NCBI GenBank assembly: GCA_017557185.1
Contig: JAFZAP010000114.1
Location: 55,809 to 119,808, forward strand
Length of the DNA stretch: 64,000 bases
Source of the DNA: Prevotella sp.
GTDB taxonomy: Bacteria; Bacteroidota; Bacteroidia; Bacteroidales; Bacteroidaceae
Direction: 5' to 3'
Position numbers and translations under genes: made by a program
The notes under the pieces: model-generated
Database searches by the model: none
Told to the model about the DNA's origin: nothing
Seen by the model: only the letters and a program-made list of their open reading frames with translations
In this document: in pieces, positions 1 through 64,000 of the stretch
Numbering within the stretch: position 1 is the stretch's first letter
Layout: every line of letters starts with the position of its first letter

Positions 1-2229
1 GCGTTCCCAAATAGTGGTGGCTCCGTTGTCGATGGAGTAGAGCCAGCTGGGATTCTTGTGCTGGAAGAGCAACTCGTAGGCGATATCCGACATGCCGTTC
101 TCGGTGAGCGTTGCCATCAGGATCGACGTTCCGAGGAATCCTGTCTGCAGACATCCCTCGTGTTCAGCAAAGTTCCGGCGCAGGCGGTTGATAATGTTCT
201 GCTTCGCCTGTCCGTCGAAGAGCTGGTTCTTCAGCGCGAAGAGGGCAGGGGTTTGCATCGTGTTGAGGATGTCGGTCTTAAACGATCCGTCGTCGTTCAT
301 GAACTGTTCCCGCAGATATTTCTTGGCATTTGCTGCCATCTGGCGGTATTTCCCCGCATTCCGTCCTGTCGCCGCAGCCATATCGGCCATCATTTCAGCA
401 TCGATGGCCCAGTAGGAAGCACTCAGATAGTTCCAGTAGACATAGGTCTCCGGCTTCGGGCCGTTGTCGCCGAAAGCCTTTCCCGTGCAGCTCTCCAGCG
501 GCTCATAGCTCAGCCAGTCGGCCCACTGGTAGTTTCCGTTTTCCGGGTGGAGGGTTTCGTGGTCGTAGCGCGTGTCGTTGATGTGGTTCATGAAGCGGTC
601 CATCGCGTTCCAGTTCTCGTTGATGATCTGCTTGTCGGCAAACTGCTTCCACACCGTCCAAGGCACGATGATACCGGCGTCGGCCCAGCCCAGTCGCATG
701 AATTCCCCGCCATATTGTGCAAGGGGAGCCACACCGGGAAATCCTCCTTGTTCGTTTTGCGAGTCGCGCACGTCGCGCATCCATTTATGGAAGAACGTGC
801 GCGTGTTGGCGAAGAACGTACCCGTCTCCGTGAACACCTGTGTGTCGGCCATCCAGCCCAGTCGTTCGTTACGCTGCGGGCAGTCGGTAGGCACCGACAG
901 ATAGTTGGAGCGCTGTCCCCAGAGCGTGTTCGAGATGAGCTTGTTGATGAGTTCGTGGCCCGTGGTGATGGTGCCGATTTCCAGTTCTTTGGCAATCGAA
1001 GTGACGGGAATAGACTCGATGGAGCGAATCTTCACCTCCTGCGTGGCGGTGATGGACACAAAGCGATAACCGAAGAACGTCGTGTGGGGATAATATGCGA
1101 CGTAGTCGTTGCTATTGCCAAACGTGTAGTCGATGCGGATTCCCGTCTTCGGAATGCGCAGATTGTCGCGATGACAACTGCCCTCGGGGCCGTCCATGCC
1201 GCGACTCTTCGCACCGTTGCCGTCGTTGAGCAGTTCGGCAGGCAGACAGGTGAGCTTGGTTCCCTCGGCAGCCTTGAAGACGAACGAAGGCACGGCAGCG
1301 CAGTTCTGGCCGAAGTCGACGACAAGCGTCTCGCCGGGCTGCAGCGTCATCTCCATACCATTCTCGTATTCGCGCGTGATCTTCACCTTGCCATAAGCAT
1401 CGTCGGAAGCCCCTTCCACGCCTTTCCAAACGTAGGCTCGGGTGGGGGAGAGGGCGAGGTCGTTGCGCAGATAGATTTCTGCGCCGGCGGTAGGAAGGAT
1501 CTCGCCTGCGAATTCGGTGTTCAGCTCCGGCTGCAGGAGTTTGTTTCCGCTGGTATAGCCGGGCAGCTCGCGAGCATCATATTCCTCGCCGTCGAAGATA
1601 CCGGCATGCTTCACCGGGCCTGCGATGCCTGCCCGCCAATGAGTCTGGTCGGTGCCATACAGCTTCTTCGTGCCGTCGGCAAAGGTCAGTTCCACGACTC
1701 CCCGGAACGCACACTTCTTGCCGATCATGCCTTCATGTCCGCCGGGCGTCACGATTTTGTCGCCCCACCAGCCAGGTGTCACCTGCACGGAGAGCACGTT
1801 CTCCTCGTTGGCTTTCGTGTTCAGCAGATGAGTGATGTCGTAGGTGTATGAGCGCTTCGTCTTTTCACGATGGGTGAAGCCGGGCTTCAGCACTTCGCGG
1901 CCGACAGGTTTCCCGTTGACATACAACTCGTAGACGCCCAGTCCGGTGGTCATCCATTTGGCCGACTTCACTTTCTTTTCGTTCTTCACGGTCGATAGAA
2001 ACCAGCTGGCGCCATCGGCGGCACGGCCGTTCTCGTGGTCGTTGATCTTGCCCGTAACGACAGGGGCATTCTCCGCTGAAATCCATTGCGACGTATTCCA
2101 TGCTTCGTTGTCGAGGGCTGTAGCGAGGTTGTCGCCGATCTTTGCCGACTTACTGCCGCAACTGCTGAGCAGTAGCGCAGCCGTCGTCATAGCGACACAA
2201 AGAGAGATGATTCGTTCCTTTTTCTTCAT
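1..2229 (-). CDS. Alpha-L-rhamnosidase, GH78 family, lipoprotein (partial, 3' end outside window)
   Basis: The minus strand is open without a stop from the ATG at 2229 to base 1 (743 codons), so the C-terminus lies beyond the left edge. The N-terminus is a lipoprotein signal with lipobox LSSC (Cys24). Next comes a beta-sandwich N-terminal region of the rhamnosidase type (motif VYELYVNGKPVG, then LKPGFTHREK). The GH78 catalytic signature DCPQRNERLGWMADTQ is encoded near 850-900, and NPSWLYSIDNGATTIWER near the edge. Known role of the family: exo-hydrolysis of terminal alpha-L-rhamnose from pectin (rhamnogalacturonan) or flavonoid glycosides; an outer-membrane or periplasmic location is inferred. 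No susC/susD pair is visible beside it. Very likely a real GH78; the exact substrate is unknown. Confidence 0.93.
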   Translation of the reverse strand, partial: MKKKERIISLCVAMTTAALLLSSCGSKSAKIGDNLATALDNEAWNTSQWISAENAPVVTGKINDHENGRAADGASWFLSTVKNEKKVKSAKWMTTGLGVYELYVNGKPVGREVLKPGFTHREKTKRSYTYDITHLLNTKANEENVLSVQVTPGWWGDKIVTPGGHEGMIGKKCAFRGVVELTFADGTKKLYGTDQTHWRAGIAGPVKHAGIFDGEEYDARELPGYTSGNKLLQPELNTEFAGEILPTAGAEIYLRNDLALSPTRAYVWKGVEGASDDAYGKVKITREYENGMEMTLQPGETLVVDFGQNCAAVPSFVFKAAEGTKLTCLPAELLNDGNGAKSRGMDGPEGSCHRDNLRIPKTGIRIDYTFGNSNDYVAYYPHTTFFGYRFVSITATQEVKIRSIESIPVTSIAKELEIGTITTGHELINKLISNTLWGQRSNYLSVPTDCPQRNERLGWMADTQVFTETGTFFANTRTFFHKWMRDVRDSQNEQGGFPGVAPLAQYGGEFMRLGWADAGIIVPWTVWKQFADKQIINENWNAMDRFMNHINDTRYDHETLHPENGNYQWADWLSYEPLESCTGKAFGDNGPKPETYVYWNYLSASYWAIDAEMMADMAAATGRNAGKYRQMAANAKKYLREQFMNDDGSFKTDILNTMQTPALFALKNQLFDGQAKQNIINRLRRNFAEHEGCLQTGFLGTSILMATLTENGMSDIAYELLFQHKNPSWLYSIDNGATTIWER

Positions 2230-2259
2230 GATTGTAGGTGTTGTTAGTAGTTGACCATG

Positions 2260-2290
2260 CAAATATACAAAAAAACTTGTGAATAAACAA
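2260..2290 (-). promoter_or_regulatory. Bacteroidetes-type promoter for the GH78 gene
   Basis: On the minus strand TATATTTG (2260-2267) fits the -7 consensus TAnnTTTG. A TTG (2288-2290) lies 20 bp upstream, in the -33 position. It is about 30 bp ahead of the GH78 start codon. Confidence 0.6.
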
Positions 2291-2341
2291 TTTTCGATGG
2301 AAATCTTTCAATAAAACTTCTTTTGTTTCATGTTTTTTCAC

Positions 2342-2349
2342 TACCTTTG
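2342..2349 (+). promoter_or_regulatory. Putative -7 element for galE
   Basis: TACCTTTG matches TAnnTTTG 36 bp before the galE start. The nearest TTTG (2322-2325) is only 16 bp upstream, shorter than the usual 19-21 bp, so the -33 part is uncertain. Confidence 0.45.
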
Positions 2350-2385
2350 CAGAATGGAATTCTAATTTAAACAACCATAGCAAAT

Positions 2386-3423
2386 ATGAAACAAACCATT
2401 CTCGTTACTGGTGGAACCGGCTTCATCGGTTCACACACCACCGTAGAACTGCAGCAGGCGGGCTACGAAGTTGTTATCGTCGACAATCTGTCGAACTCGA
2501 AGATTGAGGTGCTCGACGGTATAGAGAAAATAACTGGCATCCGTCCGGCATTCGAGCAGGTCGACTTGCGCGATGAGGCTGCCACCGAGGCCGTGTTCCA
2601 GAAGTATCCCAACATCGAGGGAATCATTCACTTCGCAGCTTCGAAGGCCGTCGGCGAGAGCGTGGAGAAGCCGCTACTCTACTACCGCAACAACATCGTG
2701 TCGCTCATCAACCTGTTGGAGCTCATGCCGAAGTACAACGTGAAGGGCATCATCTTCTCCAGCTCGTGCACCGTCTACGGACAGCCCACGAAGGAGAATC
2801 TGCCTGTCACCGAGGAGGCTCCCATCCAGAAGGCGCTGTCGCCCTACGGCAACACGAAGCAGATCAACGAGGAGATCATCGCCGACTACATCCACTCGGG
2901 TGCCCCCATCAAGTCGATTGTGCTCCGCTACTTCAACCCCATCGGCGCTCATCCCAGCGCAGAAATCGGCGAGCTGCCCATCGGCGTGCCCATGAACCTC
3001 ATTCCGTTTGTCACGCAGACGGCTATCGGCGTGCGCAAGCAGCTGAAGATCTTCGGCAACGACTACAACACGCCCGACGGCACCTGCATCCGCGACTATA
3101 TCTATGTCGTCGACCTGGCGAAGGCCCACGTGAAGGCAATGACGCGCGTCCTCGACCAGGATGGCGATGCCCTGGAGTATTTCAACATCGGTACCGGTCG
3201 CGGTCTGTCGACGCTCGAAGTCGTCGAAGGCTTCGAGAAGGCTACGGGCGTGAAGGTGAACTGGGAGTATGCCCCGCGTCGCGAAGGCGATATCGAGAAG
3301 GTATGGGGTAATGTCGACAAGGCCAACCGCGTACTGGGCTGGAAGGCCGACACCCCCGTTGAGGACGTTCTCGCCTCTGCCTGGAAGTGGCAGAAGAAGC
3401 TGCGCGAAGACGGTGTGATGTAA
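2386..3423 (+). CDS. galE: UDP-glucose 4-epimerase GalE
   Basis: 345 residues, the normal GalE length. The NAD-binding Rossmann motif TGGTGFIGSH is at the N-terminus. SSSCTVYG and the catalytic pair Tyr154/Lys158 (YGNTK) follow, and the C-terminal half has the GalE pattern GTCIRDYIYVVDLAKAH. The enzyme interconverts UDP-glucose and UDP-galactose (Leloir pathway, glycan precursors) in the cytoplasm. It stands alone with its own -7 element; an SDR gene follows 28 bp downstream in the same direction and may be co-transcribed. No galT lies nearby, so a role in UDP-Gal supply for surface glycans is as likely as galactose catabolism (inference). Confidence 0.95.
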   Translation: MKQTILVTGGTGFIGSHTTVELQQAGYEVVIVDNLSNSKIEVLDGIEKITGIRPAFEQVDLRDEAATEAVFQKYPNIEGIIHFAASKAVGESVEKPLLYYRNNIVSLINLLELMPKYNVKGIIFSSSCTVYGQPTKENLPVTEEAPIQKALSPYGNTKQINEEIIADYIHSGAPIKSIVLRYFNPIGAHPSAEIGELPIGVPMNLIPFVTQTAIGVRKQLKIFGNDYNTPDGTCIRDYIYVVDLAKAHVKAMTRVLDQDGDALEYFNIGTGRGLSTLEVVEGFEKATGVKVNWEYAPRREGDIEKVWGNVDKANRVLGWKADTPVEDVLASAWKWQKKLREDGVM

Positions 3424-3451
3424 AAGAAGCCTCACTCCAACTCTCCCCCGC

Positions 3452-4267
3452 ATGACAGTCAACTATGGATTAAAGGACAGGGTGGCTCTCATCACGGGAG
3501 CAAACAACCCGCAGGGAATCGGTGCCGCTACCGCGCTCGCTTTTGCCCGCGAAGGGGCGAAAGTGGTCTTGGTCTATAAGAGAGTGCCCAGGCCCTTCGC
3601 CCCGGACAAGACCGACCGCAACGGCCCCGACAGGTACTTCGCGGCGAATGCCGGGAGTGCCGATGTCGTAGAGGGCAAGCTCCGGGAAGCGAATGCCGAC
3701 TATCTGATTCTGGAAAGCGACATCTCCAGCAAGGCTGCCGTTGAGGAGATCTATGCAAGGGCTTTCGAGCGTTACGGAAGAGTCGACATCCTCGTGAACA
3801 ACGCTGCCGAGGGCGATATGGACGGTATCGACACCATCGAGAAAATCACCCCAAAAGTGATCGACGACACCTTCGCTGTCAACGTGCGGGGAACTATGAT
3901 GATGACACGGGCATTCGTCAACCGCCGCGGCGATTACGGCAGGATCATCAATCTCTCCACAGACGCAGCACAGGTCTTTGCCGGACAGATTGCCTACGGG
4001 GCGAGCAAGGCGACGGTCGAAGCCCTTACCCGTAGCATCGCCCTCGAAGTGGCAAAGTACGGAATCACGGTCAACTGCATTGCACCCGGTCCCACGCAAA
4101 CAGGATGGATCGACGCCGACTTGGAGCAGGCAGTCGTTCCCCTCATTCCGATGGGCAAGTTGATTCAACCCCGCGACATCGCCGAAACAATCCTGTTCCT
4201 GGCAAGCGAGCAGGCACGAATGCTCACAGGACAAGTCATCAAAGTATCGGGCGGACATGCCCTTTGA
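3452..4267 (+). CDS. Short-chain dehydrogenase/reductase (FabG-like)
   Basis: 271 residues with the classical SDR layout: cofactor motif TGANNPQGIG near residues 15-24, NNAAEG in the middle, and catalytic Ser (NLSTD region) with Tyr182/Lys186 in YGASK. The C-terminal GGHAL is typical of the family. An insert of about 30 residues after the first beta-alpha-beta unit (YKRVPRPFAPDKTDRNGPDR) is longer than in FabG. SDRs of this type reduce 3-oxoacyl or sugar/polyol carbonyls with NAD(P)H; the substrate cannot be read from the sequence. It follows galE closely (28 bp) and precedes a secreted esterase by 33 bp, so the three may form one transcript. Confidence 0.85.
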   Translation: MTVNYGLKDRVALITGANNPQGIGAATALAFAREGAKVVLVYKRVPRPFAPDKTDRNGPDRYFAANAGSADVVEGKLREANADYLILESDISSKAAVEEIYARAFERYGRVDILVNNAAEGDMDGIDTIEKITPKVIDDTFAVNVRGTMMMTRAFVNRRGDYGRIINLSTDAAQVFAGQIAYGASKATVEALTRSIALEVAKYGITVNCIAPGPTQTGWIDADLEQAVVPLIPMGKLIQPRDIAETILFLASEQARMLTGQVIKVSGGHAL

Positions 4268-4300
4268 GCCAGTTATCGAACAAACAAATTCACAACCCAT

Positions 4301-6112
4301 ATGAAACGATCACGTAGCAATTACTACTCTTCACTTTTCGTCCTCCTCTTCGCGCTTTGCGCGGTCCTGCCCGCCTCCGCCTATAAGAAGCAGTCCATCG
4401 ACATCACCGTGAACGGCCAAAAGCGAAATATGGTGGTGTTCACACCGACCACCCTCCCCGCCAAATCACCCCTGTTCATCGTCACCCACGGCATGAACCA
4501 AAGTCCCGAATACCAGTACGACAGCGACAAGATGTATGAGATGATCGACACCGCCAAGTTCGTCATCACCTACCTCCGCAGCGACGGCAGCACGTGGGAT
4601 GTCGGCGGCACGAAAGACCAGAACTTCGTCATCAAGACCATCGACGAGATGGCCTCCCGCTTCGACATCGACACCGACCGCGTCTACTGGTCAGGATTCT
4701 CCATGGGCTCGATGCTCATCCACCACTGCATCGCCAACATGCAGAACAAGATTGCCGCCTTCGCGCCCACCAGCGGCATACAGTTCTCCGAGCAGCCCTG
4801 GAACAACTGCAAGAAACCCGTCAACCTGCTCGAGTGCATCGCCTATGGCGACGACGTGTTCGGCTACGAGCAGTACGGCATCCACGCCTACATCGAGAAC
4901 TACGCCAAGCACGACAAGCACACCAAATACTCCAAGACCACAGGCTACAGGACCATCAGCAGCAGCTGGTACGACGGCGACCTGGAGAAATGGACCGGCG
5001 GCGCCAACGGCGGCGAGGTGTGGCTCTACTCCTATAACAACGGCGGACACTGGCCCATGGACCTGAACCGCCACCTCATCTGGAACTTCTGCAAGCGCTT
5101 CTCGCTCAATCAGCCCACGGCGCGCATCACACAGCCCACAGGCGAGACCACCCACCTCTGCCTCGCCCCGCAAGGCGAAGCCACGTTCCCCGACATCACG
5201 ATGAAAGCCACCGCCAAAGCCCCCAATGGGCAAGTCGTCAGAGTTGACTTCTACAACGGCGACACATTCATCGACTCGCTGAAGGAATCACCCTACACGG
5301 CAACCCTCACCGACCTCCCCGCAGGCAAGCACTACCTGCGCGTCCAGGCCACCGACAACCTCGGCAAGACCGCCGACGCCACGTGCCTCGTCTCCTACTT
5401 CGCACCGAAGGGCACCTACAACCTTGCGCAGACCTTCAAGGCCGAGGGCATCGTGCCGCAAGACTGGTATGTGAGCAACGGATCGTCCAAGCGCGTGGGC
5501 GGCGGACTCCCATACACCGACGGCCCCCGGCTCCTGCGCTTCACCAATAGCGTCCGCGCCTTCGAATACGGCCTCCTCGTCCAGAACATCACCACCAAGG
5601 AGAAGGCAGCATGGGCAAAATTCGGCGACAAGTCCGGACGCTCACAGCTCACCATGCACCCGGGACGCTACATCCTGCGCTACAAGCTGTGCAACTGGAA
5701 TAACCCCGAGTTCGCACCCGTCACCATCGCCATCGAAGACTCCAACGGGCAGGAAGTGGCATCCGTGACCTATACGCCCAACGTCAACATCGGCGGCAAG
5801 ACCACCGAGAGGCTCACGGGAGTAGGGCAGCAGACCTTCGAGTTCGACATCCCCGAGAAGGGCGACTACGTCATCGTCTTCTACGCCGATGCAGCCCGTA
5901 ACGCCGACTTCGTGCTCGGCCAGGCCAGCATTCTCGCAAAGGAGTACGGCACCACAGACATCAACCTCCTCACCCCCGACACCCCGTCATCCACCCGCCA
6001 CCTCTCTGACCAAACCATCTACGACCTGCAAGGCAGGAAAGTTCAAGAGTTCAAGGGGTCAAAAGCTAAGGGCGTGTATATACAAGGTGGGAAAAAATAT
6101 GTAGTAAAGTGA
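4301..6112 (+). CDS. Secreted esterase, PHB-depolymerase/feruloyl-esterase-like, multi-domain
   Basis: 603 residues. A signal peptide ends near ASA-YKK. The first ~270 residues form an alpha/beta-hydrolase of the LpqC/PHB-depolymerase type: VTHGMNQSP for the oxyanion region, nucleophile Ser134 in GFSMG, and a likely catalytic His in NNGGHWP. An Ig-like module follows (about 275-365, VDFYNGDTFIDSL.., as in Big_9-type domains). A beta-sandwich that may bind carbohydrate comes next (about 370-560). The end is a short module, IYDLQGRKV...KGVYI..GKKYVVK, typical of Prevotella secreted proteins. Relatives include acetyl-xylan and feruloyl esterases, so plant cell-wall de-esterification outside the cell is the likely job. 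A strong hairpin terminator follows. Confidence 0.8.
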   Translation: MKRSRSNYYSSLFVLLFALCAVLPASAYKKQSIDITVNGQKRNMVVFTPTTLPAKSPLFIVTHGMNQSPEYQYDSDKMYEMIDTAKFVITYLRSDGSTWDVGGTKDQNFVIKTIDEMASRFDIDTDRVYWSGFSMGSMLIHHCIANMQNKIAAFAPTSGIQFSEQPWNNCKKPVNLLECIAYGDDVFGYEQYGIHAYIENYAKHDKHTKYSKTTGYRTISSSWYDGDLEKWTGGANGGEVWLYSYNNGGHWPMDLNRHLIWNFCKRFSLNQPTARITQPTGETTHLCLAPQGEATFPDITMKATAKAPNGQVVRVDFYNGDTFIDSLKESPYTATLTDLPAGKHYLRVQATDNLGKTADATCLVSYFAPKGTYNLAQTFKAEGIVPQDWYVSNGSSKRVGGGLPYTDGPRLLRFTNSVRAFEYGLLVQNITTKEKAAWAKFGDKSGRSQLTMHPGRYILRYKLCNWNNPEFAPVTIAIEDSNGQEVASVTYTPNVNIGGKTTERLTGVGQQTFEFDIPEKGDYVIVFYADAARNADFVLGQASILAKEYGTTDINLLTPDTPSSTRHLSDQTIYDLQGRKVQEFKGSKAKGVYIQGGKKYVVK

Positions 6113-6186
6113 GAGAAGAGCAAAGCTTGAGCCTGTATCAGCCACATATGCTGAAACATCAAAGAAAAAGAATGAATGAACGAATA

Positions 6187-6220
6187 GAGGGTTCCCAACA
6201 TCGGGAACCCTCCTTTGTTG
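6187..6220 (+). terminator. Rho-independent terminator after the esterase
   Basis: Perfect 10-bp inverted repeat GAGGGTTCCC / GGGAACCCTC with a 6-nt loop, followed by CTTTGTTGTG. It lies 75 bp after the esterase stop codon. Confidence 0.8.
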
Positions 6221-6721
6221 TGTAGAAAAACAAATATGATATGCGCGACCCTGACGGGGCTACTTATTGCTTTCCCCCAATGGCATTCTATCTGTTTCCT
6301 TTCGCCCTATTATGTGTTTTGCACAACATCTGGAAGTATGCAATGTCTGTACTCCAGTCTTTTTGCTTCAAGTCACAACAATAAGATGATAAAAACAATC
6401 TTTCTCTTATTTATCGAATGGAAAAATGTATTTATACGCTGCTGGTAAGGTTTGTCTGCTTTATCATTGCTACGATTTTCAAGTAATCTGCTCTTTTGTA
6501 AAGTGTCTCTCCCTTCCCTTTAAGGAGGCCGGGGTAGTCATTTTGCACTGTGCAATTGGTGCTGCGGGTGCAGGTCTTCTGGGTTGCATAGTGTCCAAAT
6601 ATAATGGGCTTTTCGGAAGATTGTTCTTAAATGGAGGTTTTCAGAGAGTTAATGTTGGTTAAAGGTGGAAAAGAGCCTGTTATTTTGCGTCTAAAAGTTT
6701 TCCTATGTCGAAAAAAAGTAG

Positions 6722-6729
6722 TAATTTTG
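6722..6729 (+). promoter_or_regulatory. Putative -7 element for gyrA
   Basis: TAATTTTG matches the Bacteroidetes -7 box and is identical to the boxes before serC, DUF4301 and rpsA. No clear TTTG lies 20 bp upstream. It would give a leader of about 150 nt that contains the CGTGTAAA repeats. Confidence 0.4.
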
Positions 6730-6844
6730 TATGCTTTTAGAAGAGCCAAAACCGCTTAGAACGAAAATAAAGGGCATTCTCGGCGATTTTTGGTGCCGAA
6801 GCACGTGTAAAGCCTGACGGCGTGTAAAGTCCTTCGGACGTGTA

Positions 6845-6880
6845 AAATGGTAAATCGTAAATCCGTAAATCGTAAATATA
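6845..6880 (+). repeat. Degenerate heptamer repeat (TCGTAAA) abutting the gyrA start
   Basis: Four tandem copies around the core CGTAAAT end 4 nt before the gyrA ATG. The same core recurs before nqrB, the SSS symporter and (degenerate) the DUF1015 gene. Confidence 0.75.
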
Positions 6881-6884
6881 ATCA

Positions 6885-9563
6885 ATGGACGAAAATCAGA
6901 CTTTTGACGGTATGCAAACCGTCGACAATGACAGAATCATTAAGATTAACATCGAGGAAGAGATGAAATCCTCGTACATCGACTACAGTATGTCGGTGAT
7001 TGTTGCCCGTGCCCTGCCTGACGTGCGTGACGGCTTCAAGCCTGTTCATCGCCGTATCCTCTATGGTATGGCCGGTATCGGCAACACAAGTGATAAACCT
7101 TATAAGAAATGCGCACGCGTAGTGGGTGAGGTGCTTGGTAAGTACCATCCTCATGGCGACTCATCGGTGTATGGCGCTCTGGTGCGTATGGCCCAGGATT
7201 GGAACATGCGCTACACACTCGTCGACGGACAAGGTAACTTCGGTTCGGTCGATGGTGACTCGGCAGCAGCCATGCGTTACACGGAGTGCCGCCTCTCGAA
7301 GATGGGTGAGCACATTATGGACGACTTGGATAAGGACACCGTAGATATGGTGAACAACTTCGACGACTCGCTCACGGAGCCGAGCGTGATGCCCACGAAG
7401 ATTCCCAATCTGCTGGTGAATGGCGGTAACGGTATTGCCGTAGGTATGGCAACGAATATGCCCACCCATAACCTGGGTGAGGTCATCGATGGCTGCTGTG
7501 CCTATATCGACAATCCCGACATCGATACTGAGGGGCTCATGCAATATATCCCCGCTCCCGACTTCCCCACAGGTGCCTATATCTATGGTTTGCAGGGCGT
7601 GAAGGATGCCTATGAGACCGGCCGCGGCCGTATCGTGATGCGTGCAAAGGCTGAGATTGAGAGCCACGAGACTCACGACAAGATTGTTATCACGGAGATT
7701 CCCTATGGTGTGAACAAGGCACAGCTCATCGAGTACATCGCTGAGCTGGTGAAGGATGGCAAGCTCGATGGTATCTCGAATGCCAACGACGAGTCGGGCC
7801 GTCAGGGTATGCGCATCGTCATCGATGTGAAGAAGGATTGCAATGCCAACGTCATCCTCAACAAACTCTTCAAGATGACTGCCCTACAGAGCTCATTCTC
7901 TGTTAATAATATCGCTTTGGTGAAGGGCCGTCCGCGCCTGCTGAGCTTGAAGGAATGTGTGAAATACTTCGTTGAGCACCGTCATGATGTGACCATCCGT
8001 CGCACACGCTATGATCTGAAGAAGGCCAAGGAGCGTGCCCATATCCTGGAAGGATTGATCATCGCCGTGAACAACATCGACGAGGTGGTACACATTATTA
8101 GAAATAGTAAGACTCCCGTTGATGCCCAGCGCAACTTGGAGAAGCGCTTCGAGTTGGATGAACTCCAGTCGATGGCTATCGTTGATATGCGCCTGAGCCA
8201 GCTTACCGGCCTTCGCGTTGATCAGCTGCACCAGGAGTTCGACGACCTGATGAAGCTCATCGATGACCTGCAGGAAATCCTCGACAACCCCGAGCGTTGC
8301 AAGGAGGTGATGAAGCAGGAACTCCTGGAGGTGAAGGAGAAGTATGGTGATGAGCGCCGTACAGAGATCATCCCCGATGAGCATGAGTTCAATGCCGAGG
8401 ACTTCTATCCCAACGATCCTGTGGTGATTACCGTCAGCCACCTGGGTTACATCAAGCGCACACCGCTCTCCGACTTCCGCGAGCAGTCGCGTGGTGGAGT
8501 AGGGGCAAAGGGTGCCGTCTCTCGCGACAAGGACTTCACAGAGTATATCTATCCTGCCACGATGCATCAGACGTTGCTCTTCTTCACGAAGAAGGGCCGT
8601 TGCTACTGGCTGAAGTGCTATGAGATTCCTGAGGGCGATCACACCTCGAAGGGTCGTGCCATCCAGAACATGCTGAACATTGAGCCAGACGATGCCGTGA
8701 ACAACATTCTGCGTCTGCGTGGTCGTGGTTTGGAGAACGAGGAGTTCATCAACTCACACTATGTTGTGTTCTGCACGAAGAATGGTACTGTGAAGAAGAC
8801 CCTTCTGGAAGCCTACTCCCGTCCGCGCACCAATGGTGTGATTGCCATTAACATCGAGGAAGGTGACGAGGTAGTTGACGTACGTCTGACAAACGGCAAG
8901 AACGAGCTCATCATTGCCAACCGAAATGGCCGTGCCGTTCGATTCAATGAGACTGCTGTTCGTGCAATGGGTCGTGTGGCCACAGGTGTTATTGGCATGC
9001 GCCTTGACGAGGGCGACGATGCTGTCGTCGGCATGATTGTCGTAAACGACGCTGAGGCTGAAACCGTGATGGTGGTCAGCGAGAGTGGATATGGCAAGCG
9101 TTCACAAGTGGAGGAATACCGTAAGACCAATCGTGGTGCGAAGGGTGTGAAGACACTTAACATCACAGAGAAGACCGGACGTCTGGTGGCTATTAAGAAT
9201 GTCACCGATGAGAACGACCTGATGATTATCAACAAGAGCGGTATCGTGATACGCTTGGCAGTTGCCGAGTGTCGTGTGATGGGTCGTAACACCCAGGGTG
9301 TGCGTCTGATCAACCTCGCTAAGAAGAACGACACCATTGCCAGCGTCTGCAAGGTGATGAGCTCTGAACTCGAGGCTACGGTTACCGAGGAAAGCCGTCA
9401 GCAATGGCTGAAGAACAACGAGCAGTTCCAAAAAGATACATCAGGAATAAACGAATCAACACAAGGCGCGTCAAAGGATGCAGAAGGCGAAGCTCCGTCA
9501 GAGAACGAAGTTGCCCCGCTGATTGACATCGATGACGATGCCATTGAGATAGCAGAAGAATAA
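6885..9563 (+). CDS. gyrA: DNA gyrase subunit A
   Basis: 892 residues. The winged-helix and tower part begins with [30 protein letters not shown]. The catalytic tyrosine is Tyr132 in [11 protein letters not shown]. The quinolone-resistance region reads [13 protein letters not shown]: Ser93 matches E. coli Ser83, and the position of Asp87 is Gly97, as is usual in Bacteroides relatives. The C-terminal beta-pinwheel repeats follow ([20 protein letters not shown] as GyrA box). The tail is acidic and Ser/Thr-rich. With GyrB (not here) it introduces negative supercoils. The ATG at 6885 directly follows a heptamer repeat and gives the expected N-terminus. A secreted TPR gene follows 37 bp downstream. 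Confidence 0.98.
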
Positions 9564-9600
9564 TAGTAACTAACAAACCTTTAAACATTTAGATTAGCTT

Positions 9601-10818
9601 ATGAAGAAAATCATGTTCGCGGTTTTGATGATGTTCGCCACATCTACCGCTTTTGCAGGTGACAGCGACGCTCTGAAGGGCATCCTGAAATCTAAGAACT
9701 ATGCCGAGGCTGCTTCATTGCTGAAGTCGGCACTTGGACAACTGGCCGACAATGCTGAGAAAGCCAAGGCTTACAACCACTTGGTGAACCTCGCTATGGA
9801 GAAGTTCGACAAGGAAGGTACTGCCCAGCTGACGGGTCAGACTATGCTTCAGACAGGTAAGGCTGCTGAGCCCTTCGATACCGTGGGTTACTACGAGGCT
9901 GCCTACAATGCCCTTCTCGATGCCATCGAGTGCGACAAGTACGACAATATGCCCAATGCAAAGGGCAAGGTGGCTCCGAAGTTCCATGATGCTAACTTGA
10001 CACGTGTCGGCAATGCCCGCATCCAGCTGGTAAATGCCGGTCAGCGCGAGGCACAGCTCGGCAACGAGCAAGGCGTGCTGAAGTATTGGGGAACATTCCT
10101 CGATACAGAGGACTGCAACTTCCTGAAGGCTTTCGACAAGTCGGGTGAGGCTGGCTTCCTCGGACAGGTGGCTTACTTCACGGCTCTCTATGCCAACCAG
10201 AACAAGATGGTCGATCGTGCCTTGAAGTATCTCGACATTGCTATGCAAGATCCCGAGCAGGCCAAGGAGGCACAGGCTCAGAAGTTTGCCATCGGTCAGG
10301 CTAACCTGAAGACGAAGGACGACACCGTGAAGTTCATCAACGATCTGAAGGAGTTTTATGCTGCCAATCCTGACAACGAGGCTGCTTTCGGAACACTCTG
10401 TAACCTCTATTCTGGTCAGGGCGACAACGATGCTGTGAAGGCTCTGGTGAAAGAGAAGATTGCCCGCGATCCCAACAACCACACCGCTTGGGCTTTGAAG
10501 GGTCAGTTTGAGATGAATGCCCTGGATTATGACGATGCCATTGAGTCGTTCAAGAAGGCTTGTGAGATCGACGACACCAATCCCATCGTGCTCACCTATC
10601 TCGGCTACTGCATGAACAGCAAGGCTGCCGGCATCGAGGGCGACATCCCCGCACAGAAGGCTCTCTACAAGGAGTCGATGCGCTACTTGGAGCGTGCTAA
10701 GGATATCGATCCCGATCGCATGAAAGCCAACTGGGCATATCCCCTCTACCAGTGCTACTACATCAACTATAGTGCCAATGATCCGCGCACGAAGGAGATG
10801 GAAGAGATGCTGAAGTAA
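9601..10818 (+). CDS. Secreted tetratricopeptide-repeat protein
   Basis: 405 residues with a signal peptide (MKKIMFAVLMMFATSTAFAG). The rest is alpha-helical, with TPR-like units most clear near residues 290-335 (HTAWALKGQFEMNALDYDDAIESFKKA) and repeated AEAASLLKSAL-type helices near the N-terminus. The end reads ANWAYPLYQCYYINYS...EEMLK, which matches the end of the next gene, so the two are tandem paralogues. It follows gyrA by 37 bp, an arrangement I take to be common in Bacteroidales. No catalytic motif is visible; a periplasmic scaffold or chaperone role is possible but unproven. Confidence 0.85.
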   Translation: MKKIMFAVLMMFATSTAFAGDSDALKGILKSKNYAEAASLLKSALGQLADNAEKAKAYNHLVNLAMEKFDKEGTAQLTGQTMLQTGKAAEPFDTVGYYEAAYNALLDAIECDKYDNMPNAKGKVAPKFHDANLTRVGNARIQLVNAGQREAQLGNEQGVLKYWGTFLDTEDCNFLKAFDKSGEAGFLGQVAYFTALYANQNKMVDRALKYLDIAMQDPEQAKEAQAQKFAIGQANLKTKDDTVKFINDLKEFYAANPDNEAAFGTLCNLYSGQGDNDAVKALVKEKIARDPNNHTAWALKGQFEMNALDYDDAIESFKKACEIDDTNPIVLTYLGYCMNSKAAGIEGDIPAQKALYKESMRYLERAKDIDPDRMKANWAYPLYQCYYINYSANDPRTKEMEEMLK

Positions 10819-10836
10819 GATGACATGATCTGTGAT

Positions 10837-10901
10837 GAAGGACTATGATTACCCTTGGTGCCTGTAGTCTTTGCAGGAAGCGAGAGCGATTATAGTCCTT
10901 C
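10837..10901 (+). other. Long inverted repeat, structured RNA candidate
   Basis: GAAGGACTAT (10837-10846) pairs perfectly with ATAGTCCTTC (10892-10901), and the inner part has more pairing. It lies 18 bp after the TPR stop codon and before a second hairpin, so it is either part of a double terminator or a 3'-UTR structure. Confidence 0.55.
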
Positions 10902-10914
10902 GTTCGTCATCAGC

Positions 10915-10945
10915 TCCCCACACGCAGCTGGGGATTTTCGTGTTT
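10915..10945 (+). terminator. Hairpin terminator between the two TPR genes
   Basis: TCCCCA / TGGGGA with an 8-nt loop, followed by TTTTCGTGTTTT. This suggests that gyrA and the first TPR gene end here. Confidence 0.6.
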
Positions 10946-11002
10946 TGAGAATCATGGTCTATCAAGAAAAAGATTGTAAGGATATACGTGAACAAATATC
11001 AA

Positions 11003-12280
11003 ATGAATAGAAGAATACTGACGACCATCCTATCTCTAATACTAATCATGACAGGCGTTTCGGCTCAGAATAGTTCGAAACAGCCTTCGGCAGCTAAGCT
11101 GAGGGCAAAAGCACGTGCTGCCATGAAGAAAGACATCATGCAGGCAAGAACCTACCTGAAGGCTGGCAACAACCTTGAAAAAGCCGAACAAATGATGAAG
11201 AAGCATCTTGCCGACTCAGCCAACGTGAGGAACGAACGGCTGTGGCTCATCATGTTCGATGCCGTGAGAAAGCAGTACGACCAGGGCAATGAGAAACTCT
11301 ACCTGAAGCAGAAGTACGACACGGCAGCATTGTTCAACCTGACTAAGAAAATGTTTGACATCCTCGAAGCGTTCGATTCCATTGACGCACTACCCAACGA
11401 ACGCGGAGAGGTGAAACCACAATACCGGAAGCGGCATGCCGAGTTTCTGGATTCCTATCGTAACAACCTCTACAACGGTGGGGTCTATTTCATCGGAAAA
11501 CAGAAGTTCAGTGAAGCCTATACCTTCTTCGACACCTATCTGGATGCTGCATACCACCCGCTATTCGAGCAGTATAACTACAGCAGCAATGACACCCGCA
11601 TGCCCGAGGCTGCCTATTGGGCCGTCTATTGCGGCTATAAGATGCAGCAGCCCAAGGCAACGCTCCATCATGCCTATTTCGCCTTGAAGGACACGGCTCA
11701 CTATGAGCTGATGCTGCAATACCTTGCCGACACCTATCAGCTGGAGGGCGACACCGCCCGATATGTAGCCACCCTGCGCGAAGGCTTCGAGAAATATCCA
11801 GAGATGAAGTTCTTCTTCAACCGTCTGGTTGACTTCTACGGCACACGTCAACAATGGGAAAACGTGTTGCAGATAGCCGACGAGGCATTGCTGAAAGACT
11901 CGGCAGATCTTGAGGCGAAGGTAGTTCGCAGCACGGCATTACTCAACACGTCGCGCTACGACGACTGCATCAGCTATTCCGATCAGCTTATCGCGCAGTA
12001 TGACAGCATAGCCGATCCATACTTCAATTCCGGTATGGCCAGCTACTACCGTGCGATAGAAATCGACAAGAACCTGAAGCTGACTACGAAGCAGCGCCAG
12101 ACCATGCAGAATTACTACAAGCAGGCCATGACACGACTGCAGCGCTATCGCCAACTGGCTCCCGACCAACAGGAACGATGGGCACTCCCCCTGTATACCA
12201 TCTATCTGAACCTGAACATGGGCAAGGAGTTCGATGAGATTAACCAGCTCATCAAGCAGAACGGTCATCTTAAACGATAA
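11003..12280 (+). CDS. Secreted tetratricopeptide-repeat protein (paralogue)
   Basis: About 425 residues from the ATG at 11003. A GTG at 10988 is in frame, but the ATG gives a better signal peptide (MNRRILTTILSLILIMTGVSAQ). The body is helical with TPR-like pairs (NVLQIADEALLKDSADLEAKVVRSTALL, then DPYFNSGMASYYRAI). The end, ERWALPLYTIYLNLN, resembles the end of the gene before it, which indicates duplication. The helicase gene starts 2 bp after its stop, so the two are probably translated together. Function unknown; periplasmic location inferred. Confidence 0.85.
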   Translation: MNRRILTTILSLILIMTGVSAQNSSKQPSAAKLRAKARAAMKKDIMQARTYLKAGNNLEKAEQMMKKHLADSANVRNERLWLIMFDAVRKQYDQGNEKLYLKQKYDTAALFNLTKKMFDILEAFDSIDALPNERGEVKPQYRKRHAEFLDSYRNNLYNGGVYFIGKQKFSEAYTFFDTYLDAAYHPLFEQYNYSSNDTRMPEAAYWAVYCGYKMQQPKATLHHAYFALKDTAHYELMLQYLADTYQLEGDTARYVATLREGFEKYPEMKFFFNRLVDFYGTRQQWENVLQIADEALLKDSADLEAKVVRSTALLNTSRYDDCISYSDQLIAQYDSIADPYFNSGMASYYRAIEIDKNLKLTTKQRQTMQNYYKQAMTRLQRYRQLAPDQQERWALPLYTIYLNLNMGKEFDEINQLIKQNGHLKR

Positions 12281-12282
12281 GT

Positions 12283-13611
12283 ATGAAAAAGACGAACGAG
12301 ATTCTACAGCGGCTCGCTATCAGCGAACTCAACACCATGCAGGAAGAGGCAATGGCAGCCATTCTGCGCACACACGACGATGTGGTGATTCTCTCCCCGA
12401 CGGGGACTGGCAAGACGTTGGCCTACCTGTTGCCGCTTGTGCAGCTCATCGATGAGGATTCTCCCTCGTTGCAGGTCATCGTGGTGGTGCCAGGACGCGA
12501 GCTTGCCATGCAGTCGTCAGAGGTGCTGCGGTCCATGGGCTGCGGCCTGCACACGATGGCTGTCTATGGGGGTCGTCCGGCGATGGATGAGCATCGCGAG
12601 TTGCGCAAGACAGAGCCACAGATACTCTTTGGAACACCAGGCCGCCTTAACGACCATCTGGCAAAAGGCAATATCTCTGCCGATGGTGTCCGTTACTTGG
12701 TCATCGATGAGTTCGACAAGTGTCTGGAGATGGGATTCCAGAACGAGATGGCCACACTTCTTAGCAACCTCCCACACGTGAAGCGCAGGGTATTGCTCTC
12801 TGCTACCGAGTCGGAGGTCATGCCCCGCTTTGTTAACATGGGCCACACCCAGCGTCTCGACTATCGACAAGAGGAAGAACAGGTGTCCACACGTGTTCAC
12901 ATCTATTCCATCGAGAGTCCGCAGAACGACAAGCTCGAGCCCCTGCGACAGCTGTTGCTGGAACGTGGCGACGAGAGTACGGTGGTGTTCCTGAACTACC
13001 GCGAGAGTGTGGAGCGTGTAGCCGACTACCTGCGTAAGGCAGGCTTCACGCTGAGTGCCTTCCACGGAGGACTCGAGCAGAAGCAGCGCGAGGATGCCCT
13101 CTACCGCTTTGCCAATGGCTCGGCCAACATCATGGTGTGTACCGATCTGGCCAGTCGCGGCCTTGATATTCCCGACATCGACAACATCGTGCACTACCAC
13201 CTGCCCGAGACCGAGCAGAACTATGTGCATCGGGTAGGGCGCACAGCCCGCTGGGACAAGCAGGGGCGTTCGTTCTTCCTGTTGAAGGCTGGCGAGCATA
13301 TTCCCGAGTATGTAGAAGAGAACCCCACGCCTTACCATCTGAAGCATGATGCTATGGACATGCATCCTGCCCAGCCTAAAATGGTCACCATCTACATCGG
13401 CAAGGGCAAGCGCGACAAGATCTCACGTGGCGACATCGTGGGCTTCCTCTGTAAGAAAGGTGGCCTGCAAGGCTCGGATATCGGGAAGATCAGCGTGGAA
13501 GAACGTTTCACCTATGTTGCAATCGCCCGCGAAAAACTCCGCTCCGTGTTGAAAAACACAGCAGGGGAAAAGATTAAAGGAATAAAAACAATTATTGAGG
13601 AAGTCAAGTGA
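12283..13611 (+). CDS. DEAD-box-family ATP-dependent RNA helicase, DbpA-like
   Basis: 442 residues. Motif I is SPTGTGKT, Ia PGRELA, Ib TPGRL, motif II VIDEFDK (DEFD instead of DEAD), motif III SATES, and motif VI HRVGRTARWDKQG. The last ~70 residues (TIYIGKGKRDKISRGDIVGFL...) fit the DbpA RNA-binding domain, which anchors E. coli DbpA to 23S rRNA. A role in 50S ribosome assembly is therefore likely. No Q-motif is obvious beyond the N-terminal LQRLAISELNTMQEEA. It is coupled to the upstream TPR gene (2-bp gap) and followed by the serC promoter. Confidence 0.92.
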   Translation: MKKTNEILQRLAISELNTMQEEAMAAILRTHDDVVILSPTGTGKTLAYLLPLVQLIDEDSPSLQVIVVVPGRELAMQSSEVLRSMGCGLHTMAVYGGRPAMDEHRELRKTEPQILFGTPGRLNDHLAKGNISADGVRYLVIDEFDKCLEMGFQNEMATLLSNLPHVKRRVLLSATESEVMPRFVNMGHTQRLDYRQEEEQVSTRVHIYSIESPQNDKLEPLRQLLLERGDESTVVFLNYRESVERVADYLRKAGFTLSAFHGGLEQKQREDALYRFANGSANIMVCTDLASRGLDIPDIDNIVHYHLPETEQNYVHRVGRTARWDKQGRSFFLLKAGEHIPEYVEENPTPYHLKHDAMDMHPAQPKMVTIYIGKGKRDKISRGDIVGFLCKKGGLQGSDIGKISVEERFTYVAIAREKLRSVLKNTAGEKIKGIKTIIEEVK

Positions 13612-13618
13612 GAAATTA

Positions 13619-13650
13619 TTTGGTCGTTCCAAATAATATTAGTAATTTTG
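13619..13650 (+). promoter_or_regulatory. Near-consensus promoter of the serC operon
   Basis: TTTG (13619-13622), then 20 bp, then TAATTTTG (13643-13650): a full match to the Bacteroidetes -33/-7 consensus, 53 bp before the serC start. Confidence 0.75.
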
Positions 13651-13702
13651 CCACGTCAAAGAGAATAACAATTTCAAACAAATAACATCAATAAAAAACC
13701 TT

Positions 13703-14818
13703 ATGAAAAAGTACAATTTCAACGCAGGTCCCTGCGTCCTTCCGAAAGAGGCTGTTGAGTCCACCATCAACGCTATCCGCGATTTCGACAACACAGGCAT
13801 TGGCCTGATGGAGATCTCTCATCGCACACCGGGGTGGGAACGTATCATGGCAGAAACACGCCAGCTCTGGCGCGACTTGCTCAACATCCCCGACACCTAC
13901 GAGGTGCTCTTCCTTGGCGGTGGTGCCAGCACACAGTTCTTCATGCTGCCTGCCAACCTGATGAAGACCAAGGCCGCCTATCTCCAGACGGGCGTATGGG
14001 CAAAGAAAGCCATGAAGGAAGCCAAGAATTTCGGTCAGGTTGAGGTTGTGGCTTCTTCCGAGGACAAAGTTTACAACTACATCCCGAAGGGTTGGACCGT
14101 TCCCGCCGATGCCGACTATTTCCACATCACCACCAATAACACCATCTACGGTACCGAGATCCGCAAGGACTTCAGCGCCGAGGAGTGTAACAACGTGATG
14201 CTCGTGGCCGATATGTCGTCCGATATCATGAGCCGTCCTGTTGATGTCACCAAGTATGCCGTCATCTATGGTGGTGCTCAGAAGAACGTAGGCCCTGCCG
14301 GTGTCACCTTTGTCATCGTCCGCAAGGATATCCTCGGACAGATTGGCGACCGTCCCTACATGAACCCGCTGCCCACGATGATTGACTATCGCACCCATGC
14401 AGCTGCCGAGGCCAAGAACATCTCGATGTTCAACACGCCTCCCGTGCTCCCCATCTTCGTCATGCACGAAACCCTTACCTGGATCAAGAACACCGTTGGC
14501 GGCCTTGAGGCCATGAACAAGCTCAACGTGAAGAAGTCGAATCTGCTCTACGAGGAGATCGATCGCAACAGTATGTTCGTGGGAACAGTTGCCAACAAGG
14601 AAGACCGTTCCATCATGAACCATTGCTGGGTGATGGCTCCTGGCCACGAGGACAAGCAGGAGGCCTTCATGGAGTTTGCCAAGGAGCGTGGCATGGTAGG
14701 TGTCAAGGGTCACCGTTCCGTTGGCGGCTTCCGCGCATCTCTCTACAACGCATGCTCCCTCGAGGATGTCGAGGCACTCGTTGCCTGCATGCAGGATTTC
14801 GAAGCTAAGAACAAATAA
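13703..14818 (+). CDS. serC: Phosphoserine aminotransferase SerC
   Basis: 371 residues. It starts with the family hallmark YNFNAGPCVLP and has EISHRTPGW and the GGGAS phosphate-binding turn. The PLP lysine is Lys194 in GGAQKNVGPAG, and the C-terminus reads HRSVGGFRASLYNA. It converts 3-phosphohydroxypyruvate and glutamate to phosphoserine and 2-oxoglutarate; the same enzyme can serve pyridoxal phosphate synthesis. It heads an operon with serA, a DUF1015 gene and a YigZ-type gene, and it has a near-consensus promoter. Confidence 0.97.
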   Translation: MKKYNFNAGPCVLPKEAVESTINAIRDFDNTGIGLMEISHRTPGWERIMAETRQLWRDLLNIPDTYEVLFLGGGASTQFFMLPANLMKTKAAYLQTGVWAKKAMKEAKNFGQVEVVASSEDKVYNYIPKGWTVPADADYFHITTNNTIYGTEIRKDFSAEECNNVMLVADMSSDIMSRPVDVTKYAVIYGGAQKNVGPAGVTFVIVRKDILGQIGDRPYMNPLPTMIDYRTHAAAEAKNISMFNTPPVLPIFVMHETLTWIKNTVGGLEAMNKLNVKKSNLLYEEIDRNSMFVGTVANKEDRSIMNHCWVMAPGHEDKQEAFMEFAKERGMVGVKGHRSVGGFRASLYNACSLEDVEALVACMQDFEAKNK

Positions 14819-14828
14819 AATAGTCAAG

Positions 14829-15746
14829 ATGAAAGTATTAGTTGCTACAGAGAAGCCCTTCGCAGCCGCAGCTGTTGAAGGCATTCGTAAAGAAGTTGAA
14901 GGCGCTGGCAACGAGCTGGTGCTGCTTGAGAAATACACGGAGAAGGCACAGCTGCTCGAGGCTGTGAAGGATGCCGATGCCCTGATTATCCGTTCCGACA
15001 AGGTCGATGCAGCCGTTCTCGATGCTGCCAAGCAACTGAAGATTGTGGTTCGTGCAGGTGCAGGCTTCGACAACATCGACCTGGCTGCTGCTACTGCCCA
15101 TGGCGTTGTGGCTGAGAACACACCTGGTCAGAACTCCAACGCTGTTGCCGAACTGGTGTTTGGCATGCTGGTCATGGCCGTGCGTGGCTTCTACAATGGC
15201 AAGTCGGGTTCCGAGCTGCTGGGCAAGAAGCTGGGCATCCTCGCCTTCGGTAATGTTGGCCGCAATGTGGCTCGCATCGCTAAGGGCTTTGGCATGGATG
15301 TCTATGCCTACGATGCCTATTGTCCTGCTGAAGTCATCGAGGCAGCAGGTGTGCATGCCGTTGAGAATCAGGACGCTCTGTTCGAGAAGTGCGATGTGGT
15401 GTCGCTCCACATTCCCGCTACTCCTGAGACCCGCGAGAGCATCAACTACGCACTCGTCAACAAGATGCGCAAGGGTGGCATTCTGGTCAACACCGCCCGT
15501 AAGGAAGTCATCAACGAGCCCGAGCTCCTGAAACTCATGGCCGAGCGCGACGACCTGAAGTTCGTTACCGACATCATGCCCGATGCCCACGACGAGTTCC
15601 AGAAGTTCGAGGGCCGCTATTTCTCCACTCCGAAGAAGATGGGTGCTCAGACAGCCGAGGCCAACATCAATGCCGGTATCGCTGCTGCCCGCCAGATCAA
15701 TGCCTACTTCAAGGATGGCGATACCCGCTTCCAGGTCAATAAGTAA
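14829..15746 (+). CDS. serA: D-3-phosphoglycerate dehydrogenase SerA (short form)
   Basis: 305 residues from the ATG at 14829, 10 bp after serC; a longer frame from 14700 would overlap serC and lacks homology. The cofactor domain reads GKKLGILAFGNVGRNVARIAKGFG. Substrate/catalytic motifs are VRAGAGFDNID, NTARKEVINE and the His in PDAHDEF. The ACT regulatory domain of long SerA forms is absent, so classical serine feedback through ACT is not expected. The reaction is NAD-dependent oxidation of 3-phosphoglycerate to 3-phosphohydroxypyruvate, feeding SerC. The 31-bp gap to the next gene is a heptamer-type repeat. Confidence 0.95.
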   Translation: MKVLVATEKPFAAAAVEGIRKEVEGAGNELVLLEKYTEKAQLLEAVKDADALIIRSDKVDAAVLDAAKQLKIVVRAGAGFDNIDLAAATAHGVVAENTPGQNSNAVAELVFGMLVMAVRGFYNGKSGSELLGKKLGILAFGNVGRNVARIAKGFGMDVYAYDAYCPAEVIEAAGVHAVENQDALFEKCDVVSLHIPATPETRESINYALVNKMRKGGILVNTARKEVINEPELLKLMAERDDLKFVTDIMPDAHDEFQKFEGRYFSTPKKMGAQTAEANINAGIAAARQINAYFKDGDTRFQVNK

Positions 15747-15749
15747 ATT

Positions 15750-15775
15750 GTCAATCCGTCAATCGTAAATCAAAC
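15750..15775 (+). repeat. Degenerate heptamer repeat in the serA-DUF1015 junction
   Basis: GTCAATC, CGTCAATC and CGTAAATC occur in tandem and end 3 nt before the DUF1015 start codon. It belongs to the same class as the gyrA and nqrB junction repeats. Confidence 0.7.
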
Positions 15776-15777
15776 AG

Positions 15778-17025
15778 ATGGCAACAATAAAACCATTCCG
15801 CGGCATTCGTCCGCCAAAAGAATATGTTGAGAAGGTAGAGAGCCGTCCCTACGATGTGCTGGAAAGCGATGAAGCACGCGCCGAGGCTGGCGACAACGAG
15901 ATGAGCCTCTACCACATCATCAAGCCCGAGATCGACTTCCCTGAGGGTACCAGCGAGTATGATCCGCGCGTCTATGAGAAAGCTGCCGAGAACTTCCAGA
16001 AGTTCCAGGACCGTGGCTGGCTCGTGCAGGACGACAAGGAGAACTACTACATCTATGCCCAGACCATGAACGGCAAGACGCAGTACGGACTCGTCATCGG
16101 AGCCTATGTCGACGACTACATGAACGGCACCATCAAGAAGCACGAGCTTACACGTCGCGACAAGGAGGAAGACCGCATGAAGCATGTTCGTGTGAACAAT
16201 GCCAACATCGAGCCGGTGTTCTTTGCCTATCCCGACAACGAAGTCCTCGACAAGCTCATCATGCGCTATGCTGCCACAGAGCCCGAATACGACTTCATTG
16301 CACCCATCGACGGCTTCGGTCATAAGTTCTGGGTAGTCAGCGATGAGGAAGATATCAAGACTATCACCGAGGAGTTCCGCAAGATGCCTGCCCTCTACAT
16401 CGCCGACGGTCACCATCGTTCGGCAGCAGCAGCCCTTGTGGGTGCTGAGAAAGCAAAGCAGAATCCCAACCATCGTGGTGACGAGGAGTACAACTACTTT
16501 ATGGCAGTAGCCTTCCAGGCTTCGCAGCTCACCGTGCTCGACTACAACCGCGTGGTGAAGGATCTTAACGGACTCACCAGTGGCCAGTTCCTCGATGCTC
16601 TGCGCAAGAACTTCATTGTTGAAGACAAGGGCACCGACATCTACAAGCCCGCCCGTCTGCACGAGTTCTCGCTCTACCTCGACGGACATTGGTATGCCCT
16701 CACGGCTAAGGAAGGCACCTACGACAACACCGATCCCATCGGAGTGCTCGATGTCGACATCTCCTCTCGTCTTATCCTCGACGAAATCCTGCAGATTGGC
16801 GACCTGCGCTCCTCCAAGCGCATCGACTTCGTGGGAGGCCTGCGCGGACTCATCGAGCTGAAGCGTCGTGTCGACTCTGGTGAGATGCGGGCAGCACTTG
16901 CCCTCTATCCCGTGTCCATGCAACAGATTATGGACATTGCCGACAGCGGGAAGATCATGCCCCCGAAGGCCACGTGGTTCGAGCCGAAGCTGCGCTCGGG
17001 ACTCGTCATTCACAAATTGGTATGA
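15778..17025 (+). CDS. DUF1015 family protein, possible ParB/SerK-like serine-linked enzyme
   Basis: 415 residues with the DUF1015 N-terminus (IKPFRGIRPPKEYVEKVESRPYDVLES) and central motif YIADGHHRSAAA (Asp210-Gly-His-His-Arg214). The family is officially uncharacterised. The DGHHR motif resembles the one in ParB-fold serine kinases of the SerK type, and the gene sits directly after serC and serA. A role in serine phosphorylation or serine/phosphoserine control is an inference from motif and context. It overlaps the next gene by 4 bp (ATGA), which shows translational coupling. No signal peptide or membrane segment is visible. Confidence 0.88.
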   Translation: MATIKPFRGIRPPKEYVEKVESRPYDVLESDEARAEAGDNEMSLYHIIKPEIDFPEGTSEYDPRVYEKAAENFQKFQDRGWLVQDDKENYYIYAQTMNGKTQYGLVIGAYVDDYMNGTIKKHELTRRDKEEDRMKHVRVNNANIEPVFFAYPDNEVLDKLIMRYAATEPEYDFIAPIDGFGHKFWVVSDEEDIKTITEEFRKMPALYIADGHHRSAAAALVGAEKAKQNPNHRGDEEYNYFMAVAFQASQLTVLDYNRVVKDLNGLTSGQFLDALRKNFIVEDKGTDIYKPARLHEFSLYLDGHWYALTAKEGTYDNTDPIGVLDVDISSRLILDEILQIGDLRSSKRIDFVGGLRGLIELKRRVDSGEMRAALALYPVSMQQIMDIADSGKIMPPKATWFEPKLRSGLVIHKLV

Positions 17026-17606
17026 CCGACGAGTACAAGACCATATCCACAACTATAGGCGAAGGATTTTACTCTGAAAAGCGGAGTAAATTCTTCGCCT
17101 TTGCTCATCATGTCGAGAATGTCGGGCAGATTAAGGAACTCCTGGCACAATATCGCAAGAAGTACTACGATGCCCGCCACGTCTGCTATGCCTACATGCT
17201 CGGAGCGGGTAGGGAGGAGTTCCGTGCCAACGACGACGGAGAGCCCTCGTCAACGGCTGGTAAGCCCATTCTCGGGCAGATTAACTCCAACGAGCTGACT
17301 GACATCCTTATCGTCGTCATCCGCTATTATGGCGGCGTGAATCTTGGCACCAGCGGCCTTATTGTTGCCTATCGCGAGGCTGCCGCCGATGCCATTGCCC
17401 ATGCACAGATAGAGACCCGCCAGGTGGAGGAAATCATCGACTATTCCTTCTCCTATCCCATGATGAACGATGTGATGCGCATCGTCAAGGAAATGTCACC
17501 CCGCATCGTCTCGCAAACCTTCGATACTACCTGCTCTATCAGCCTCGCCATCCGCAAGAGTGAGGCCCCCCAGCTCCGTGCCCGTCTGGAAAAGCTGGCA
17601 TTCTAA
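17022..17606 (+). CDS. YigZ/IMPACT family protein
   Basis: 194 residues from the ATG at 17022, which overlaps the DUF1015 stop as ATGA. The UPF0029 domain is clear: ARHVCYAYMLG, NDDGEPSSTAGKPIL, IVVIRYYGGVNLGTSGLIVAY. The C-terminal ~70 residues form the DUF1949 ferredoxin-like domain. In eukaryotes IMPACT restrains Gcn2; the bacterial role is not settled (possible RNA or translation-factor contact). As the last gene of the serine operon it may link amino-acid state to translation, but that is speculation. Confidence 0.92.
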   Translation: MTDEYKTISTTIGEGFYSEKRSKFFAFAHHVENVGQIKELLAQYRKKYYDARHVCYAYMLGAGREEFRANDDGEPSSTAGKPILGQINSNELTDILIVVIRYYGGVNLGTSGLIVAYREAAADAIAHAQIETRQVEEIIDYSFSYPMMNDVMRIVKEMSPRIVSQTFDTTCSISLAIRKSEAPQLRARLEKLAF

Positions 17607-17611
17607 ATGCA

Positions 17612-17801
17612 AAAGTAGGAAAGTAGGAAAGTAGGAAAGCCGACATTTGATACTTTTAGGGAGATAAATGTAAGAAGAAGTAGTAATTATATTTAATATA
17701 TTTATAATAATATTAATAATAATTAATATAAAACTTATACTTATATTGTCGCCTTTCTGTCTTCAAAACATACTAATGTCGGCTTTCCTACTTTCCTACT
17801 T
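17612..17801. repeat. Perfect 26-bp inverted repeat around an AT-rich core
   Basis: The left arm (17621-17646) and right arm (17776-17801) are exact reverse complements over 26 bp. Each arm is built from GTAGGAAA octamers plus GCCGACAT, and a third octamer extends the left arm. The 129-bp core is very AT-rich (poly ATTAATA). It could fold into a long hairpin after yigZ or be a small MITE-like element. No gene is inside. Confidence 0.8.
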
Positions 17802-17872
17802 TCTGTATTTCTCAAAACTGCAGGATTTTTATTAAGAACGCATAAAGGCACACAAAAACGCATGCCCATTGC

Positions 17873-18045
17873 TGGGAGCAAGTCTCCATACCTTACGGAG
17901 CACTGCTCTAGACTTTATGGAGCACTGCTCTAGACCTTACGGAGCATTGCTCTGTATGTTACGGAGCACGTCTCTATATACCTATGGAGCATTGCTCTGT
18001 ATAGTACGGAGCACCGCTCTGTATGGTAGGGAGGAGTGGTCTATA
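17873..18045. repeat. 22-bp tandem repeat array, eight units
   Basis: GGAGCA-type units begin at 17875, 17897, 17919, 17941, 17963, 17986, 18008 and (degenerate) 18033, so the period is 22 bp with one 23. Each unit is about TACGGAGCAYTGCTCTRKAY and holds its own small palindrome GAGCAnTGCTC. There are no spacers, so it is not CRISPR. It lies in the 3' region of rpsA, on the far side of the terminator. A related array occurs at 57622-57690. Confidence 0.85.
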
Positions 18046-18052
18046 GAAGCAC

Positions 18053-18086
18053 AAAAAAAGAGGCCTGCCGTGTAGCAGGTCTCTTT
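18053..18086 (-). terminator. rpsA terminator
   Basis: On the minus strand AGAGACCTGC, loop TACACG, GCAGGCCTCT (one mismatch) is followed by a run of seven T. It is 75 bp past the rpsA stop codon. Confidence 0.8.
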
Positions 18087-18157
18087 CGCGTTATGTTGAA
18101 GAATAATTGTTAGCTGAAGATTGTTGATTATCAACAGCCAATTATCAACTATCAACT

Positions 18158-19936
18158 TTACTCACCCTTCTCGAGCTTAGCCTTGAGCTCAGCAAGAGCG
18201 TCGATGTCGCCGAGCGTGGTGCTGGCAGCAACATTCTGGATGGCGGGAGCAGCAGCTTCCTTCTTGGGAGCGGCCTTGCGGGGAGCAGCCTTCTTGGCCT
18301 CTTCCTTAGCCTCCTCGAAGGTGCGGCTGTGGGAGAGGATGATGCGCTTGGTCTCCTTCACAAACTCGATAACCTTGAACTCGAGCTCCTCACCAGCCTG
18401 TGCGGGTGTGCCGTCGGCCTTCACAAGGTGCTTCGGTGTGGCAAAGCCCTCACCGCCCTCGTTGAGCGTGATCACAGCACCCTTGTCCATCATCTCGGAG
18501 ATCTTACCGGTGTGGACGCTACCAGGTGTGTAGATGGTCTCGTAGGTGTCCCAAGGATTGTCCTCGAGCTGCTTGTGGCCAAGGCTGAGACGACGGTTCT
18601 CCTTGTCGATTTCGAGAACGACAACCTCGATGTCGGCACCCTGCTGAGTGAACTCTGAGGGGTGCTTCACCTTCTTGGTCCAAGAGAGGTCGCTGATGTG
18701 GATCAGACCGTCGACACCTTCCTCGAGCTCTACGAAGATACCGAAGTTGGTGAAGTTGCGAACCTTTGCGGTGTGCTTCGAGCCAACGGGATACTTGGTC
18801 TCGATAGCCTCCCACGGGTCTTCCTTGAGCTGCTTGATGCCGAGCGACATCTTGCGCTCCTCGCGGTCGAGGGTGAGGATGACAGCCTCGATCTCGTCGC
18901 CAACGTGCAGGAACTCCTGTGCGCTGCGGAGATGCTGGCTCCAAGACATTTCAGAAACGTGGATCAGGCCTTCAACGCCCGGTGCGATTTCAACGAATGC
19001 ACCGTAGTCGGCGATGACAACAACCTTACCCTTCACGTGGTCACCAACCTTCAGCTCGCCATCGAGAGCATCCCAAGGATGCGGAGTGAGCTGCTTCAGG
19101 CCGAGAGCAATGCGCTTCTTCTCGTCGTCGAAGTCGAGGATGACAACGTTGATCTTCTGGTCGAGGGCAACCACTTCATGAGGATCGCTGACGCGGCCCC
19201 AAGAGAGGTCTGTGATGTGGATGAGTCCGTCAACACCGCCGAGATCGACGAATACGCCGTAGGAGGTGATGTTCTTAACGGTACCCTCAAGGATCTGGCC
19301 TTTCTCAAGCTTGGAGATGATCTCGCGCTTCTGGGCCTCGAGCTCAGCCTCGATGAGAGCCTTGTGGGAGACAACCACGTTGCGGAATTCCTGATTGATC
19401 TTCACAATCTTGAACTCCATGGTCTTGCCGACGAAGACGTCGTAGTCGCGGATGGGATGCACGTCAATCTGGCTTCCGGGCAGGAAGGCCTCGATGCCAA
19501 ACACATCGACGATCATGCCACCCTTCGTGCGGCACTTGATGAAGCCAGTAACAATTTCCTCGTTGTCGAGAGCAGCGTTGACACGCTCCCAGCTCTTCGA
19601 CAGGCGAGCCTTCTTGTGCGAGAGAACGAGCTGGCCTTTCTTGTCCTCTGCATTTTCTACGTAGACTTCCACAACGTCGCCCACCTTCAGGTCGGGGTTG
19701 TAGCGGAACTCAGAAGCGGGGATGATACCGTCGCTCTTGTAGCCGATGTTCACGACAACTTCCTTCTTGTCGACTGCTGTCACCTTGCCATCAACGACCT
19801 GATGGTCGGCTACCTTGTTAAGTGTTTCGTCATAAGCTTTTTGAAGCTCTTCGCGGCTTGTGCCGACTGCTGAACCGTTCTCAAACTCTTCCCAATTGAA
19901 GTCCTGCAGCGGTTCAATGTTTTTTAGATTTGACAT
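18158..19936 (-). CDS. rpsA: 30S ribosomal protein S1
   Basis: 592 residues with six S1 (OB-fold) repeats: about 45-110 (VVDGKVTAVDKKEVVVNIG), 125-195, 210-280 (GTVKNITSYGVFVDLGGVDGLIHITDLSWG), 295-365, 380-450 and 470-540. The tail is rich in Ala, Lys and Pro. S1 unfolds mRNA and delivers it to the 30S subunit, which matters especially in Bacteroidetes where Shine-Dalgarno sites are rare. Transcribed alone, with a -7 box upstream and a T-run terminator downstream. The 3' leader of the terminator holds ATCAAC-type short repeats (18118-18157). Confidence 0.97.
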   Translation of the reverse strand: MSNLKNIEPLQDFNWEEFENGSAVGTSREELQKAYDETLNKVADHQVVDGKVTAVDKKEVVVNIGYKSDGIIPASEFRYNPDLKVGDVVEVYVENAEDKKGQLVLSHKKARLSKSWERVNAALDNEEIVTGFIKCRTKGGMIVDVFGIEAFLPGSQIDVHPIRDYDVFVGKTMEFKIVKINQEFRNVVVSHKALIEAELEAQKREIISKLEKGQILEGTVKNITSYGVFVDLGGVDGLIHITDLSWGRVSDPHEVVALDQKINVVILDFDDEKKRIALGLKQLTPHPWDALDGELKVGDHVKGKVVVIADYGAFVEIAPGVEGLIHVSEMSWSQHLRSAQEFLHVGDEIEAVILTLDREERKMSLGIKQLKEDPWEAIETKYPVGSKHTAKVRNFTNFGIFVELEEGVDGLIHISDLSWTKKVKHPSEFTQQGADIEVVVLEIDKENRRLSLGHKQLEDNPWDTYETIYTPGSVHTGKISEMMDKGAVITLNEGGEGFATPKHLVKADGTPAQAGEELEFKVIEFVKETKRIILSHSRTFEEAKEEAKKAAPRKAAPKKEAAAPAIQNVAASTTLGDIDALAELKAKLEKGE

Positions 19937-20000
19937 AAATGTTAATTAAAAAATTTGTAAATTAAAGTGAGACTTTATGTTGATTTTATGAAATCGGGTG

Positions 20001-20008
20001 CAAAATTA
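20001..20008 (-). promoter_or_regulatory. Putative -7 element for rpsA
   Basis: On the minus strand TAATTTTG, 64 bp before the rpsA start. No clear -33 TTTG is seen. Confidence 0.45.
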
Positions 20009-20082
20009 CAAAAATTCTTTTACACTCACGAAAAAATCGAGAGAAAAATAATAAATAATGTGTAATTTGATGATAAAACGCC

Positions 20083-23000
20083 TCATTCGCCGACGCTGAC
20101 ACTGTCCTTCGCGGGCTTCTTCTTCATGTTGAAGAGGTCGGAAAGGTTGCTGAAGTCCTTCTTCATGAGCAGGCCAATGCCCTGTGTGTTGAGGGAGTTG
20201 CGGGTGAAGTATCGGTCGTTGGTCTGGTTGTACACCTTGATGGAGAGGTTGCCGTTGGGCAGCAGCAGGTAGCGTATGTCGAAGTCGCTGATGAAGGAAC
20301 TGGTGGCATTGGGGTTGTCGCGATAGCCGAACTCTCCGTTGATGAGCAGTCGGTTGTTGAGCAGGCGCCCGCTGAGCAGTCCCTCGTATTCAGCATTGTA
20401 GAAGCCTTGGTCGCCTGTTGAGATGTTGGCGCCGAAGTTCCAGTTCTGGTTCTTCACCACGCTTGACAGCACGTTGTTGATTTGCTGAGAGATGGTTCCG
20501 CTGAGTAGGCTCTGCATGGCGAGCGATGTCTGGCTCTGCTGTGCTGCTCCCTCGCCGGCGTTGTTGGCGGTCTGGTTGTAGAAGCGTCCGACGGCCAGCA
20601 GGTAGAGCACTTGTTGGTTCATCTCCTCCTCGGAGTTGATCAGGCTGAATATCATCTGCTTGGCATCGGCTCCGACGGTAGGCATGTCGAGGTCGAACTC
20701 CACGCGTGGCTGTGCAGGTGTTCCCATGATGTTCATCAGGCAGTTCACGCGGATGTTATTCGAGGTGAAGGAGCGGCCGATGTTCAGGTCAGAGAGGGGC
20801 ACGCCCGCCACAGTATATTGTGCCTTCAGGTTGAGCGCAGCATTGTAGGGGTCGCCGCCGAAGGCAATGGTGCTGCCCTCAAGGAACTGGAAGTCCTTCT
20901 TGATGACGTTCTGGATGGTGAGCTTGTAGATGCCGTGATCGACGTTGTAGTTACCGAACATGTCGAAGCTGCCCTTGTTGTAATAGGTGGCGCGGATGGA
21001 GCCGTTGCCGTTGAGGGCAATGTAGTCGCCCGACTGTTGGTCCATGATGACTTTCAGCGTGGCGCTTGGCGTAGCGTTGATGTTGAAGTTCAACCGCACA
21101 TCGGTGGGGATGTCGGCCTTCACTTTCTCAACTTTCTCAACTCTCTCAACCTTCTCTACCTTCTCTACTCCCTCAGGTAGGTTGTCCCGGTCGTTCCACG
21201 TGATGAACTCGCTGTTGCTGATGGCATCGGGGCTGGCAGCATTGTAGCGTATCTCTGAGCCGCGCTCAGGGGTGACGTCGATGTCGAAGGTCACCTCACC
21301 GCTACGTCCACGAATCATGCAACTGCCCGTTCCATAGACGGTTCCGCAGAAGGTGTCGTCGCCGAAGTCACGCACATCGAACGCCAGCAGGTCCTGTGCC
21401 TCCACGCCAATGTCGTAGGAGAGTTGCTTCAGGCTCTTGTGGTGGAGGGCTCCTGTAACGATTCCTATGTGCTCACGGTTGTCGTAGATGGTGTCGCGGG
21501 CAAACATGATCTCGTTGGGAATGAGTTGAATGGTGTCGTTGCGCAGGGTGTAGCGGGTGTTCAGGGGTGTGATGCCCAGGGTGCCGTTGGCAACTGCCGT
21601 ACCCTCAAGGTTGATGTCGCTGAGCAGGCCGAAGAGCCTCAGGTTGCCGTCGATACCTAAGTTCACATTGTTCATGAAGCTACCGCAGAAGGACTCCAGG
21701 AACTCTCCGCGAGTGTGGTGAGGATCGATGAACAACTCGATGTCTTTGCGCTGTGGCGACACATATCCGTTGATGTCGATGTAGGAGAAGGGCTCGGGCG
21801 TAACAGCCTGTGGCTCAAGGGGGTAGGCAGGTCGAAGGGACTCTATACTGAAGAGGTTGTCGTTGGCAACAGCATGGATGTCAATCTGCTTCAACTCGTT
21901 GTTCAGGCGGGCATTAGCGGTGAGCACGCCCATGCGTCCGTTCTGGAACCGGAAGTCATCGACACGCAGTTGCGTGGCAGCCTCGGGTGTGCCAAAGGCA
22001 TGTGTGAGATAAGCCTTTCCCGTGGCTTGTCCGCTGAACTCAACGGAGTGGAAGTTCACCAGGTCGAGGATGTACTTCACATCGATGTCCTTCAGGTCGG
22101 CCAGCAGGGTATCGGTCGGTTCGTTGGTAGCACGTCCGTCGATGATGATGTGCTGGTTGTCATGCTTGATGGCCAGGTGGTCGATGGTGAGGTCGTTCTT
22201 GCTATAGACGATATTTCCTGGCTCTACATGCCAGATGGTATCGTTGACGATAATCTCGGAAGTGTGGATGTCGACATGCGCAGCATCCTTCTGGTCACTA
22301 GTGGTGAAGAACTGCGTGTCGGCATTCAGCCAGCCTCGCATCTGCTGGCGTGCCTGATTGTCGAAGTAGAGTGATGTGGCCACGTGGTTGTCGGCAGCAT
22401 CGGCATTGAGCATCAGGGAAAGTGTCTGGCCGTTGTCCGACTGGCGCGTGATGGTGGCATGTGCTTTCAGCGTGTCGGTAGGTGTGCTGATATTGATGAC
22501 GGCATCCTTGTAATTCTTGTCGTCGTACGTGAAGCTCGGCAGGGTGGCATTGATGACGAGTTGCTCCTTTTTGTCGTCAAGGTACCCGTCGAGCTGCATG
22601 GGCTCGTGCAAGACAAGTGGGACCTTGAAGAACTGCTGTAGCCACTCGGCATCGTTGATCTGAGCTTTCACCTCAAATTCGTTGTCGGCAGCCTTGTAGC
22701 TCTTGTTGAATCCAGGCAGGGTGGGGATGCGTTTCGCAAGATGGTTTGTAAGGCTCTGGAGGAGCGTCTGGTAGTTGTATTTACCATTGAGTTCCATGTG
22801 CCCAAAGTCGCTGTCGAGGGTTAGCGACTGCCGTGAACCTTTACTTTCTGTATCGATGGTTATATGATTGATTTCAAAGGAGTTGTCATCGTCGGCAAGA
22901 GTGAAACTATTCACCTCGGCTCGTCCGTTTAGCGTCTTCAGATTGTTGCCTTTCATATCGGCAGTGAGGCTGAATCCGAGTATCTTGTCGTCCCATTGGT

Positions 23001-24576
23001 CAGAGAGGTGCAGGGCAGAGGGCTTCAGGTGTCGGACCACAGCCACGAGATTGGCTTCGGGCGATGCTGTCTTGGCATTGAAACGACCATTGAGTGTCAT
23101 TGAGACATTGGGGTCATCGATGTCGAGCTTGCCCTGATAGATGTTGCCCGTGAGCGTGCCGTCGATATTGATGTTGTCGTAGGTGTAGCCATTGTAGTCG
23201 AAGCGTTTAATGTTGCCCTTAGCCTTGAAAGAGGGTTGCTGATGCCCGGAGGGAAGGTACCCGTCGATGTCGATGTCGGTTTCGATGACTCCCAGCTGCT
23301 CGTTCTCCAGTATGCGCTGAAGGTTGATGCCGTCGGTCTTCACATGTCCTGTGAACTGCCTGCCATTCAGACCTAATGCCAATTGTGCATTACCGGCATC
23401 AGAGTCGAGCTGTCCCTTGACAGCTATGTCCTTTTCCACACCGCCCAGTGTACCTGAGAAAGCAATATCGCCCATGCGGGTCACCTCGGCAGGAATCTTC
23501 ACCTTCTTCGAGAGGGTGGAGGCAAGGAACTGTATTCCGTCACTGTTGATAAACATCTCCCTGACATTGGCATTCCAGCGGGGATGTGCTCCCCAGTCGC
23601 TGAAGGAACCGTCGGCATGTAGCTTCACGGTACCATCGGGCGAAGAAACGTTGAGACGCTCCACGTGGACACCCGTGCTGGTGCCGTCGATTCGTGACGA
23701 AAGGTCGATGGTATTATTGTTGTTCTCGAAGGCTGGGACAAGGGCCTTGAGGTCGGAAAGGGTCACAGCAACCTTCGGAATCTCACACTCGTACTGAAGC
23801 GTGGCAGGAAGGAACTTACCGTTCTCGTGACGATAAGTGGCGTTGATGTGGTCGATTGCAAACTGCGATTGCGGCAGTTCCAGGGAAAAGTCCTGCAGGT
23901 CGGCATGCTGGCGGTTGGCAACGAGCTTCAGTTTCAGGTTCTTGACGTTTAGGCCCGAGGCTTCCTTCATCGACATGCGCTTCACGTTGAGATTCAGGGA
24001 GTCATCCTGCAGGGCATGCAGCATGATGTGGGCGCTGATATCGCTTGCATGGATGTGGTCGGGCGAGAACTGGCCAGACTTGGGTGCCTTGAACAACTTG
24101 TCGTAGGCCACCTGGCCGCGACGTATGATAAGGGAATTGATCTTCAGGTCAAGAGGGGTGTGGCTGGTAGTATCCTTCGATGCCAGCGAGTCGAGGACGA
24201 ACTGGAAGTTGGGTTTGCTCTCGGGTGTGTCCTGTACCAGAGAAGCATGCAGACCGAACACCTGAGCCGACGTGATGACGATACGACCTTTGGTGAGGGG
24301 CAGCACTTCGAACTTTGCTGAGAGGCGTGCTGACGACAGCATGGGCCTTTTGCTCTGGTCATCTATCTTCACATCGTCGATAATGATACGGTTGAGGAAT
24401 CCCAGGTTCACACGTCCCACGCTCACCTCTGTGCCGAGTTTGTCGGAGAGTGCGCTGGCTACGGTGCTGCCAATGGATTTCTGTACTGCAGGTACTTGCA
24501 ACAGTATCACAACGAGTGCATACAGACCAACGATGGTCCATATTACTCCGCTGATTATTCTTCTAGTTCTCTTCAA
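20083..24576 (-). CDS. tamB: TamB-like translocation/assembly protein (DUF490, AsmA superfamily)
   Basis: 1497 residues. One N-terminal membrane anchor (VIWTIVGLYALVVILLQVPAV) is followed by an AsmA-like start (LSDKLGTEVSVGRVNLGFLNRIIIDDVKI). A long series of beta-strand repeats typical of a lipid-carrying groove comes next. The C-terminal DUF490 region (about 1180-1450) has FQFLEGSTIAFGGDPYNAALNLKAQYTVAG. Such proteins bridge the inner and outer membranes and help outer-membrane protein assembly or phospholipid transport. No TamA/TamL partner gene is adjacent. A 9-bp tandem repeat inside the gene encodes VEKVEKVERVEKVEKV. It is divergent from nqrA. Confidence 0.9.
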   Translation of the reverse strand: MKRTRRIISGVIWTIVGLYALVVILLQVPAVQKSIGSTVASALSDKLGTEVSVGRVNLGFLNRIIIDDVKIDDQSKRPMLSSARLSAKFEVLPLTKGRIVITSAQVFGLHASLVQDTPESKPNFQFVLDSLASKDTTSHTPLDLKINSLIIRRGQVAYDKLFKAPKSGQFSPDHIHASDISAHIMLHALQDDSLNLNVKRMSMKEASGLNVKNLKLKLVANRQHADLQDFSLELPQSQFAIDHINATYRHENGKFLPATLQYECEIPKVAVTLSDLKALVPAFENNNNTIDLSSRIDGTSTGVHVERLNVSSPDGTVKLHADGSFSDWGAHPRWNANVREMFINSDGIQFLASTLSKKVKIPAEVTRMGDIAFSGTLGGVEKDIAVKGQLDSDAGNAQLALGLNGRQFTGHVKTDGINLQRILENEQLGVIETDIDIDGYLPSGHQQPSFKAKGNIKRFDYNGYTYDNINIDGTLTGNIYQGKLDIDDPNVSMTLNGRFNAKTASPEANLVAVVRHLKPSALHLSDQWDDKILGFSLTADMKGNNLKTLNGRAEVNSFTLADDDNSFEINHITIDTESKGSRQSLTLDSDFGHMELNGKYNYQTLLQSLTNHLAKRIPTLPGFNKSYKAADNEFEVKAQINDAEWLQQFFKVPLVLHEPMQLDGYLDDKKEQLVINATLPSFTYDDKNYKDAVINISTPTDTLKAHATITRQSDNGQTLSLMLNADAADNHVATSLYFDNQARQQMRGWLNADTQFFTTSDQKDAAHVDIHTSEIIVNDTIWHVEPGNIVYSKNDLTIDHLAIKHDNQHIIIDGRATNEPTDTLLADLKDIDVKYILDLVNFHSVEFSGQATGKAYLTHAFGTPEAATQLRVDDFRFQNGRMGVLTANARLNNELKQIDIHAVANDNLFSIESLRPAYPLEPQAVTPEPFSYIDINGYVSPQRKDIELFIDPHHTRGEFLESFCGSFMNNVNLGIDGNLRLFGLLSDINLEGTAVANGTLGITPLNTRYTLRNDTIQLIPNEIMFARDTIYDNREHIGIVTGALHHKSLKQLSYDIGVEAQDLLAFDVRDFGDDTFCGTVYGTGSCMIRGRSGEVTFDIDVTPERGSEIRYNAASPDAISNSEFITWNDRDNLPEGVEKVEKVERVEKVEKVKADIPTDVRLNFNINATPSATLKVIMDQQSGDYIALNGNGSIRATYYNKGSFDMFGNYNVDHGIYKLTIQNVIKKDFQFLEGSTIAFGGDPYNAALNLKAQYTVAGVPLSDLNIGRSFTSNNIRVNCLMNIMGTPAQPRVEFDLDMPTVGADAKQMIFSLINSEEEMNQQVLYLLAVGRFYNQTANNAGEGAAQQSQTSLAMQSLLSGTISQQINNVLSSVVKNQNWNFGANISTGDQGFYNAEYEGLLSGRLLNNRLLINGEFGYRDNPNATSSFISDFDIRYLLLPNGNLSIKVYNQTNDRYFTRNSLNTQGIGLLMKKDFSNLSDLFNMKKKPAKDSVSVGE
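21123..21174 (-). repeat. 9-bp tandem repeat inside tamB
   Basis: Five to six degenerate 9-bp units (TTTCTCAAC / CTTCTCTAC on the plus strand) encode repeated Val-Glu-Lys/Arg triplets just before the DUF490 part. Because the unit is a multiple of three, copy number can change without a frameshift. Confidence 0.8.
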
Positions 24577-24584
24577 ATCAGCTG

Positions 24585-24592
24585 CAAATTTA
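24585..24592 (-). promoter_or_regulatory. Putative -7 element for tamB
   Basis: On the minus strand TAAATTTG, only 8 bp before the tamB start, which would give a very short leader. Confidence 0.4.
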
Positions 24593-24629
24593 CATGAAAA
24601 ATGTGTGAAGTGGAAATAAAAAATGGTTT

Positions 24630-24664
24630 TTTGTTCGTTATCTGCCGAATTTTTGTTAAATTTG
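24630..24664 (+). promoter_or_regulatory. Putative promoter of the nqr operon
   Basis: TTTG (24630-24633), 23-bp gap, TAAATTTG (24657-24664), 48 bp before nqrA. The -7 box fits; the spacing is a little long. Confidence 0.5.
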
Positions 24665-24712
24665 CATCGGTTTTTTACAGATTATAATCTTAATAAATAG
24701 TTTTTTGTAATT

Positions 24713-26062
24713 ATGGCAAATTTAATTAAGTTACGCAAAGGCTTAGACATCAAGCTGGAGGGTGCTGCCGTAGAGACAAAAGTGGAGGTGTGGAAATGCA
24801 AGGAATATGCCCTGCAGCCTGATGACTTCACTGGTGTTGTCCCGAAAGTGGTGGTACGTGAAGGCGACCATGTGAAAGCCGGCGAACCCCTGTTTGTCGA
24901 CAAGAACTGCCCTGAGGTGCGTTTTGCCTCACCTGTTAGTGGTGAGGTGAGCGCGATTGTTCGTGGTGACAGACGTAAGGTGCTCTGTGTGAAGGTGAAA
25001 GCCGATGCAGAGCAAGAGTATGCTGACTTTGGCAAGAAGGATGTGACAGCGCTCACGGGCGATGAGGTGAAGCAGGCCCTGCTAGAAGCAGGCCTCTTTG
25101 GTTACATCAACCAGCTTCCCTATGCTGTTGCCACCAGTCCGCTGACAACGCCGAAGGCCATCTTTGTGTCGGCTCTTCGCGACATGCCTCTGGCAGGAAA
25201 GTTCGAGTATGAACTGCAAGGCAACGAAGAGGCTTTCCAGACTGGCCTGACTGCTCTCTCAAAGATGGCGAAGACGTATCTGGGTATCGGTTTGCTTCAG
25301 GTGAACGAAGTGTTGCACAAGGCTAAGGATGTCGACGTGAACATCTTTGACGGTCCCTGTCCGGCAGGTAACGTTGGTGTGCAGGTGAATCACATCGACC
25401 CGGTCAACAAGGGTGAGGTGGTCTGGACGGTTGACCCCACAGCAGTCATTTTCTTCGGACGCCTGTTCCTCACGGGACATGTCGACCTCACCCGTACGGT
25501 GGCTATTGCCGGCAGCGAAGTTACCAATCCTGCCTATGCCGACGTGCTGGTGGGAACACCGCTGAGTGTATTGTTCGAAGGACGTCTGGCTCAGAAGGAA
25601 CATGTGCGCCTGATCAATGGAAACCCGCTCACAGGCCGCAAGGATACGCTCGACGGCTATCTCGGTGCCCACACCAGCGAGGTGTGTGCTATTCCCGAGG
25701 GCGATGACAACGATGAGATGCTGGGCTGGATCATGCCTCGCATGAAAGACTTCTCAACAAACCGCAGCTACTTCTCCTGGCTCTTCCCCAACAGGAAGTA
25801 TCGCCTCGATGCACGTGTGAAAGGTGGTGAGCGTCACATGATCATGAGTGGTGAGTACGATAGTGTGCTGCCGATGGACATTCTGGGTGAATACCTCATC
25901 AAGGCTATCATCACCGGCGACATCGACCGCCAGGAGCAACTGGGTATCTATGAGGTAAGTCCTGAGGACTTTGCTGTAGCCGAGTTTGTGGACTCATCGA
26001 AGCTGGAACTCCAGAAGATTGTGCGCGAGGGCTTGAACACGCTGCGCAAGGAGAATGCTTAA
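24713..26062 (+). CDS. nqrA: Na+-translocating NADH:quinone oxidoreductase subunit A
   Basis: 449 residues. The N-terminus reads IKLRKGLDIKLEGAA, as in NqrA. It has no membrane segments. NqrA is the cytoplasmic subunit that binds quinone near NqrB in the six-subunit NQR complex, which oxidises NADH, reduces quinone and exports Na+. First gene of a complete A-F operon with a -7 box upstream. The 45-bp gap to nqrB holds heptamer repeats. Confidence 0.96.
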   Translation: MANLIKLRKGLDIKLEGAAVETKVEVWKCKEYALQPDDFTGVVPKVVVREGDHVKAGEPLFVDKNCPEVRFASPVSGEVSAIVRGDRRKVLCVKVKADAEQEYADFGKKDVTALTGDEVKQALLEAGLFGYINQLPYAVATSPLTTPKAIFVSALRDMPLAGKFEYELQGNEEAFQTGLTALSKMAKTYLGIGLLQVNEVLHKAKDVDVNIFDGPCPAGNVGVQVNHIDPVNKGEVVWTVDPTAVIFFGRLFLTGHVDLTRTVAIAGSEVTNPAYADVLVGTPLSVLFEGRLAQKEHVRLINGNPLTGRKDTLDGYLGAHTSEVCAIPEGDDNDEMLGWIMPRMKDFSTNRSYFSWLFPNRKYRLDARVKGGERHMIMSGEYDSVLPMDILGEYLIKAIITGDIDRQEQLGIYEVSPEDFAVAEFVDSSKLELQKIVREGLNTLRKENA

Positions 26063-26107
26063 ATCGTAAATCCGACAATCATAAATCGTAAATACATAAA
26101 TTCATTT
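26063..26107 (+). repeat. Degenerate heptamer repeat in the nqrA-nqrB junction
   Basis: TCGTAAA, TCCGACA, TCATAAA and TCGTAAA occur in tandem, then ATACATAAATTCATTT runs straight into the nqrB ATG. Confidence 0.75.
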
Positions 26108-27268
26108 ATGAACGCATTAAGAAAATATCTCAATCAGATAAAGCCCAACTTCGAGGAGGGTGGCAAGCTGCATGCCCTCAGAAGTGTCTTCGATGGTTTT
26201 GAGACATTCCTCTTTGTCCCCAACTCCACGGCAAAGAGCGGTGCTCATATCCACGATGCCATCGACTCGAAGCGCATCATGTCGATGGTGGTCATCGCGC
26301 TGATGCCGGCCATGCTGTTCGGTATGTACAACGTGGGCTATCAGAACTATCTAGCCGCAGGCACGCTGGCCTCGGCATCGTTCTTTGAAATCTTCGTGTA
26401 TGGCTTCCTGGCTGTGCTGCCGAAGATTCTGGTGAGCTACATCGTGGGTCTCGGCATTGAGTTCATATGGGCTCAATGGAAAGGCGAGGAGATTCAGGAA
26501 GGATATCTCGTCAGCGGTATTATCATCCCGCTCATCATCCCAATCGGCTGTCCGCTCTGGATGCTGGCTCTTGCCTGCGCCTTCAGCGTAATTTTCTGTA
26601 AGGAGATTTTCGGTGGTACGGGCATGAACATTTTCAACCCGGCTATCGCAGCCCGTATGTTCCTGTTCTTCTCCTATCCTTCGAAGATGACGGGCGACAC
26701 CATCTGGGTAGCTCAGAATTCCATTTTCGGACTGGGTAACGACCTGCCTGACGGCTTCACCGCTGCCACGCCTCTCGGCGAGATTGCACAGGGCATCACC
26801 CCCGATGCATCGATGCTTGATATGGCACTTGGATTCATTCCCGGTTCTATCGGTGAGACATCGCTCATTGCTATTGCTATTGGTGCCGTCATCCTGCTCT
26901 GGACAGGCATCGCTTCTTGGCGTACCATGTTGTCTGTGTTTGTGGGTGGAGCCCTGATGTCGTTCATCTTCCACGAGACGGGAACATCACCGATGACAAC
27001 AGTCCAGCATTTTGTTACGGGTGGTTTCTGCTTCGGTGCCGTCTTCATGGCTACCGATCCTGTTACCTCGGCTCGTACGGAGACAGGTAAGTATTTCTAT
27101 GGATTCATTATTGGTGCGCTGGCCATCATCATCCGTGTGATGAATCCCGGCTATCCCGAAGGCATGATGCTTGCCATCTTCTTCGGTAACATGGTAGCAC
27201 CTCTAATCGACCATTGTGTTGTGGCACGTAACATCTCGAAACGAATGAAGAGAGGAGGTACAAAATGA
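26108..27268 (+). CDS. nqrB: Na+-translocating NADH:quinone oxidoreductase subunit B
   Basis: 386 residues with about ten membrane segments. The flavinylation motif DGFTAAT places the covalent FMN on Thr221 (consensus Dxx[ST][GA]AT). GGTGMNIFNPAIAARMFLFF is a conserved membrane segment. NqrB holds FMN and riboflavin and is the main Na+ channel subunit. Its stop overlaps the nqrC start by 4 bp (ATGA). The flavin transferase ApbE needed for attachment is not in the window. Confidence 0.96.
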   Translation: MNALRKYLNQIKPNFEEGGKLHALRSVFDGFETFLFVPNSTAKSGAHIHDAIDSKRIMSMVVIALMPAMLFGMYNVGYQNYLAAGTLASASFFEIFVYGFLAVLPKILVSYIVGLGIEFIWAQWKGEEIQEGYLVSGIIIPLIIPIGCPLWMLALACAFSVIFCKEIFGGTGMNIFNPAIAARMFLFFSYPSKMTGDTIWVAQNSIFGLGNDLPDGFTAATPLGEIAQGITPDASMLDMALGFIPGSIGETSLIAIAIGAVILLWTGIASWRTMLSVFVGGALMSFIFHETGTSPMTTVQHFVTGGFCFGAVFMATDPVTSARTETGKYFYGFIIGALAIIIRVMNPGYPEGMMLAIFFGNMVAPLIDHCVVARNISKRMKRGGTK

Positions 27269-27906
27269 GTAAGTTAAATACCAACAGCAACGCGTACATT
27301 ATTATATATAGTGCCGTTCTCGTAGTAATCGTGGCCTTCCTGCTGGCATTCATCTTCAAGGCATTGAAGCCGATGCAGGACGCTAACGTGGCCCTCGATA
27401 TCAAGAAGCAGATTCTCTATTCGCTGAACATCCGAGGCTTGGACGGAGCAGAAGCTGAAGCCAAGTACAAGGAGGTTGTTCTCACTGAGGCAGAAGGCAA
27501 GGAGGGATTCAAGTATTACGAATGCAAGGTCGACGGACAGACCAAGTATGTGGTTCCCTTGAAAGGCATGGGCCTCTGGGGTGGCATCAGCGGTTTTGTC
27601 TCGGTCGACGACGACCTGAACACTATCTATGGAGCTTACTTCAATCATGAAGGCGAGACTGCTGGCCTGGGTGCCGAAATCAAGGACTCCAAGGAATGGC
27701 AGGAGCGCTTTCAAGGGAAGAAGATCTTTGCTGACGACGGTTCTGTTGCCATCGCCGTCGTGAAGAAGGTTGCTAATCCGGACTCTGAAGTAGATTGCGT
27801 CACGGGTGCCACGCTCACTTCGAATGGTGTGAGCGACATGCTTCGTGAAGGTTTGCAAGGATTGAAGTCATTACAGGAACAAACACAAACTGTAGAGGAG
27901 GAATAA
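27265..27906 (+). CDS. nqrC: Na+-translocating NADH:quinone oxidoreductase subunit C
   Basis: 213 residues: one N-terminal membrane anchor (IIYSAVLVVIVAFLLAFIF) and a periplasmic FMN domain. The flavinylation motif DCVTGAT places FMN on Thr183, followed by LTSNGVSDML. GMGLWGGISGFVSVD is also typical. It relays electrons between the membrane iron site and NqrB. Translationally coupled to nqrB (ATGA overlap); nqrD starts 4 bp after its stop. Confidence 0.96.
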   Translation: MSKLNTNSNAYIIIYSAVLVVIVAFLLAFIFKALKPMQDANVALDIKKQILYSLNIRGLDGAEAEAKYKEVVLTEAEGKEGFKYYECKVDGQTKYVVPLKGMGLWGGISGFVSVDDDLNTIYGAYFNHEGETAGLGAEIKDSKEWQERFQGKKIFADDGSVAIAVVKKVANPDSEVDCVTGATLTSNGVSDMLREGLQGLKSLQEQTQTVEEE

Positions 27907-27910
27907 GACT

Positions 27911-28534
27911 ATGGCATTACTAAGCAAACAAAATAAAGAGGCTTTGACCAACCCGTTGAACCTCGACCACCCGATACTTGTACAGGTACTGGGTATCTGC
28001 TCGGCGCTCGCCGTCACAAGCCAGCTGAAGCCTGCCATTGTGATGGGACTTGCCGTTACGGTGATTACGTCTTTTGCCAACGTCATCATCTCGCTCATCC
28101 GCAACACCATTCCCAACCGCATCCGCATCGTGGTACAGCTGGTGGTGGTGGCTGCTCTCGTAACAATCGTCTCTCAGATTCTGAAGGCTTATGTCTACGA
28201 TGTCAGCGTGCAGCTCTCTGTGTATGTAGGTCTGATTATCACCAACTGTATCCTGATGGGACGCCTCGAGGCCTTCGCCATGCAAAACAAGCCTTGGCCG
28301 TCGTTCCTCGATGGTGTTGGTAATGGTCTGGGCTACGCTATGATCCTGATCATTGTCGGTGCTCTGCGCGAGTTCTTTGGACGTGGCTCTCTGCTGGGCT
28401 TCCAGATTATTCCTCAGGGTGCTTACGATCTAGGCTACTTCAACAATGGAATGATGACTATGCCGGCTATGGCGCTCATCCTTGTGGGTTGTGTCATCTG
28501 GGTACATCGTGCATATTTTTATAAGGAGAAATAA
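27911..28534 (+). CDS. nqrD: Na+-translocating NADH:quinone oxidoreductase subunit D
   Basis: 207 residues, six membrane helices, NqrD/RnfE family (NPLNLDHPILVQVLGICSALAVTSQ; ITNCILMGRLEAFAMQNKPWPSFLDG with the conserved Cys). With NqrE it forms the inverted-repeat pair that holds the intramembrane iron centre through one Cys in each of two half helices per subunit. Tight spacing on both sides (4 and 3 bp). Confidence 0.96.
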   Translation: MALLSKQNKEALTNPLNLDHPILVQVLGICSALAVTSQLKPAIVMGLAVTVITSFANVIISLIRNTIPNRIRIVVQLVVVAALVTIVSQILKAYVYDVSVQLSVYVGLIITNCILMGRLEAFAMQNKPWPSFLDGVGNGLGYAMILIIVGALREFFGRGSLLGFQIIPQGAYDLGYFNNGMMTMPAMALILVGCVIWVHRAYFYKEK

Positions 28535-28537
28535 GTT

Positions 28538-29164
28538 ATGGAACACGCAATATCATTATTCTTCCGTTCGATATTTGTCGACAACATGATCTTTGCCTTC
28601 TTCCTTGGCATGTGCTCTTATCTGGCCGTGTCGAAGACGGTGAAGACATCATTGGGCCTGGGTATGGCCGTCACGTTTGTGCTCTTTGTCACGGTGCCTG
28701 TCGACTATCTGTTGCAAACTAAAGTGCTCGGCCCCGACTGTCTAGTCGAGGGTGTCGACCTGAGCTATCTCTCGTTCATTCTCTTCATTGCTGTCATCGC
28801 CGGCATGGTGCAGCTGGTTGAGATGGTTGTCGAGAAGTACTCTCCGTCGCTCTATGCTGCACTTGGAATCTTCCTACCTCTTATCGCTGTGAACTGCGCT
28901 ATCATGGGTGCTTCGCTCTTCATGCAGCAGCGCATTCTGCTTGATCCCTCCAACTCACAGGCTATCACCTCTGTCTGGGACGCTATCGTCTATGCCATCG
29001 GTTCCGGACTTGGCTGGACCCTCGCTATTGTGCTTCTGGGTGCTATCCGTGAGAAGATGCAATACTGCGATGTGCCAAAGCCTCTGCAGGGATTGGGCAT
29101 TACGTTCATTACCGTAGGCCTCATGGCTATGGCTATGATGTGCTTCAGTGGACTCAGTATTTAA
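28538..29164 (+). CDS. nqrE: Na+-translocating NADH:quinone oxidoreductase subunit E
   Basis: 208 residues, six membrane helices, NqrE/RnfA family. [23 protein letters not shown] and [18 protein letters not shown] carry the conserved cysteines for the iron centre shared with NqrD. The opposite topology of D and E is a family trait. The 36-bp gap before nqrF is a TCAATT-type tandem repeat. Confidence 0.96.
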
Positions 29165-29200
29165 TTTTCAATTGTCAATTCTCAATTTTCAATTTGAAAT
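29165..29200 (+). repeat. Degenerate octamer repeat (TTTTCAAT / TGTCAATT) in the nqrE-nqrF junction
   Basis: TTTTCAAT, TGTCAAT, TCTCAAT, TTTCAAT are tandem variants filling almost the whole junction up to the nqrF ATG. Confidence 0.75.
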
Positions 29201-30466
29201 ATGGCACAGTTTATAGCATATAGTATTGGAGTTTTCCTATTGGTAATACTCCTTTTGGTGATCGTCCTGCTGGTGGCAAAGAAATATCTGTCACCATCGG
29301 GCAACGTGAATATTACTGTCAATGGTGATCGCACTCTCAACGTCGCTCAGGGCAACAATCTCATGGCAACGCTCAACGAGAACGGCATCTTCCTTCCTTC
29401 TGCATGCGGTGGTAAGGCTAGCTGCGGACAATGCAAGGTGCAGGTACTTGAGGGTGGGGGAGAGATCCTCGACTCCGAGCGTCCCCACTTCTCTCGCAAG
29501 GAGATAAAGGAAGGATGGCGTCTCGGTTGTCAATGCAAAGTGAAAGGCGATCTTAGCATACACGTCAACGAAAGCATTCTTGGTGTCAAGGAATATGAGT
29601 GTACCGTTATCTCCAACAAGAACGTGGCTACATTCATCAAGGAGTTCAAGGTGCAGCTGCCTCCGGGCGAGCACATGGACTTTATTCCCGGCTCCTATGC
29701 TCAGATTAAGATTCCTGCCTTCGATTGTGTCGACTACAACGACTACGACCGCGATCTCATCACTCCAGAGTATGTTCCTTCGTGGGAGAAGTTCAAGATG
29801 TTCGACCTGAAGTGTAAGAATCCAGAGCCTACCATTCGCGCTTACTCGATGGCCAACTATCCTGCTGAGGGCGATGTGTTCATGCTTACCGTTCGTATCG
29901 CGACACCGCCGTTTAAGCCCGACAAGAGTGGATTCATGGAGGTGAATCCGGGTATTGCTTCGTCGTATATCTTCTCGCTGAAGCCTGGCGATAAGGTTAT
30001 CATGTCGGGTCCCTTTGGTGACTTCCATCCGCACTTCGACTCGAAGCGTGAGATGATCTGGGTTGGTGGTGGTGCCGGTATGGCTCCGCTGCGCGCACAG
30101 ATCATGCATATGACGAAGACCCTCCATACAACGGATCGCGAGATGCACTACTTCTACGGAGCACGCGCCCTGAACGAAGTGTTCTATCTCGACGACTTCC
30201 TTGGATTGGAGAAGGAATTCCCCAACTTCCACTTCCACCTCGCTCTCGACCGTCCCGATCCTGCTGCCGATGCTGCTGGTGTGAAGTACACTCCGGGCTT
30301 CGTGCATCAGGTCATGTACAACACTTACCTGAAGGACCACGAGGCTCCCGAGGATGTGGAATACTACATGTGCGGTCCCGGCCCGATGTCGAATGCTGTC
30401 GTTCAAATGCTCGACTCGCTCGGTGTAGAGCCCGAAAGCATTATGTATGATAACTTTGGTGGATAA
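29201..30466 (+). CDS. nqrF: Na+-translocating NADH:quinone oxidoreductase subunit F
   Basis: 421 residues. One N-terminal membrane helix (GVFLLVILLLVIVLLVAKKY) precedes a 2Fe-2S ferredoxin domain with ligands Cys69, Cys75, Cys78 and Cys110. The FAD/NADH reductase domain follows (RAYSMANYP for FAD, GGGAGMAPLR for NADH, YYMCGPGPM near the end). It is the entry point for electrons from NADH. Last gene of the operon; a 16-bp perfect hairpin terminator follows. Confidence 0.97.
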   Translation: MAQFIAYSIGVFLLVILLLVIVLLVAKKYLSPSGNVNITVNGDRTLNVAQGNNLMATLNENGIFLPSACGGKASCGQCKVQVLEGGGEILDSERPHFSRKEIKEGWRLGCQCKVKGDLSIHVNESILGVKEYECTVISNKNVATFIKEFKVQLPPGEHMDFIPGSYAQIKIPAFDCVDYNDYDRDLITPEYVPSWEKFKMFDLKCKNPEPTIRAYSMANYPAEGDVFMLTVRIATPPFKPDKSGFMEVNPGIASSYIFSLKPGDKVIMSGPFGDFHPHFDSKREMIWVGGGAGMAPLRAQIMHMTKTLHTTDREMHYFYGARALNEVFYLDDFLGLEKEFPNFHFHLALDRPDPAADAAGVKYTPGFVHQVMYNTYLKDHEAPEDVEYYMCGPGPMSNAVVQMLDSLGVEPESIMYDNFGG

Positions 30467-30485
30467 CGTCTCAAGTTAATCTAAT

Positions 30486-30529
30486 AAAATGTGGGAACAG
30501 GCACCTTGAAAGTCCTGTTCCCACATTTT
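30486..30529. terminator. Bidirectional terminator between nqrF and the His-rich gene
   Basis: AAAATGTGGGAACAGG / CCTGTTCCCACATTTT is a perfect 16-bp stem with a 12-nt loop and T-rich flanks in both directions. It serves two convergent genes. Confidence 0.9.
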
Positions 30530-30553
30530 GTTTTCCTCCCTTCGTATGCGTTG

Positions 30554-30838
30554 TTAGTTTACCGAATAGATGTATACCACATACAGTGTGATGCAGATTG
30601 CCAGGATGCACATCACAGCGAACATTATTTTCTTTAACGCCTTCCTTCTTTTCTTTGCGTTCAGGTTGCTGTTCTTGAATTGTTCAGCATCGTCTTTGTG
30701 TTTGTGCTTACTGCTGTGCCTATGCTTATGGCTACTCTTCTCACTCCCACTATCACTACTGCTATGCGAATGATGATGGTGGTGGTGATGATGAGTGTGA
30801 TTGTCTTGTTCGGTTTGACGTTTCTCTTCTTCAGCCAT
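30554..30838 (-). CDS. Small histidine-rich protein with C-terminal membrane anchor
   Basis: 94 residues. Residues 14-23 hold eight consecutive His; a second cluster (HKHRHSSKHKHK) follows, then a basic stretch and one C-terminal hydrophobic helix (IMFAVMCILAICITLYVVYIYSV). No signal peptide, so the His-rich part should face the cytoplasm with a tail anchor. I do not recognise a named family. Such His tracts bind Ni, Zn, Co or Cu, so a metal store or chaperone is possible. It lies downstream of the membrane pyrophosphatase gene on the same strand, past a hairpin, and converges with nqrF. A real gene is likely from the clean start, the membrane helix and the terminator. Confidence 0.7.
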   Translation of the reverse strand: MAEEEKRQTEQDNHTHHHHHHHHSHSSSDSGSEKSSHKHRHSSKHKHKDDAEQFKNSNLNAKKRRKALKKIMFAVMCILAICITLYVVYIYSVN

Positions 30839-30876
30839 AATAGTTTAAGCCGTTGTTTGTTTAGGTTTTTGGTAAA

Positions 30877-30915
30877 ACGTGGTGGAGCAGGACGGGAGGT
30901 CGAACTCCACCACGT
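30877..30915 (-). terminator. Hairpin after the pyrophosphatase gene
   Basis: Perfect 11-bp inverted repeat ACGTGGTGGAG / CTCCACCACGT with a 17-nt loop, 12 bp past the hppA stop. Only TTTTACC follows on the minus strand, so it may be a partial terminator that lets some transcription reach the His-rich gene. Confidence 0.65.
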
Positions 30916-30927
30916 GAGTATACTTTA

Positions 30928-33117
30928 TTAAATGAATGCTACTGTGAGGCCTGCCATCACGATGCTGACCATCGACATGAGTTTGATAAGGATGTTCAGC
31001 GACGGACCGCTGGTGTCCTTGAACGGGTCGCCGACCGTATCGCCGACGATCGTTGCCTTGTGGGCAAACGAACCCTTACCGCCGAAGTTTCCTTCCTCGA
31101 CATTCTTCTTGGCGTTGTCCCAAGCACCTCCGGCATTAGCCATGAACACGGCGAGCGTGAAGCCACCGGCCAAAGCGCCAACGAGCAGACCAAGTACACC
31201 GGCTACGCCCAGCAGGCAACCTACGATAATGGGGATGAGAATAGCGAGGATCGAGGGGAAGATCATCTCGTGCTGAGCTGCACGTGTGGAGATCTCAACG
31301 CAACGACCGTAGTCGGGAGTTCCCGTACCCTCGAGGATACCTGCAATCTCCTTGAACTGGCGACGCACCTCAACAACCATCTTCTGGGCAGCACGGCCCA
31401 CGGCTTCCATTGTAAGACCGCAGAACAGGAATGCAGCCATAGCACCGATGAAGGCACCCACGAGCACTTTCGGGTTCATCAGGTTCACTTGGAAGAAGTT
31501 CATGAAGTCGGGGATAGTGGCCTGAGCTGCGCTGATAATCTCGCCCTTCACGTTGGTCATCTCGGTACCTGCACGCTCCATAGCAATCTTGATTTCCTCG
31601 ATGTAGGAAGCAAGCAGAGCCAGAGCGGTGAGAGCAGCCGAACCGATAGCGAAGCCCTTACCTGTAGCAGCAGTGGTGTTGCCGAGAGCGTCGAGTGCAT
31701 CGGTACGATGACGCACCTCTTCACCCAGCTCGCTCATCTCAGCGTTACCACCAGCATTGTCGGCGATGGGTCCGTAAGCATCGGTAGCCAGCGTGATACC
31801 CAGCGTTGAGAGCATACCCACAGCAGCGATACCTACGCCATAAAGACCGTGTGCAAGGCTCTCGGAAGTCATCGAGAGATCGAATCCGTTAGCGCACAAG
31901 TAACTCATCAGAATAGCTACGCCAATCGTGATAACGGGGATGCAGGTAGAGATCATTCCCGTGCCGATACCCTTGATGATAACGGTTGCCGACCCCGTAA
32001 GCCCAGCTTCCGAAATCTTCTGAGTTGGCTTGTAGGAATGCGAAGTATAGTATTCTGTTGCCTGTCCGATAATCACGCCTGCAGCCAGACCGCTGATGAC
32101 AGAGAACGACAGACCGAGCCAGTTCTCAACACCGAGCAGATAGAGGATGGCGAAGGTTGCAACAGCGATGAGCACGGCCGAAACATTCGTACCCAGAGCA
32201 AGCGACTTCAGCAGGTCGCGCATGGAAGCGCCTTCCTTCGTGCGAACCAGGAAGATGCCGAGCAGCGACAGGAACACGCCAACGGCTGCGATGAGCATCG
32301 GAGCGATGACGGCCTTCAGCTGTGTCTCGCCTCCCACGGCTGCAAAGGCGGCAGCACCAAGGGCAGCGGTGGAAAGGATAGATCCGCAGTAGCTCTCGTA
32401 GAGGTCGGCACCCATACCTGCCACGTCGCCAACGTTATCACCCACGTTGTCGGCGATGGTAGCGGGGTTGCGGGGATCGTCCTCGGGAATATCAGCTTCC
32501 ACCTTACCCACGATGTCTGCACCTACGTCGGCAGCCTTGGTGTAGATTCCACCGCCGACACGAGCGAACAGAGCCTGCGTCGAAGCACCCATACCGAAGG
32601 TCAGCATCGTAGTCGTGATAGCGATGAGTGCGCCGTGCTCAAAGTGGTTCAGCACGACGAACCAGATAGCGATGTCGAGCAGACCGAGACCAACCACCGT
32701 CAGACCCATCACGGCACCCGAGCGGAAGGCAATCTTCAGACCAGCGTCGAGGCTCTTACGGGCAGCATTAGCGGTACGTCCGCTGGCGTATGTAGCAGTC
32801 TTCATTCCGAAGAAGCCAGCCAAGCCCGAGAAGAAACCACCGGTGAGGAATGCGAACGGCACCCATGGGTTCTGCACGTGCAGCACGTAGGCCATGAAGG
32901 CGAAAATTGCTGCCAAAGCGATGAACACATAAAGCACCACTTTGTATTGTTGTTTGAGGTAAGCCATAGCACCGTCGCGCACGTACTTAGCAATTTCACG
33001 CATGCGGGGAGTGCCTTCGTCGGCTTTGATCATACTCTTGAAGAAGAACCAGGCCATGCTCAGAGCTACGATAGAGGCTATGGGCACCAGCCAGAATACA
33101 GTTGGAATGTTGTTCAT
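30928..33117 (-). CDS. hppA: Membrane-bound ion-pumping pyrophosphatase (K+-dependent type)
   Basis: 729 residues, about 16 membrane helices. The pyrophosphate-binding segments are canonical: KAADVGADIVGKVEADIPED, DDPRNPATIADNVGDNVGD, and TDAYGPIADNAGGNAEMS. The motif GNTTAATGKG has Ala483 and Gly486, which marks the K+-dependent group; K+-independent enzymes carry Lys and Thr there. K+-dependent members include Na+- and Na+/H+-pumping enzymes of Bacteroidetes, so Na+ export is plausible but not proven by this reading. It may be co-transcribed with the porin upstream (93-bp gap). Confidence 0.95.
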   Translation of the reverse strand: MNNIPTVFWLVPIASIVALSMAWFFFKSMIKADEGTPRMREIAKYVRDGAMAYLKQQYKVVLYVFIALAAIFAFMAYVLHVQNPWVPFAFLTGGFFSGLAGFFGMKTATYASGRTANAARKSLDAGLKIAFRSGAVMGLTVVGLGLLDIAIWFVVLNHFEHGALIAITTTMLTFGMGASTQALFARVGGGIYTKAADVGADIVGKVEADIPEDDPRNPATIADNVGDNVGDVAGMGADLYESYCGSILSTAALGAAAFAAVGGETQLKAVIAPMLIAAVGVFLSLLGIFLVRTKEGASMRDLLKSLALGTNVSAVLIAVATFAILYLLGVENWLGLSFSVISGLAAGVIIGQATEYYTSHSYKPTQKISEAGLTGSATVIIKGIGTGMISTCIPVITIGVAILMSYLCANGFDLSMTSESLAHGLYGVGIAAVGMLSTLGITLATDAYGPIADNAGGNAEMSELGEEVRHRTDALDALGNTTAATGKGFAIGSAALTALALLASYIEEIKIAMERAGTEMTNVKGEIISAAQATIPDFMNFFQVNLMNPKVLVGAFIGAMAAFLFCGLTMEAVGRAAQKMVVEVRRQFKEIAGILEGTGTPDYGRCVEISTRAAQHEMIFPSILAILIPIIVGCLLGVAGVLGLLVGALAGGFTLAVFMANAGGAWDNAKKNVEEGNFGGKGSFAHKATIVGDTVGDPFKDTSGPSLNILIKLMSMVSIVMAGLTVAFI

Positions 33118-33165
33118 AAAATTTAAGTTTTAAAGTTTTAAGTTTAGAGTTTCAAGATTAGAGCA
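33118..33165 (-). repeat. Degenerate octamer repeat (AAAACTTA) before the pyrophosphatase start
   Basis: Read on the minus strand, ACTCTAA, ACTTAAA, ACTTTAAA and ACTTAAA units run up to the hppA start codon. It is of the same junction-repeat class as elsewhere in the window. Confidence 0.65.
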
Positions 33166-33210
33166 TTAAAGTGGGGCAGACATGGGCGCCTGCCCCTATG
33201 AAATACATAA

Positions 33211-34290
33211 TTAGAAGCGGAAATCGAGCTCCAGATCCACCAGGTTGTAGTTGCTGTGAGTAGCGCGCTCGTTGACGCGAGCATACTCAAAGTTCACCTG
33301 CAGGTTCTTTGAGAGCAGATAGTCTGCTCCCACTTCATAATATGTTTTGCTCGATGCCCAGGTCTTCTGATCGCGATAGCAGTCATAGCGGGCCTTGGCG
33401 TGCATCTTGTTCTTGATGATAGGAGCGATGGCGAGCGCATACCAACCATCAGCCTTGTCGCCCTTGTCCTTGTTTGCGGCAAAGCCCTGGCTGTGGATAT
33501 ACTCCGAACGAACCGTCCAGTCGTTCAGGGCATACTCGGCAGAAAGCGCATAGCGGTTCTTGCGTACGCTCTCGGTCTTGACGACGCTAAGACCTTCCAC
33601 TGTCTGCGTAGTGGTCATATAGCGCGTACCCGTCCATCCGAAAGCACCGATGCGCATACCCTTGATGGGCATCACCCACATTCCACCGATGATGTCCTTC
33701 TTGTTGTCCTTGTCCTTCGTGTTGATACCTTCACCGTTGAACACACCCACCTGGTAGTGCAGGAGGTTGCGACCGGTGTTGTCCTTCAGGAAGTCACCCT
33801 GAATCTGCAGACCGATGTCACGGCCGTTGCAGGAGTGCTCACCCGTACGATCGGAGAAGCCGGAGAGCTTCGAGACGGGTTGCGAGTACGACATGAAGCC
33901 CTGCGTGATGGGGTGCATGGGGTTCTCAAACGTGAACGGACGCTTGAACTGACCTGCCTTCACCTTGAAGTACTCATACTTCTGCCACTCGGCAAAAGCG
34001 TCGACAATGCGGGGCGATGAATTCAACGACGAAACGTTACCGTTCATCTGCAGCTGCATCTTCCAATACCAGTCCTGCTGGATGCGGCCTTCGAGAGCAA
34101 GACGTAACAGGCGCAGCTGGAACGAGTTCTCCTCGGCACCTTCCTTGTCGTGAGCTTGATACTGCACCATTCCGTAGCCCGAGAACTTCACGTTGTTCAC
34201 CCATGCAGGCAGTTCGACGGTTTTCTTTTCTTGTGCGCTTGCGGCCAGCGTCATTGCAGCCAGGAGCGCAATCATCATGATTTTTTTCAT
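33211..34290 (-). CDS. Outer-membrane porin, phosphate-selective porin O/P-like
   Basis: 359 residues. A signal peptide (MKKIMMIALLAAMTLAASAQ) is followed by a beta-barrel of alternating strands (FSGYGMVQYQAHDKEG, FQLRLLRLALEGRIQQDWYWKMQLQM, VKAGQFKRPFTFENP). The C-terminus LDFRF ends in Phe, the usual outer-membrane signal. The KAGQFKRPFT.E pattern is typical of the OprO/OprP-like group; the substrate is unknown. It is divergent from a second porin at 34636, each with a good -7 box. The pyrophosphatase gene lies downstream on the same strand. Confidence 0.87.
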   Translation of the reverse strand: MKKIMMIALLAAMTLAASAQEKKTVELPAWVNNVKFSGYGMVQYQAHDKEGAEENSFQLRLLRLALEGRIQQDWYWKMQLQMNGNVSSLNSSPRIVDAFAEWQKYEYFKVKAGQFKRPFTFENPMHPITQGFMSYSQPVSKLSGFSDRTGEHSCNGRDIGLQIQGDFLKDNTGRNLLHYQVGVFNGEGINTKDKDNKKDIIGGMWVMPIKGMRIGAFGWTGTRYMTTTQTVEGLSVVKTESVRKNRYALSAEYALNDWTVRSEYIHSQGFAANKDKGDKADGWYALAIAPIIKNKMHAKARYDCYRDQKTWASSKTYYEVGADYLLSKNLQVNFEYARVNERATHSNYNLVDLELDFRF

Positions 34291-34334
34291 ACTTTTTGTT
34301 TAATTATTGTTGTTATATGTTATATTCCAACCTG

Positions 34335-34366
34335 CAAAGATAAACAAAAGAATTGAAATGTCCAAA
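34335..34366 (-). promoter_or_regulatory. Consensus promoter of the minus-strand porin
   Basis: On the minus strand TTTG (34363-34366), 20 bp, TATCTTTG (34335-34342): an exact match to the -33/-7 pattern, 45 bp before the start codon. Confidence 0.7.
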
Positions 34367-34535
34367 TTTATTGCTCTTTTTCTGACTGACACGCCGCTCT
34401 GCACACTATTTGCGGAAACTCATTCTGATCATGAAGTGATAGGGGAATAGGCCGATTTCCGTCGGGAAACCGAACATAATTGTTCAAAACGGAAAGAAAA
34501 AAGGTAAAATATTTTCCAGATTGCAGAATTTTCCG

Positions 34536-34543
34536 TATCTTTG
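34536..34543 (+). promoter_or_regulatory. -7 element of the plus-strand porin
   Basis: TATCTTTG, identical to the box of the divergent porin. It lies 93 bp before the ATG at 34636, which rules out the upstream start at 34480. Confidence 0.55.
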
Positions 34544-34635
34544 CCGACAATTTGAAAGCATATGTCTCTGTATGCCCGTCAAAGAGAAAACACCCTTCTT
34601 GTGAAAAAGAATTGCAACAGGATACAAAACAATAC

Positions 34636-35712
34636 ATGATAATAATGAGAAGACAACACTTGAAAATTGCTGTGCTCGCCGTTGCGCTGGCTGCTTTGAG
34701 CAGTAGTGCGGCGATGGCGCAACAGGAAACCGACTGGATGAAGGACGTCACCAGTCGTGTCACCTTCAATGGTTATGCGCAGGCGGGCTATTCCTGGCAG
34801 AACACCAACAACACCAACCGCAACGACTTCAACCTGAAGCGTACGCTGCTCTGGGCGAAGGCCCGCATCACCGACCGCTGGTCGTTCCTCTTCATGCACG
34901 ACTTCTCGAGCGTCGTACAGGAATACTACACCGACTACCGCTTCTCCAACGATAAGTCGCTGACCGTCCGTCTGGGACAGTTCAAGCACAGCTACACGCT
35001 GGAGAATCCGCTATCGCCCACACAGCTCGAGCTCATCGACGTCTATTCGCAGGCGGTGCTTTATCTCGCCGGCGAAGGTCCCGATCCGCTTCACGGTGTC
35101 AACTATGGTCGCGATATGGGTCTGATGGCTTATGGCGACCTCTTCAATAGCCACCTGCACTATGAGCTTGCTGTGATGAACGGACAGGGCGTGAATCGCC
35201 GCGACGGCAACAAACATAAAGACTTCATCGCCCGTCTCGAAGTGAAGCCTGTCGACGGACTGCGCTTCGTGGTTTCAGGGCAGAAGGGTAAGGGTCATGC
35301 CATTGGTGAAGCCGATTGGAATCCCAGTGTGAAGACGGGTGACGATTATACGCGCGACCGCTATAGCATCGGAGCTGAACTGAAGACAGGAGCCTATGCG
35401 CCCGGAAAATACAAGGAGGCACGTCCTATCAGCCTTCGCACCGAGTGGTTGGGAGGTAAGGATGGTGATGTGGGCAGTCGTGGTGGCTATATCACCGCTT
35501 GCGTTCCCCTCGTCGAGGGCATCGATGTCATCGCAAGCGCCGACTATTACGATCGCAACACCTCGCTCGAATACGACCAGACGCAAGGCACGCTCGGACT
35601 GCAGTATTGGTTCTATAAGAAGTGCCGCGTACAACTACAGTACACCTACACGTGGAGTCAATTCCAGCAGGACTACAGCTGGTTACAGGCACAAGTGCAG
35701 TTCGCGTTTTGA
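34636..35712 (+). CDS. Outer-membrane porin, phosphate-selective porin O/P-like
   Basis: About 358 residues from the ATG at 34636 (34645 is also possible). The frame is open back to 34480, but that part precedes the -7 box and lacks a signal peptide. The signal peptide ends AAMAQQ. The barrel has TFNGYAQAGYSWQN, FLFMHDFSSVVQEYYTDYRF, VRLGQFKHSYTLENP and the C-terminal VQFAF. The LGQFK.SYTLENPLSP element matches the neighbouring divergent porin (AGQFKRPFTFENP), so the two are distant paralogues. A tandem repeat block and an SSS symporter follow. Confidence 0.85.
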   Translation: MIIMRRQHLKIAVLAVALAALSSSAAMAQQETDWMKDVTSRVTFNGYAQAGYSWQNTNNTNRNDFNLKRTLLWAKARITDRWSFLFMHDFSSVVQEYYTDYRFSNDKSLTVRLGQFKHSYTLENPLSPTQLELIDVYSQAVLYLAGEGPDPLHGVNYGRDMGLMAYGDLFNSHLHYELAVMNGQGVNRRDGNKHKDFIARLEVKPVDGLRFVVSGQKGKGHAIGEADWNPSVKTGDDYTRDRYSIGAELKTGAYAPGKYKEARPISLRTEWLGGKDGDVGSRGGYITACVPLVEGIDVIASADYYDRNTSLEYDQTQGTLGLQYWFYKKCRVQLQYTYTWSQFQQDYSWLQAQVQFAF

Positions 35713-35718
35713 CAATAT

Positions 35719-35845
35719 AGTTCCGAGTTCCTAGTTTCGAGTTCCTAGTTTCGAGTTTCTAGTTTCTAGTTTCGAGTTTCTAGTTTCGAGTTTCTAGTTT
35801 CGAGTTTCTAGTTTCGAGTTAAATCGTAAATCGTAAATCAAATAA
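35719..35845 (+). repeat. 14-bp tandem repeats plus TCGTAAA heptamers before the SSS symporter
   Basis: About seven units of TTTCGAGTTTCTAG (two early ones with TCC) fill 35719-35819. They are followed by TCGTAAA, TCGTAAA, TCAAATAAAT up to the start codon at 35849. Half-units (TTTCTAG / TTTCGAG) show that the 14-mer is itself a doubled heptamer. Confidence 0.85.
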
Positions 35846-35848
35846 ATT

Positions 35849-37372
35849 ATGTTCATCAAGATTCTCCTTACCATTATTTTTGTGACTGTCATGATTGGCG
35901 TAGGACTATACTCCCGCAAGCAAGCCGCCAGCGTTGACGGATTTGTGCTCGGCGGACGCACCGTAGGCCCGTGGCTGACGGCTTTCGCCTATGGCACCAG
36001 TTATTTCTCGGCTGTGGTCTTCGTGGGCTATGCAGGGCAGTTCGGTTGGAAATACGGCCTCTCATCGACGTGGATCGGTGTGGGTAATGCAGTCATCGGT
36101 TCACTCCTCGCATGGCTGGTGCTCGGACGACGCACCAAGCTCATGACGCAACACATCGAGAGTCGCACCATGCCCGACTTCTTCGGTACCCGCTATCAGA
36201 GTCAGGGCCTGCGCGTGGCTGCCAGCATCATCGCTTTCGTCTTCCTCATTCCCTATACGGCAGGCGTCTACAAAGGTATCTCCACGCTCTTCGAGATGGG
36301 ATTCTGCGTTCCTTACGAGTACTGCGTCATCATCATGGCCATTCTTACTGCAGTCTATGTGATCCTCGGCGGCTACAAGGCTACTGCCATGAACGACTTC
36401 ATACAAGGCATCATCATGCTCTTCGGCATCATCACCGTTATCGCCGTTGTACTGAACTCACAAGGTGGATTCACGGCAGCTTTCGAGAAGATGGCATCGC
36501 TGCCTGCTGACGAGCCCGCGGGCACTACAGCCAACGGTGGCTTTGCCTCGCTGTGGGGTCCCGATCCCTGGAACCTGCTGGGTGTCGTCGTGCTGACCTC
36601 GCTCGGCACATGGGGTCTGCCGCAGATGGTCGGTAAGTTCTACAGCATCACCGATGAGGGCGCTATTCGCCGCGGCACCATCATCTCCACCATCTTCGCC
36701 TTCATCGTGGCAGGAGGCTGCTACTTCCTCGGTGGCTTCGGCCGACTCTTCGGTACACCGCCTACACTTCCCAACGGCCGACTGGACTTCGATGCCATCG
36801 TGCCCTCTATGCTTACCTCGTTGCCCGATTTCATCATAGCTCTCGTCGTGCTGCTTGTGCTCTCCGCATCCATGTCGACGCTCGCCTCACTCGTGCTCAC
36901 CTCCTCATCGACGATGACCCTCGACCTCATCTACCGCGATAAGAAATCGCTGCCTGGAGAGGTGGAGGAGGGAACCATCGACGACCTTGTAGCCGAGCAT
37001 GTCGAGCACCGTAAAGTGGTTGTGATGCGTGTTCTCATCGTGTTCTTCATAGCCATCTCGCTTCTCATCGCACTCAATCCGCCGACGTTCATCGCACAGC
37101 TCATGGGAATCTCGTGGGGTGCCCTTGCAGGAGCCTTCCTCGCACCGTTCATGCTGGGTCTCTATTGGCGCGGCGTCACCACCGCCTCTGTCTGGGCGTG
37201 CTTTGCTTGGGGTGTAGGCCTCACGGTCGTCAATATGCTGTTGGGTAACCCCATCAACCCCATCAACTGCGGTGCCATCGCAATGGTGGGCGGTTTTGTC
37301 GTGGTGTGGATAGTCAGCCTTCTGACACCCAAGATGAAGCGTGAAGACGTCGACCGTATGTTCGCGTGGTAA
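35849..37372 (+). CDS. Sodium:solute symporter (SSS/SLC5 family)
   Basis: 507 residues with about 13 membrane helices. Family features are VDGFVLGGRTVGPWLTAFAYGTSYFSAVVFVG near the N-terminus, TMPDFFGTRY, the LGGYKATAMNDFIQGIIML segment and WGLPQMVGKFYSI. Members import proline, pantothenate, sugars or organic acids with Na+. The substrate cannot be assigned. A Na+ gradient from NQR and perhaps the pyrophosphatase could drive it. It converges with rlmD, with only 11 bp between the two stops. Confidence 0.88.
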   Translation: MFIKILLTIIFVTVMIGVGLYSRKQAASVDGFVLGGRTVGPWLTAFAYGTSYFSAVVFVGYAGQFGWKYGLSSTWIGVGNAVIGSLLAWLVLGRRTKLMTQHIESRTMPDFFGTRYQSQGLRVAASIIAFVFLIPYTAGVYKGISTLFEMGFCVPYEYCVIIMAILTAVYVILGGYKATAMNDFIQGIIMLFGIITVIAVVLNSQGGFTAAFEKMASLPADEPAGTTANGGFASLWGPDPWNLLGVVVLTSLGTWGLPQMVGKFYSITDEGAIRRGTIISTIFAFIVAGGCYFLGGFGRLFGTPPTLPNGRLDFDAIVPSMLTSLPDFIIALVVLLVLSASMSTLASLVLTSSSTMTLDLIYRDKKSLPGEVEEGTIDDLVAEHVEHRKVVVMRVLIVFFIAISLLIALNPPTFIAQLMGISWGALAGAFLAPFMLGLYWRGVTTASVWACFAWGVGLTVVNMLLGNPINPINCGAIAMVGGFVVVWIVSLLTPKMKREDVDRMFAW

Positions 37373-37383
37373 TCCTGCCCTTT

Positions 37384-38892
37384 TTATAGGCGTTCGACCA
37401 GTACGACGTTCTCCACGTGTGGTGTGTGGGGGAACATGTCGACAGGCTGAATGTGGGTAATGCGGTAGTCGCGGGTGAGAACTTCGAGGTCGCGTGCCTG
37501 CGTGGCGGGATTGCAGCTGACGTAGACGATGCGCGCGGGTGCGGCATTCATGATGGTCTTCACGACGTCGGGATGCATACCGGCTCGCGGAGGATCGGTG
37601 ATGATGACGTCAGGACGCCCGTGGGCAAGAATGAAGTCATCGGTGAGGATATCCTTCATGTCGCCCGCATAGAAGAGGGTGTTGTCGATATTGTTCACCT
37701 GCGAGTTCACTTTCGCATCCTCAATGGCCTCCGGCACATATTCGATACCGATGACCTGCCGCGCCTGCCGTGCCACGAAGTTGGCAATGGTGCCCGTTCC
37801 CGTGTAGAGGTCGTAGATAAGAGGAAGCCCCTTCCAACCTCCCCCCAGGCTAAACTCCCGAGCAACGCTATAGAGGTGGTATGCCTGCTCGGTATTGGTC
37901 TGATAGAACGACTTCGGACCCACCTTGAAGCGCAGGTCTTCCATCATCTCGTAGATATGGTCGTTACCCTTGAACACATGCACGTCGAGGTCGCCGAAGG
38001 TGTCGTTGCACTTCTGGTTGTCCACCCATAGTAACGAACTGATCTGCGGGAACTTATCTGCGATGTGTTGAAGTAAAGCGAAAAGCTGTTGGCGGTCATC
38101 GGCCTCCTGCAGTTTCACCTGCACGATGACCATCCATTCGCCCGTATTTGAGTTGCGTATGATGACGTCGCGCAGCAGTCCCGTCTGCTCGCGGAGGTCG
38201 AAGAACGAGAGGCCGTGTTGCATCGCATAGTCGTAGATCTCGTTGCGTATTTCGTTGTGCAGCGGGTCCATCAGATGACATTGCTCGATGGGCAGCACCT
38301 TGTCGAACGCACCCGTGATGTGGAAACCCAGTGCAGGCAGATTCTTTGCGCTCTCGGCTCCCTCTCGCTCGGGCAGCTGGCGGATCTCCTCCTTTGTCAG
38401 ATAGCGCTTGTTGGCAGCTCCGAAGTCGAGCTTGTTGCGGTATTCGTATTGCTTCACCGAGCCCATGATGTTGTGGAACGTGCACGAGCCGTCGTCGGTA
38501 GTGGTGCCGGGCTTCGGCAGTTGCAGGTGTCCGATGCGTGTCAGCTGGTCGTACACCTGCTGTTGTTTGAAGCTCAGTTGTTCCTCGTAGGGAAGCTGCT
38601 GCCATTTGCATCCACCGCACACGCCGAAGTGCCGGCAGCGGGGCGTGGTGCGCAGCGGACTCAGCCGTCGGTATCTGACCACCTCTGCCTCGGCATAGCT
38701 GTGCTTCTTTCGGCGTATCTGCAAGTCGACGATGTCGCCCGGAACAGCCCAAGGCACAAAGACCACAAGCTGGCCTTCGGGAATGCCGTCGTGGGCGGGA
38801 GTCGTGATTCTCACCAGCGACTTGCCTTCTGCAGCCACATCGGTGATGGTGATGTTTTCAAGTATCGGGAAGGGTTTCTTTTTTCTTGCCAT
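37384..38892 (-). CDS. rlmD: 23S rRNA (uracil-C5)-methyltransferase, RlmD/RumA family
   Basis: 502 residues. A TRAM domain (about 10-75) is followed by an iron-sulphur motif with Cys86, Cys92 and Cys95 (CRHFGVCGGC). The SAM-binding part reads YDLYTGTGTIANF; the catalytic region has DPPRAGMHPD and the nucleophile Cys in VYVSCNPATQARD. It makes 5-methyluridine in 23S rRNA (U1939-type) or a related site. An insert SLGGGWKGLP (about residues 346-355) just before the SAM motif looks like a palindromic repeat translated in frame. Third gene of relA-DUF1460-rlmD; the junction upstream holds short repeats. Confidence 0.92.
   Translation of the reverse strand: MARKKKPFPILENITITDVAAEGKSLVRITTPAHDGIPEGQLVVFVPWAVPGDIVDLQIRRKKHSYAEAEVVRYRRLSPLRTTPRCRHFGVCGGCKWQQLPYEEQLSFKQQQVYDQLTRIGHLQLPKPGTTTDDGSCTFHNIMGSVKQYEYRNKLDFGAANKRYLTKEEIRQLPEREGAESAKNLPALGFHITGAFDKVLPIEQCHLMDPLHNEIRNEIYDYAMQHGLSFFDLREQTGLLRDVIIRNSNTGEWMVIVQVKLQEADDRQQLFALLQHIADKFPQISSLLWVDNQKCNDTFGDLDVHVFKGNDHIYEMMEDLRFKVGPKSFYQTNTEQAYHLYSVAREFSLGGGWKGLPLIYDLYTGTGTIANFVARQARQVIGIEYVPEAIEDAKVNSQVNNIDNTLFYAGDMKDILTDDFILAHGRPDVIITDPPRAGMHPDVVKTIMNAAPARIVYVSCNPATQARDLEVLTRDYRITHIQPVDMFPHTPHVENVVLVERL
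37825..37858 (-). repeat. GC-rich palindromic element inside rlmD
   Basis: On the minus strand the segment reads GAGTTTAGCCTGGGGGGAGG then TTGGAAGGGGCTT. It resembles the other G-rich elements in the window and adds about ten residues relative to the usual family spacing (recalled, not aligned). Confidence 0.5.
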
Positions 38893-38899
38893 GGTGCGA

Positions 38900-38940
38900 A
38901 TTTAATGGGAGTTGATGGGAATGATGGGAGTTGATGGGAA
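38900..38940 (-). repeat. Short tandem repeat (CAACTCCCAT / CATTCCCAT) before rlmD
   Basis: Four TCCCAT units separated by CAAC or CAT fill the DUF1460-rlmD junction on the minus strand. Confidence 0.65.
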
Positions 38941-39801
38941 TTATAGCAGACGAATGACGCGAATTCCTGTCTGCGACGGGTGTTTCTGCATATAGTTATA
39001 CATCGTCATCGGTTCCTCGATAGTCTTCTTGTGAATTTGCGACGCGTTGAGCAGGTGCAGGCCGTCGACATGCCACACGGCGATACCGATGTGCGAAGTG
39101 TCGAGGCCCTCTTTGTTCGTGCAGATAGCGATGATGTCGCCGTCCTGGATAGCATCCCAAAACACTTCCGTATTGGCGATTTCGCCCTTGGGGATGTAAG
39201 GGAATGTCCTGCCAGTCAGATTCTGTTCCGTCTCGCTGATCTGCTCTACCCAGTCGGGATGGCCCACGAGCATCGGATACTGCTTGACGTGAGTCGACAT
39301 GTAGTTGATCTTCAGCGTCTGCGTAGCCGTAAACGCCTCTTTCGGCTTGTTGGGCTCCACGACGAATCCCATGCACGTCTTGTCAGCTATCCACGAGGTG
39401 AAATAGTGCAGTCGGTTGACGTACGACACCTCTCCGCCGCGATAGCGCAACAGACGCAGGTATCGGCAGTAGTCGCTGAACTCATAGCGGTTGCGTTTCA
39501 TGCAGAGCGTCAGCGCCGTCACGGTTTCCACATACGTCGTGCAATCGAGCTGCCGCAGGTTCACGATGAGCTGCTCCTCGCTGTTCACCTCCAGCGTCTT
39601 GGCCACATAGGGGATGTCGGTCAGCTGGCGGGCGAAGTAGAGCATCCAGTTGGTGTCGGCAGGTTGCTGACGTGCCTCGTTGAGCAGGGCAACGACCTTC
39701 ACGCTGTCCTTCTTTGTGTACTGCTGCGCCCTCGCCTGAACAACGGGCAACATCACGGTCGCCACAGCAAGGGAGATGATGGAGAGAAACGGGTGTCTCA
39801 T
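38941..39801 (-). CDS. DUF1460 protein, secreted amidase-like (NlpC/P60 fold)
   Basis: 286 residues. A signal peptide ends near ARAQQ. The DUF1460 hallmark RQLDCTTYVETVTAL puts the likely nucleophile at Cys87, and DTSHIGIAVW supplies the His. DUF1460 proteins are related to NlpC/P60 cysteine peptidases and described as N-acetylmuramoyl-L-alanine amidase-like, so a role in periplasmic peptidoglycan turnover is likely. It lies 18 bp after relA and 48 bp before rlmD on the same strand. Confidence 0.88.
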   Translation of the reverse strand: MRHPFLSIISLAVATVMLPVVQARAQQYTKKDSVKVVALLNEARQQPADTNWMLYFARQLTDIPYVAKTLEVNSEEQLIVNLRQLDCTTYVETVTALTLCMKRNRYEFSDYCRYLRLLRYRGGEVSYVNRLHYFTSWIADKTCMGFVVEPNKPKEAFTATQTLKINYMSTHVKQYPMLVGHPDWVEQISETEQNLTGRTFPYIPKGEIANTEVFWDAIQDGDIIAICTNKEGLDTSHIGIAVWHVDGLHLLNASQIHKKTIEEPMTMYNYMQKHPSQTGIRVIRLL

Positions 39802-39819
39802 ATCGTTTGTGCAATAGTT

Positions 39820-42009
39820 TTATAATCTGCTGACCGACTTCACGCCCTTCACCGTCCTGAGCTTCTTGATGAGCGACTCCATGCGCGAGGTGTCCTCCAC
39901 CATCACGGTCAGGTGTCCGTCGAAGAGTCCGTCGTGCGAGTCGATGTTGATGGAGCGCATCATGATCTTCTCCTCTTTCGAGATGATGCTCGTGATGTTG
40001 TTCACGATGCCGATGTCGTCGTTGCCGATGATGTTCAGCGTGATGCTGTATTGCGAACCGCCCTTGCCACTCCAGCGGGCGCGCACAACTCTATAGCCCA
40101 TGTTCTCACGCAGGTGGCGGGCATTCGGACAGTTGGTGCGATGCACCTTGATGCCTCCGCTCACGGTGACGAAGCCGAAGATGTCGTCGCCGTAGATGGG
40201 GCGGCAGCACTTGGCGAGCGAATAGTCGATGCCCTTAAGGTCGCTGCCGATGACCAGCTCGTCGTCGCTGCTGTGCTGGTTCTGGTCGTCTTTGATATCG
40301 AAGTTGTACTCCTCAGCGCTTCGCGTTTGTGCAGGCGTGTTGAGATTCAGGTCGTAGTCGCGCACCTCCTGGTATTTCTCCAACACGAGGTTCACGTCGA
40401 GCTTCTCCTCTGCCAGCTGCTTATAGAAGTCGCCCGCCTCCTTGAATCCCAGCTTCTTGATGGTGTGGGCGAGGATGCTCTCGGAGTATTCAATCTTCTT
40501 GTTCTTCAGCTTGCGCTCCAGCATCTCCTTCGCGAGGCGCCCGTCCTTCTGCTGCGTCTCCTTCAGGGCAAGGCGTATCTTCGAGCGGGCACGCGAGGTC
40601 TTCACGATGTTCAGCCATTCCTGACGCGGCTTCTGGGTGCTCTGCGTGAGAATCTCCACCGTGTCGCCCGAGTGCAGCTGCTGGCGGATAGCCACCACCT
40701 TGCCGTTCACCTTTCCGCCCACGCAGGTGCTTCCCACGTGCGAGTGGATGTGGTAGGCGAGGTCGAGAATCGTCGCACCCTTTGGGAACTTCAGCAGGTC
40801 GCCCTTCGGGGTGAACACAAACACCTCGTCGTCGTAGAGGTCGAGCTTGAACTGGTCCATCACCTGCAGGTCGTCGCCCGCCTCGAGGGCCGTGCGTATG
40901 TTCGTCAGCCACTCGTCGAGGCCCGTCTCGCCCTTCACGCCCTTGTAGCGCCAGTGTGCAGCAAGGCCGCGCTCGGCAATCTCGTCCATGCGCTCCGTGC
41001 GAATCTGCACCTCCACCCATTTCTGTTCGGGTCCGAGCACCGTGATGTGCAGACTCTCGTAGCCGTTCGACTTCGGCACGCTCAGCCAGTCGCGCAGGCG
41101 CTTCGGATTGGGCTGGTACATATCCGTGACGATCGAGAATGCCTGCCAGCATTGCATCTTCTCCTTCTCCAGAGGCGAGTCGATGATGATGCGGATGGCG
41201 AAGAGGTCGTAGATGCCCTCGAAGCCGCATTTCTGCTTCTTCATCTTCTGCCAGATGGAGTGTATGGACTTCGTGCGGCCCTTCATGTGAAACTTCAGCC
41301 CGATGTCCTCAAGCCGCTGTCGCACAGGCTCTATGAAGCGGTCGATATAGGCATCGCGGCTCTCCTTCGTCGCGTTCAGCTTCTCGCGGATCATATAGTA
41401 GGCATCGTGCTCGAGATATTTCAGCGAGAGGTCCTCGAGCTCGCTCTTCAGCTTGTAGAGACCCAGCTTGTGGGCGAGGGGAGCGTAGAGGTAGGCAGCC
41501 TCGTCGCTCACGCGGTGCTTCGCCTCCTCGTTCTCCGTGTCGCGAATCTGGCGCATCAGGTTCACGCGGTCGGCAATCATGATCAGGATCACCCGCATGT
41601 CCTCGGCAAACGACAGCAGCAGGTTACGGAAGTTCTCGCTCTCCACCACGGGGCTCTTCTTGTTGAGTGCCGTGATGCGCAGCAGTCCGTGCAGGATAGC
41701 GCTCACTCCGGGGCCGAACTCCTCGACCTCGCCACTCTGCACCTTATATAATATGAGGGCCAGCACACCGTCGCGGCGCAGTCCTGTCTCCTCGACGGCC
41801 ACCTGCGCCGTCTGCAGCGCCGACAGCACGGGGTTCAGGTTGAACACGTCGCGCTCTATCTCGTTGTTCTCCAGCGCCGTGCGAATCCTGCGTCTCAGAG
41901 CTGCTTCGTCGCCCGGCTGCAGCGAGTCGCCCAGTGCCTGTCGCAGGGTTCCCGCCAGCCTCCTGATTTCCGACGTCTCCTCTTGGGTGAATATGAGTTT
42001 TCTCTCCAT
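39820..42009 (-). CDS. relA: RelA/SpoT homologue, probable (p)ppGpp synthetase with degenerate hydrolase domain
   Basis: 729 residues. Domains: HD-like (about 40-210), synthetase (about 255-365), TGS (about 400-465), and C-terminal zinc-finger/ACT (about 600-729). The hydrolase part lacks the HDxxED signature: the site reads ILHGLLRITALNKK, and the upstream HP..VA helix is missing its His. Hydrolysis is therefore doubtful. The synthetase keeps YESLHITV, and its activation loop is RLRD, closer to the RxKD of bifunctional enzymes than to the ExDD of E. coli RelA. Heads the relA-DUF1460-rlmD group and is divergent from DUF4301. A second, SpoT-like enzyme should exist elsewhere in the genome (inference). 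Confidence 0.92.
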   Translation of the reverse strand: MERKLIFTQEETSEIRRLAGTLRQALGDSLQPGDEAALRRRIRTALENNEIERDVFNLNPVLSALQTAQVAVEETGLRRDGVLALILYKVQSGEVEEFGPGVSAILHGLLRITALNKKSPVVESENFRNLLLSFAEDMRVILIMIADRVNLMRQIRDTENEEAKHRVSDEAAYLYAPLAHKLGLYKLKSELEDLSLKYLEHDAYYMIREKLNATKESRDAYIDRFIEPVRQRLEDIGLKFHMKGRTKSIHSIWQKMKKQKCGFEGIYDLFAIRIIIDSPLEKEKMQCWQAFSIVTDMYQPNPKRLRDWLSVPKSNGYESLHITVLGPEQKWVEVQIRTERMDEIAERGLAAHWRYKGVKGETGLDEWLTNIRTALEAGDDLQVMDQFKLDLYDDEVFVFTPKGDLLKFPKGATILDLAYHIHSHVGSTCVGGKVNGKVVAIRQQLHSGDTVEILTQSTQKPRQEWLNIVKTSRARSKIRLALKETQQKDGRLAKEMLERKLKNKKIEYSESILAHTIKKLGFKEAGDFYKQLAEEKLDVNLVLEKYQEVRDYDLNLNTPAQTRSAEEYNFDIKDDQNQHSSDDELVIGSDLKGIDYSLAKCCRPIYGDDIFGFVTVSGGIKVHRTNCPNARHLRENMGYRVVRARWSGKGGSQYSITLNIIGNDDIGIVNNITSIISKEEKIMMRSINIDSHDGLFDGHLTVMVEDTSRMESLIKKLRTVKGVKSVSRL

Positions 42010-42060
42010 ATCGATGGTCGATTATCTTCGATAAAACAATCTTCTTCTGTCTTTTTCATG

Positions 42061-42068
42061 CAAAGTTA
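42061..42068 (-). promoter_or_regulatory. Putative -7 element for relA
   Basis: On the minus strand TAACTTTG, 51 bp before the relA start. The -33 part is unclear. Confidence 0.45.
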
Positions 42069-42111
42069 CAAAAATCTTTCACAAACATTTCTCTTTTTCA
42101 CAAAAAAGAAG

Positions 42112-42119
42112 TAATTTTG
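42112..42119 (+). promoter_or_regulatory. Putative -7 element for the DUF4301 operon
   Basis: TAATTTTG, 29 bp before the DUF4301 start. It is divergent from the relA box 43 bp away. Confidence 0.5.
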
Positions 42120-42148
42120 CCATAAATTACTACAAAACAGAAGGAATT

Positions 42149-43666
42149 ATGCTAAACAACAACGACCTCCAACAGATTGCCTCACGCGGCATCACCCCTG
42201 AGCAGGTGAATCATCAGCTCGAACAGTTCAAAACCGGATTCCCGTTCCTCCGCCTCGAGGCTGCCGCTTCCGTCGGCAACGGTGTGCTCGCTCCGTCGGC
42301 CGAAGAGCGCCAGCGCTACGTCGACCGCTGGAACCAGTACAAGGCCGAGGGCCATCAGATTGTGAAGTTCGTACCCGCCAGCGGTGCTGCGTCGCGCATG
42401 TTCAAGGATATGTTCGCCTTTGTCGATGCCGACTACGACACGCCGCAGACTCCCTTCGAGCGCGAATACTTCGACGGCATCCGGAAGTTCGCCTTCCACA
42501 AGGCTCTTTGCGAGAAGTGCCAGGCCAACGAGGGCAAGAAGCTCAAGACGCTGCTCGAAGAGGGAAACTACAAGGCTGTCGCCCGCCAGATGCTGGTGAA
42601 GGAAGGACTCAACTACGGTCAGCTGCCGAAGGGCCTGCTGCTGTTCCACAACTACGACGACGGTCCCCGCACCCCGATGGAGGAGCATCTCGTCGAGGCA
42701 GCCCTCTATGCTGCTTCCAATGGCGAGGCCAACGTCCACTTCACCGTGTCGCACGACCATCTGGAGCTCTTCAAGGCGAAGGTTGCCGAGAAGGCAGGGA
42801 AGTATGCTGAGAAATACGGCGTGAAGTTCAACATCTCGTTCAGCGAGCAGAAGCCGTCCACCGACACCATCGCCGCCAATCCCGACGGCACGCCCTTCCG
42901 GCAGGACGACGGTTCGCTGCTGTTCCGTCCCGGTGGTCACGGTGCGCTCATCGAGAACCTCAACGAGATTGCTGCCGACGTGGTGTTCATCAAGAACATC
43001 GACAACGTGGTGCCCGACCGTCTGAAGGAGCCCACCGTCGAGTACAAGCAGCTCCTGGCAGGCATCCTCATATCGTTGCAGGAGCGCGCATTCGAGTATC
43101 TGCGCCTGCTCGACACCGGCAGCTATTCCCATGCCCAGCTCCAGGACATCATCCGCTTCGTGCAGCGCGACCTCTGCTGCCGCAAGCCCGACATCAAGCA
43201 GTTGGAGGATGCCGACCTCGTCATCTACCTGCGCCGCAAGCTCAACCGCCCGATGCGTGTCTGCGGTGTGGTGAAGAACGTCGGCGAGCCCGGTGGCGGT
43301 CCGTTCCTCACCTACAACTCCGACGGCACCGTGTCGCTGCAGATCCTCGAGAGTTCGCAGATCGACAAGAAGAACGAGGAGTACATGCGCATGTTCACCG
43401 AGGGCACACACTTCAATCCCGTCGACCTCGTCTGTGCAACGCGCGACTACAAGGGCAACGCCTTCCATCTGCCCGACTTCGTCGACCCGCTCACGGGCTT
43501 CATCTCGCAGAAGTCGAAGAACGGCCGCGAGCTGCAGGCTCTCGAGCTGCCCGGACTCTGGAACGGTGCCATGAGCAACTGGTCCACCGTCTTCGTCGAG
43601 GTGCCCCTCTCCACCTTCAACCCTGTCAAGACCGTCAACGACCTGCTCCGCGAGCAGCATCAGTAA
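42149..43666 (+). CDS. DUF4301 family protein, putative UDP-sugar pyrophosphorylase-like
   Basis: 505 residues, full length for DUF4301, a Bacteroidetes family without assigned function. Two segments look like nucleotidyltransferases of the UDPGP type: VKFVPASGAASRMFKDM (near residues 75-90), like the nucleotide-binding loop, and GGHGALIENL...IKNIDNVVPDRL (near 265-300), like the GHGD...NxDN region that binds sugar and metal. No signal peptide. It is the first gene before a galacturonokinase-like kinase, an NTP transferase and a UDP-GlcA epimerase, which fits a sugar-1-phosphate uridylyltransferase. The function is inferred, the family call is firm. A stable hairpin separates it from the kinase. 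Confidence 0.88.
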   Translation: MLNNNDLQQIASRGITPEQVNHQLEQFKTGFPFLRLEAAASVGNGVLAPSAEERQRYVDRWNQYKAEGHQIVKFVPASGAASRMFKDMFAFVDADYDTPQTPFEREYFDGIRKFAFHKALCEKCQANEGKKLKTLLEEGNYKAVARQMLVKEGLNYGQLPKGLLLFHNYDDGPRTPMEEHLVEAALYAASNGEANVHFTVSHDHLELFKAKVAEKAGKYAEKYGVKFNISFSEQKPSTDTIAANPDGTPFRQDDGSLLFRPGGHGALIENLNEIAADVVFIKNIDNVVPDRLKEPTVEYKQLLAGILISLQERAFEYLRLLDTGSYSHAQLQDIIRFVQRDLCCRKPDIKQLEDADLVIYLRRKLNRPMRVCGVVKNVGEPGGGPFLTYNSDGTVSLQILESSQIDKKNEEYMRMFTEGTHFNPVDLVCATRDYKGNAFHLPDFVDPLTGFISQKSKNGRELQALELPGLWNGAMSNWSTVFVEVPLSTFNPVKTVNDLLREQHQ

Positions 43667-43708
43667 AGAAGTGTCCCGTCTGTTGCCGTCACAGCATCCA
43701 GTCCCGTC

Positions 43709-43729
43709 TGTTGCTGTACCACAGCAACA
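43709..43729 (+). promoter_or_regulatory. Hairpin between DUF4301 and the kinase
   Basis: TGTTGCTGT / ACAGCAACA is a 9-bp stem with a 3-nt loop, 20 nt before the kinase start and without a T-run. A direct repeat GTCCCGTCTGTTGC at 43673 and 43701 (28 bp apart) precedes it. Possibly an mRNA-processing or stability element. Confidence 0.5.
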
Positions 43730-43749
43730 ATATCCCCCAAATTCAATCA

Positions 43750-44967
43750 ATGAACAACCATTCTTTTGAAGAACTCTTCCAGGCGTATCGCACCTTCTTC
43801 GGGAAGGGCGATGCGCTCTATCAGTTATTCTCGCCCTATCGCATCTGCCCGCTCGGCGCGCATGTGGACCATCAGCACGGCCTCGTGACGGGCTTCGCCT
43901 TCAACAGCGGCATCGACTTCCTCTTCTCCGAGACCACGACGGGAAAGGTCGAGATGTGCTCGCTGTCGTTCGAGGGCCTGATGACGTTCAACGTCCAGCG
44001 GCCCGTCGACGAGAAGCAGAACAACTGGGGCGACTACCTGCGCGGTGCCGTGTGGGCGCTGCAGAAGGACTACACGCTGAAGAACGGCGTGCGCGGAGTC
44101 GTCAAGGGCTCCATGCCCATCGGCGGACTCTCATCGTCGGCGGCGCTGCTGTGCGGCTTCGTGATGGCCATCGACAAGGTCAACCATCTCGGACTCGACA
44201 AGCTGCAGGTCATCCATTATGCGTCGCAGGCGGAACGCGAGTACGTCGGACTGCGCAACGGCATCCTCGACCAGGCATGCGTTGTGCTCTGCGAGTCCGA
44301 CAAGCTGCTCTACCTCGACACCGAGACGTCCGACTACGACCTCATTCCCTTCGGCCAGAACCTCAAGGGCGACGTGCCGCGCAAGCTGCCGTTCCGGCTG
44401 GGCATCTTCTTCTCGGGTGTCACCCGCAAGCTCACGGGTACCGACTACAATCTGCGCGTGTCGGAATGCAAGACCGCTGCCTGGATCATGCAGGCCTACG
44501 AGGATATCCACCTCCGTGAACTCAGCGACACCTGTCTGCGCGATGTCCCGCAGGAACTCTTCTCCAAGCACGCCGACCGGATGCCCGAGCGCTTCGCCCG
44601 TCGCGCCCGCCATTTCTATTCCGAGTGCGAACGCGTGAAGGCTGGCGTCGAGGCATGGAAGAACGGAGACATCCACCAGTTCGGACAGCTCGTCTTCGAG
44701 AGCTGCGAGAGCTCCATGAACAACTACGAGTGCGGCTCGCCCGAGCTCATTGCGCTCTATCAGATCATGCGGCGCTCCAACGGCATCTATGGCGGACGCT
44801 TCAGCGGAGCGGGCTTCAAGGGTGCTTGCATCGCACTCGTCGATCCCGCCTGCGAGGAGGAGATCCGCCGCGAGGTCACCAAGGCCTATCTGGCTGAGTA
44901 TCCGCAGTATCGCAACAGCTTCGAGATCTTCTTCTGCGACCCCGCCGACGGCGTCGACTTCATGTAA
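43750..44967 (+). CDS. GHMP sugar-1-kinase, galacturonokinase-like
   Basis: 405 residues from the ATG at 43750 (an upstream frame to 43711 crosses the hairpin). GHMP motif 1 is SPYRICPLGAHVDHQHG (residues 28-44), where galactokinases have APGRVNLIGEHTDY. The Glu of GalK is replaced by Ala. This SPYRICPLGAHxDHQ form is what I recall from plant galacturonic acid kinases, as are WGDYLRGAVWAL, GLSSSAAL and YVGLRNGILDQ. Motif 3 is GGRFSGAGFKG. The expected reaction is D-galacturonate + ATP to GalA-1-phosphate. The neighbours (putative pyrophosphorylases and a UDP-GlcA epimerase) fit this. Plain galactokinase activity is less likely. Confidence 0.85.
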   Translation: MNNHSFEELFQAYRTFFGKGDALYQLFSPYRICPLGAHVDHQHGLVTGFAFNSGIDFLFSETTTGKVEMCSLSFEGLMTFNVQRPVDEKQNNWGDYLRGAVWALQKDYTLKNGVRGVVKGSMPIGGLSSSAALLCGFVMAIDKVNHLGLDKLQVIHYASQAEREYVGLRNGILDQACVVLCESDKLLYLDTETSDYDLIPFGQNLKGDVPRKLPFRLGIFFSGVTRKLTGTDYNLRVSECKTAAWIMQAYEDIHLRELSDTCLRDVPQELFSKHADRMPERFARRARHFYSECERVKAGVEAWKNGDIHQFGQLVFESCESSMNNYECGSPELIALYQIMRRSNGIYGGRFSGAGFKGACIALVDPACEEEIRREVTKAYLAEYPQYRNSFEIFFCDPADGVDFM

Positions 44968-44982
44968 TCATCCCGCTATCCG

Positions 44983-45753
44983 ATGAAGAACGTAATCATT
45001 GCCGCAGGATATGCCACGCGCCTCTATCCGCTCACCGAGAACTTCCCGAAGCCGCTGCTGCAGATAGGGGAGAGCACCATCCTCGACCGCATGCTCGACG
45101 ACCTCGACGGCATCGCCGACATCTCCGAGCACATCGTCGTCACCAATCATAAGTTCGCCTATATCTTCCGCGAATGGGCGCAGCGACGCATGCAGCAGCC
45201 CGCCGCCAAGCCCATCGTCATCATCGACGACGGCACCTCCACCAACGACACGCGACTCGGAGCCGTGCGCGACCTGCTGCTGGCTCTCGAACGCCGGCAC
45301 ATCGACGACGATGTGATGGTGCTCGCTGCCGACAACATCCTCGACTTCTCGTTCCAGGGATTCGTCGACTACTTCCGCCAGAAGCAGACAAGCATCATCA
45401 TGTGTCACCACGAACCCGAGCTCTACCGCCTGCAGCGCACGGGCGTCATCGCCGTCGACGACGACATGCGCGTGCTGCTCATGCAGGAGAAACCCGCACA
45501 GCCCGTCAGCCATTGGGCGGTGCCACCTTTCTATATATATAAGCGCAGCGACCTCCCCCTCATCCGCGACTGCCTGAACCACGGCTGTGGCTACGATGCC
45601 CCCGGCAATCTCGCCCACTACCTCGCCGACGTCACCACCCTCCACGCATGGCCCATGCCCGGCCACCGCTTCGACATCGGCTCCCTCGACAGCTATGAGG
45701 AGGCGAGGAGAAACCCACCCCCAACCCCTCCCGAGGGGAGTGGAGCCTTATAA
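44983..45753 (+). CDS. Sugar-phosphate nucleotidyltransferase
   Basis: 256 residues. The GT-A nucleotidyltransferase start is MKNVIIAAGYATRLYPLTENFPKPLLQIG (G-x-x-TRL-x-PLT, then KPLL), with LAADNILDFSF as the metal-binding centre and RFDIGSLDSYEEA near the end. No left-handed beta-helix follows, so it is the short transferase type. It would join NTP to a sugar-1-phosphate; the sugar is unknown, but GalA-1-P from the upstream kinase is a candidate. It begins 15 bp after the kinase stop. The last ~13 residues (NPPPTPPEGSGAL) are encoded by a palindromic repeat and are probably not part of the fold. Confidence 0.87.
   Translation: MKNVIIAAGYATRLYPLTENFPKPLLQIGESTILDRMLDDLDGIADISEHIVVTNHKFAYIFREWAQRRMQQPAAKPIVIIDDGTSTNDTRLGAVRDLLLALERRHIDDDVMVLAADNILDFSFQGFVDYFRQKQTSIIMCHHEPELYRLQRTGVIAVDDDMRVLLMQEKPAQPVSHWAVPPFYIYKRSDLPLIRDCLNHGCGYDAPGNLAHYLADVTTLHAWPMPGHRFDIGSLDSYEEARRNPPPTPPEGSGAL
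45715..45746 (-). repeat. GC-rich palindromic element forming the 3' end of the NTP transferase gene
   Basis: Minus-strand reading: CACTCCCCTCGGGAGGGG then TTGGGGGTGGGTT. It supplies the terminal codons and lies just before the stop (45751-45753). Confidence 0.7.
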
Positions 45754-45818
45754 GCCCTGCGGCGCAGTGTAAAGGTGCAAGAGCGCAAGTAGTCGAGGAA
45801 GTTTTTTTTCGGTTTTTT

Positions 45819-45942
45819 CCGCTGTTGCGGCTGAGTTTTGGCTCAAAACCGTGATGTGCTTGCGGGCTGTGCAAAAGCTTGCTTTTAAGCACAAGACCGA
45901 AAGGACAGCACGTCAGGTCGAAGACCGCAGCCGGAACAGCGG
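45819..45942 (+). other. Highly structured RNA candidate upstream of the epimerase gene
   Basis: Outer arms CCGCTGTTGCGGCTG (45819-45833) and CAGCCGGAACAGCGG (45928-45942) pair over 15 bp with one mismatch. Inside are GTTTT/AAAAC and a stem TGTGC-AAAGC/GCTTT-GCACA (45868-45893). TGTTTTATATGTTTTTTT follows. It may be a leader RNA, a small RNA with terminator, or a remnant element. No protein frame fits. Confidence 0.55.
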
Positions 45943-45993
45943 TGTTTTATATGTTTTTTTCGGAATTAAATATAGAATTTAAAATATATTGTT

Positions 45994-47088
45994 ATGAAAA
46001 TACTAGTAACAGGAGCAGCGGGTTTCATCGGGTCGAAACTCATGTGGATGCTCGCCCAGCGCGGTGACGACGTCGTCGGCATCGACAAAATCAACGACTA
46101 CTACGACCCGCGCCTCAAATACGGCCGCCTCCGCGAATTCGGTATCAACATCCCAGCGACCGATGAATTAGGCTCAACTGACTCCCTCCCCCTTTGGGGA
46201 GGGCAGGGGTGGGGCTCCTCCTCCCTCCCTACGGGGGAGGGGCAGGGGTGGGGCTCCTGCTCCTTTTATCGCATGTCCATCGACGACAAACCTGCCCTCG
46301 ATGCACTCTTCGAGCGCGAGCACTTCCAGAAGGTCGTCAACCTCGCCGCGCAGGCGGGAGTCCGCTACAGCATCACCAATCCCTATGCCTATCTGCAGAG
46401 CAACCTCGTCGGCTTCCTCAACATCCTCGAGGCGTGTCGCCACTACGGTGTCGAGCACCTCGTCTATGCGTCGTCCAGCTCCGTCTATGGCATGAACGAG
46501 AAAGTTCCCTATAGCGAGGACGACAAGGTCGTGACACCCGTCAGCCTCTATGCCGCCACGAAGAAGAGCAACGAGCTCATGGCGCACGCCTACAGCAAGC
46601 TCTACGGCTTCGCCACCACCGGCCTCCGCTATTTCACCGTCTATGGCCCCTGGGGACGTCCCGACATGTCGCCGATGCTCTTCGCCAACGCCATCAGCCA
46701 GGGAAAGCCCATCAAGGTGTTCAACAACGGCGACATGATCCGCGACTTCACATATATCGACGACATCGTCGAGGGCACCATCTGCGTCATCGACCACCAG
46801 CCGGTAGCCTCGCAGTGCGAGCACGGAGTACCCTACAAGGTCTATAACATCGGGTGCAGCCATCCCGTACGCCTCATGGACTTCATCTCAGAAATCGAAC
46901 AGGCCTACGGCCGTCCTGCCGAGAAGATCTTCCTCCCCATGCAGCCGGGAGATGTCTATCAGACCAATGCCGATACCACAAAGCTCGAAACGGAGTGCGG
47001 CTACAAACCCCACTGGTCCCTCCACGACGGCATCCAGAAATTCATGGAGTGGTATAAGTCGGACAAGAATCCGCTCAGGAGTGAGTAA
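45994..47088 (+). CDS. UDP-glucuronate 4-epimerase type NAD-dependent epimerase
   Basis: 364 residues, extended SDR. The NAD motif is TGAAGFIGSK, then VVGIDKINDYYDPRLKYGRL, a signature of UDP-glucuronate epimerases. AAQAGVRYSI, SSSSVYG and catalytic YAATK (Tyr/Lys) follow, and TVYGPWGRPDM is also typical. The predicted reaction is UDP-GlcA to UDP-GalA and back. Residues about 61-91 (SLPLWGGQGWGSSSLPTGEG...) are not family sequence: two copies of a GC-rich palindromic repeat are read through in frame at a variable loop between the cofactor part and YRMSIDD. The core motifs are intact, so activity may survive. Last gene of the sugar-nucleotide cluster. Confidence 0.9.
   Translation: MKILVTGAAGFIGSKLMWMLAQRGDDVVGIDKINDYYDPRLKYGRLREFGINIPATDELGSTDSLPLWGGQGWGSSSLPTGEGQGWGSCSFYRMSIDDKPALDALFEREHFQKVVNLAAQAGVRYSITNPYAYLQSNLVGFLNILEACRHYGVEHLVYASSSSVYGMNEKVPYSEDDKVVTPVSLYAATKKSNELMAHAYSKLYGFATTGLRYFTVYGPWGRPDMSPMLFANAISQGKPIKVFNNGDMIRDFTYIDDIVEGTICVIDHQPVASQCEHGVPYKVYNIGCSHPVRLMDFISEIEQAYGRPAEKIFLPMQPGDVYQTNADTTKLETECGYKPHWSLHDGIQKFMEWYKSDKNPLRSE
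46181..46216 (+). repeat. GC-rich palindromic element, copy 1 inside the epimerase gene
   Basis: CTCCCTCCCCCTTTGGGGAG then GGCAGGGGTGGGGCT. It has the same design as the intergenic copy at 52965 and is translated as SLPLWGGQGWG. Confidence 0.85.
46220..46257 (+). repeat. GC-rich palindromic element, copy 2 inside the epimerase gene
   Basis: CTCCCTCCCTACGGGGGAGG then GGCAGGGGTGGGGCTCC, nearly identical to the copy at 52965-52998. It is translated as SLPTGEGQGWG. Confidence 0.88.
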
Positions 47089-47130
47089 GCAGACGAAGTC
47101 GCATCACGTTTACTACTTCATATCCCCGTT

Positions 47131-48765
47131 TTGGAGAATGTTCCATTGCTCAGGATAGCTGTCGTGCTGATCTTTGGCATTTATTTAGGAGAGTGCGTCG
47201 GCGGAAGCGGAGCTGTTGTGATGAGCTTCGCATTATCTGCTTTCTGGCTGATTCTTGCTGCAATAATCCCTCTGCGTAAGCAAAAAGATATCAAGAAGAG
47301 TGGGGCGGAGTTCTTCTGCAGTCTATGTATCTTGTGCTCCGTGTTTTTCCTCGGGTTCTTTCTTGTGAATGCCAATCGAGAGTCGACAAAGAGTCGATTG
47401 GCAGCCCTTCGCCCAAGTAGCGCCATCACAGAGCTTGACATTCATAATCGGAAAGGCTTTTCTGCCTATGATGCTATTATTGTGACTCCTCCTGTGCAGA
47501 GAGGTAAGGTGATGAAATTCGATATGATGATCACTTCCGATGAAATACATCCTTTCCTCGTTCATGCATCATTGCTCCGGGATACGATTACCAACAACTA
47601 TCTGGCGCTGGGCTTGGGTGACGGCATTCAGGCTTGTTCGGCTTTGAAACTTGAACGTCGACAATCGGTTCCAACAACCTTCATCACGCCTCGTCATTGG
47701 AAGCTCGTGTCTCCACAACACTCCCGACTGACAAGTTTGCAAAGGGCTCGCCTGAACTTAATGATGTTTCGTGAGCGATTGTTAGAACGGTGGAAGCTGA
47801 CGAATGCAGATGCCGAAAGTGAGGCGATTGTCGCTGCGATGGCTCTTGGCGATAAAGGACGTTTATCCCGGCAGTTGAGGGACGAATACAGCATCAGCGG
47901 TGCTTCACATGTGTTAGCTCTTTCCGGACTGCATTTGGGCATCATCTATTTTCTGCTTTCATTCGTCTTCATCCGTCTGCGATGGCAGACACTAGGGCAA
48001 GCGGTCGTGCTGCCGCTCATTTGGTTGTTTGCCCTGATGGTAGGATTCTCGACATCTGTGGTAAGGGCAGCCACGATGCTATCTGTCTATGCACTCGTCA
48101 TGATGTTGCGCCGACCTTCATTCTCGCTGAACACACTTTCGCTGGCGGCTGTCGTAATGCTTCTTGTCAACCCGTTCAATTTGTGGGACATCGGCTTCCA
48201 GTTGTCGTTTATGGCTGTTCTGGGCATTCTGCTTTTCTATCGGCCAATCGTGCGTTTTTTATCAGTATTGTTTACCCGCTCCTCCTCCGACTCGTTCGCT
48301 GTAAGGCTATTCATACAAGACGATTTAAAAGACATCGAGCCCACTCACAGCTTCTTGAATACAATGAAAAAATGGGTAATAGGCATGATAGCAGTCAGCT
48401 GCTCAGCGCAGCTGCTCACAGCACCGTTAGTAGCGTTCTATTTCGGTCGTTTCTCCACCTATTTCCTTCTGACGAATCTTGTGGCAGTTCCTTTCGTCAC
48501 GCTGATTCTTTACTGCACATTAGCATTCTTCCTGCTTAGTTTCCTTCCGTCGATTCAGATTGTTGTAGGGAACGTTGTTGCATGGTTTGCTAAGATACTG
48601 AATGGACTCGTCGCCTCGGTGTCCTCCCTTCCTTTCTCGAGTATCGACGGCATTCAACTATCTGTTTCTCAGGTTGTTCTGATTTATTTGATGTTAGCTC
48701 TCTTCTGTTTCCTGACCTGGATTCTGTTGAAGAAGTTGCGGCATCGCGTGTTCTATAGAAGTTAG
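47131..48765 (+). CDS. comEC: ComEC/Rec2-type competence membrane protein (no beta-lactamase domain)
   Basis: 544 residues, many membrane helices. An N-terminal DUF4131-like soluble part (about 60-190) precedes the Competence domain, with its typical SGASHVLALSGLHLGIIYFLLSFVF and GFSTSVVRAATMLSVYALVMMLRR. The metallo-beta-lactamase domain of longer ComEC proteins is absent, as I recall for many Bacteroidetes versions. ComEC forms the inner-membrane channel for single-stranded DNA in transformation. No other com genes are near. It starts 42 bp after the epimerase. Confidence 0.9.
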   Translation: MENVPLLRIAVVLIFGIYLGECVGGSGAVVMSFALSAFWLILAAIIPLRKQKDIKKSGAEFFCSLCILCSVFFLGFFLVNANRESTKSRLAALRPSSAITELDIHNRKGFSAYDAIIVTPPVQRGKVMKFDMMITSDEIHPFLVHASLLRDTITNNYLALGLGDGIQACSALKLERRQSVPTTFITPRHWKLVSPQHSRLTSLQRARLNLMMFRERLLERWKLTNADAESEAIVAAMALGDKGRLSRQLRDEYSISGASHVLALSGLHLGIIYFLLSFVFIRLRWQTLGQAVVLPLIWLFALMVGFSTSVVRAATMLSVYALVMMLRRPSFSLNTLSLAAVVMLLVNPFNLWDIGFQLSFMAVLGILLFYRPIVRFLSVLFTRSSSDSFAVRLFIQDDLKDIEPTHSFLNTMKKWVIGMIAVSCSAQLLTAPLVAFYFGRFSTYFLLTNLVAVPFVTLILYCTLAFFLLSFLPSIQIVVGNVVAWFAKILNGLVASVSSLPFSSIDGIQLSVSQVVLIYLMLALFCFLTWILLKKLRHRVFYRS

Positions 48766-48816
48766 TGTGATGATATGAAATGACAAAATGATTGATAACA
48801 GCAAAAACAAGAAAAG

Positions 48817-50373
48817 ATGAAAAAGAATTTCCTGCTGGCGATAGCCATGCTCACGCTGTGCGCGAGCGCAAGTGGTCAAGACAATAGTGAGTTGATCGTG
48901 GGGACGTGTTCGGGACTTGTTCAGGGCATTGAGCAAGACGGCACTCAGGCTTTCCTCGGTATTCCCTATGCTGAGGTGGAGCGATTCATGCCCCCGCGCC
49001 CGGTGAAGGCGTGGCAGGGTGTGAGGGTGTGCGACCACTGGGGACCGCAGGTGATGCAGAACACGAACGGACGGAAGCTCAGCGAACAGGAGATGTCGGA
49101 GAAGATCTCGTGTGTGCTGAACGTGTGGACCACCGACCGCAACGCCTCGAAGCCGGTGATGCTCTGGATTCACGGCGGCGGCTTCGACTCGGGAACGTCG
49201 GCATGGAACCCGGGCATGTGCCTGGCGAAGAAGGATGTTGTCGTGGTGAGCCTGAACCACAGGCTGAATATCCTCGGGTTCCTCGACCTGTCGGCCTGTT
49301 CCGAGAAATATAAATACTCGGGAAACGTGGGCATGCTCGACATCGTTGCCGCGCTGCGCTGGATTCAGGACAACATCGCACAGTTCGGCGGCAATCCCGA
49401 TAACGTCACCATCTTCGGCGAGTCGGGGGGTGGGGGAAAGGTGGGAACACTGCTCAGCATGCCGTCGGCAAGGGGACTGTTCCACAAGGCGATCATCATG
49501 AGCGGCACCATCCTCAACGTGAATACGAAGGCGATGAGCGAGGCGCTGGGAAAGGCGGTGCTGAAGGAGCTGGGCATCGACGCGCAGCACATCGACCGCA
49601 TCAACGATGTGCCCTACGAGGAGCTGTATGCTGCCGGACAGCGGGCGATGGCCGCGAGCATCGGCACCCGGAAGCCCGGCACGCCGATGATGTGGGGGTT
49701 CGGGCCTGTTCCCGATGGGGAGACGGTGCTGCAACAGCCCTTCCAGCCTGACTTCGCGAAGATTTCGGACGACGTGCCCATCATGATTGGTACGACGTTC
49801 AACGAGCTGCAGCGGCTGCACTACAGGAATGAGATGACGCTGCAGGAGGCAAAGGAGGCGCTGCGCCCCACCTTCGGCAGCGATACCGACGACTATGTGG
49901 CTGCGCTGCAGGAGGCGTGGCCCGGCAGCACGCCGCAGGATCTGCTGAGCATCGACTGGCTGTTCCGCCCGAAAACACTGATCACCGCCGATGCCATCGC
50001 CGAGACGAGGAATGCCCCGACCTATATGTATATGTTCACGTGGCGGTCGCCTTTGTCGAAAGGCTCTGTTCATGGTGCGGAGCTGATGTTCTGCTTCAAC
50101 ACGCTGCATCTGTCGAAGCACGACCTCCCGCAGCCTACCGCCGACGACCTGAAGCTGGCCGACGTGATGAGTGACGCGTGGGCGCAGTTCGCTCGCACGG
50201 GTGATCCGAACACGGCGGGGCTGCCCACCTGGCATCCCTATACCGCGAAGAACGGGGAGATGATGCTCTTCGACTACGATTGTACGATTCGCCACAATCC
50301 CGACCGCCGCCTGCAGCAGATCATCAACAAGCATTGCTTCAAGCAGCTCGATGAGTTCCGCGCGAAGAAGTAG
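48817..50373 (+). CDS. Secreted carboxylesterase, type B
   Basis: 518 residues. Signal peptide MKKNFLLAIAMLTLCASASGQ. Family motifs: FLGIPYAEV.RFMPP near the start, the oxyanion hole HGGGFDSGT, nucleophile Ser203 in FGESGGGGKV, and a catalytic His in SVHGAELMFCF. Type B carboxylesterases cleave a broad range of esters; the natural substrate in this lineage is unknown. It lies 51 bp after comEC with no evident promoter. A palindromic element begins at the base after the stop codon. Confidence 0.9.
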   Translation: MKKNFLLAIAMLTLCASASGQDNSELIVGTCSGLVQGIEQDGTQAFLGIPYAEVERFMPPRPVKAWQGVRVCDHWGPQVMQNTNGRKLSEQEMSEKISCVLNVWTTDRNASKPVMLWIHGGGFDSGTSAWNPGMCLAKKDVVVVSLNHRLNILGFLDLSACSEKYKYSGNVGMLDIVAALRWIQDNIAQFGGNPDNVTIFGESGGGGKVGTLLSMPSARGLFHKAIIMSGTILNVNTKAMSEALGKAVLKELGIDAQHIDRINDVPYEELYAAGQRAMAASIGTRKPGTPMMWGFGPVPDGETVLQQPFQPDFAKISDDVPIMIGTTFNELQRLHYRNEMTLQEAKEALRPTFGSDTDDYVAALQEAWPGSTPQDLLSIDWLFRPKTLITADAIAETRNAPTYMYMFTWRSPLSKGSVHGAELMFCFNTLHLSKHDLPQPTADDLKLADVMSDAWAQFARTGDPNTAGLPTWHPYTAKNGEMMLFDYDCTIRHNPDRRLQQIINKHCFKQLDEFRAKK

Positions 50374-50405
50374 CCTCACCCCAGCCCTCTCCACTGGAGA
50401 GGGAG
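50374..50405 (-). repeat. GC-rich palindromic element abutting the carboxylesterase stop codon
   Basis: Minus-strand reading CTCCCTCTCCAGTGGAGAGG then GCTGGGGTGAGG. It begins exactly at the first base after the TAG at 50371-50373. Confidence 0.8.
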
Positions 50406-50682
50406 CAGCACCCAGCGTAGTCACTGAACTCCTAATTATTGAAGACAACTTAGACCGCTCGGCTTTGCCGCTTGCGTAGCGAAGCGGAGAAAGAACATAA
50501 AACAACATTATTTCATCTGCGAATTTAGCGAATTCAACGAATGAAACCGATGTTTCTAAGGAACATAGGAATCGAAGGAAAAGCGCTCGGCTTCTCCGAC
50601 TCTATGTCTCTCTGTCTAATTTCCTCTATTCTTTCATTCCTTAGAATCATTTGTAGAATCTGCGGTAAATAAAAACGGAAAT
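50406..50682. other. Intergenic region without a gene, with short inverted repeats
   Basis: It holds a CGCTCGGCTTTGCCG / CGAAGCGG hairpin-like stretch near 50457-50490. It also holds the inverted pair TTCTAAGGAA (50554-50563) and TTCCTTAGAA (50637-50646), with ACATAG / CTATGT nested inside. No coding signal or promoter was recognised. Confidence 0.5.
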
Positions 50683-50712
50683 CGGGAAGCCCTTTGTTTA
50701 TAAGGCTTCCCG
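50683..50712 (-). terminator. Terminator of tRNA-Cys
   Basis: CGGGAAGCC / GGCTTCCCG, a perfect 9-bp stem. On the minus strand ATTTCCGTTTTTATTT follows. It is 12 bp past the tRNA. Confidence 0.8.
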
Positions 50713-50724
50713 ACAATTCTATAG

Positions 50725-50795
50725 AGGTGCGTAGCGGAGTCGAACCGCTCTATTTGGTTTTGCAGACCAACACATAACCGCTTTGTTAACGCACC
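50725..50795 (-). tRNA. tRNA-Cys (GCA)
   Basis: 71 nt on the minus strand. The acceptor stem GGTGCGT/ACGCACC is perfect with discriminator U73, as expected for Cys. The anticodon arm is TTGGT-CTGCAAA-ACCAA with anticodon GCA. The T arm is AGCGG-TTCGACT-CCGCT. The 3' CCA is not encoded and must be added. A short D arm is present. A terminator follows. Confidence 0.95.
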
Positions 50796-50878
50796 GATTA
50801 CAGTTGCATTCTCGAACACGAGGTTTGATTTGCGGATGCAAAGGTATAAAGAATTATCCGTTTATCCAAATTTTTTTC

Positions 50879-51154
50879 TTACTTTTTCGTGTAGCAAGGT
50901 GGTTTTTCGGCTTTTTCATTCTTTTTGTGTTGCTGCCGAACCTGTTTCCGTTGCTGTTCGCGCAAGATGCATCCTGCACACCCCGCACAGGGATCGTCGG
51001 CTTCGCTGACGGCTTTGCGGATGCGCCACACGGCATAAACGACCGACAGGAGCAAGACGAGAGCGACGAGGAGGTATTGGAAGCCTACCCCCGACCCCTC
51101 CCCAAGGGAGGGGAGTAGAAGAAGGGGGAGGAAGGGGCGGGGGATAGGCTGCAT
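50879..51154 (-). CDS. FeoB-associated Cys-rich membrane peptide type, with repeat-derived N-terminus
   Basis: 91 residues from the ATG at 51154, two bases past the glyA stop. One membrane helix (YLLVALVLLLSVVYAVW) is followed by RIRKAVSE and the cysteine cluster DPCAGCAGC, the layout of small FeoB-associated Cys-rich proteins. No feoA/feoB is in the window. The first ~25 residues (LPSLGEGSGVGF part) come from a GC-rich palindromic element at 51084-51118 in frame. No later ATG or GTG precedes the helix, so the element either supplies the start region or has damaged the gene. Function in iron or metal handling is inferred from the family only. Confidence 0.65.
   Translation of the reverse strand: MQPIPRPFLPLLLLPSLGEGSGVGFQYLLVALVLLLSVVYAVWRIRKAVSEADDPCAGCAGCILREQQRKQVRQQHKKNEKAEKPPCYTKK
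51084..51118 (-). repeat. GC-rich palindromic element in the N-terminal codons of the Cys-rich peptide gene
   Basis: Minus-strand reading CTCCCCTCCCTTGGGGAGGG then GTCGGGGGTAGG, the same family as the copies at 46181 and 52965. Confidence 0.78.
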
Positions 51155-51156
51155 GA

Positions 51157-52437
51157 TTAATATGCGAAGAGGGGATAGTTGGCCATGGTGGCGTTGACAC
51201 GCTGGCGCACGCTGGCGATGACTTCCTGATCCTCGGGCGCGTTGAGGACTTCCTCGATGAGCTCGGCGATGAGCACCATGAGGTCTTCCTTCGCACCACG
51301 CGTGGTGATGGCGGGAGTGCCCAGACGCAGACCGGATGTCTGGAAGGCAGAGCGCGTGTCGAACGGCACCATGTTCTTGTTGACGGTGATATCGGCAGCG
51401 ACGAGTGCGTTCTCGGCAACCTTACCCGTGAGGTCGGGATACTTCGTGCGCAGGTCGACGAGCATGGAGTGATTGTCGGTACCGCCGCTGACGATGTGGA
51501 AGCCGCGCTTGATGAGCTCGTCGGCGAGCACGGCGGCATTCTTCTTCACCTGCAGCGCCCACTCCTTGAACTCGGGCTTCAGGGCCTCGCCGAAGGCTAC
51601 AGCCTTGGCTGCGATGACGTGCTCGAGCGGACCGCCCTGCTGACCTGGGAACACAGCGGAGTTGATGAGCTGCGACATCATCTTCGTGACGCCCTTCGGG
51701 GTCTTCAGTCCCCACGGGTTCTCGAAGTCCTTGCCCATGAGGATGATACCGCCGCGCGGACCGCGCAGGGTCTTATGGGTGGTGGAGGTGACGATGTGGG
51801 CGTACTTCACGGGGTTGTCGAGCAGACCGGCTGCGATGAGTCCGGCAGGGTGTGCCATATCGACCATGAGGAGTGCACCCACCTTGTCGGCGATGGCGCG
51901 CATGCGCTTGTAGTCCCACTCGCGGCTATAGGCCGAGCCGCCGCCGATGATGAGCTTCGGCTTGTGCTCGAGGGCGAGCTGTTCCATCTCGTCGTAGTCG
52001 ACGCGGCCGGTCTCGCGGTTGAGATTGTAGCCTACGGGGTTGTAGAGGATACCGCTGGTGTTGACATGCGAGCCGTGCGAGAGGTGTCCGCCGTGATCGA
52101 GGTTCATGCCCATGAAGGTGTCGCCGGGCTTGAGCACTGCCAGCAGCACGGCGGCATTGGCCTGCGCTCCGGAGTGCGGCTGCACGTTGGCATATTCGGC
52201 ATCGAAGAGTTTGCAGACACGCTCGATGGCGAGTGTCTCCACCTCGTCGACCACCTGACAGCCGCCGTAGTAGCGCTTGCCGGGATAGCCTTCGGCGTAT
52301 TTGTTCGTGAGATAGGAGCCCATGGCTTCCATCACTTCGTCGCTAACGAAATTCTCTGAGGCAATGAGTTCCATGCCCTTCAACTGACGCTGATGTTCTT
52401 TTTCAATCAGGTCGAAAATTACTTGGTCTCTTTCCAT
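51157..52437 (-). CDS. glyA: Serine hydroxymethyltransferase
   Basis: 426 residues, the normal length. It has [53 protein letters not shown] and the PLP-lysine motif [15 protein letters not shown]. It converts serine and tetrahydrofolate to glycine and methylene-tetrahydrofolate, the main one-carbon source. Substrate serine would come from the serC/serA pathway encoded 36 kb away. On the minus strand after pyrB and pyrI, with a 42-bp gap to pyrI; the methylene-THF link to pyrimidine (dTMP) synthesis suits that order. Confidence 0.97.
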
Positions 52438-52479
52438 AAATTTAATATAGGTGTTGTTTGTCGTTTTCGGAATCGGTGA

Positions 52480-52938
52480 TTAACAGAGCTTCACCTTGCT
52501 CATGTCCTGTTCCATGTCGCAATAGTGGCATTTGCAGATGCCGCGCTCCTTGTCGACCACATGGAAGATGGTCTTCATGGGCTCGTTGTTGGTGATGCAG
52601 ACAGGGTTGTTGCAGCGCACGATGCCGCGCAGCTCGTCGGGGGTGTCGACGGTTTTCTTCTCGACCACCTCGTAGTCGCGGATGATGTTGAGCACCACCT
52701 TTGGGGCGACTACGGAGAGACGCGAGATCTCCTCGTCGGTGAAGAATACGTTCGACACTTTGATGATGCCTTTCTTGCCCACCTTCTCCGATGCATAGTT
52801 GTTACCGATGGTGATGAGGTTGGGCGACTCGATGAGCCCTAAGAGCTGTGCCACCTGGAAGGTCTTCTCGGCAGGAATGTGGTCGATGACGGTTCCGTTC
52901 TCAATCGCTGCTACCAGCAGTTCTTTATTCTTATCCAT
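52480..52938 (-). CDS. pyrI: Aspartate carbamoyltransferase regulatory chain
   Basis: 152 residues. The N-terminal allosteric domain reads [21 protein letters not shown] with KRL-type nucleotide-site residues less clear. The C-terminal zinc domain has Cys109, Cys114, Cys137 and Cys140 (an extra Cys135 lies nearby), matching the four-Cys site of E. coli PyrI. It joins PyrB in a regulated complex that responds to CTP and ATP. It follows pyrB on the minus strand; the 60-bp junction holds a GC-rich palindromic element. Confidence 0.95.
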
Positions 52939-52964
52939 ATTGATATAATTGTTTGGGGGTTTAA

Positions 52965-52998
52965 CTCCCTCCCTACGGGGGAGGGCTCGGGGTGGGGC
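52965..52998 (+). repeat. GC-rich palindromic element between pyrB and pyrI
   Basis: CTCCCTCCCTACGGGGGAGG then GCTCGGGGTGGGGC. It abuts the pyrB stop codon (52999-53001) and is nearly identical to copy 2 in the epimerase gene. Transcribed, it would form a strong hairpin between the two cistrons. Confidence 0.88.
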
Positions 52999-53946
52999 CT
53001 ATCCAATAATGGTTTTGTCGGCGCGTACTTCGTCGAGCGTGATGCCGAGACAATAGCTGAAGATTGCCTGTCGGGCATAGAGTCCGTTTTGTGCCTGCTG
53101 GATGTAGTAGGCATGCGGATTGTCGTCGACATCGTAGGCAATCTCGTTGACGCGCGGCAGGGGATGCAGGATGCGCATGTTCTCCTTCACGTTGCCCAGC
53201 ATGTCGTTGCGCAGGATATAGACGTTTTTCACGCGCTCGTATTCCATGAGGTCGGAGAAGCGCTCCTTCTGTACGCGCGTCATGTAGATGATGTCGGCAT
53301 CAGCGATGACCTTCTCGTTGAAGGCGGTGTGCTCCTGGAACTTGATGTCGTGCTCGCGGCAGTAGATCTTGTACTCGTTGGGCATCGCCAGCTCCTTGGG
53401 TGCGACGAAGTGGAAGGTAGGGTTGAAATGGCGCATCGCCATGATGAGCGAGTGGACCGTGCGCCCGTACTTCAGGTCGCCGACGAGGTAGATGTTCAGA
53501 TTGTCGAGCGTGCCCTGCGTCTTGTAGATGGAGTAGAGGTCGAGCAGACACTGCGAGGGATGCTGATGGGCCCCGTCGCCGGCATTGATGATGGGCACGG
53601 GAGCCACCTCGCTGGCATACTTCGCAGCGCCTTCGAGCTTGTGACGCATCGCGATGACGTCGGCATAGTTCGACACCATGAGGATCGTGTCCTTCAGGGT
53701 TTCGCCTTTTGCGACGCTCGAAGCCTTCGCGTCGGAGAATCCGATGACGCGTGCGCCGAGTCGGTTGGCGGCAGTCTCGAAACTCAGTCGGGTGCGGGTA
53801 GATGGTTCATAGAAAAGGGTAGCGACAACTTTCCCTTTCAACAGTTCCCTGTTGGGATGCTTTTCAAACTCGCTGGCCATGTCGATGAGATACATGATTT
53901 TCTCCTTCGACAAGTCGGCAATCGTTACAAAATTATGTTTTTCCAT
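52999..53946 (-). CDS. pyrB: Aspartate carbamoyltransferase catalytic chain
   Basis: 315 residues. Carbamoyl-phosphate motif [21 protein letters not shown], then [17 protein letters not shown] and [15 protein letters not shown] near the C-terminus. It catalyses carbamoyl phosphate + aspartate to N-carbamoylaspartate, the committed step of pyrimidine synthesis. First gene of pyrB-pyrI-glyA on the minus strand. The upstream 160 bp are shared with the divergent PBP gene; no clean -7 box was found for pyrB (TAACTTAG at 54028-54035 is a weak candidate). Confidence 0.97.
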
Positions 53947-54078
53947 CTCAATTGTGGTTGAAAAAATAGCTGTATCCTGTCTGCTCTCATCACTCTACTG
54001 GAAGAGGGGTCATGCAGAATTCGACCGCTAAGTTACAAATATTTTTCGATTTATGATGATGTTATGAGAGAAAATTTG

Positions 54079-54086
54079 TATTTTTG
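54079..54086 (+). promoter_or_regulatory. Putative -7 element for the PBP gene
   Basis: TATTTTTG fits TAnnTTTG, 23 bp before the ATG at 54110. No -33 TTTG is visible at the usual distance. Confidence 0.5.
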
Positions 54087-54109
54087 CAGAAAATTAATGA
54101 TTATTGCAA

Positions 54110-56422
54110 ATGAGAAGAGCATTTATACGCTTCCTTTGGAAGGCATTACTGGGTATCGTCGTGTTGGTCGGGGTGGCATTTGCAGCTATCTGGTTCGGCC
54201 TGATCGGCTATATGCCCGACATCGAGGAACTGCAGAATCCGATCAGCCGTTCGGCATCGCAGATTTACTCTGCCGACGGACAGGTCATCGGTACGTGGAA
54301 CTATAACCGCGAGAACCGCATCCTCGTGTCATACAACAACATGTCGCCCCACCTCGTCCATGCGCTTGTCGCTACGGAGGATGAGCGATTCTACGAGCAC
54401 TCGGGCATCGACTTCATCGCGCTGGGACGTGCCATCGTGAAGCGTGGAATACTCGGTCAGGCGAGTGCCGGCGGTGGCTCGACGATCACGCAGCAGCTGG
54501 CGAAGCAGCTCTATTCCGAGACGGCCCACTCGAAGCTGGAGCGACTGCTGCAGAAACCCATCGAGTGGGTGATCGCGGTGAAGCTCGAGCGCAACTACAC
54601 GAAGGAGGAGATCATCTCGCTCTATCTGAACTACTTCGACTTCCTGCACAATGCAGTGGGCATCAAGACTGCTTCGAACACCTATTTCAATAAGGAGCCG
54701 CGCGAGCTCACGCTCGAGGAGTCGGCCACGCTCATCGGTCTCTGCAAGAACCCGTCGCTGTTCAACCCCGTGCGCTATCCCGACCGCTGCCGCGATCGTC
54801 GGAATGTGGTGCTCGCGCAGATGCAGAAGGCGGGCTATATCTCGAAGGCAGAATGCAAGGAGTCGAGCGACAAACCGCTGGAACTCGACTTCCACCGCAC
54901 GGACCACAAGGACGGCACAGCGCCTTACTTCCGCGAGTTCCTGCGTCGCTACATGATGGCGAAACGTCCTGCCATCGACGACTATCCCTCGTGGAACAAG
55001 AACCAGTATGTCATCGATTCCATCGCCTGGCAGACCGATCCGCTCTACGGCTGGTGCAACAAGAACCATCGCAAGGACGGCAAGCCCTATAACCTGTATA
55101 CCGACGGCTTGAAGGTCTATACCACCATCGACACGCGCATGCAGCAGTATGCCGAAGAGGCTGTCTATCAGCATGTGGTGAAGTTCCTGCAGCCGGCATT
55201 CGACAAGGGCATGCGCTCGAAACCGAATGCACCGTTCACCAGCGAACTGACGGCGACGCAGGTGCGACAGATCCTGAACCGCTCGATGCAGCAGAGTGAG
55301 CGCTATCGCGTGATGAAGGCTGCGGGTGCCTCCGACGAGGAGATTCGCGAGGCGTTCAACAAGAAAATCGACATGACCGTGTTCAGCTATCGTGGCGACA
55401 AAGACACAGTGATGTCACCGATGGACTCGATACGCTACTACAAGTCGTTCCTGCGTTCGGGCTTTATGAGCATGGACCCGAAGACCGGCCATGTGAAGGC
55501 ATACGTGGGAGGTCTCGACTTCACACACTTCATGTACGACATGGTGATGACGGGTCGCCGACAGGTGGGCTCGACCATCAAGCCGTACCTCTATTCGCTT
55601 GCGATGGAGAACGGCTTCTCGCCCTGCGACTATGCTCCCAACGTGCAGCGCACCTATATGGTTGCCGGCAAGCCGTGGACTCCGCGCAATACTTCGCGCA
55701 GCCGCTACGGACAGATGGTTTCGCTGAAGTGGGGACTGGCACAGTCGAACAACTGGATTTCGGCCTACCTGATGAGCAAACTCAACCCGCAGCAGTTTGT
55801 CAACCTGTTGCATGAATACGGCATCAACAATCCCGACATCCATGCCTCTATGGCGCTTTGTCTGGGTCCTTGCGAGGTATCGGTGGCAGAGATGGTGAGC
55901 GCTTACACGACATTCGCCAATCACGGCATCCGCACGGCTCCGATGTTCGTCTCGCGCATTGAGGACAACGAGGGTAATCTGATCGTGCAGTTCCAGTCGC
56001 GCATGAACGAGGTCATCAGCGCCGAGAGCGCCTACAAGATGCTCGTACTGCTGCAGGCCGTGGTCAACGAGGGTACGGCCGGCCGCATCCGCCATCGTTA
56101 CAACATCGAAGGCGAGATCGGTGGCAAGACCGGTACCACCAACCGCAACTCCGATGCCTGGTTCATGGGCCTCACGCCGCAGCTGGTGAGCGGATGCTGG
56201 GTAGGAGGCGAGGACCGCGACATCCACTTCGACTCGATGTCGATGGGCCAGGGTGCCACGATGGCGCTGCCCATCTGGGCCTACTACATGAAGAAGGTCT
56301 ATGCCGACAAGGCACTCGGCTACTCGCCTGATGCGAAGTTCGATGTGCCCGACGACTTCAATCCCTGCCAGGCCGAAGACTCCGAGATCGACGAGTTCGG
56401 TATCGAGGAAGTGTTTGAATAA
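54110..56422 (+). CDS. Class A penicillin-binding protein 1A (transglycosylase/transpeptidase)
   Basis: 770 residues from the ATG at 54110 (a TTG two codons upstream is also open). One N-terminal membrane anchor (ALLGIVVLVGVAFAAIWF). The GT51 transglycosylase domain has catalytic Glu90 in ATEDERFYEHSGID and GGSTITQQLAKQLY. The transpeptidase has Ser488 in STIKPYLYSLAME, SNN (AQSNNWISAYL) and KTG (GGKTGTTNRN). It polymerises and cross-links peptidoglycan outside the inner membrane. The acidic C-terminal tail (EDSEIDEFGIEEVFE) is unusual in charge but short. Divergent from pyrB. Confidence 0.95.
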   Translation: MRRAFIRFLWKALLGIVVLVGVAFAAIWFGLIGYMPDIEELQNPISRSASQIYSADGQVIGTWNYNRENRILVSYNNMSPHLVHALVATEDERFYEHSGIDFIALGRAIVKRGILGQASAGGGSTITQQLAKQLYSETAHSKLERLLQKPIEWVIAVKLERNYTKEEIISLYLNYFDFLHNAVGIKTASNTYFNKEPRELTLEESATLIGLCKNPSLFNPVRYPDRCRDRRNVVLAQMQKAGYISKAECKESSDKPLELDFHRTDHKDGTAPYFREFLRRYMMAKRPAIDDYPSWNKNQYVIDSIAWQTDPLYGWCNKNHRKDGKPYNLYTDGLKVYTTIDTRMQQYAEEAVYQHVVKFLQPAFDKGMRSKPNAPFTSELTATQVRQILNRSMQQSERYRVMKAAGASDEEIREAFNKKIDMTVFSYRGDKDTVMSPMDSIRYYKSFLRSGFMSMDPKTGHVKAYVGGLDFTHFMYDMVMTGRRQVGSTIKPYLYSLAMENGFSPCDYAPNVQRTYMVAGKPWTPRNTSRSRYGQMVSLKWGLAQSNNWISAYLMSKLNPQQFVNLLHEYGINNPDIHASMALCLGPCEVSVAEMVSAYTTFANHGIRTAPMFVSRIEDNEGNLIVQFQSRMNEVISAESAYKMLVLLQAVVNEGTAGRIRHRYNIEGEIGGKTGTTNRNSDAWFMGLTPQLVSGCWVGGEDRDIHFDSMSMGQGATMALPIWAYYMKKVYADKALGYSPDAKFDVPDDFNPCQAEDSEIDEFGIEEVFE

Positions 56423-56489
56423 GAGAGACAGAATAATTTGTATTATTAGTATTTTTGGAAATAAAACAATAAATGGAGGAACTATTCAT

Positions 56490-56675
56490 ATGTGTGTCAT
56501 CGAAAAAAACAATAGAAGCATTACGGTTCGCCTTACAAACGCCCGTTGGGAAAGGCTGATGGGGTTGGAAACCGCTTATCGTACAGCACAGGCTATTGTT
56601 CGGGCTAAGCGTGAATGCGAGTCGGAACCATCAATGAACGTCAGTGAAGCTCTCACTTTCATCGATTCGTTATGA
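56490..56675 (+). CDS. Small protein of unknown family, possibly interrupted
   Basis: 61 residues from the ATG at 56490, preceded by GGAGGA 9 nt upstream, a rare strong Shine-Dalgarno for this genome. It begins MCVIEKNNRSITVRLTNARWE, and the end (SMNVSEALTFIDSL) together with the start faintly resembles ribbon-helix-helix regulators. The frame continues past the TGA for 31 more codons (56676-56771: ...VDPKIDKLQSEMAAFIAKVYPI), so the gene may once have been about 93 residues and carry a nonsense change. A longer in-frame opening from 56301 lies inside the PBP gene and is not real. Function unknown. Confidence 0.5.
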   Translation: MCVIEKNNRSITVRLTNARWERLMGLETAYRTAQAIVRAKRECESEPSMNVSEALTFIDSL

Positions 56676-56751
56676 TTAATAAATAATGGCAATGATATAG
56701 CAGTTGACCCAAAAATTGATAAATTGCAGTCAGAAATGGCTGCATTTATTG

Positions 56752-57288
56752 CTAAGGTTTACCCCATCTGAATGAAAGATAGTTTGAGATGTCTCTTGAA
56801 ATAAGTCGATACACTTGTCTTGCAGAATTTTCATTATCAAGTGAAATAGTAACTATTCCTCCTACATTAACAAGCCACATACGCCTTCCTATGTCATACC
56901 CCAAACTATTGCCATTTTCGTTTAGTAAAATGTCTGTATTTTGATTGCTTTGGTATCTTCCAACACTACCATTATTAAATCTTAAGATAGTCATGACTTC
57001 ATGATAAATGAGTCTTGGTAAGTAATCATTAATAACCGCTGTTGTTTCTTGGAAAAATGTAATTGTTTCTTCTGCTTTAGATATAATTATATCATTCGTT
57101 GCGTCAACATTTTCATTGTTGTAGTCATTCCATAGGAATAAAGCAAAAAGTTGCACGTTATTGCACGAAGGTAATTTGATAGCAAGTTTTGTTTGACCAC
57201 CATCAGTTATAACATAATTATCTTTGTAGGCGTGAATAATATGTGCTACACCTATCATTTCTCCGCTAGTATATCCAACAAATTTCAT
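56752..57288 (-). CDS. Hypothetical protein, AT-rich orphan
   Basis: 178 residues from the ATG at 57288 (MKFVGYTSGEMIGVAHIIHAYKD). An in-frame ATG at 57348 adds a hydrophobic AT-rich stretch that is probably untranslated. No known domain was recognised. Codons are strongly A/T-ending (Ile, Asn and Tyr rich), unlike all neighbours, which points to foreign origin. The frame is long for such AT-rich DNA, which supports a real gene. Its 3' end overlaps the continuation frame of the small gene on the other strand by 20 bp. Confidence 0.6.
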   Translation of the reverse strand: MKFVGYTSGEMIGVAHIIHAYKDNYVITDGGQTKLAIKLPSCNNVQLFALFLWNDYNNENVDATNDIIISKAEETITFFQETTAVINDYLPRLIYHEVMTILRFNNGSVGRYQSNQNTDILLNENGNSLGYDIGRRMWLVNVGGIVTISLDNENSARQVYRLISRDISNYLSFRWGKP

Positions 57289-57422
57289 CTTATTGATATT
57301 TATAATAATAATTGTTGCAAAATTAGAGAAAAAAAGGATAATAGCCAAATAAATAGTCAGAAAAATAATGGCAACTGTATTCTTTTAGACCTAGGTTTTT
57401 TTAAAACAACACGAACAACAAG

Positions 57423-57460
57423 GGACAACGTAAAGTTGTCCAAAGTTGTCTAAGTTGTCT
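57423..57460. repeat. GTTGTC direct repeats with hairpin
   Basis: GGACAAC-GTAAA-GTTGTCC forms a 7-bp stem. GTTGTC recurs at 57435, 57445 and 57454, about 10 bp apart. Confidence 0.6.
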
Positions 57461-57559
57461 TAATGAATCCACTACCTAGATAGTCTTACAAAACAAATGG
57501 TTTTCGGGATAATAATTGTACATAGTTTCCATAATTAATGTTTTATTTTGAACCATAGC

Positions 57560-57594
57560 AAGGCTGTGCACCGCGATTGTTGGAGCACAGCCTT
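57560..57594. terminator. Isolated terminator-like hairpin
   Basis: AAGGCTGTGC (57560-57569) and GCACAGCCTT (57585-57594) form a perfect 10-bp stem with a 15-nt loop. No gene ends next to it on the plus strand, so its role is unclear. Confidence 0.5.
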
Positions 57595-57621
57595 TGTATT
57601 TGTAAAGTTAGTTTTTAAGAG

Positions 57622-57690
57622 TTGGGGAGTATGTCTCTAGGAGTTGGGGAGTATGTGTCTAGAACTTGGGGAGTATAGCTCTAGAGGCTG
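57622..57690. repeat. 22-bp tandem repeat array, three units
   Basis: GGGGAGTAT cores at 57624, 57646 and 57668, period exactly 22. The unit is about TTGGGGAGTATGTCTCTAG with CTCTAG at a similar place as in the array at 17873-18045. It lies next to the GH51 terminator, as the first array lies next to the rpsA terminator. Confidence 0.8.
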
Positions 57691-57699
57691 GAAACGATT

Positions 57700-57740
57700 A
57701 CTCCCGACGTTCGAAAGGATAGCTTTCCAACGTCGGGAGT
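57700..57740. terminator. Hairpin terminator at the 3' end of the GH51 gene
   Basis: ACTCCCGACGTT / AACGTCGGGAGT is a perfect 12-bp stem with a further AAAG/CTTT stem inside. It is 22 bp past the GH51 stop; T-rich flanks are better on the plus side, so it may work in both directions. Confidence 0.75.
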
Positions 57741-57761
57741 ATTTGTTTTGTCAAGCTGGAG

Positions 57762-59414
57762 TTATTTCACCGTGAAGACAACGATGCTCTTCGGGGGCAG
57801 TTGAACGGTCAGCTTGCCGTTCTTTCCCTTGCCGAATTCAATCTTCAGCGGCTGCTTCTTGTTGGCGGTCGGCACGCTCACTTCCTTGCCAGGCTTGCTG
57901 TTCGAGAACTCCACAGGTGCTACGCGAGCGGGGTTGTCGAAGTCGTTGTAGGCGCGGATGTCGGCAGTGCATAACATACTGCCGTTCAATATTTTACCCG
58001 TTATTCCTTCGAGTGCTACTTCCTGCGCTTTGTCGAGCGACACATTCGACAAAGAAACCACGATGCTGCCATCCTGAGTCTTTGCTGCCGAAGCGCTGAC
58101 GAGCGGCAACGGGCGATAGCCGTTCTCGCTGCTGGCATCCATCTGCTTGCGCATGTCGTGGCGAACCTTCATCACATCGCACTTCAGGTCGAGTGGGAGA
58201 TAGGTGGCCTCCTGGAACGGGGTGTACATGCGGAAGACGTGATAGGTAGGCGTGAGCACCATATGTCCGCCGTCCTTCGTGTCGGTGAGAATCATCGACT
58301 GCAGCACGTTCACCACTTGAGCGATGTTGGCCATGCGGATTCTGTCGCAGTGACGATGGAAGATGTTCAGCGACAGCGCAGCCACGAAGGCATCGCGCAT
58401 GGTGTTCTGCTGGAACAGATGTCCCTTCACGGTTCCCGGCTCCTCGTCCCACCATGTTCCCCATTCGTCGACGAGCAGGCCGATTTGCTTCTTCGGGTCC
58501 TTCTCGTCCATGATGGCACAGTGCTTCTTGATGACATCCTCAATCTCGAGACACTTGCCCAGCGTCCAGTAGTATTCGTCGTTATCATAGACAAGCGCCG
58601 AGCCTTTCGAGCCGTCCCAGCCGCTCACGGTGTAGTAGTGGAGCGACACGCCGTTCATCTGATGTCCAATCCGATCCATCAGCACGCGCGTCCAGTTGTA
58701 GTCGTAGTCGGTAGCACCCGAGGCGATCTTGTAGAGTTCGTTGCCGTCGTAGTTGCGGCAGTAGGTCTGATAGCGGCGATAGAGGTCGGCATAGTATTCC
58801 GGGCGCATGTTTCCACCGCAGCCCCACGACTCATTACCTACGCCGAGGTATTTCACCTTCCACGCCTTGTCGCGGCCGTTCTGGCGGCGAAGCTTTGCCA
58901 TCGGCGTGTCGCCGTCGCTGGTCATGTATTCCACCCATTTGGCCATTTCCTCGACCGTTCCGCTTCCCACGTTACCGCTGATGTAGGGTTCGCAGCCGAT
59001 GAGCTCGCAGAGGTTCAGGAATTCGTGGGTGCCGAACGAGTTGTCCTCGATGGTGCCGCCCCAGTTGTTGTTCTGCATCTTGGGACGCTGCGAATACGGA
59101 CCGATACCGTCACGCCAATGGTATTCGTCGGCGAAGCATCCGCCCGGCCAGCGCAGCACGGGAACTTTCAAGTCCTGCAGTGCTTTCAGGACGTCGTTGC
59201 GATAGCCCTGCGTGTTGGGAATCGGTGACTCCTTGCCAACCCACAGACCACCATAGATGCAAGTTCCGAGGTGCTCAGCGAACTGTCCGTAGATTTCCTT
59301 GTGAATTTTCTGTGCGCCATTGTCGTTGAGAATGGTCACGGTTGCATCCTGAGCACTTGCCGATGCGGCCATCATCGTGCCCATTACGATTGTCAATAAC
59401 TGCTTTTTCATCAT
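57762..59414 (-). CDS. Alpha-L-arabinofuranosidase, GH51 family
   Basis: 550 residues. Signal peptide ends ASASAQ. The GH51 hallmark [20 protein letters not shown] is at the N-terminus and [20 protein letters not shown] follows. Acid/base Glu195 is in [11 protein letters not shown] and nucleophile Glu317 in [10 protein letters not shown]. The C-terminal beta-sandwich completes the family layout. It releases alpha-L-arabinose from arabinan or arabinoxylan; the signal peptide indicates a periplasmic or surface location. Transcribed alone with a good promoter at 59448-59477 and a hairpin terminator downstream. Confidence 0.96.
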
Positions 59415-59447
59415 TGCTTATGGTTTTGATTTGTTTTTTGTGTTTGC

Positions 59448-59477
59448 AAATTTACTAAAATCATTTCGGATATGCAA
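59448..59477 (-). promoter_or_regulatory. Promoter of the GH51 gene
   Basis: On the minus strand TTG (59475-59477), 19 bp, TAAATTTG (59448-59455), 33 bp before the start codon. Confidence 0.6.
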
Positions 59478-59595
59478 CTAAATATGATATAAATTGTTTT
59501 TTTGCTATCGATTCGTTTGGGCATTTGAAGTTTTTTTGCGAACTTTGCATGCGAAGAAACAAGAATAATTCAACAATCGTTAATACCATAGATTT

Positions 59596-62500
59596 ATGAT
59601 GAAAAAATTACACATTCTGCTTTTATTGCTTTTATTTACAGGAATGGCTCATGCTCAGAGCATCGAGTTGGGCGGACCGTTGAAGTTGCAATCGAACGTT
59701 GCGAACAACCTGCCGTGGAAGATGTTCTCCGAGTCCCTTCGTCATGCGCCGAGTCGCAAGGCCATCGAAGTTGATAGCTGGAGCCAGATGTGGTGGGGCC
59801 ACTACACGGGTTCTGAGTCGCTGGTGGGCATTGGCGTGAACAACCAGCTGGCTACTTACGATTGTGCCATGCACATTTCTAAGGAGCATACCATCGCCTA
59901 CGACAAGGAAATCAAGGCGCTGCGCTTCATCGCCGACTGCACGAAGGGTATGTCGAGTTTCAAGGTGTGGCTTTCTGAATCCTTGCCTGCCACGGCCGAT
60001 GAGGCCGATGTCGTGACGATCGACGTGCCGTTGAGCAATCTCGTTGACAATCGCTTCGTGGAGGTAGAACTGCCGACAGCCTACGCGATTACATCGAATG
60101 GTGTCTATGTCGGTATGACCTTTACGATGAGCAGTCCTGACGATGCCTATCACTATCCGATCCTCATCACATATTATAACAGAGGTGAAGATGGTGGATG
60201 GCTGAAGGTGACGGGCAATAGCGGCTTGGAGGACTGGGTTGACTTGTCGCCCGACTATGGCAATCTTCCAATTCAAGTCCTGCTGGATGGCGAGTTCGAT
60301 CACAATGCCGTTTCTGCGAGCAGTTCGTTCTCCGATGTGTATGCTTTGGTGAACGGTACCGCAGAGGCAGAGGTGACGCTGACGAGCGAAGGGCTAGGCA
60401 AGGTGAGCAGCATCGACTATACAGAGACCACGCCAGAAGGAACGAGTGAGGAACGGCATCTCGACTTCGAGCCTTTCGAAGGCATGGGCACACAGATGAA
60501 TGTCAGGATTCCGCTGACGGCTGATGCTCAGTCGGGCCGCACGGAGCGCACTATCAAGATACATAAGGTGAACGGTGTTCCCAACGAGAACGGCATTGCT
60601 GTATCGAAGGGATATATGGTTTCGCTATCGCAGTCGGCAAAGAAGAAAGTGCTTGTCGAGGAGTTCACGGGTACGTGGTGCGGATGGTGTCCGCGTGGCA
60701 TTGTCGGTCTGGACATGCTGAACGCGAAGTATGGCGACGATGTCGTGACGATAGCCATCCATAACGACGATCCAATGGCCATTAGCTATGGTGTAGACGC
60801 ACCGAGCTTCCCGTATGCACTGGTGGGGCGTACGACACCTGCCGATCCTTATTTCGGCGTGAACGGCGAGCCGTTCGGCATTGGTGATCTCGTGGCTGAG
60901 CAACTCCAGATACCTACAGAAGCATCGCTGACGTTGTCGGAGCCGGAGATGGATGCAAACGGCAAGATTACCTTCAGCACGGATTTGGTATTCAACTACA
61001 GCAGCGACACTGCCCCTTATGCTTTGGCGTTTGCGGTGTTGACGGATGGCTTGATCGGTGACACGAAGAAATGGGCGCAGGCCAACTACTATTCGAAGAA
61101 TGCCGAATGGGCCGACTACGATGACCTGAAGGAATGGTACGAGGGTGCATCGTACGTGAAGCAAGTCTACGACCACGTGGCCATTGCCGGCAAGGGCATT
61201 GCCAATGGACTGACGGGCAGCGTGAAAGCTCCGATCGTGGAAGGTGAGACAAAGACCTATAATGGCTATGTCACCGTTTCGGGCAATGCGCTCACAACGA
61301 ATCCGGATAAGTTGAGCGTGGTGGCCATGCTCATCAATAAGACCACGGGTGCAGTGGTGAATGTCGATAAGCGTGCCGTGAAGATTTCTGAAAACTTCCC
61401 GGAAAACAAGGCAACGGTGAGCGATTTTGACATGACGACTGCCGTGCTAGGCGGAACAACTACTGCCCGCGTGCCGATGAAGAACTATGGAAGTCAAGGC
61501 GTGAAAAGCATCGACTACACAGTGCGTGCTGGCTCGGAGGAGTCAGAACTGAGGCACATCGACCTTGCCGAGCCTCTGCAGGGCATCGGCGTGTCGCGCT
61601 ACGTTGACTTCGAGATTCCTGCCGACACGATATCGGGCCTCGTCAGCCGTAGCATTATGCTGAAGCAGATCAACGGTAAAGACAACGAATCGACGACTGG
61701 CACCTCTGCCACCGGCAAGCTGATGACGATTGCCAAGGTGTCGCCTCGTAAGACTGTGATCGAGGAATTCACCGGAACGTGGTGCATGTGGTGCGGGCGT
61801 GGTATTGCCGGCTTGAAGCGTGCCCATGACGAATATCCCGATGATATCGTGATGATGGCCATCCATAGCGGTAGTGGCAGTTCAACCGACCCGATGCAGA
61901 GCAGCGTATTTAATACGATCATCAGCGGTCATTCCTTCCCGTCGGCCAACGTGAACCGCTATCGTGCCACCGATCCTTATCTGGGTGACGAGAGCGAAGG
62001 TTGGGGACTTGGAAAAGTAATCGAGGAGGAACAGGCGAAGCTTGCTGAGGCTGGCATCAGTCTTTCGACGCCAATCCTTGATGAAGAAACTGGCATCATC
62101 AGCTTCACGACGGACGTGACATTCCAAATAAACCGTCGCAGTGCTCCATATCTGCTGAGTTATGTTTTGATAGGTGATGGTCTGACGGGCTCCGGCGACA
62201 ATTGGACTCAGGTGAATGCCTATAATGCATACGCTGGCTATTACGACGATGATCCCTACATGAAGGAGATTACCGATATGCCTTTCTACGTCACTGACAT
62301 GGTGTACGACCACGTGGCCCTCAATGCTCTGGGCATTACTTCTGGACTGACGGGTAGTCTGAAGAACCGTGTTGAGGAAGGTCAGGTGCAGAGTCATAGC
62401 AGCCAGTTTACGATTAAGAACAACTCGCTTGCCAAGAAGGCTACGAAGCTTTACGTAGCTGCTTTGCTCTACGACAAGGCTAACAACTGCTTTATCAATG

Positions 62501-62694
62501 CCGACCAGAAAGAAGTCGTCAGCAGTACGGTAGGCATCCGACAAATTGAAAACGGAGAAGGGACGATGGAAAATGGTTCGTTGATAGAAGTTGCCCGCTA
62601 TAGCGTTGACGGCAAGCCGCTCGCCCATCCTCAGAAGGGCCTGAACATCATTCGTATGAGCGATGGCAGTGTCCGCAAGGTGGTTGTGAGGTAA
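59596..62694 (+). CDS. Omp28-related outer-membrane/secreted protein with two thioredoxin-like modules
   Basis: 1032 residues. A signal peptide ends AHAQS. An N-terminal beta-sandwich region (about 25-240) is followed by two similar units of about 370 residues. Each unit has an Ig-like part (VSSIDYTETTPEG.. and VKSIDYTVRAGSE..) and an Omp28/thioredoxin-like part: VEEFTGTWCGWCPRG (Cys362, Cys365) and IEEFTGTWCMWCGRG (Cys730, Cys733). The end, YSVDGKPL...KGLNIIRMSDGSVRKVVVR, is the short C-terminal module of Prevotella secreted proteins. Omp28 proteins are surface antigens of unknown function; the CxxC pairs suggest a redox or disulphide role. Monocistronic with a hairpin terminator. Confidence 0.88.
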   Translation: MMKKLHILLLLLLFTGMAHAQSIELGGPLKLQSNVANNLPWKMFSESLRHAPSRKAIEVDSWSQMWWGHYTGSESLVGIGVNNQLATYDCAMHISKEHTIAYDKEIKALRFIADCTKGMSSFKVWLSESLPATADEADVVTIDVPLSNLVDNRFVEVELPTAYAITSNGVYVGMTFTMSSPDDAYHYPILITYYNRGEDGGWLKVTGNSGLEDWVDLSPDYGNLPIQVLLDGEFDHNAVSASSSFSDVYALVNGTAEAEVTLTSEGLGKVSSIDYTETTPEGTSEERHLDFEPFEGMGTQMNVRIPLTADAQSGRTERTIKIHKVNGVPNENGIAVSKGYMVSLSQSAKKKVLVEEFTGTWCGWCPRGIVGLDMLNAKYGDDVVTIAIHNDDPMAISYGVDAPSFPYALVGRTTPADPYFGVNGEPFGIGDLVAEQLQIPTEASLTLSEPEMDANGKITFSTDLVFNYSSDTAPYALAFAVLTDGLIGDTKKWAQANYYSKNAEWADYDDLKEWYEGASYVKQVYDHVAIAGKGIANGLTGSVKAPIVEGETKTYNGYVTVSGNALTTNPDKLSVVAMLINKTTGAVVNVDKRAVKISENFPENKATVSDFDMTTAVLGGTTTARVPMKNYGSQGVKSIDYTVRAGSEESELRHIDLAEPLQGIGVSRYVDFEIPADTISGLVSRSIMLKQINGKDNESTTGTSATGKLMTIAKVSPRKTVIEEFTGTWCMWCGRGIAGLKRAHDEYPDDIVMMAIHSGSGSSTDPMQSSVFNTIISGHSFPSANVNRYRATDPYLGDESEGWGLGKVIEEEQAKLAEAGISLSTPILDEETGIISFTTDVTFQINRRSAPYLLSYVLIGDGLTGSGDNWTQVNAYNAYAGYYDDDPYMKEITDMPFYVTDMVYDHVALNALGITSGLTGSLKNRVEEGQVQSHSSQFTIKNNSLAKKATKLYVAALLYDKANNCFINADQKEVVSSTVGIRQIENGEGTMENGSLIEVARYSVDGKPLAHPQKGLNIIRMSDGSVRKVVVR

Positions 62695-62720
62695 TAATAT
62701 ACCCCAAATAAGAATTGCAA

Positions 62721-62752
62721 ATAAAGCCCAGGTTGATCAGCTTGGGCTTTAT
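62721..62752. terminator. Bidirectional terminator after the Omp28-like gene
   Basis: ATAAAGCCCA / TGGGCTTTAT is a perfect 10-bp stem with a 12-nt loop, between two convergent genes. Confidence 0.8.
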
Positions 62753-62803
62753 GCTATATATCCGTTTGTGGTGTTCGTGAAATATAGGAATGGGGTAAAA
62801 TCC

Positions 62804-64000
62804 TCATTGAGATAGGATAATGGTAACGAGAGCCTTGACATCGTTGAGGGTGATGATTTCGTTGCCGTCGATATCGAGTTGAGGGTCTTGAGCGTTGGCG
62901 AGGAAGGCGTTTACCCATGCGGTGACATCAGCGATATTAACCATTCCGTCGCCATTGACGTCGCCGGGGATTCTCGAAATGCATGAAATGATGATGGGAT
63001 CATTATAGGTGCTCGCCATATCATCAGCCACGAAGTGAACTGATTTGCTGGCATAAACATCGTAGAGAGGCTTCTCGTTTTCCAGATCGAAGACCTGGAA
63101 TGTCACATCGTTATAATCGAGATCCCTGCTGTAGATGCGCAAATATCCGTCGACGGCCACTCCGACACACTCCTCACCGATGAAGGCTCCGATGGCATAG
63201 TTGTCATAGTCGTCCACACGGACGTCGTCGATTACCAATTCCACGTATGCCGTCATGTCGTGCTGGAAATCGCCGTAGTAGAACAGCCACGGTGCGCGAT
63301 GAATAGCCAGCGTGCCGCCCTCGCCGCTGACCTGCGCATCCGAGTGGAAGGGATTGCTGAGCGAGCCGTATGCGAAGATCTCGATGTCACCGTCGCTGCG
63401 GGTGATTACATTGTCAGCGCTGACGGCACGGCATTTCGTCTCTTCTCCCGTTGCAGGGTCGATATAGTTGTTGGCATGCAGATAGAACGTACATTCTGTT
63501 CCGCCGAAGGTTATGGTCCCGCCGTTGAGCACGGTGAGCGAGCTGGACATGGCGTCTTTCTTCTTGCCCTTGATTCCCTTCGAACCGTCGCCCGAGACAT
63601 TGGCCACGATGCTGCCGCCAAGCAGCTGGGCATCGTAGTTGGTGCGGATGCCCTCTGCATCCTTTCCGCTAACGACAATGTTCAGCATGCCGCCCGTCAT
63701 GGTCAGGATACTGTCGCACTTCAGTCCCGTACTGCCGTCGGCAGTGACGTTCACGTTGATGACGCCGCCGTTGATCTTCAGACACCCAAAGTCGTCGGAA
63801 TCGATACCGTCGCTAGTGACGTTGTTGATATTCACGATACCGCCCTCCATGCGGAAGTAGTTATGCTCGTTCGCCATCTTTCCCTTGCCGCAATGAATAC
63901 CGTCGCCGTCGGCAGCACCCAGCACGTTGATGGTGCCGGTGGTGGTCTTCAGTTCCAATTCTTCCTTGGCCGAGATGGCATGTTTCGTGTTGCCCGTGAC
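62804..64000 (-). CDS. Cthe_2159-like beta-helix carbohydrate-binding protein with dockerin-like end (partial, 5' end outside window)
   Basis: The minus-strand frame is open to base 64000 (398 codons); the apparent start at 63958 is only a TTG inside the domain, since HAISAKEELELKT upstream is also family sequence. Repeated short strands (GDGIHCGKGK, TSDGIDSDDFG, ADGSTGLKCD, GKDAEGIRTN, GDGSKGIKGK) form the right-handed beta-helix of Cthe_2159-like domains, some of which bind polygalacturonate. A Fn3-like/secondary region follows. The last ~55 residues are dockerin-like: two calcium loops, DVNGDGMVNIAD and DIDGNEIITLND. Dockerin-like ends are frequent in Prevotella secreted proteins; a cohesin partner is not seen here. 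Confidence 0.85.
   Translation of the reverse strand, partial: VTGNTKHAISAKEELELKTTTGTINVLGAADGDGIHCGKGKMANEHNYFRMEGGIVNINNVTSDGIDSDDFGCLKINGGVINVNVTADGSTGLKCDSILTMTGGMLNIVVSGKDAEGIRTNYDAQLLGGSIVANVSGDGSKGIKGKKKDAMSSSLTVLNGGTITFGGTECTFYLHANNYIDPATGEETKCRAVSADNVITRSDGDIEIFAYGSLSNPFHSDAQVSGEGGTLAIHRAPWLFYYGDFQHDMTAYVELVIDDVRVDDYDNYAIGAFIGEECVGVAVDGYLRIYSRDLDYNDVTFQVFDLENEKPLYDVYASKSVHFVADDMASTYNDPIIISCISRIPGDVNGDGMVNIADVTAWVNAFLANAQDPQLDIDGNEIITLNDVKALVTIILSQ

Follow-up and report, generated by a model that had tools for sequence, protein, structure and literature searches.

Bacteria are usually described as degrading galacturonate (the UxaC route) and as making UDP-galacturonate from UDP-glucose. 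Plants reportedly salvage the sugar through galacturonic acid kinase and UDP-sugar pyrophosphorylase, a route attributed to work by Yang and colleagues in 2009, as cited in PMC6329318 and PMC7984243. USP enzymes have been noted from a small number of bacteria (PMC6329318), so a bacterial UDP-sugar salvage enzyme is not new per se. Our literature search found no report of a bacterial galacturonokinase or of such a salvage cluster.

The locus considered here lies in a 64,000-nucleotide stretch of a Prevotella sp. contig (the window). The initial annotation had proposed four plus-strand genes in a row, at positions 42149-47088, as one galacturonate pathway; the ORF listing of the window confirms the run of four consecutive ORFs, and Pfam agrees (Table 1). 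The best reading of the module formed by three of these genes is a bacterial variant of the plant salvage route.

Table 1. Features of the locus in window coordinates
Feature	Position	Strand	Remarks
DUF4301 protein	42149-43666	+	PF14134 2.8e-238; adjoins the module, judged a non-member; remote UDPGP-like family
GHMP sugar-1-kinase, galacturonokinase-like	43750-44967	+	405 aa; PF00288/PF08544/PF10509, signature, conservation, tree
Short NTP_transferase, putative UTP:galacturonate-1-phosphate uridylyltransferase	44983-45753	+	PF00483 9.9e-25; linkage, co-occurrence
SDR of UDP-glucuronate/UDP-galacturonate 4-epimerase type, with in-frame repeat insert	45994-47088	+	PF01370 8.2e-55
G-rich palindromic repeat inside the epimerase gene, in frame	46181-46261 (limits approximate)	+	Two repeat copies

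The kinase and its signature

The kinase has the N- and C-terminal GHMP domains (PF00288, 2.5e-14; PF08544, 2.4e-9) and a GalKase_gal_bdg match in Pfam. ATG 43750 is its likelier start, TTG 43711 being the alternative, and 15 bases separate its stop from the start of the NTP_transferase gene. Its closest solved structures (2cz9, 1s4e and 1pie) and its nearest named models are galactokinases, so naming it after the nearest model would mislead; it reaches the cut-off of none of the NCBIfam galactokinase models listed, the best three giving 217 of 443, 212 of 385 and 195 of 227 bits.

The motif difference from galactokinase noted in the initial annotation is real. The signature GR[VI]NxIGEHxDY is absent from the window kinase, which carries SPYRICPLGAHVDHQ, and the core of this motif is conserved in the genus: PYR[VI]CP[LI]GAHxDH occurs in all 14 kinases of the window type found in 36 genus genomes, versus GEH[TI]DY in 18/18 other GHMP kinases examined. 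The Glu of the galactokinase GEHxDY is Ala in every one of the 14 genus members found, and this Ala is invariant across the 73 aligned kinases (73/73). In galactokinase, the replaced Glu holds the galactose O6. A motif of the PYRICPLGAHxDH type is a mark of plant galacturonokinase.

In the kinase tree, the window-type group and the other GHMP group are split with 100/100 support. A presumed plant galacturonokinase sequence, which forms a long branch and drew a long-branch warning from the tree tool, provisionally falls on the window-kinase side; as a lead, it shares 36-41% identity over 381-420 aligned columns with the window kinase and each of 10 relatives sampled, versus 25% over 358 columns with the galactokinase of the same genome. 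It is very improbable that the window kinase is a galactokinase, ordinary or drifted, belonging to a Leloir-type cluster that includes a GalE-like epimerase. The best structural matches and the nearest NCBIfam models (galactokinases and GalE) do point that way, but the scores of both proteins lie under the cut-offs, the sugar-site motif is altered throughout the genus members found, and the genome encodes another kinase that does carry the galactokinase motif. The partners also argue against a galactokinase: the epimerase is matched better by 6zl6 than by the listed solved UDP-glucose 4-epimerases, and UDP-glucose-dehydrogenase-like genes are among the neighbours in relatives.

Gene linkage and the choice of pyrophosphorylase

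The conserved unit is three genes, encoding the GHMP kinase, the short NTP-transferase and the epimerase, and sometimes four, with a dehydrogenase. Of 93 related kinase loci (13 plus the best 80 of 572 relatives), 82 also carry the NTP-transferase and 65 the epimerase, in reshuffled order; the former is missing from 11 and the latter from 28, some of these absences being cuts at contig ends. The NTP-transferase and epimerase are fused in one of 101 loci (L062). Three loci (L040, L058 and L075) have neither gene within 15-21 kb, and in L040 the kinase has as neighbours genes for a CapD-like protein and a UDP-GlcNAc 2-epimerase. Such a neighbourhood, together with the 28 of 93 loci (best 80 of 572 relatives included) that have no epimerase nearby, would fit a module that yields a different activated sugar, from another sugar-1-phosphate or nucleotide, with the epimerase an incidental neighbour. 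The fusion and the repeated linkage to UDP-glucose-dehydrogenase-like genes and a UDP-GlcA-type epimerase speak against this reading and leave it improbable.

Co-occurrence follows the same pattern as linkage for the NTP-transferase, which is present in 13/14 genomes with the kinase and in 0/46 without it among 60 relatives (E up to 1e-50; Fisher p = 2.7e-12, kinship ignored). The kinase itself is patchy, being found in 9 of 393 order-wide genomes, its own included. Bacteroides graminisolvens DSM 19988 is one of the carriers (L071). A phylum-wide search at E 1e-60 returned 2/395 genomes, its own and G294; the latter was rejected as a kinase bearer outside Bacteroidales, its protein having the galactokinase motif.

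DUF4301 behaves differently. It is a core gene, present in 55/60 relatives with or without the kinase, and is rarely found near it (0/13 other loci and 1/80 of the best 80 of 572 relatives, the single case lying 5.6 kb off on the opposite strand), and is therefore excluded from the pathway. Of the genes first proposed to form the pathway, three stay together and DUF4301, near the kinase in 1/93 loci (best 80 of 572 included), does not. The UDPGP-like segments that had been ascribed to DUF4301 hold as a weak, remote similarity: with E up to 1 allowed, PF01704 picks up 25/39 members of the family (best 5.1e-5). The copy in the window reaches E 0.064 and, at 12.4 bits, stays under the cut-off of 22; its profile search of solved structures gave E 0.44. 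Viral contigs yielded no DUF4301 match. A pathway of four genes in which DUF4301 serves as the pyrophosphorylase, suggested by this resemblance and by its position beside the kinase on the same strand, is very unlikely in view of its spread regardless of the kinase and of the NTP-transferase that tracks the kinase where DUF4301 does not. The module's pyrophosphorylase is thus most likely the short NTP-transferase, whose domain is PF00483 and not PF01704 of the UDPGP family (the plant USP type); PF01704 has no match in the genome at E 0.001. The neighbouring genes suggest the substrate and nucleotide of this enzyme.

The epimerase and the gene setting

The best PDB match of the epimerase is 5u4q (6.9e-111), deposited as a dTDP-glucose 4,6-dehydratase, followed by 6zl6 (1.6e-46), named only 'epimerase domain-containing', which we take to be the Bacillus cereus UDP-GlcA 4-epimerase. 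Its best NCBIfam model is GalE TIGR01179, at 154 bits under a cut-off of 262. The motifs SSSSVYG, YAATK and FTVYGPWGRPDM are conserved in alignments with 5u4q, 6zl6 and relatives. Sections of PMC7984243 give Thr126, Ser127 and Ser128 as carboxylate-site residues of UDP-glucuronate 4-epimerase. Provided that 6zl6 is the enzyme assumed, these residues as given there align with Ser-Ser-Ser in the window epimerase, which would then combine the SDR Tyr-x-x-x-Lys with the Thr/Ser-Ser-Ser carboxylate site, without the decarboxylase Glu. The earlier assignment to the UDP-glucuronate type is borne out by these conserved motifs and by the match to 6zl6, on its presumed identity. The two-copy repeat insert, in a part of the gene that is variable between relatives, is absent from the epimerases of nine relatives aligned; genome-wide, its pattern has 66 matches at <=2 mismatches, versus 0 for the reversed control.

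In 23/93 loci (13 plus the best 80 of 572 relatives), a UDP-glucose-dehydrogenase-like gene lies no more than 3.5 kb from the kinase and on its strand. The dehydrogenase-like genes near the kinase are of two distinct types; the best NCBIfam models of the members scanned are UDP-glucose 6-dehydrogenases, yet they fall under those cut-offs and pass only the general nucleotide-sugar-dehydrogenase cut-off. Clusters of polysaccharide export, chain-length, CapD-type, flippase or glycosyltransferase genes or of the main dehydrogenase occur at 43 of these 93 loci, and none of those counted at the other 50 (13 plus the best 80 of 572 relatives in both counts). Where informative, the gene setting in relatives is anabolic, consisting of nucleotide-sugar and surface-polysaccharide genes. 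None of the genes identified beside the module in the window is a polysaccharide gene. A presumed Bacteroidales promoter consensus matches six places in the window, none within or directly upstream of the module.

Among the kinase-bearing genus genomes, 13/14 have a strong match to the UDP-glucose/GDP-mannose dehydrogenase family (PF03721, ~1e-30 or better), and G015, 79% complete, has one of only 4.2e-6. G001, G006 and G008 have only the weaker kind of PF03721 match but encode proteins beginning like UDP-glucose dehydrogenase; L193 of G006, the one scanned from these three, has UDP-glucose 6-dehydrogenase as its best model, under the cut-off. Salvage as the sole source of UDP-uronates is unsupported, since this family match in 13/14 kinase genomes provides another possible source.

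The proposed pathway and its comparison with known systems

The module is probably a three-gene uronate-salvage unit, on sequence evidence, that converts GalA to GalA-1-P and UDP-GalA, in equilibrium with UDP-GlcA. The GHMP kinase would use ATP to phosphorylate free D-galacturonate, probably derived from pectin, at C1; the short NTP-transferase would join galacturonate-1-phosphate and UTP into UDP-galacturonate, releasing pyrophosphate; and the epimerase would equilibrate UDP-galacturonate and UDP-glucuronate for glycosyltransferases that build surface polysaccharides. Gene linkage, the kinase signature and the association with dehydrogenase-like genes support galacturonate salvage as predicted from sequence; from this evidence we infer which sugar and nucleotide are used and where the product goes. 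Salvage would run alongside the de novo route through UDP-glucose dehydrogenase, sometimes co-clustered in relatives, and alongside the usual breakdown via UxaC, which is present in 13/14 genus genomes with the kinase and 12/22 without it (p 0.025, kinship ignored), so that salvage would supplement degradation and not replace it.

The pectin-diet genes described for the window are represented by an arabinofuranosidase (57762-59414); GH78 and polygalacturonate-binding genes found no match among the part of the window ORFs scanned. The genome has five GH28 matches. GH28 is present in 14/14 genus genomes with the kinase versus 16/22 without it (p 0.06), at 6.2 versus 2.7 matches per genome (p 0.0004; kinship ignored in both), a tie that, like the one with UxaC, is weaker than that of the kinase to the NTP-transferase. 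It is possible, if a little short of probable, that rumen and gut Bacteroidales put pectin GalA intact into surface polysaccharides through a kinase-uridylyltransferase-epimerase operon whose kinase family shares its origin with plant galacturonokinase. If so, the diet would directly supply coat sugars. A salvage operon would make a direct connection between dietary pectin and the coats of bacteria in rumen and gut, would give an enzyme family known from plants a bacterial branch and, through its short pyrophosphorylase, would be useful for UDP-galacturonate synthesis.

A kinase acting mainly on D-glucuronate, another hexuronate or several, with UDP-glucuronate formed first and then epimerized to UDP-galacturonate, is unlikely. 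The epimerase would interconvert both UDP-uronates, so gene context alone does not discriminate; the window kinase group, however, sits with the presumed plant galacturonokinase. Parts of PMC3938481 bear on both sides: they describe a zebrafish glucuronokinase fused to a bacterial-type NTP-transferase and a family tree whose legend includes Prevotella and Alistipes proteins, but also an Arabidopsis galacturonic acid kinase very unlike glucuronokinase in sequence.

Like the galacturonate module proposed here, the zebrafish bifunctional glucuronokinase combines a GHMP uronate kinase with a bacterial-type NTP-transferase; unlike it, that enzyme is fused and glucuronate-specific, and its putative pyrophosphorylase activity is extremely low, according to the same parts of PMC3938481. 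Bacterial and archaeal galactokinase (GalK) shares the GHMP domains of the window kinase but has GEHxDY in place of GAHxDH, falls into a separate tree group and has other neighbours. UDP-glucuronate 4-epimerases (Bacillus cereus UGAepi, MoeE5 and plant GAE) share the catalytic and carboxylate-site motifs of the window epimerase, which differs in its in-frame repeat insert and in having its closest solved chain, 5u4q, under another name. With plant salvage, the module has in common the proposed chemistry from GalA through GalA-1-P to UDP-GalA and, on the presumed plant sequence, the kinase motif PYRICPLGAHxDH. The plant second step is catalyzed by a UDPGP-family USP, whereas the module has a short NTP_transferase (PF00483), and its genes, unlike those of the plant route, form a cluster that takes in a UDP-GlcA-type epimerase and, at some loci, a UDP-glucose-dehydrogenase-like gene.

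Linkage of the kinase, NTP-transferase and epimerase genes

The four plus-strand ORFs that the initial annotation assigned to a galacturonate salvage pathway are present and consecutive in the 3.35-Mb genome, flanked by a divergent RelA/SpoT gene upstream and a ComEC-like gene downstream. The kinase probably starts with the ATG at 43750; the kinase reference in most analyses is 43753-44964, i.e., without this Met, and its residue numbering is 1 lower than Met-based numbering. Gaps of 15 and 240 bases separate the NTP-transferase gene from the kinase and epimerase genes, respectively. The epimerase gene carries an in-frame G-rich palindromic repeat, a pattern with 66 matches genome-wide at up to 2 mismatches, and a similar C-rich sequence lies at the 3' end of the NTP-transferase gene.

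Coordinates of features in the window and in loci of relatives
Sequence	Position	Strand	Feature	Basis
Window	42149-43666	+	DUF4301	Family match
Window	43750-44967	+	GHMP kinase	Family match
Window	44983-45753	+	Short NTP_transferase	Family match
Window	~45715-45745		C-rich sequence	By eye
Window	45994-47088	+	NAD-dependent epimerase	Family match
Window	46181-46261		G-rich palindromic repeat	
L040	9652-10794		Window-type kinase	
L041	9331-9699		Short ORF	
L062	5206-7011		NTP-transferase plus epimerase	
G005:C25 (L202)	40864-41061		Short UDPGP-family match	E 8.1e-5

Among 13 kinase loci of the genus, the NTP-transferase is found in 12 and the epimerase in 10; among 80 loci with a related kinase from named genomes, the best 80 of at least 572, they are found in 70 and 56. 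A recount over these 93 loci with one threshold set places the NTP-transferase near the kinase in 82 and the epimerase in 65 (the epimerase of locus L084, cut by a contig end, is counted in the 56 and excluded from the 65); six loci lack both. Gene order varies from locus to locus: kinase-NTP-transferase-epimerase, epimerase-kinase-NTP-transferase and NTP-transferase-epimerase-kinase all occur, along with other arrangements. This reshuffling of genes that remain neighbours points to selection for their linkage. Of 60 relatives, 14 have the kinase, and 13 of these carry the NTP-transferase (E up to 1e-50), vs. 0/46 of those without the kinase (Fisher p = 2.7e-12, kinship ignored). In 1 of 101 loci (L062), a single metagenome-derived record, the NTP-transferase and the epimerase share one open frame of 601 residues.

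In locus L040, the window-type kinase gene has a CapD-like gene on one side and a gene for a UDP-GlcNAc 2-epimerase on the other; the NTP-transferase was found neither in this locus nor in genome G022 (81% complete). In locus L041, the NTP-transferase and kinase genes are separated by a short ORF whose family is present in four loci and which presumably resembles a four-helix-bundle protein.

Sugar site of the kinase and motifs of the epimerase

The best solved relatives of the kinase are galactokinases (2cz9, 1s4e, 1pie), and its score falls below the cut-off of every NCBIfam galactokinase model listed. Its sugar-site motif is PYRICPLGAHVDH: PYR[VI]CP[LI]GAHxDH is common to all 14 window-type kinases from 36 genus genomes, own included, vs. 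PGR[VI]NxIGEH[TI]DY in 18/18 other GHMP kinases examined, one of them encoded in the same genome as the window. The Glu of the galactokinase motif GEHxDY contacts the 6-hydroxyl of galactose; the Ala that replaces it would make space for a carboxylate in the sugar site. This Ala, the motif His and Asp, and the Lys of a C-terminal glycine-rich motif are invariant in 73 aligned window-type kinases.

In a 55-sequence tree, 18 galactokinases are split (support 100/100) from 36 window-type kinases plus an Arabidopsis galacturonokinase, whose sequence was not taken from a database and serves as a lead; support for the 36 alone is 98/85, with long branches flagged by the tree tool. Among the matches listed, the nearest named tree relatives of the kinase are Prevotella and Prevotellaceae records, and on this basis the genome is taken as a Prevotella-like one within the Bacteroidales. 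The Arabidopsis sequence is 36-41% identical to the window kinase and 10 sampled relatives (381-420 columns) vs. 25% to the galactokinase of the window's genome (358 columns); its residues 41, 250 and 368 are Ala, Tyr and Ala, at what we take to be the positions of published mutants.

In alignments, the epimerase carries UDP-GlcA 4-epimerase motifs, with residue roles as described in PMC7984243. Its nearest NCBIfam model is GalE, with a score below the cut-off, and its nearest solved chain is named dTDP-glucose 4,6-dehydratase.

DUF4301 beside the module

DUF4301, initially proposed as a gene of the pathway, does not belong with it: the family is found in 55/60 relatives, is absent from all 13 genus kinase loci and occurs in 1 of the best 80 of at least 572 named-genome loci, 5.6 kb away on the opposite strand. 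Its position in the window looks like a local accident. The initially noted likeness to UDPGP enzymes holds up as a weak and distant one: PF01704 gives weak matches to 25 of 39 family members (best E 5.1e-5), each other foreign family matches at most three, and the DUF4301 gene of G051 was matched in a genome search with PF01704 (1.4e-4). A profile search of solved structures puts 2i5k, a UTP-glucose-1-phosphate uridylyltransferase, on top (E 0.44). In this hit, the piece with PVKT..DLL has a score of 10.8 bits, and the segment with GHG and N-x-DN aligns only as a piece of its own, at -2.1 bits. The GHG, NIDN and PVK residues are invariant across the 39 members (alignment A2). DUF4301 is therefore a candidate for distant membership of the UDPGP pyrophosphorylase family. 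One relative without a DUF4301 match (G005) has a short UDPGP-family match with one internal stop.

Genomic setting and the proposed route

The kinase has at least 572 relatives in named genomes (any relative, E up to 1e-3), and its distribution is patchy: an even sample of the order has it in 9/393 genomes (own included) and 6/206 genera. UxaC, the entry step of ordinary galacturonate breakdown, is present in 13/14 genus genomes with the kinase vs. 12/22 without, and GH28 (polygalacturonase family) matches average 6.2 vs. 2.7 per genome (kinship ignored in both); the module is thus mostly in pectin users.

Dehydrogenases of two types accompany the kinase in 26 of the 93 loci (13 genus loci and the best 80 of at least 572); in 23 of these, the dehydrogenase gene is on the same strand and at most 3.5 kb away. 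For the members scanned, the NCBIfam models that fit best are those for UDP-glucose 6-dehydrogenase; the scores fall short of the cut-offs of these models and exceed the one set for nucleotide-sugar dehydrogenases in general. Bacteroides graminisolvens DSM 19988 has the dehydrogenase gene first, followed by those for the kinase, the NTP-transferase and the epimerase. Several relatives have flanking polysaccharide export, chain length, CapD-like, flippase and glycosyltransferase families; polysaccharide clusters or the main dehydrogenase cluster mark 43 of the same 93 loci, leaving 50 without, and the identified neighbours of the module in the window include none of these polysaccharide kinds.

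Galacturonate is the likely substrate of the kinase, which would use ATP to form galacturonate-1-phosphate; we infer that the NTP-transferase would convert this product and UTP into UDP-galacturonate, which the epimerase would interconvert with UDP-glucuronate. UDP-glucose dehydrogenase would supply the same UDP-uronate pool from glucose.

As far as searched, three things are new: the bacterial group of kinases, the combination of these kinases with a PF00483 transferase, and the clustering with epimerase and dehydrogenase. A search of mainly open-access literature found no paper on a bacterial galacturonokinase, so earlier reports or database assignments may exist. UDP-sugar pyrophosphorylases occur in a few bacterial species, according to PMC6329318. 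An earlier example of a uronate kinase paired with such a transferase is the zebrafish protein of PMC3938481, in which a glucuronokinase and a bacterial-type NTP-transferase are fused; the tree legend there places Prevotella and Alistipes transferases among the relatives, and the sections examined give them no role. The plant salvage route uses the same chemistry as that proposed for the module.
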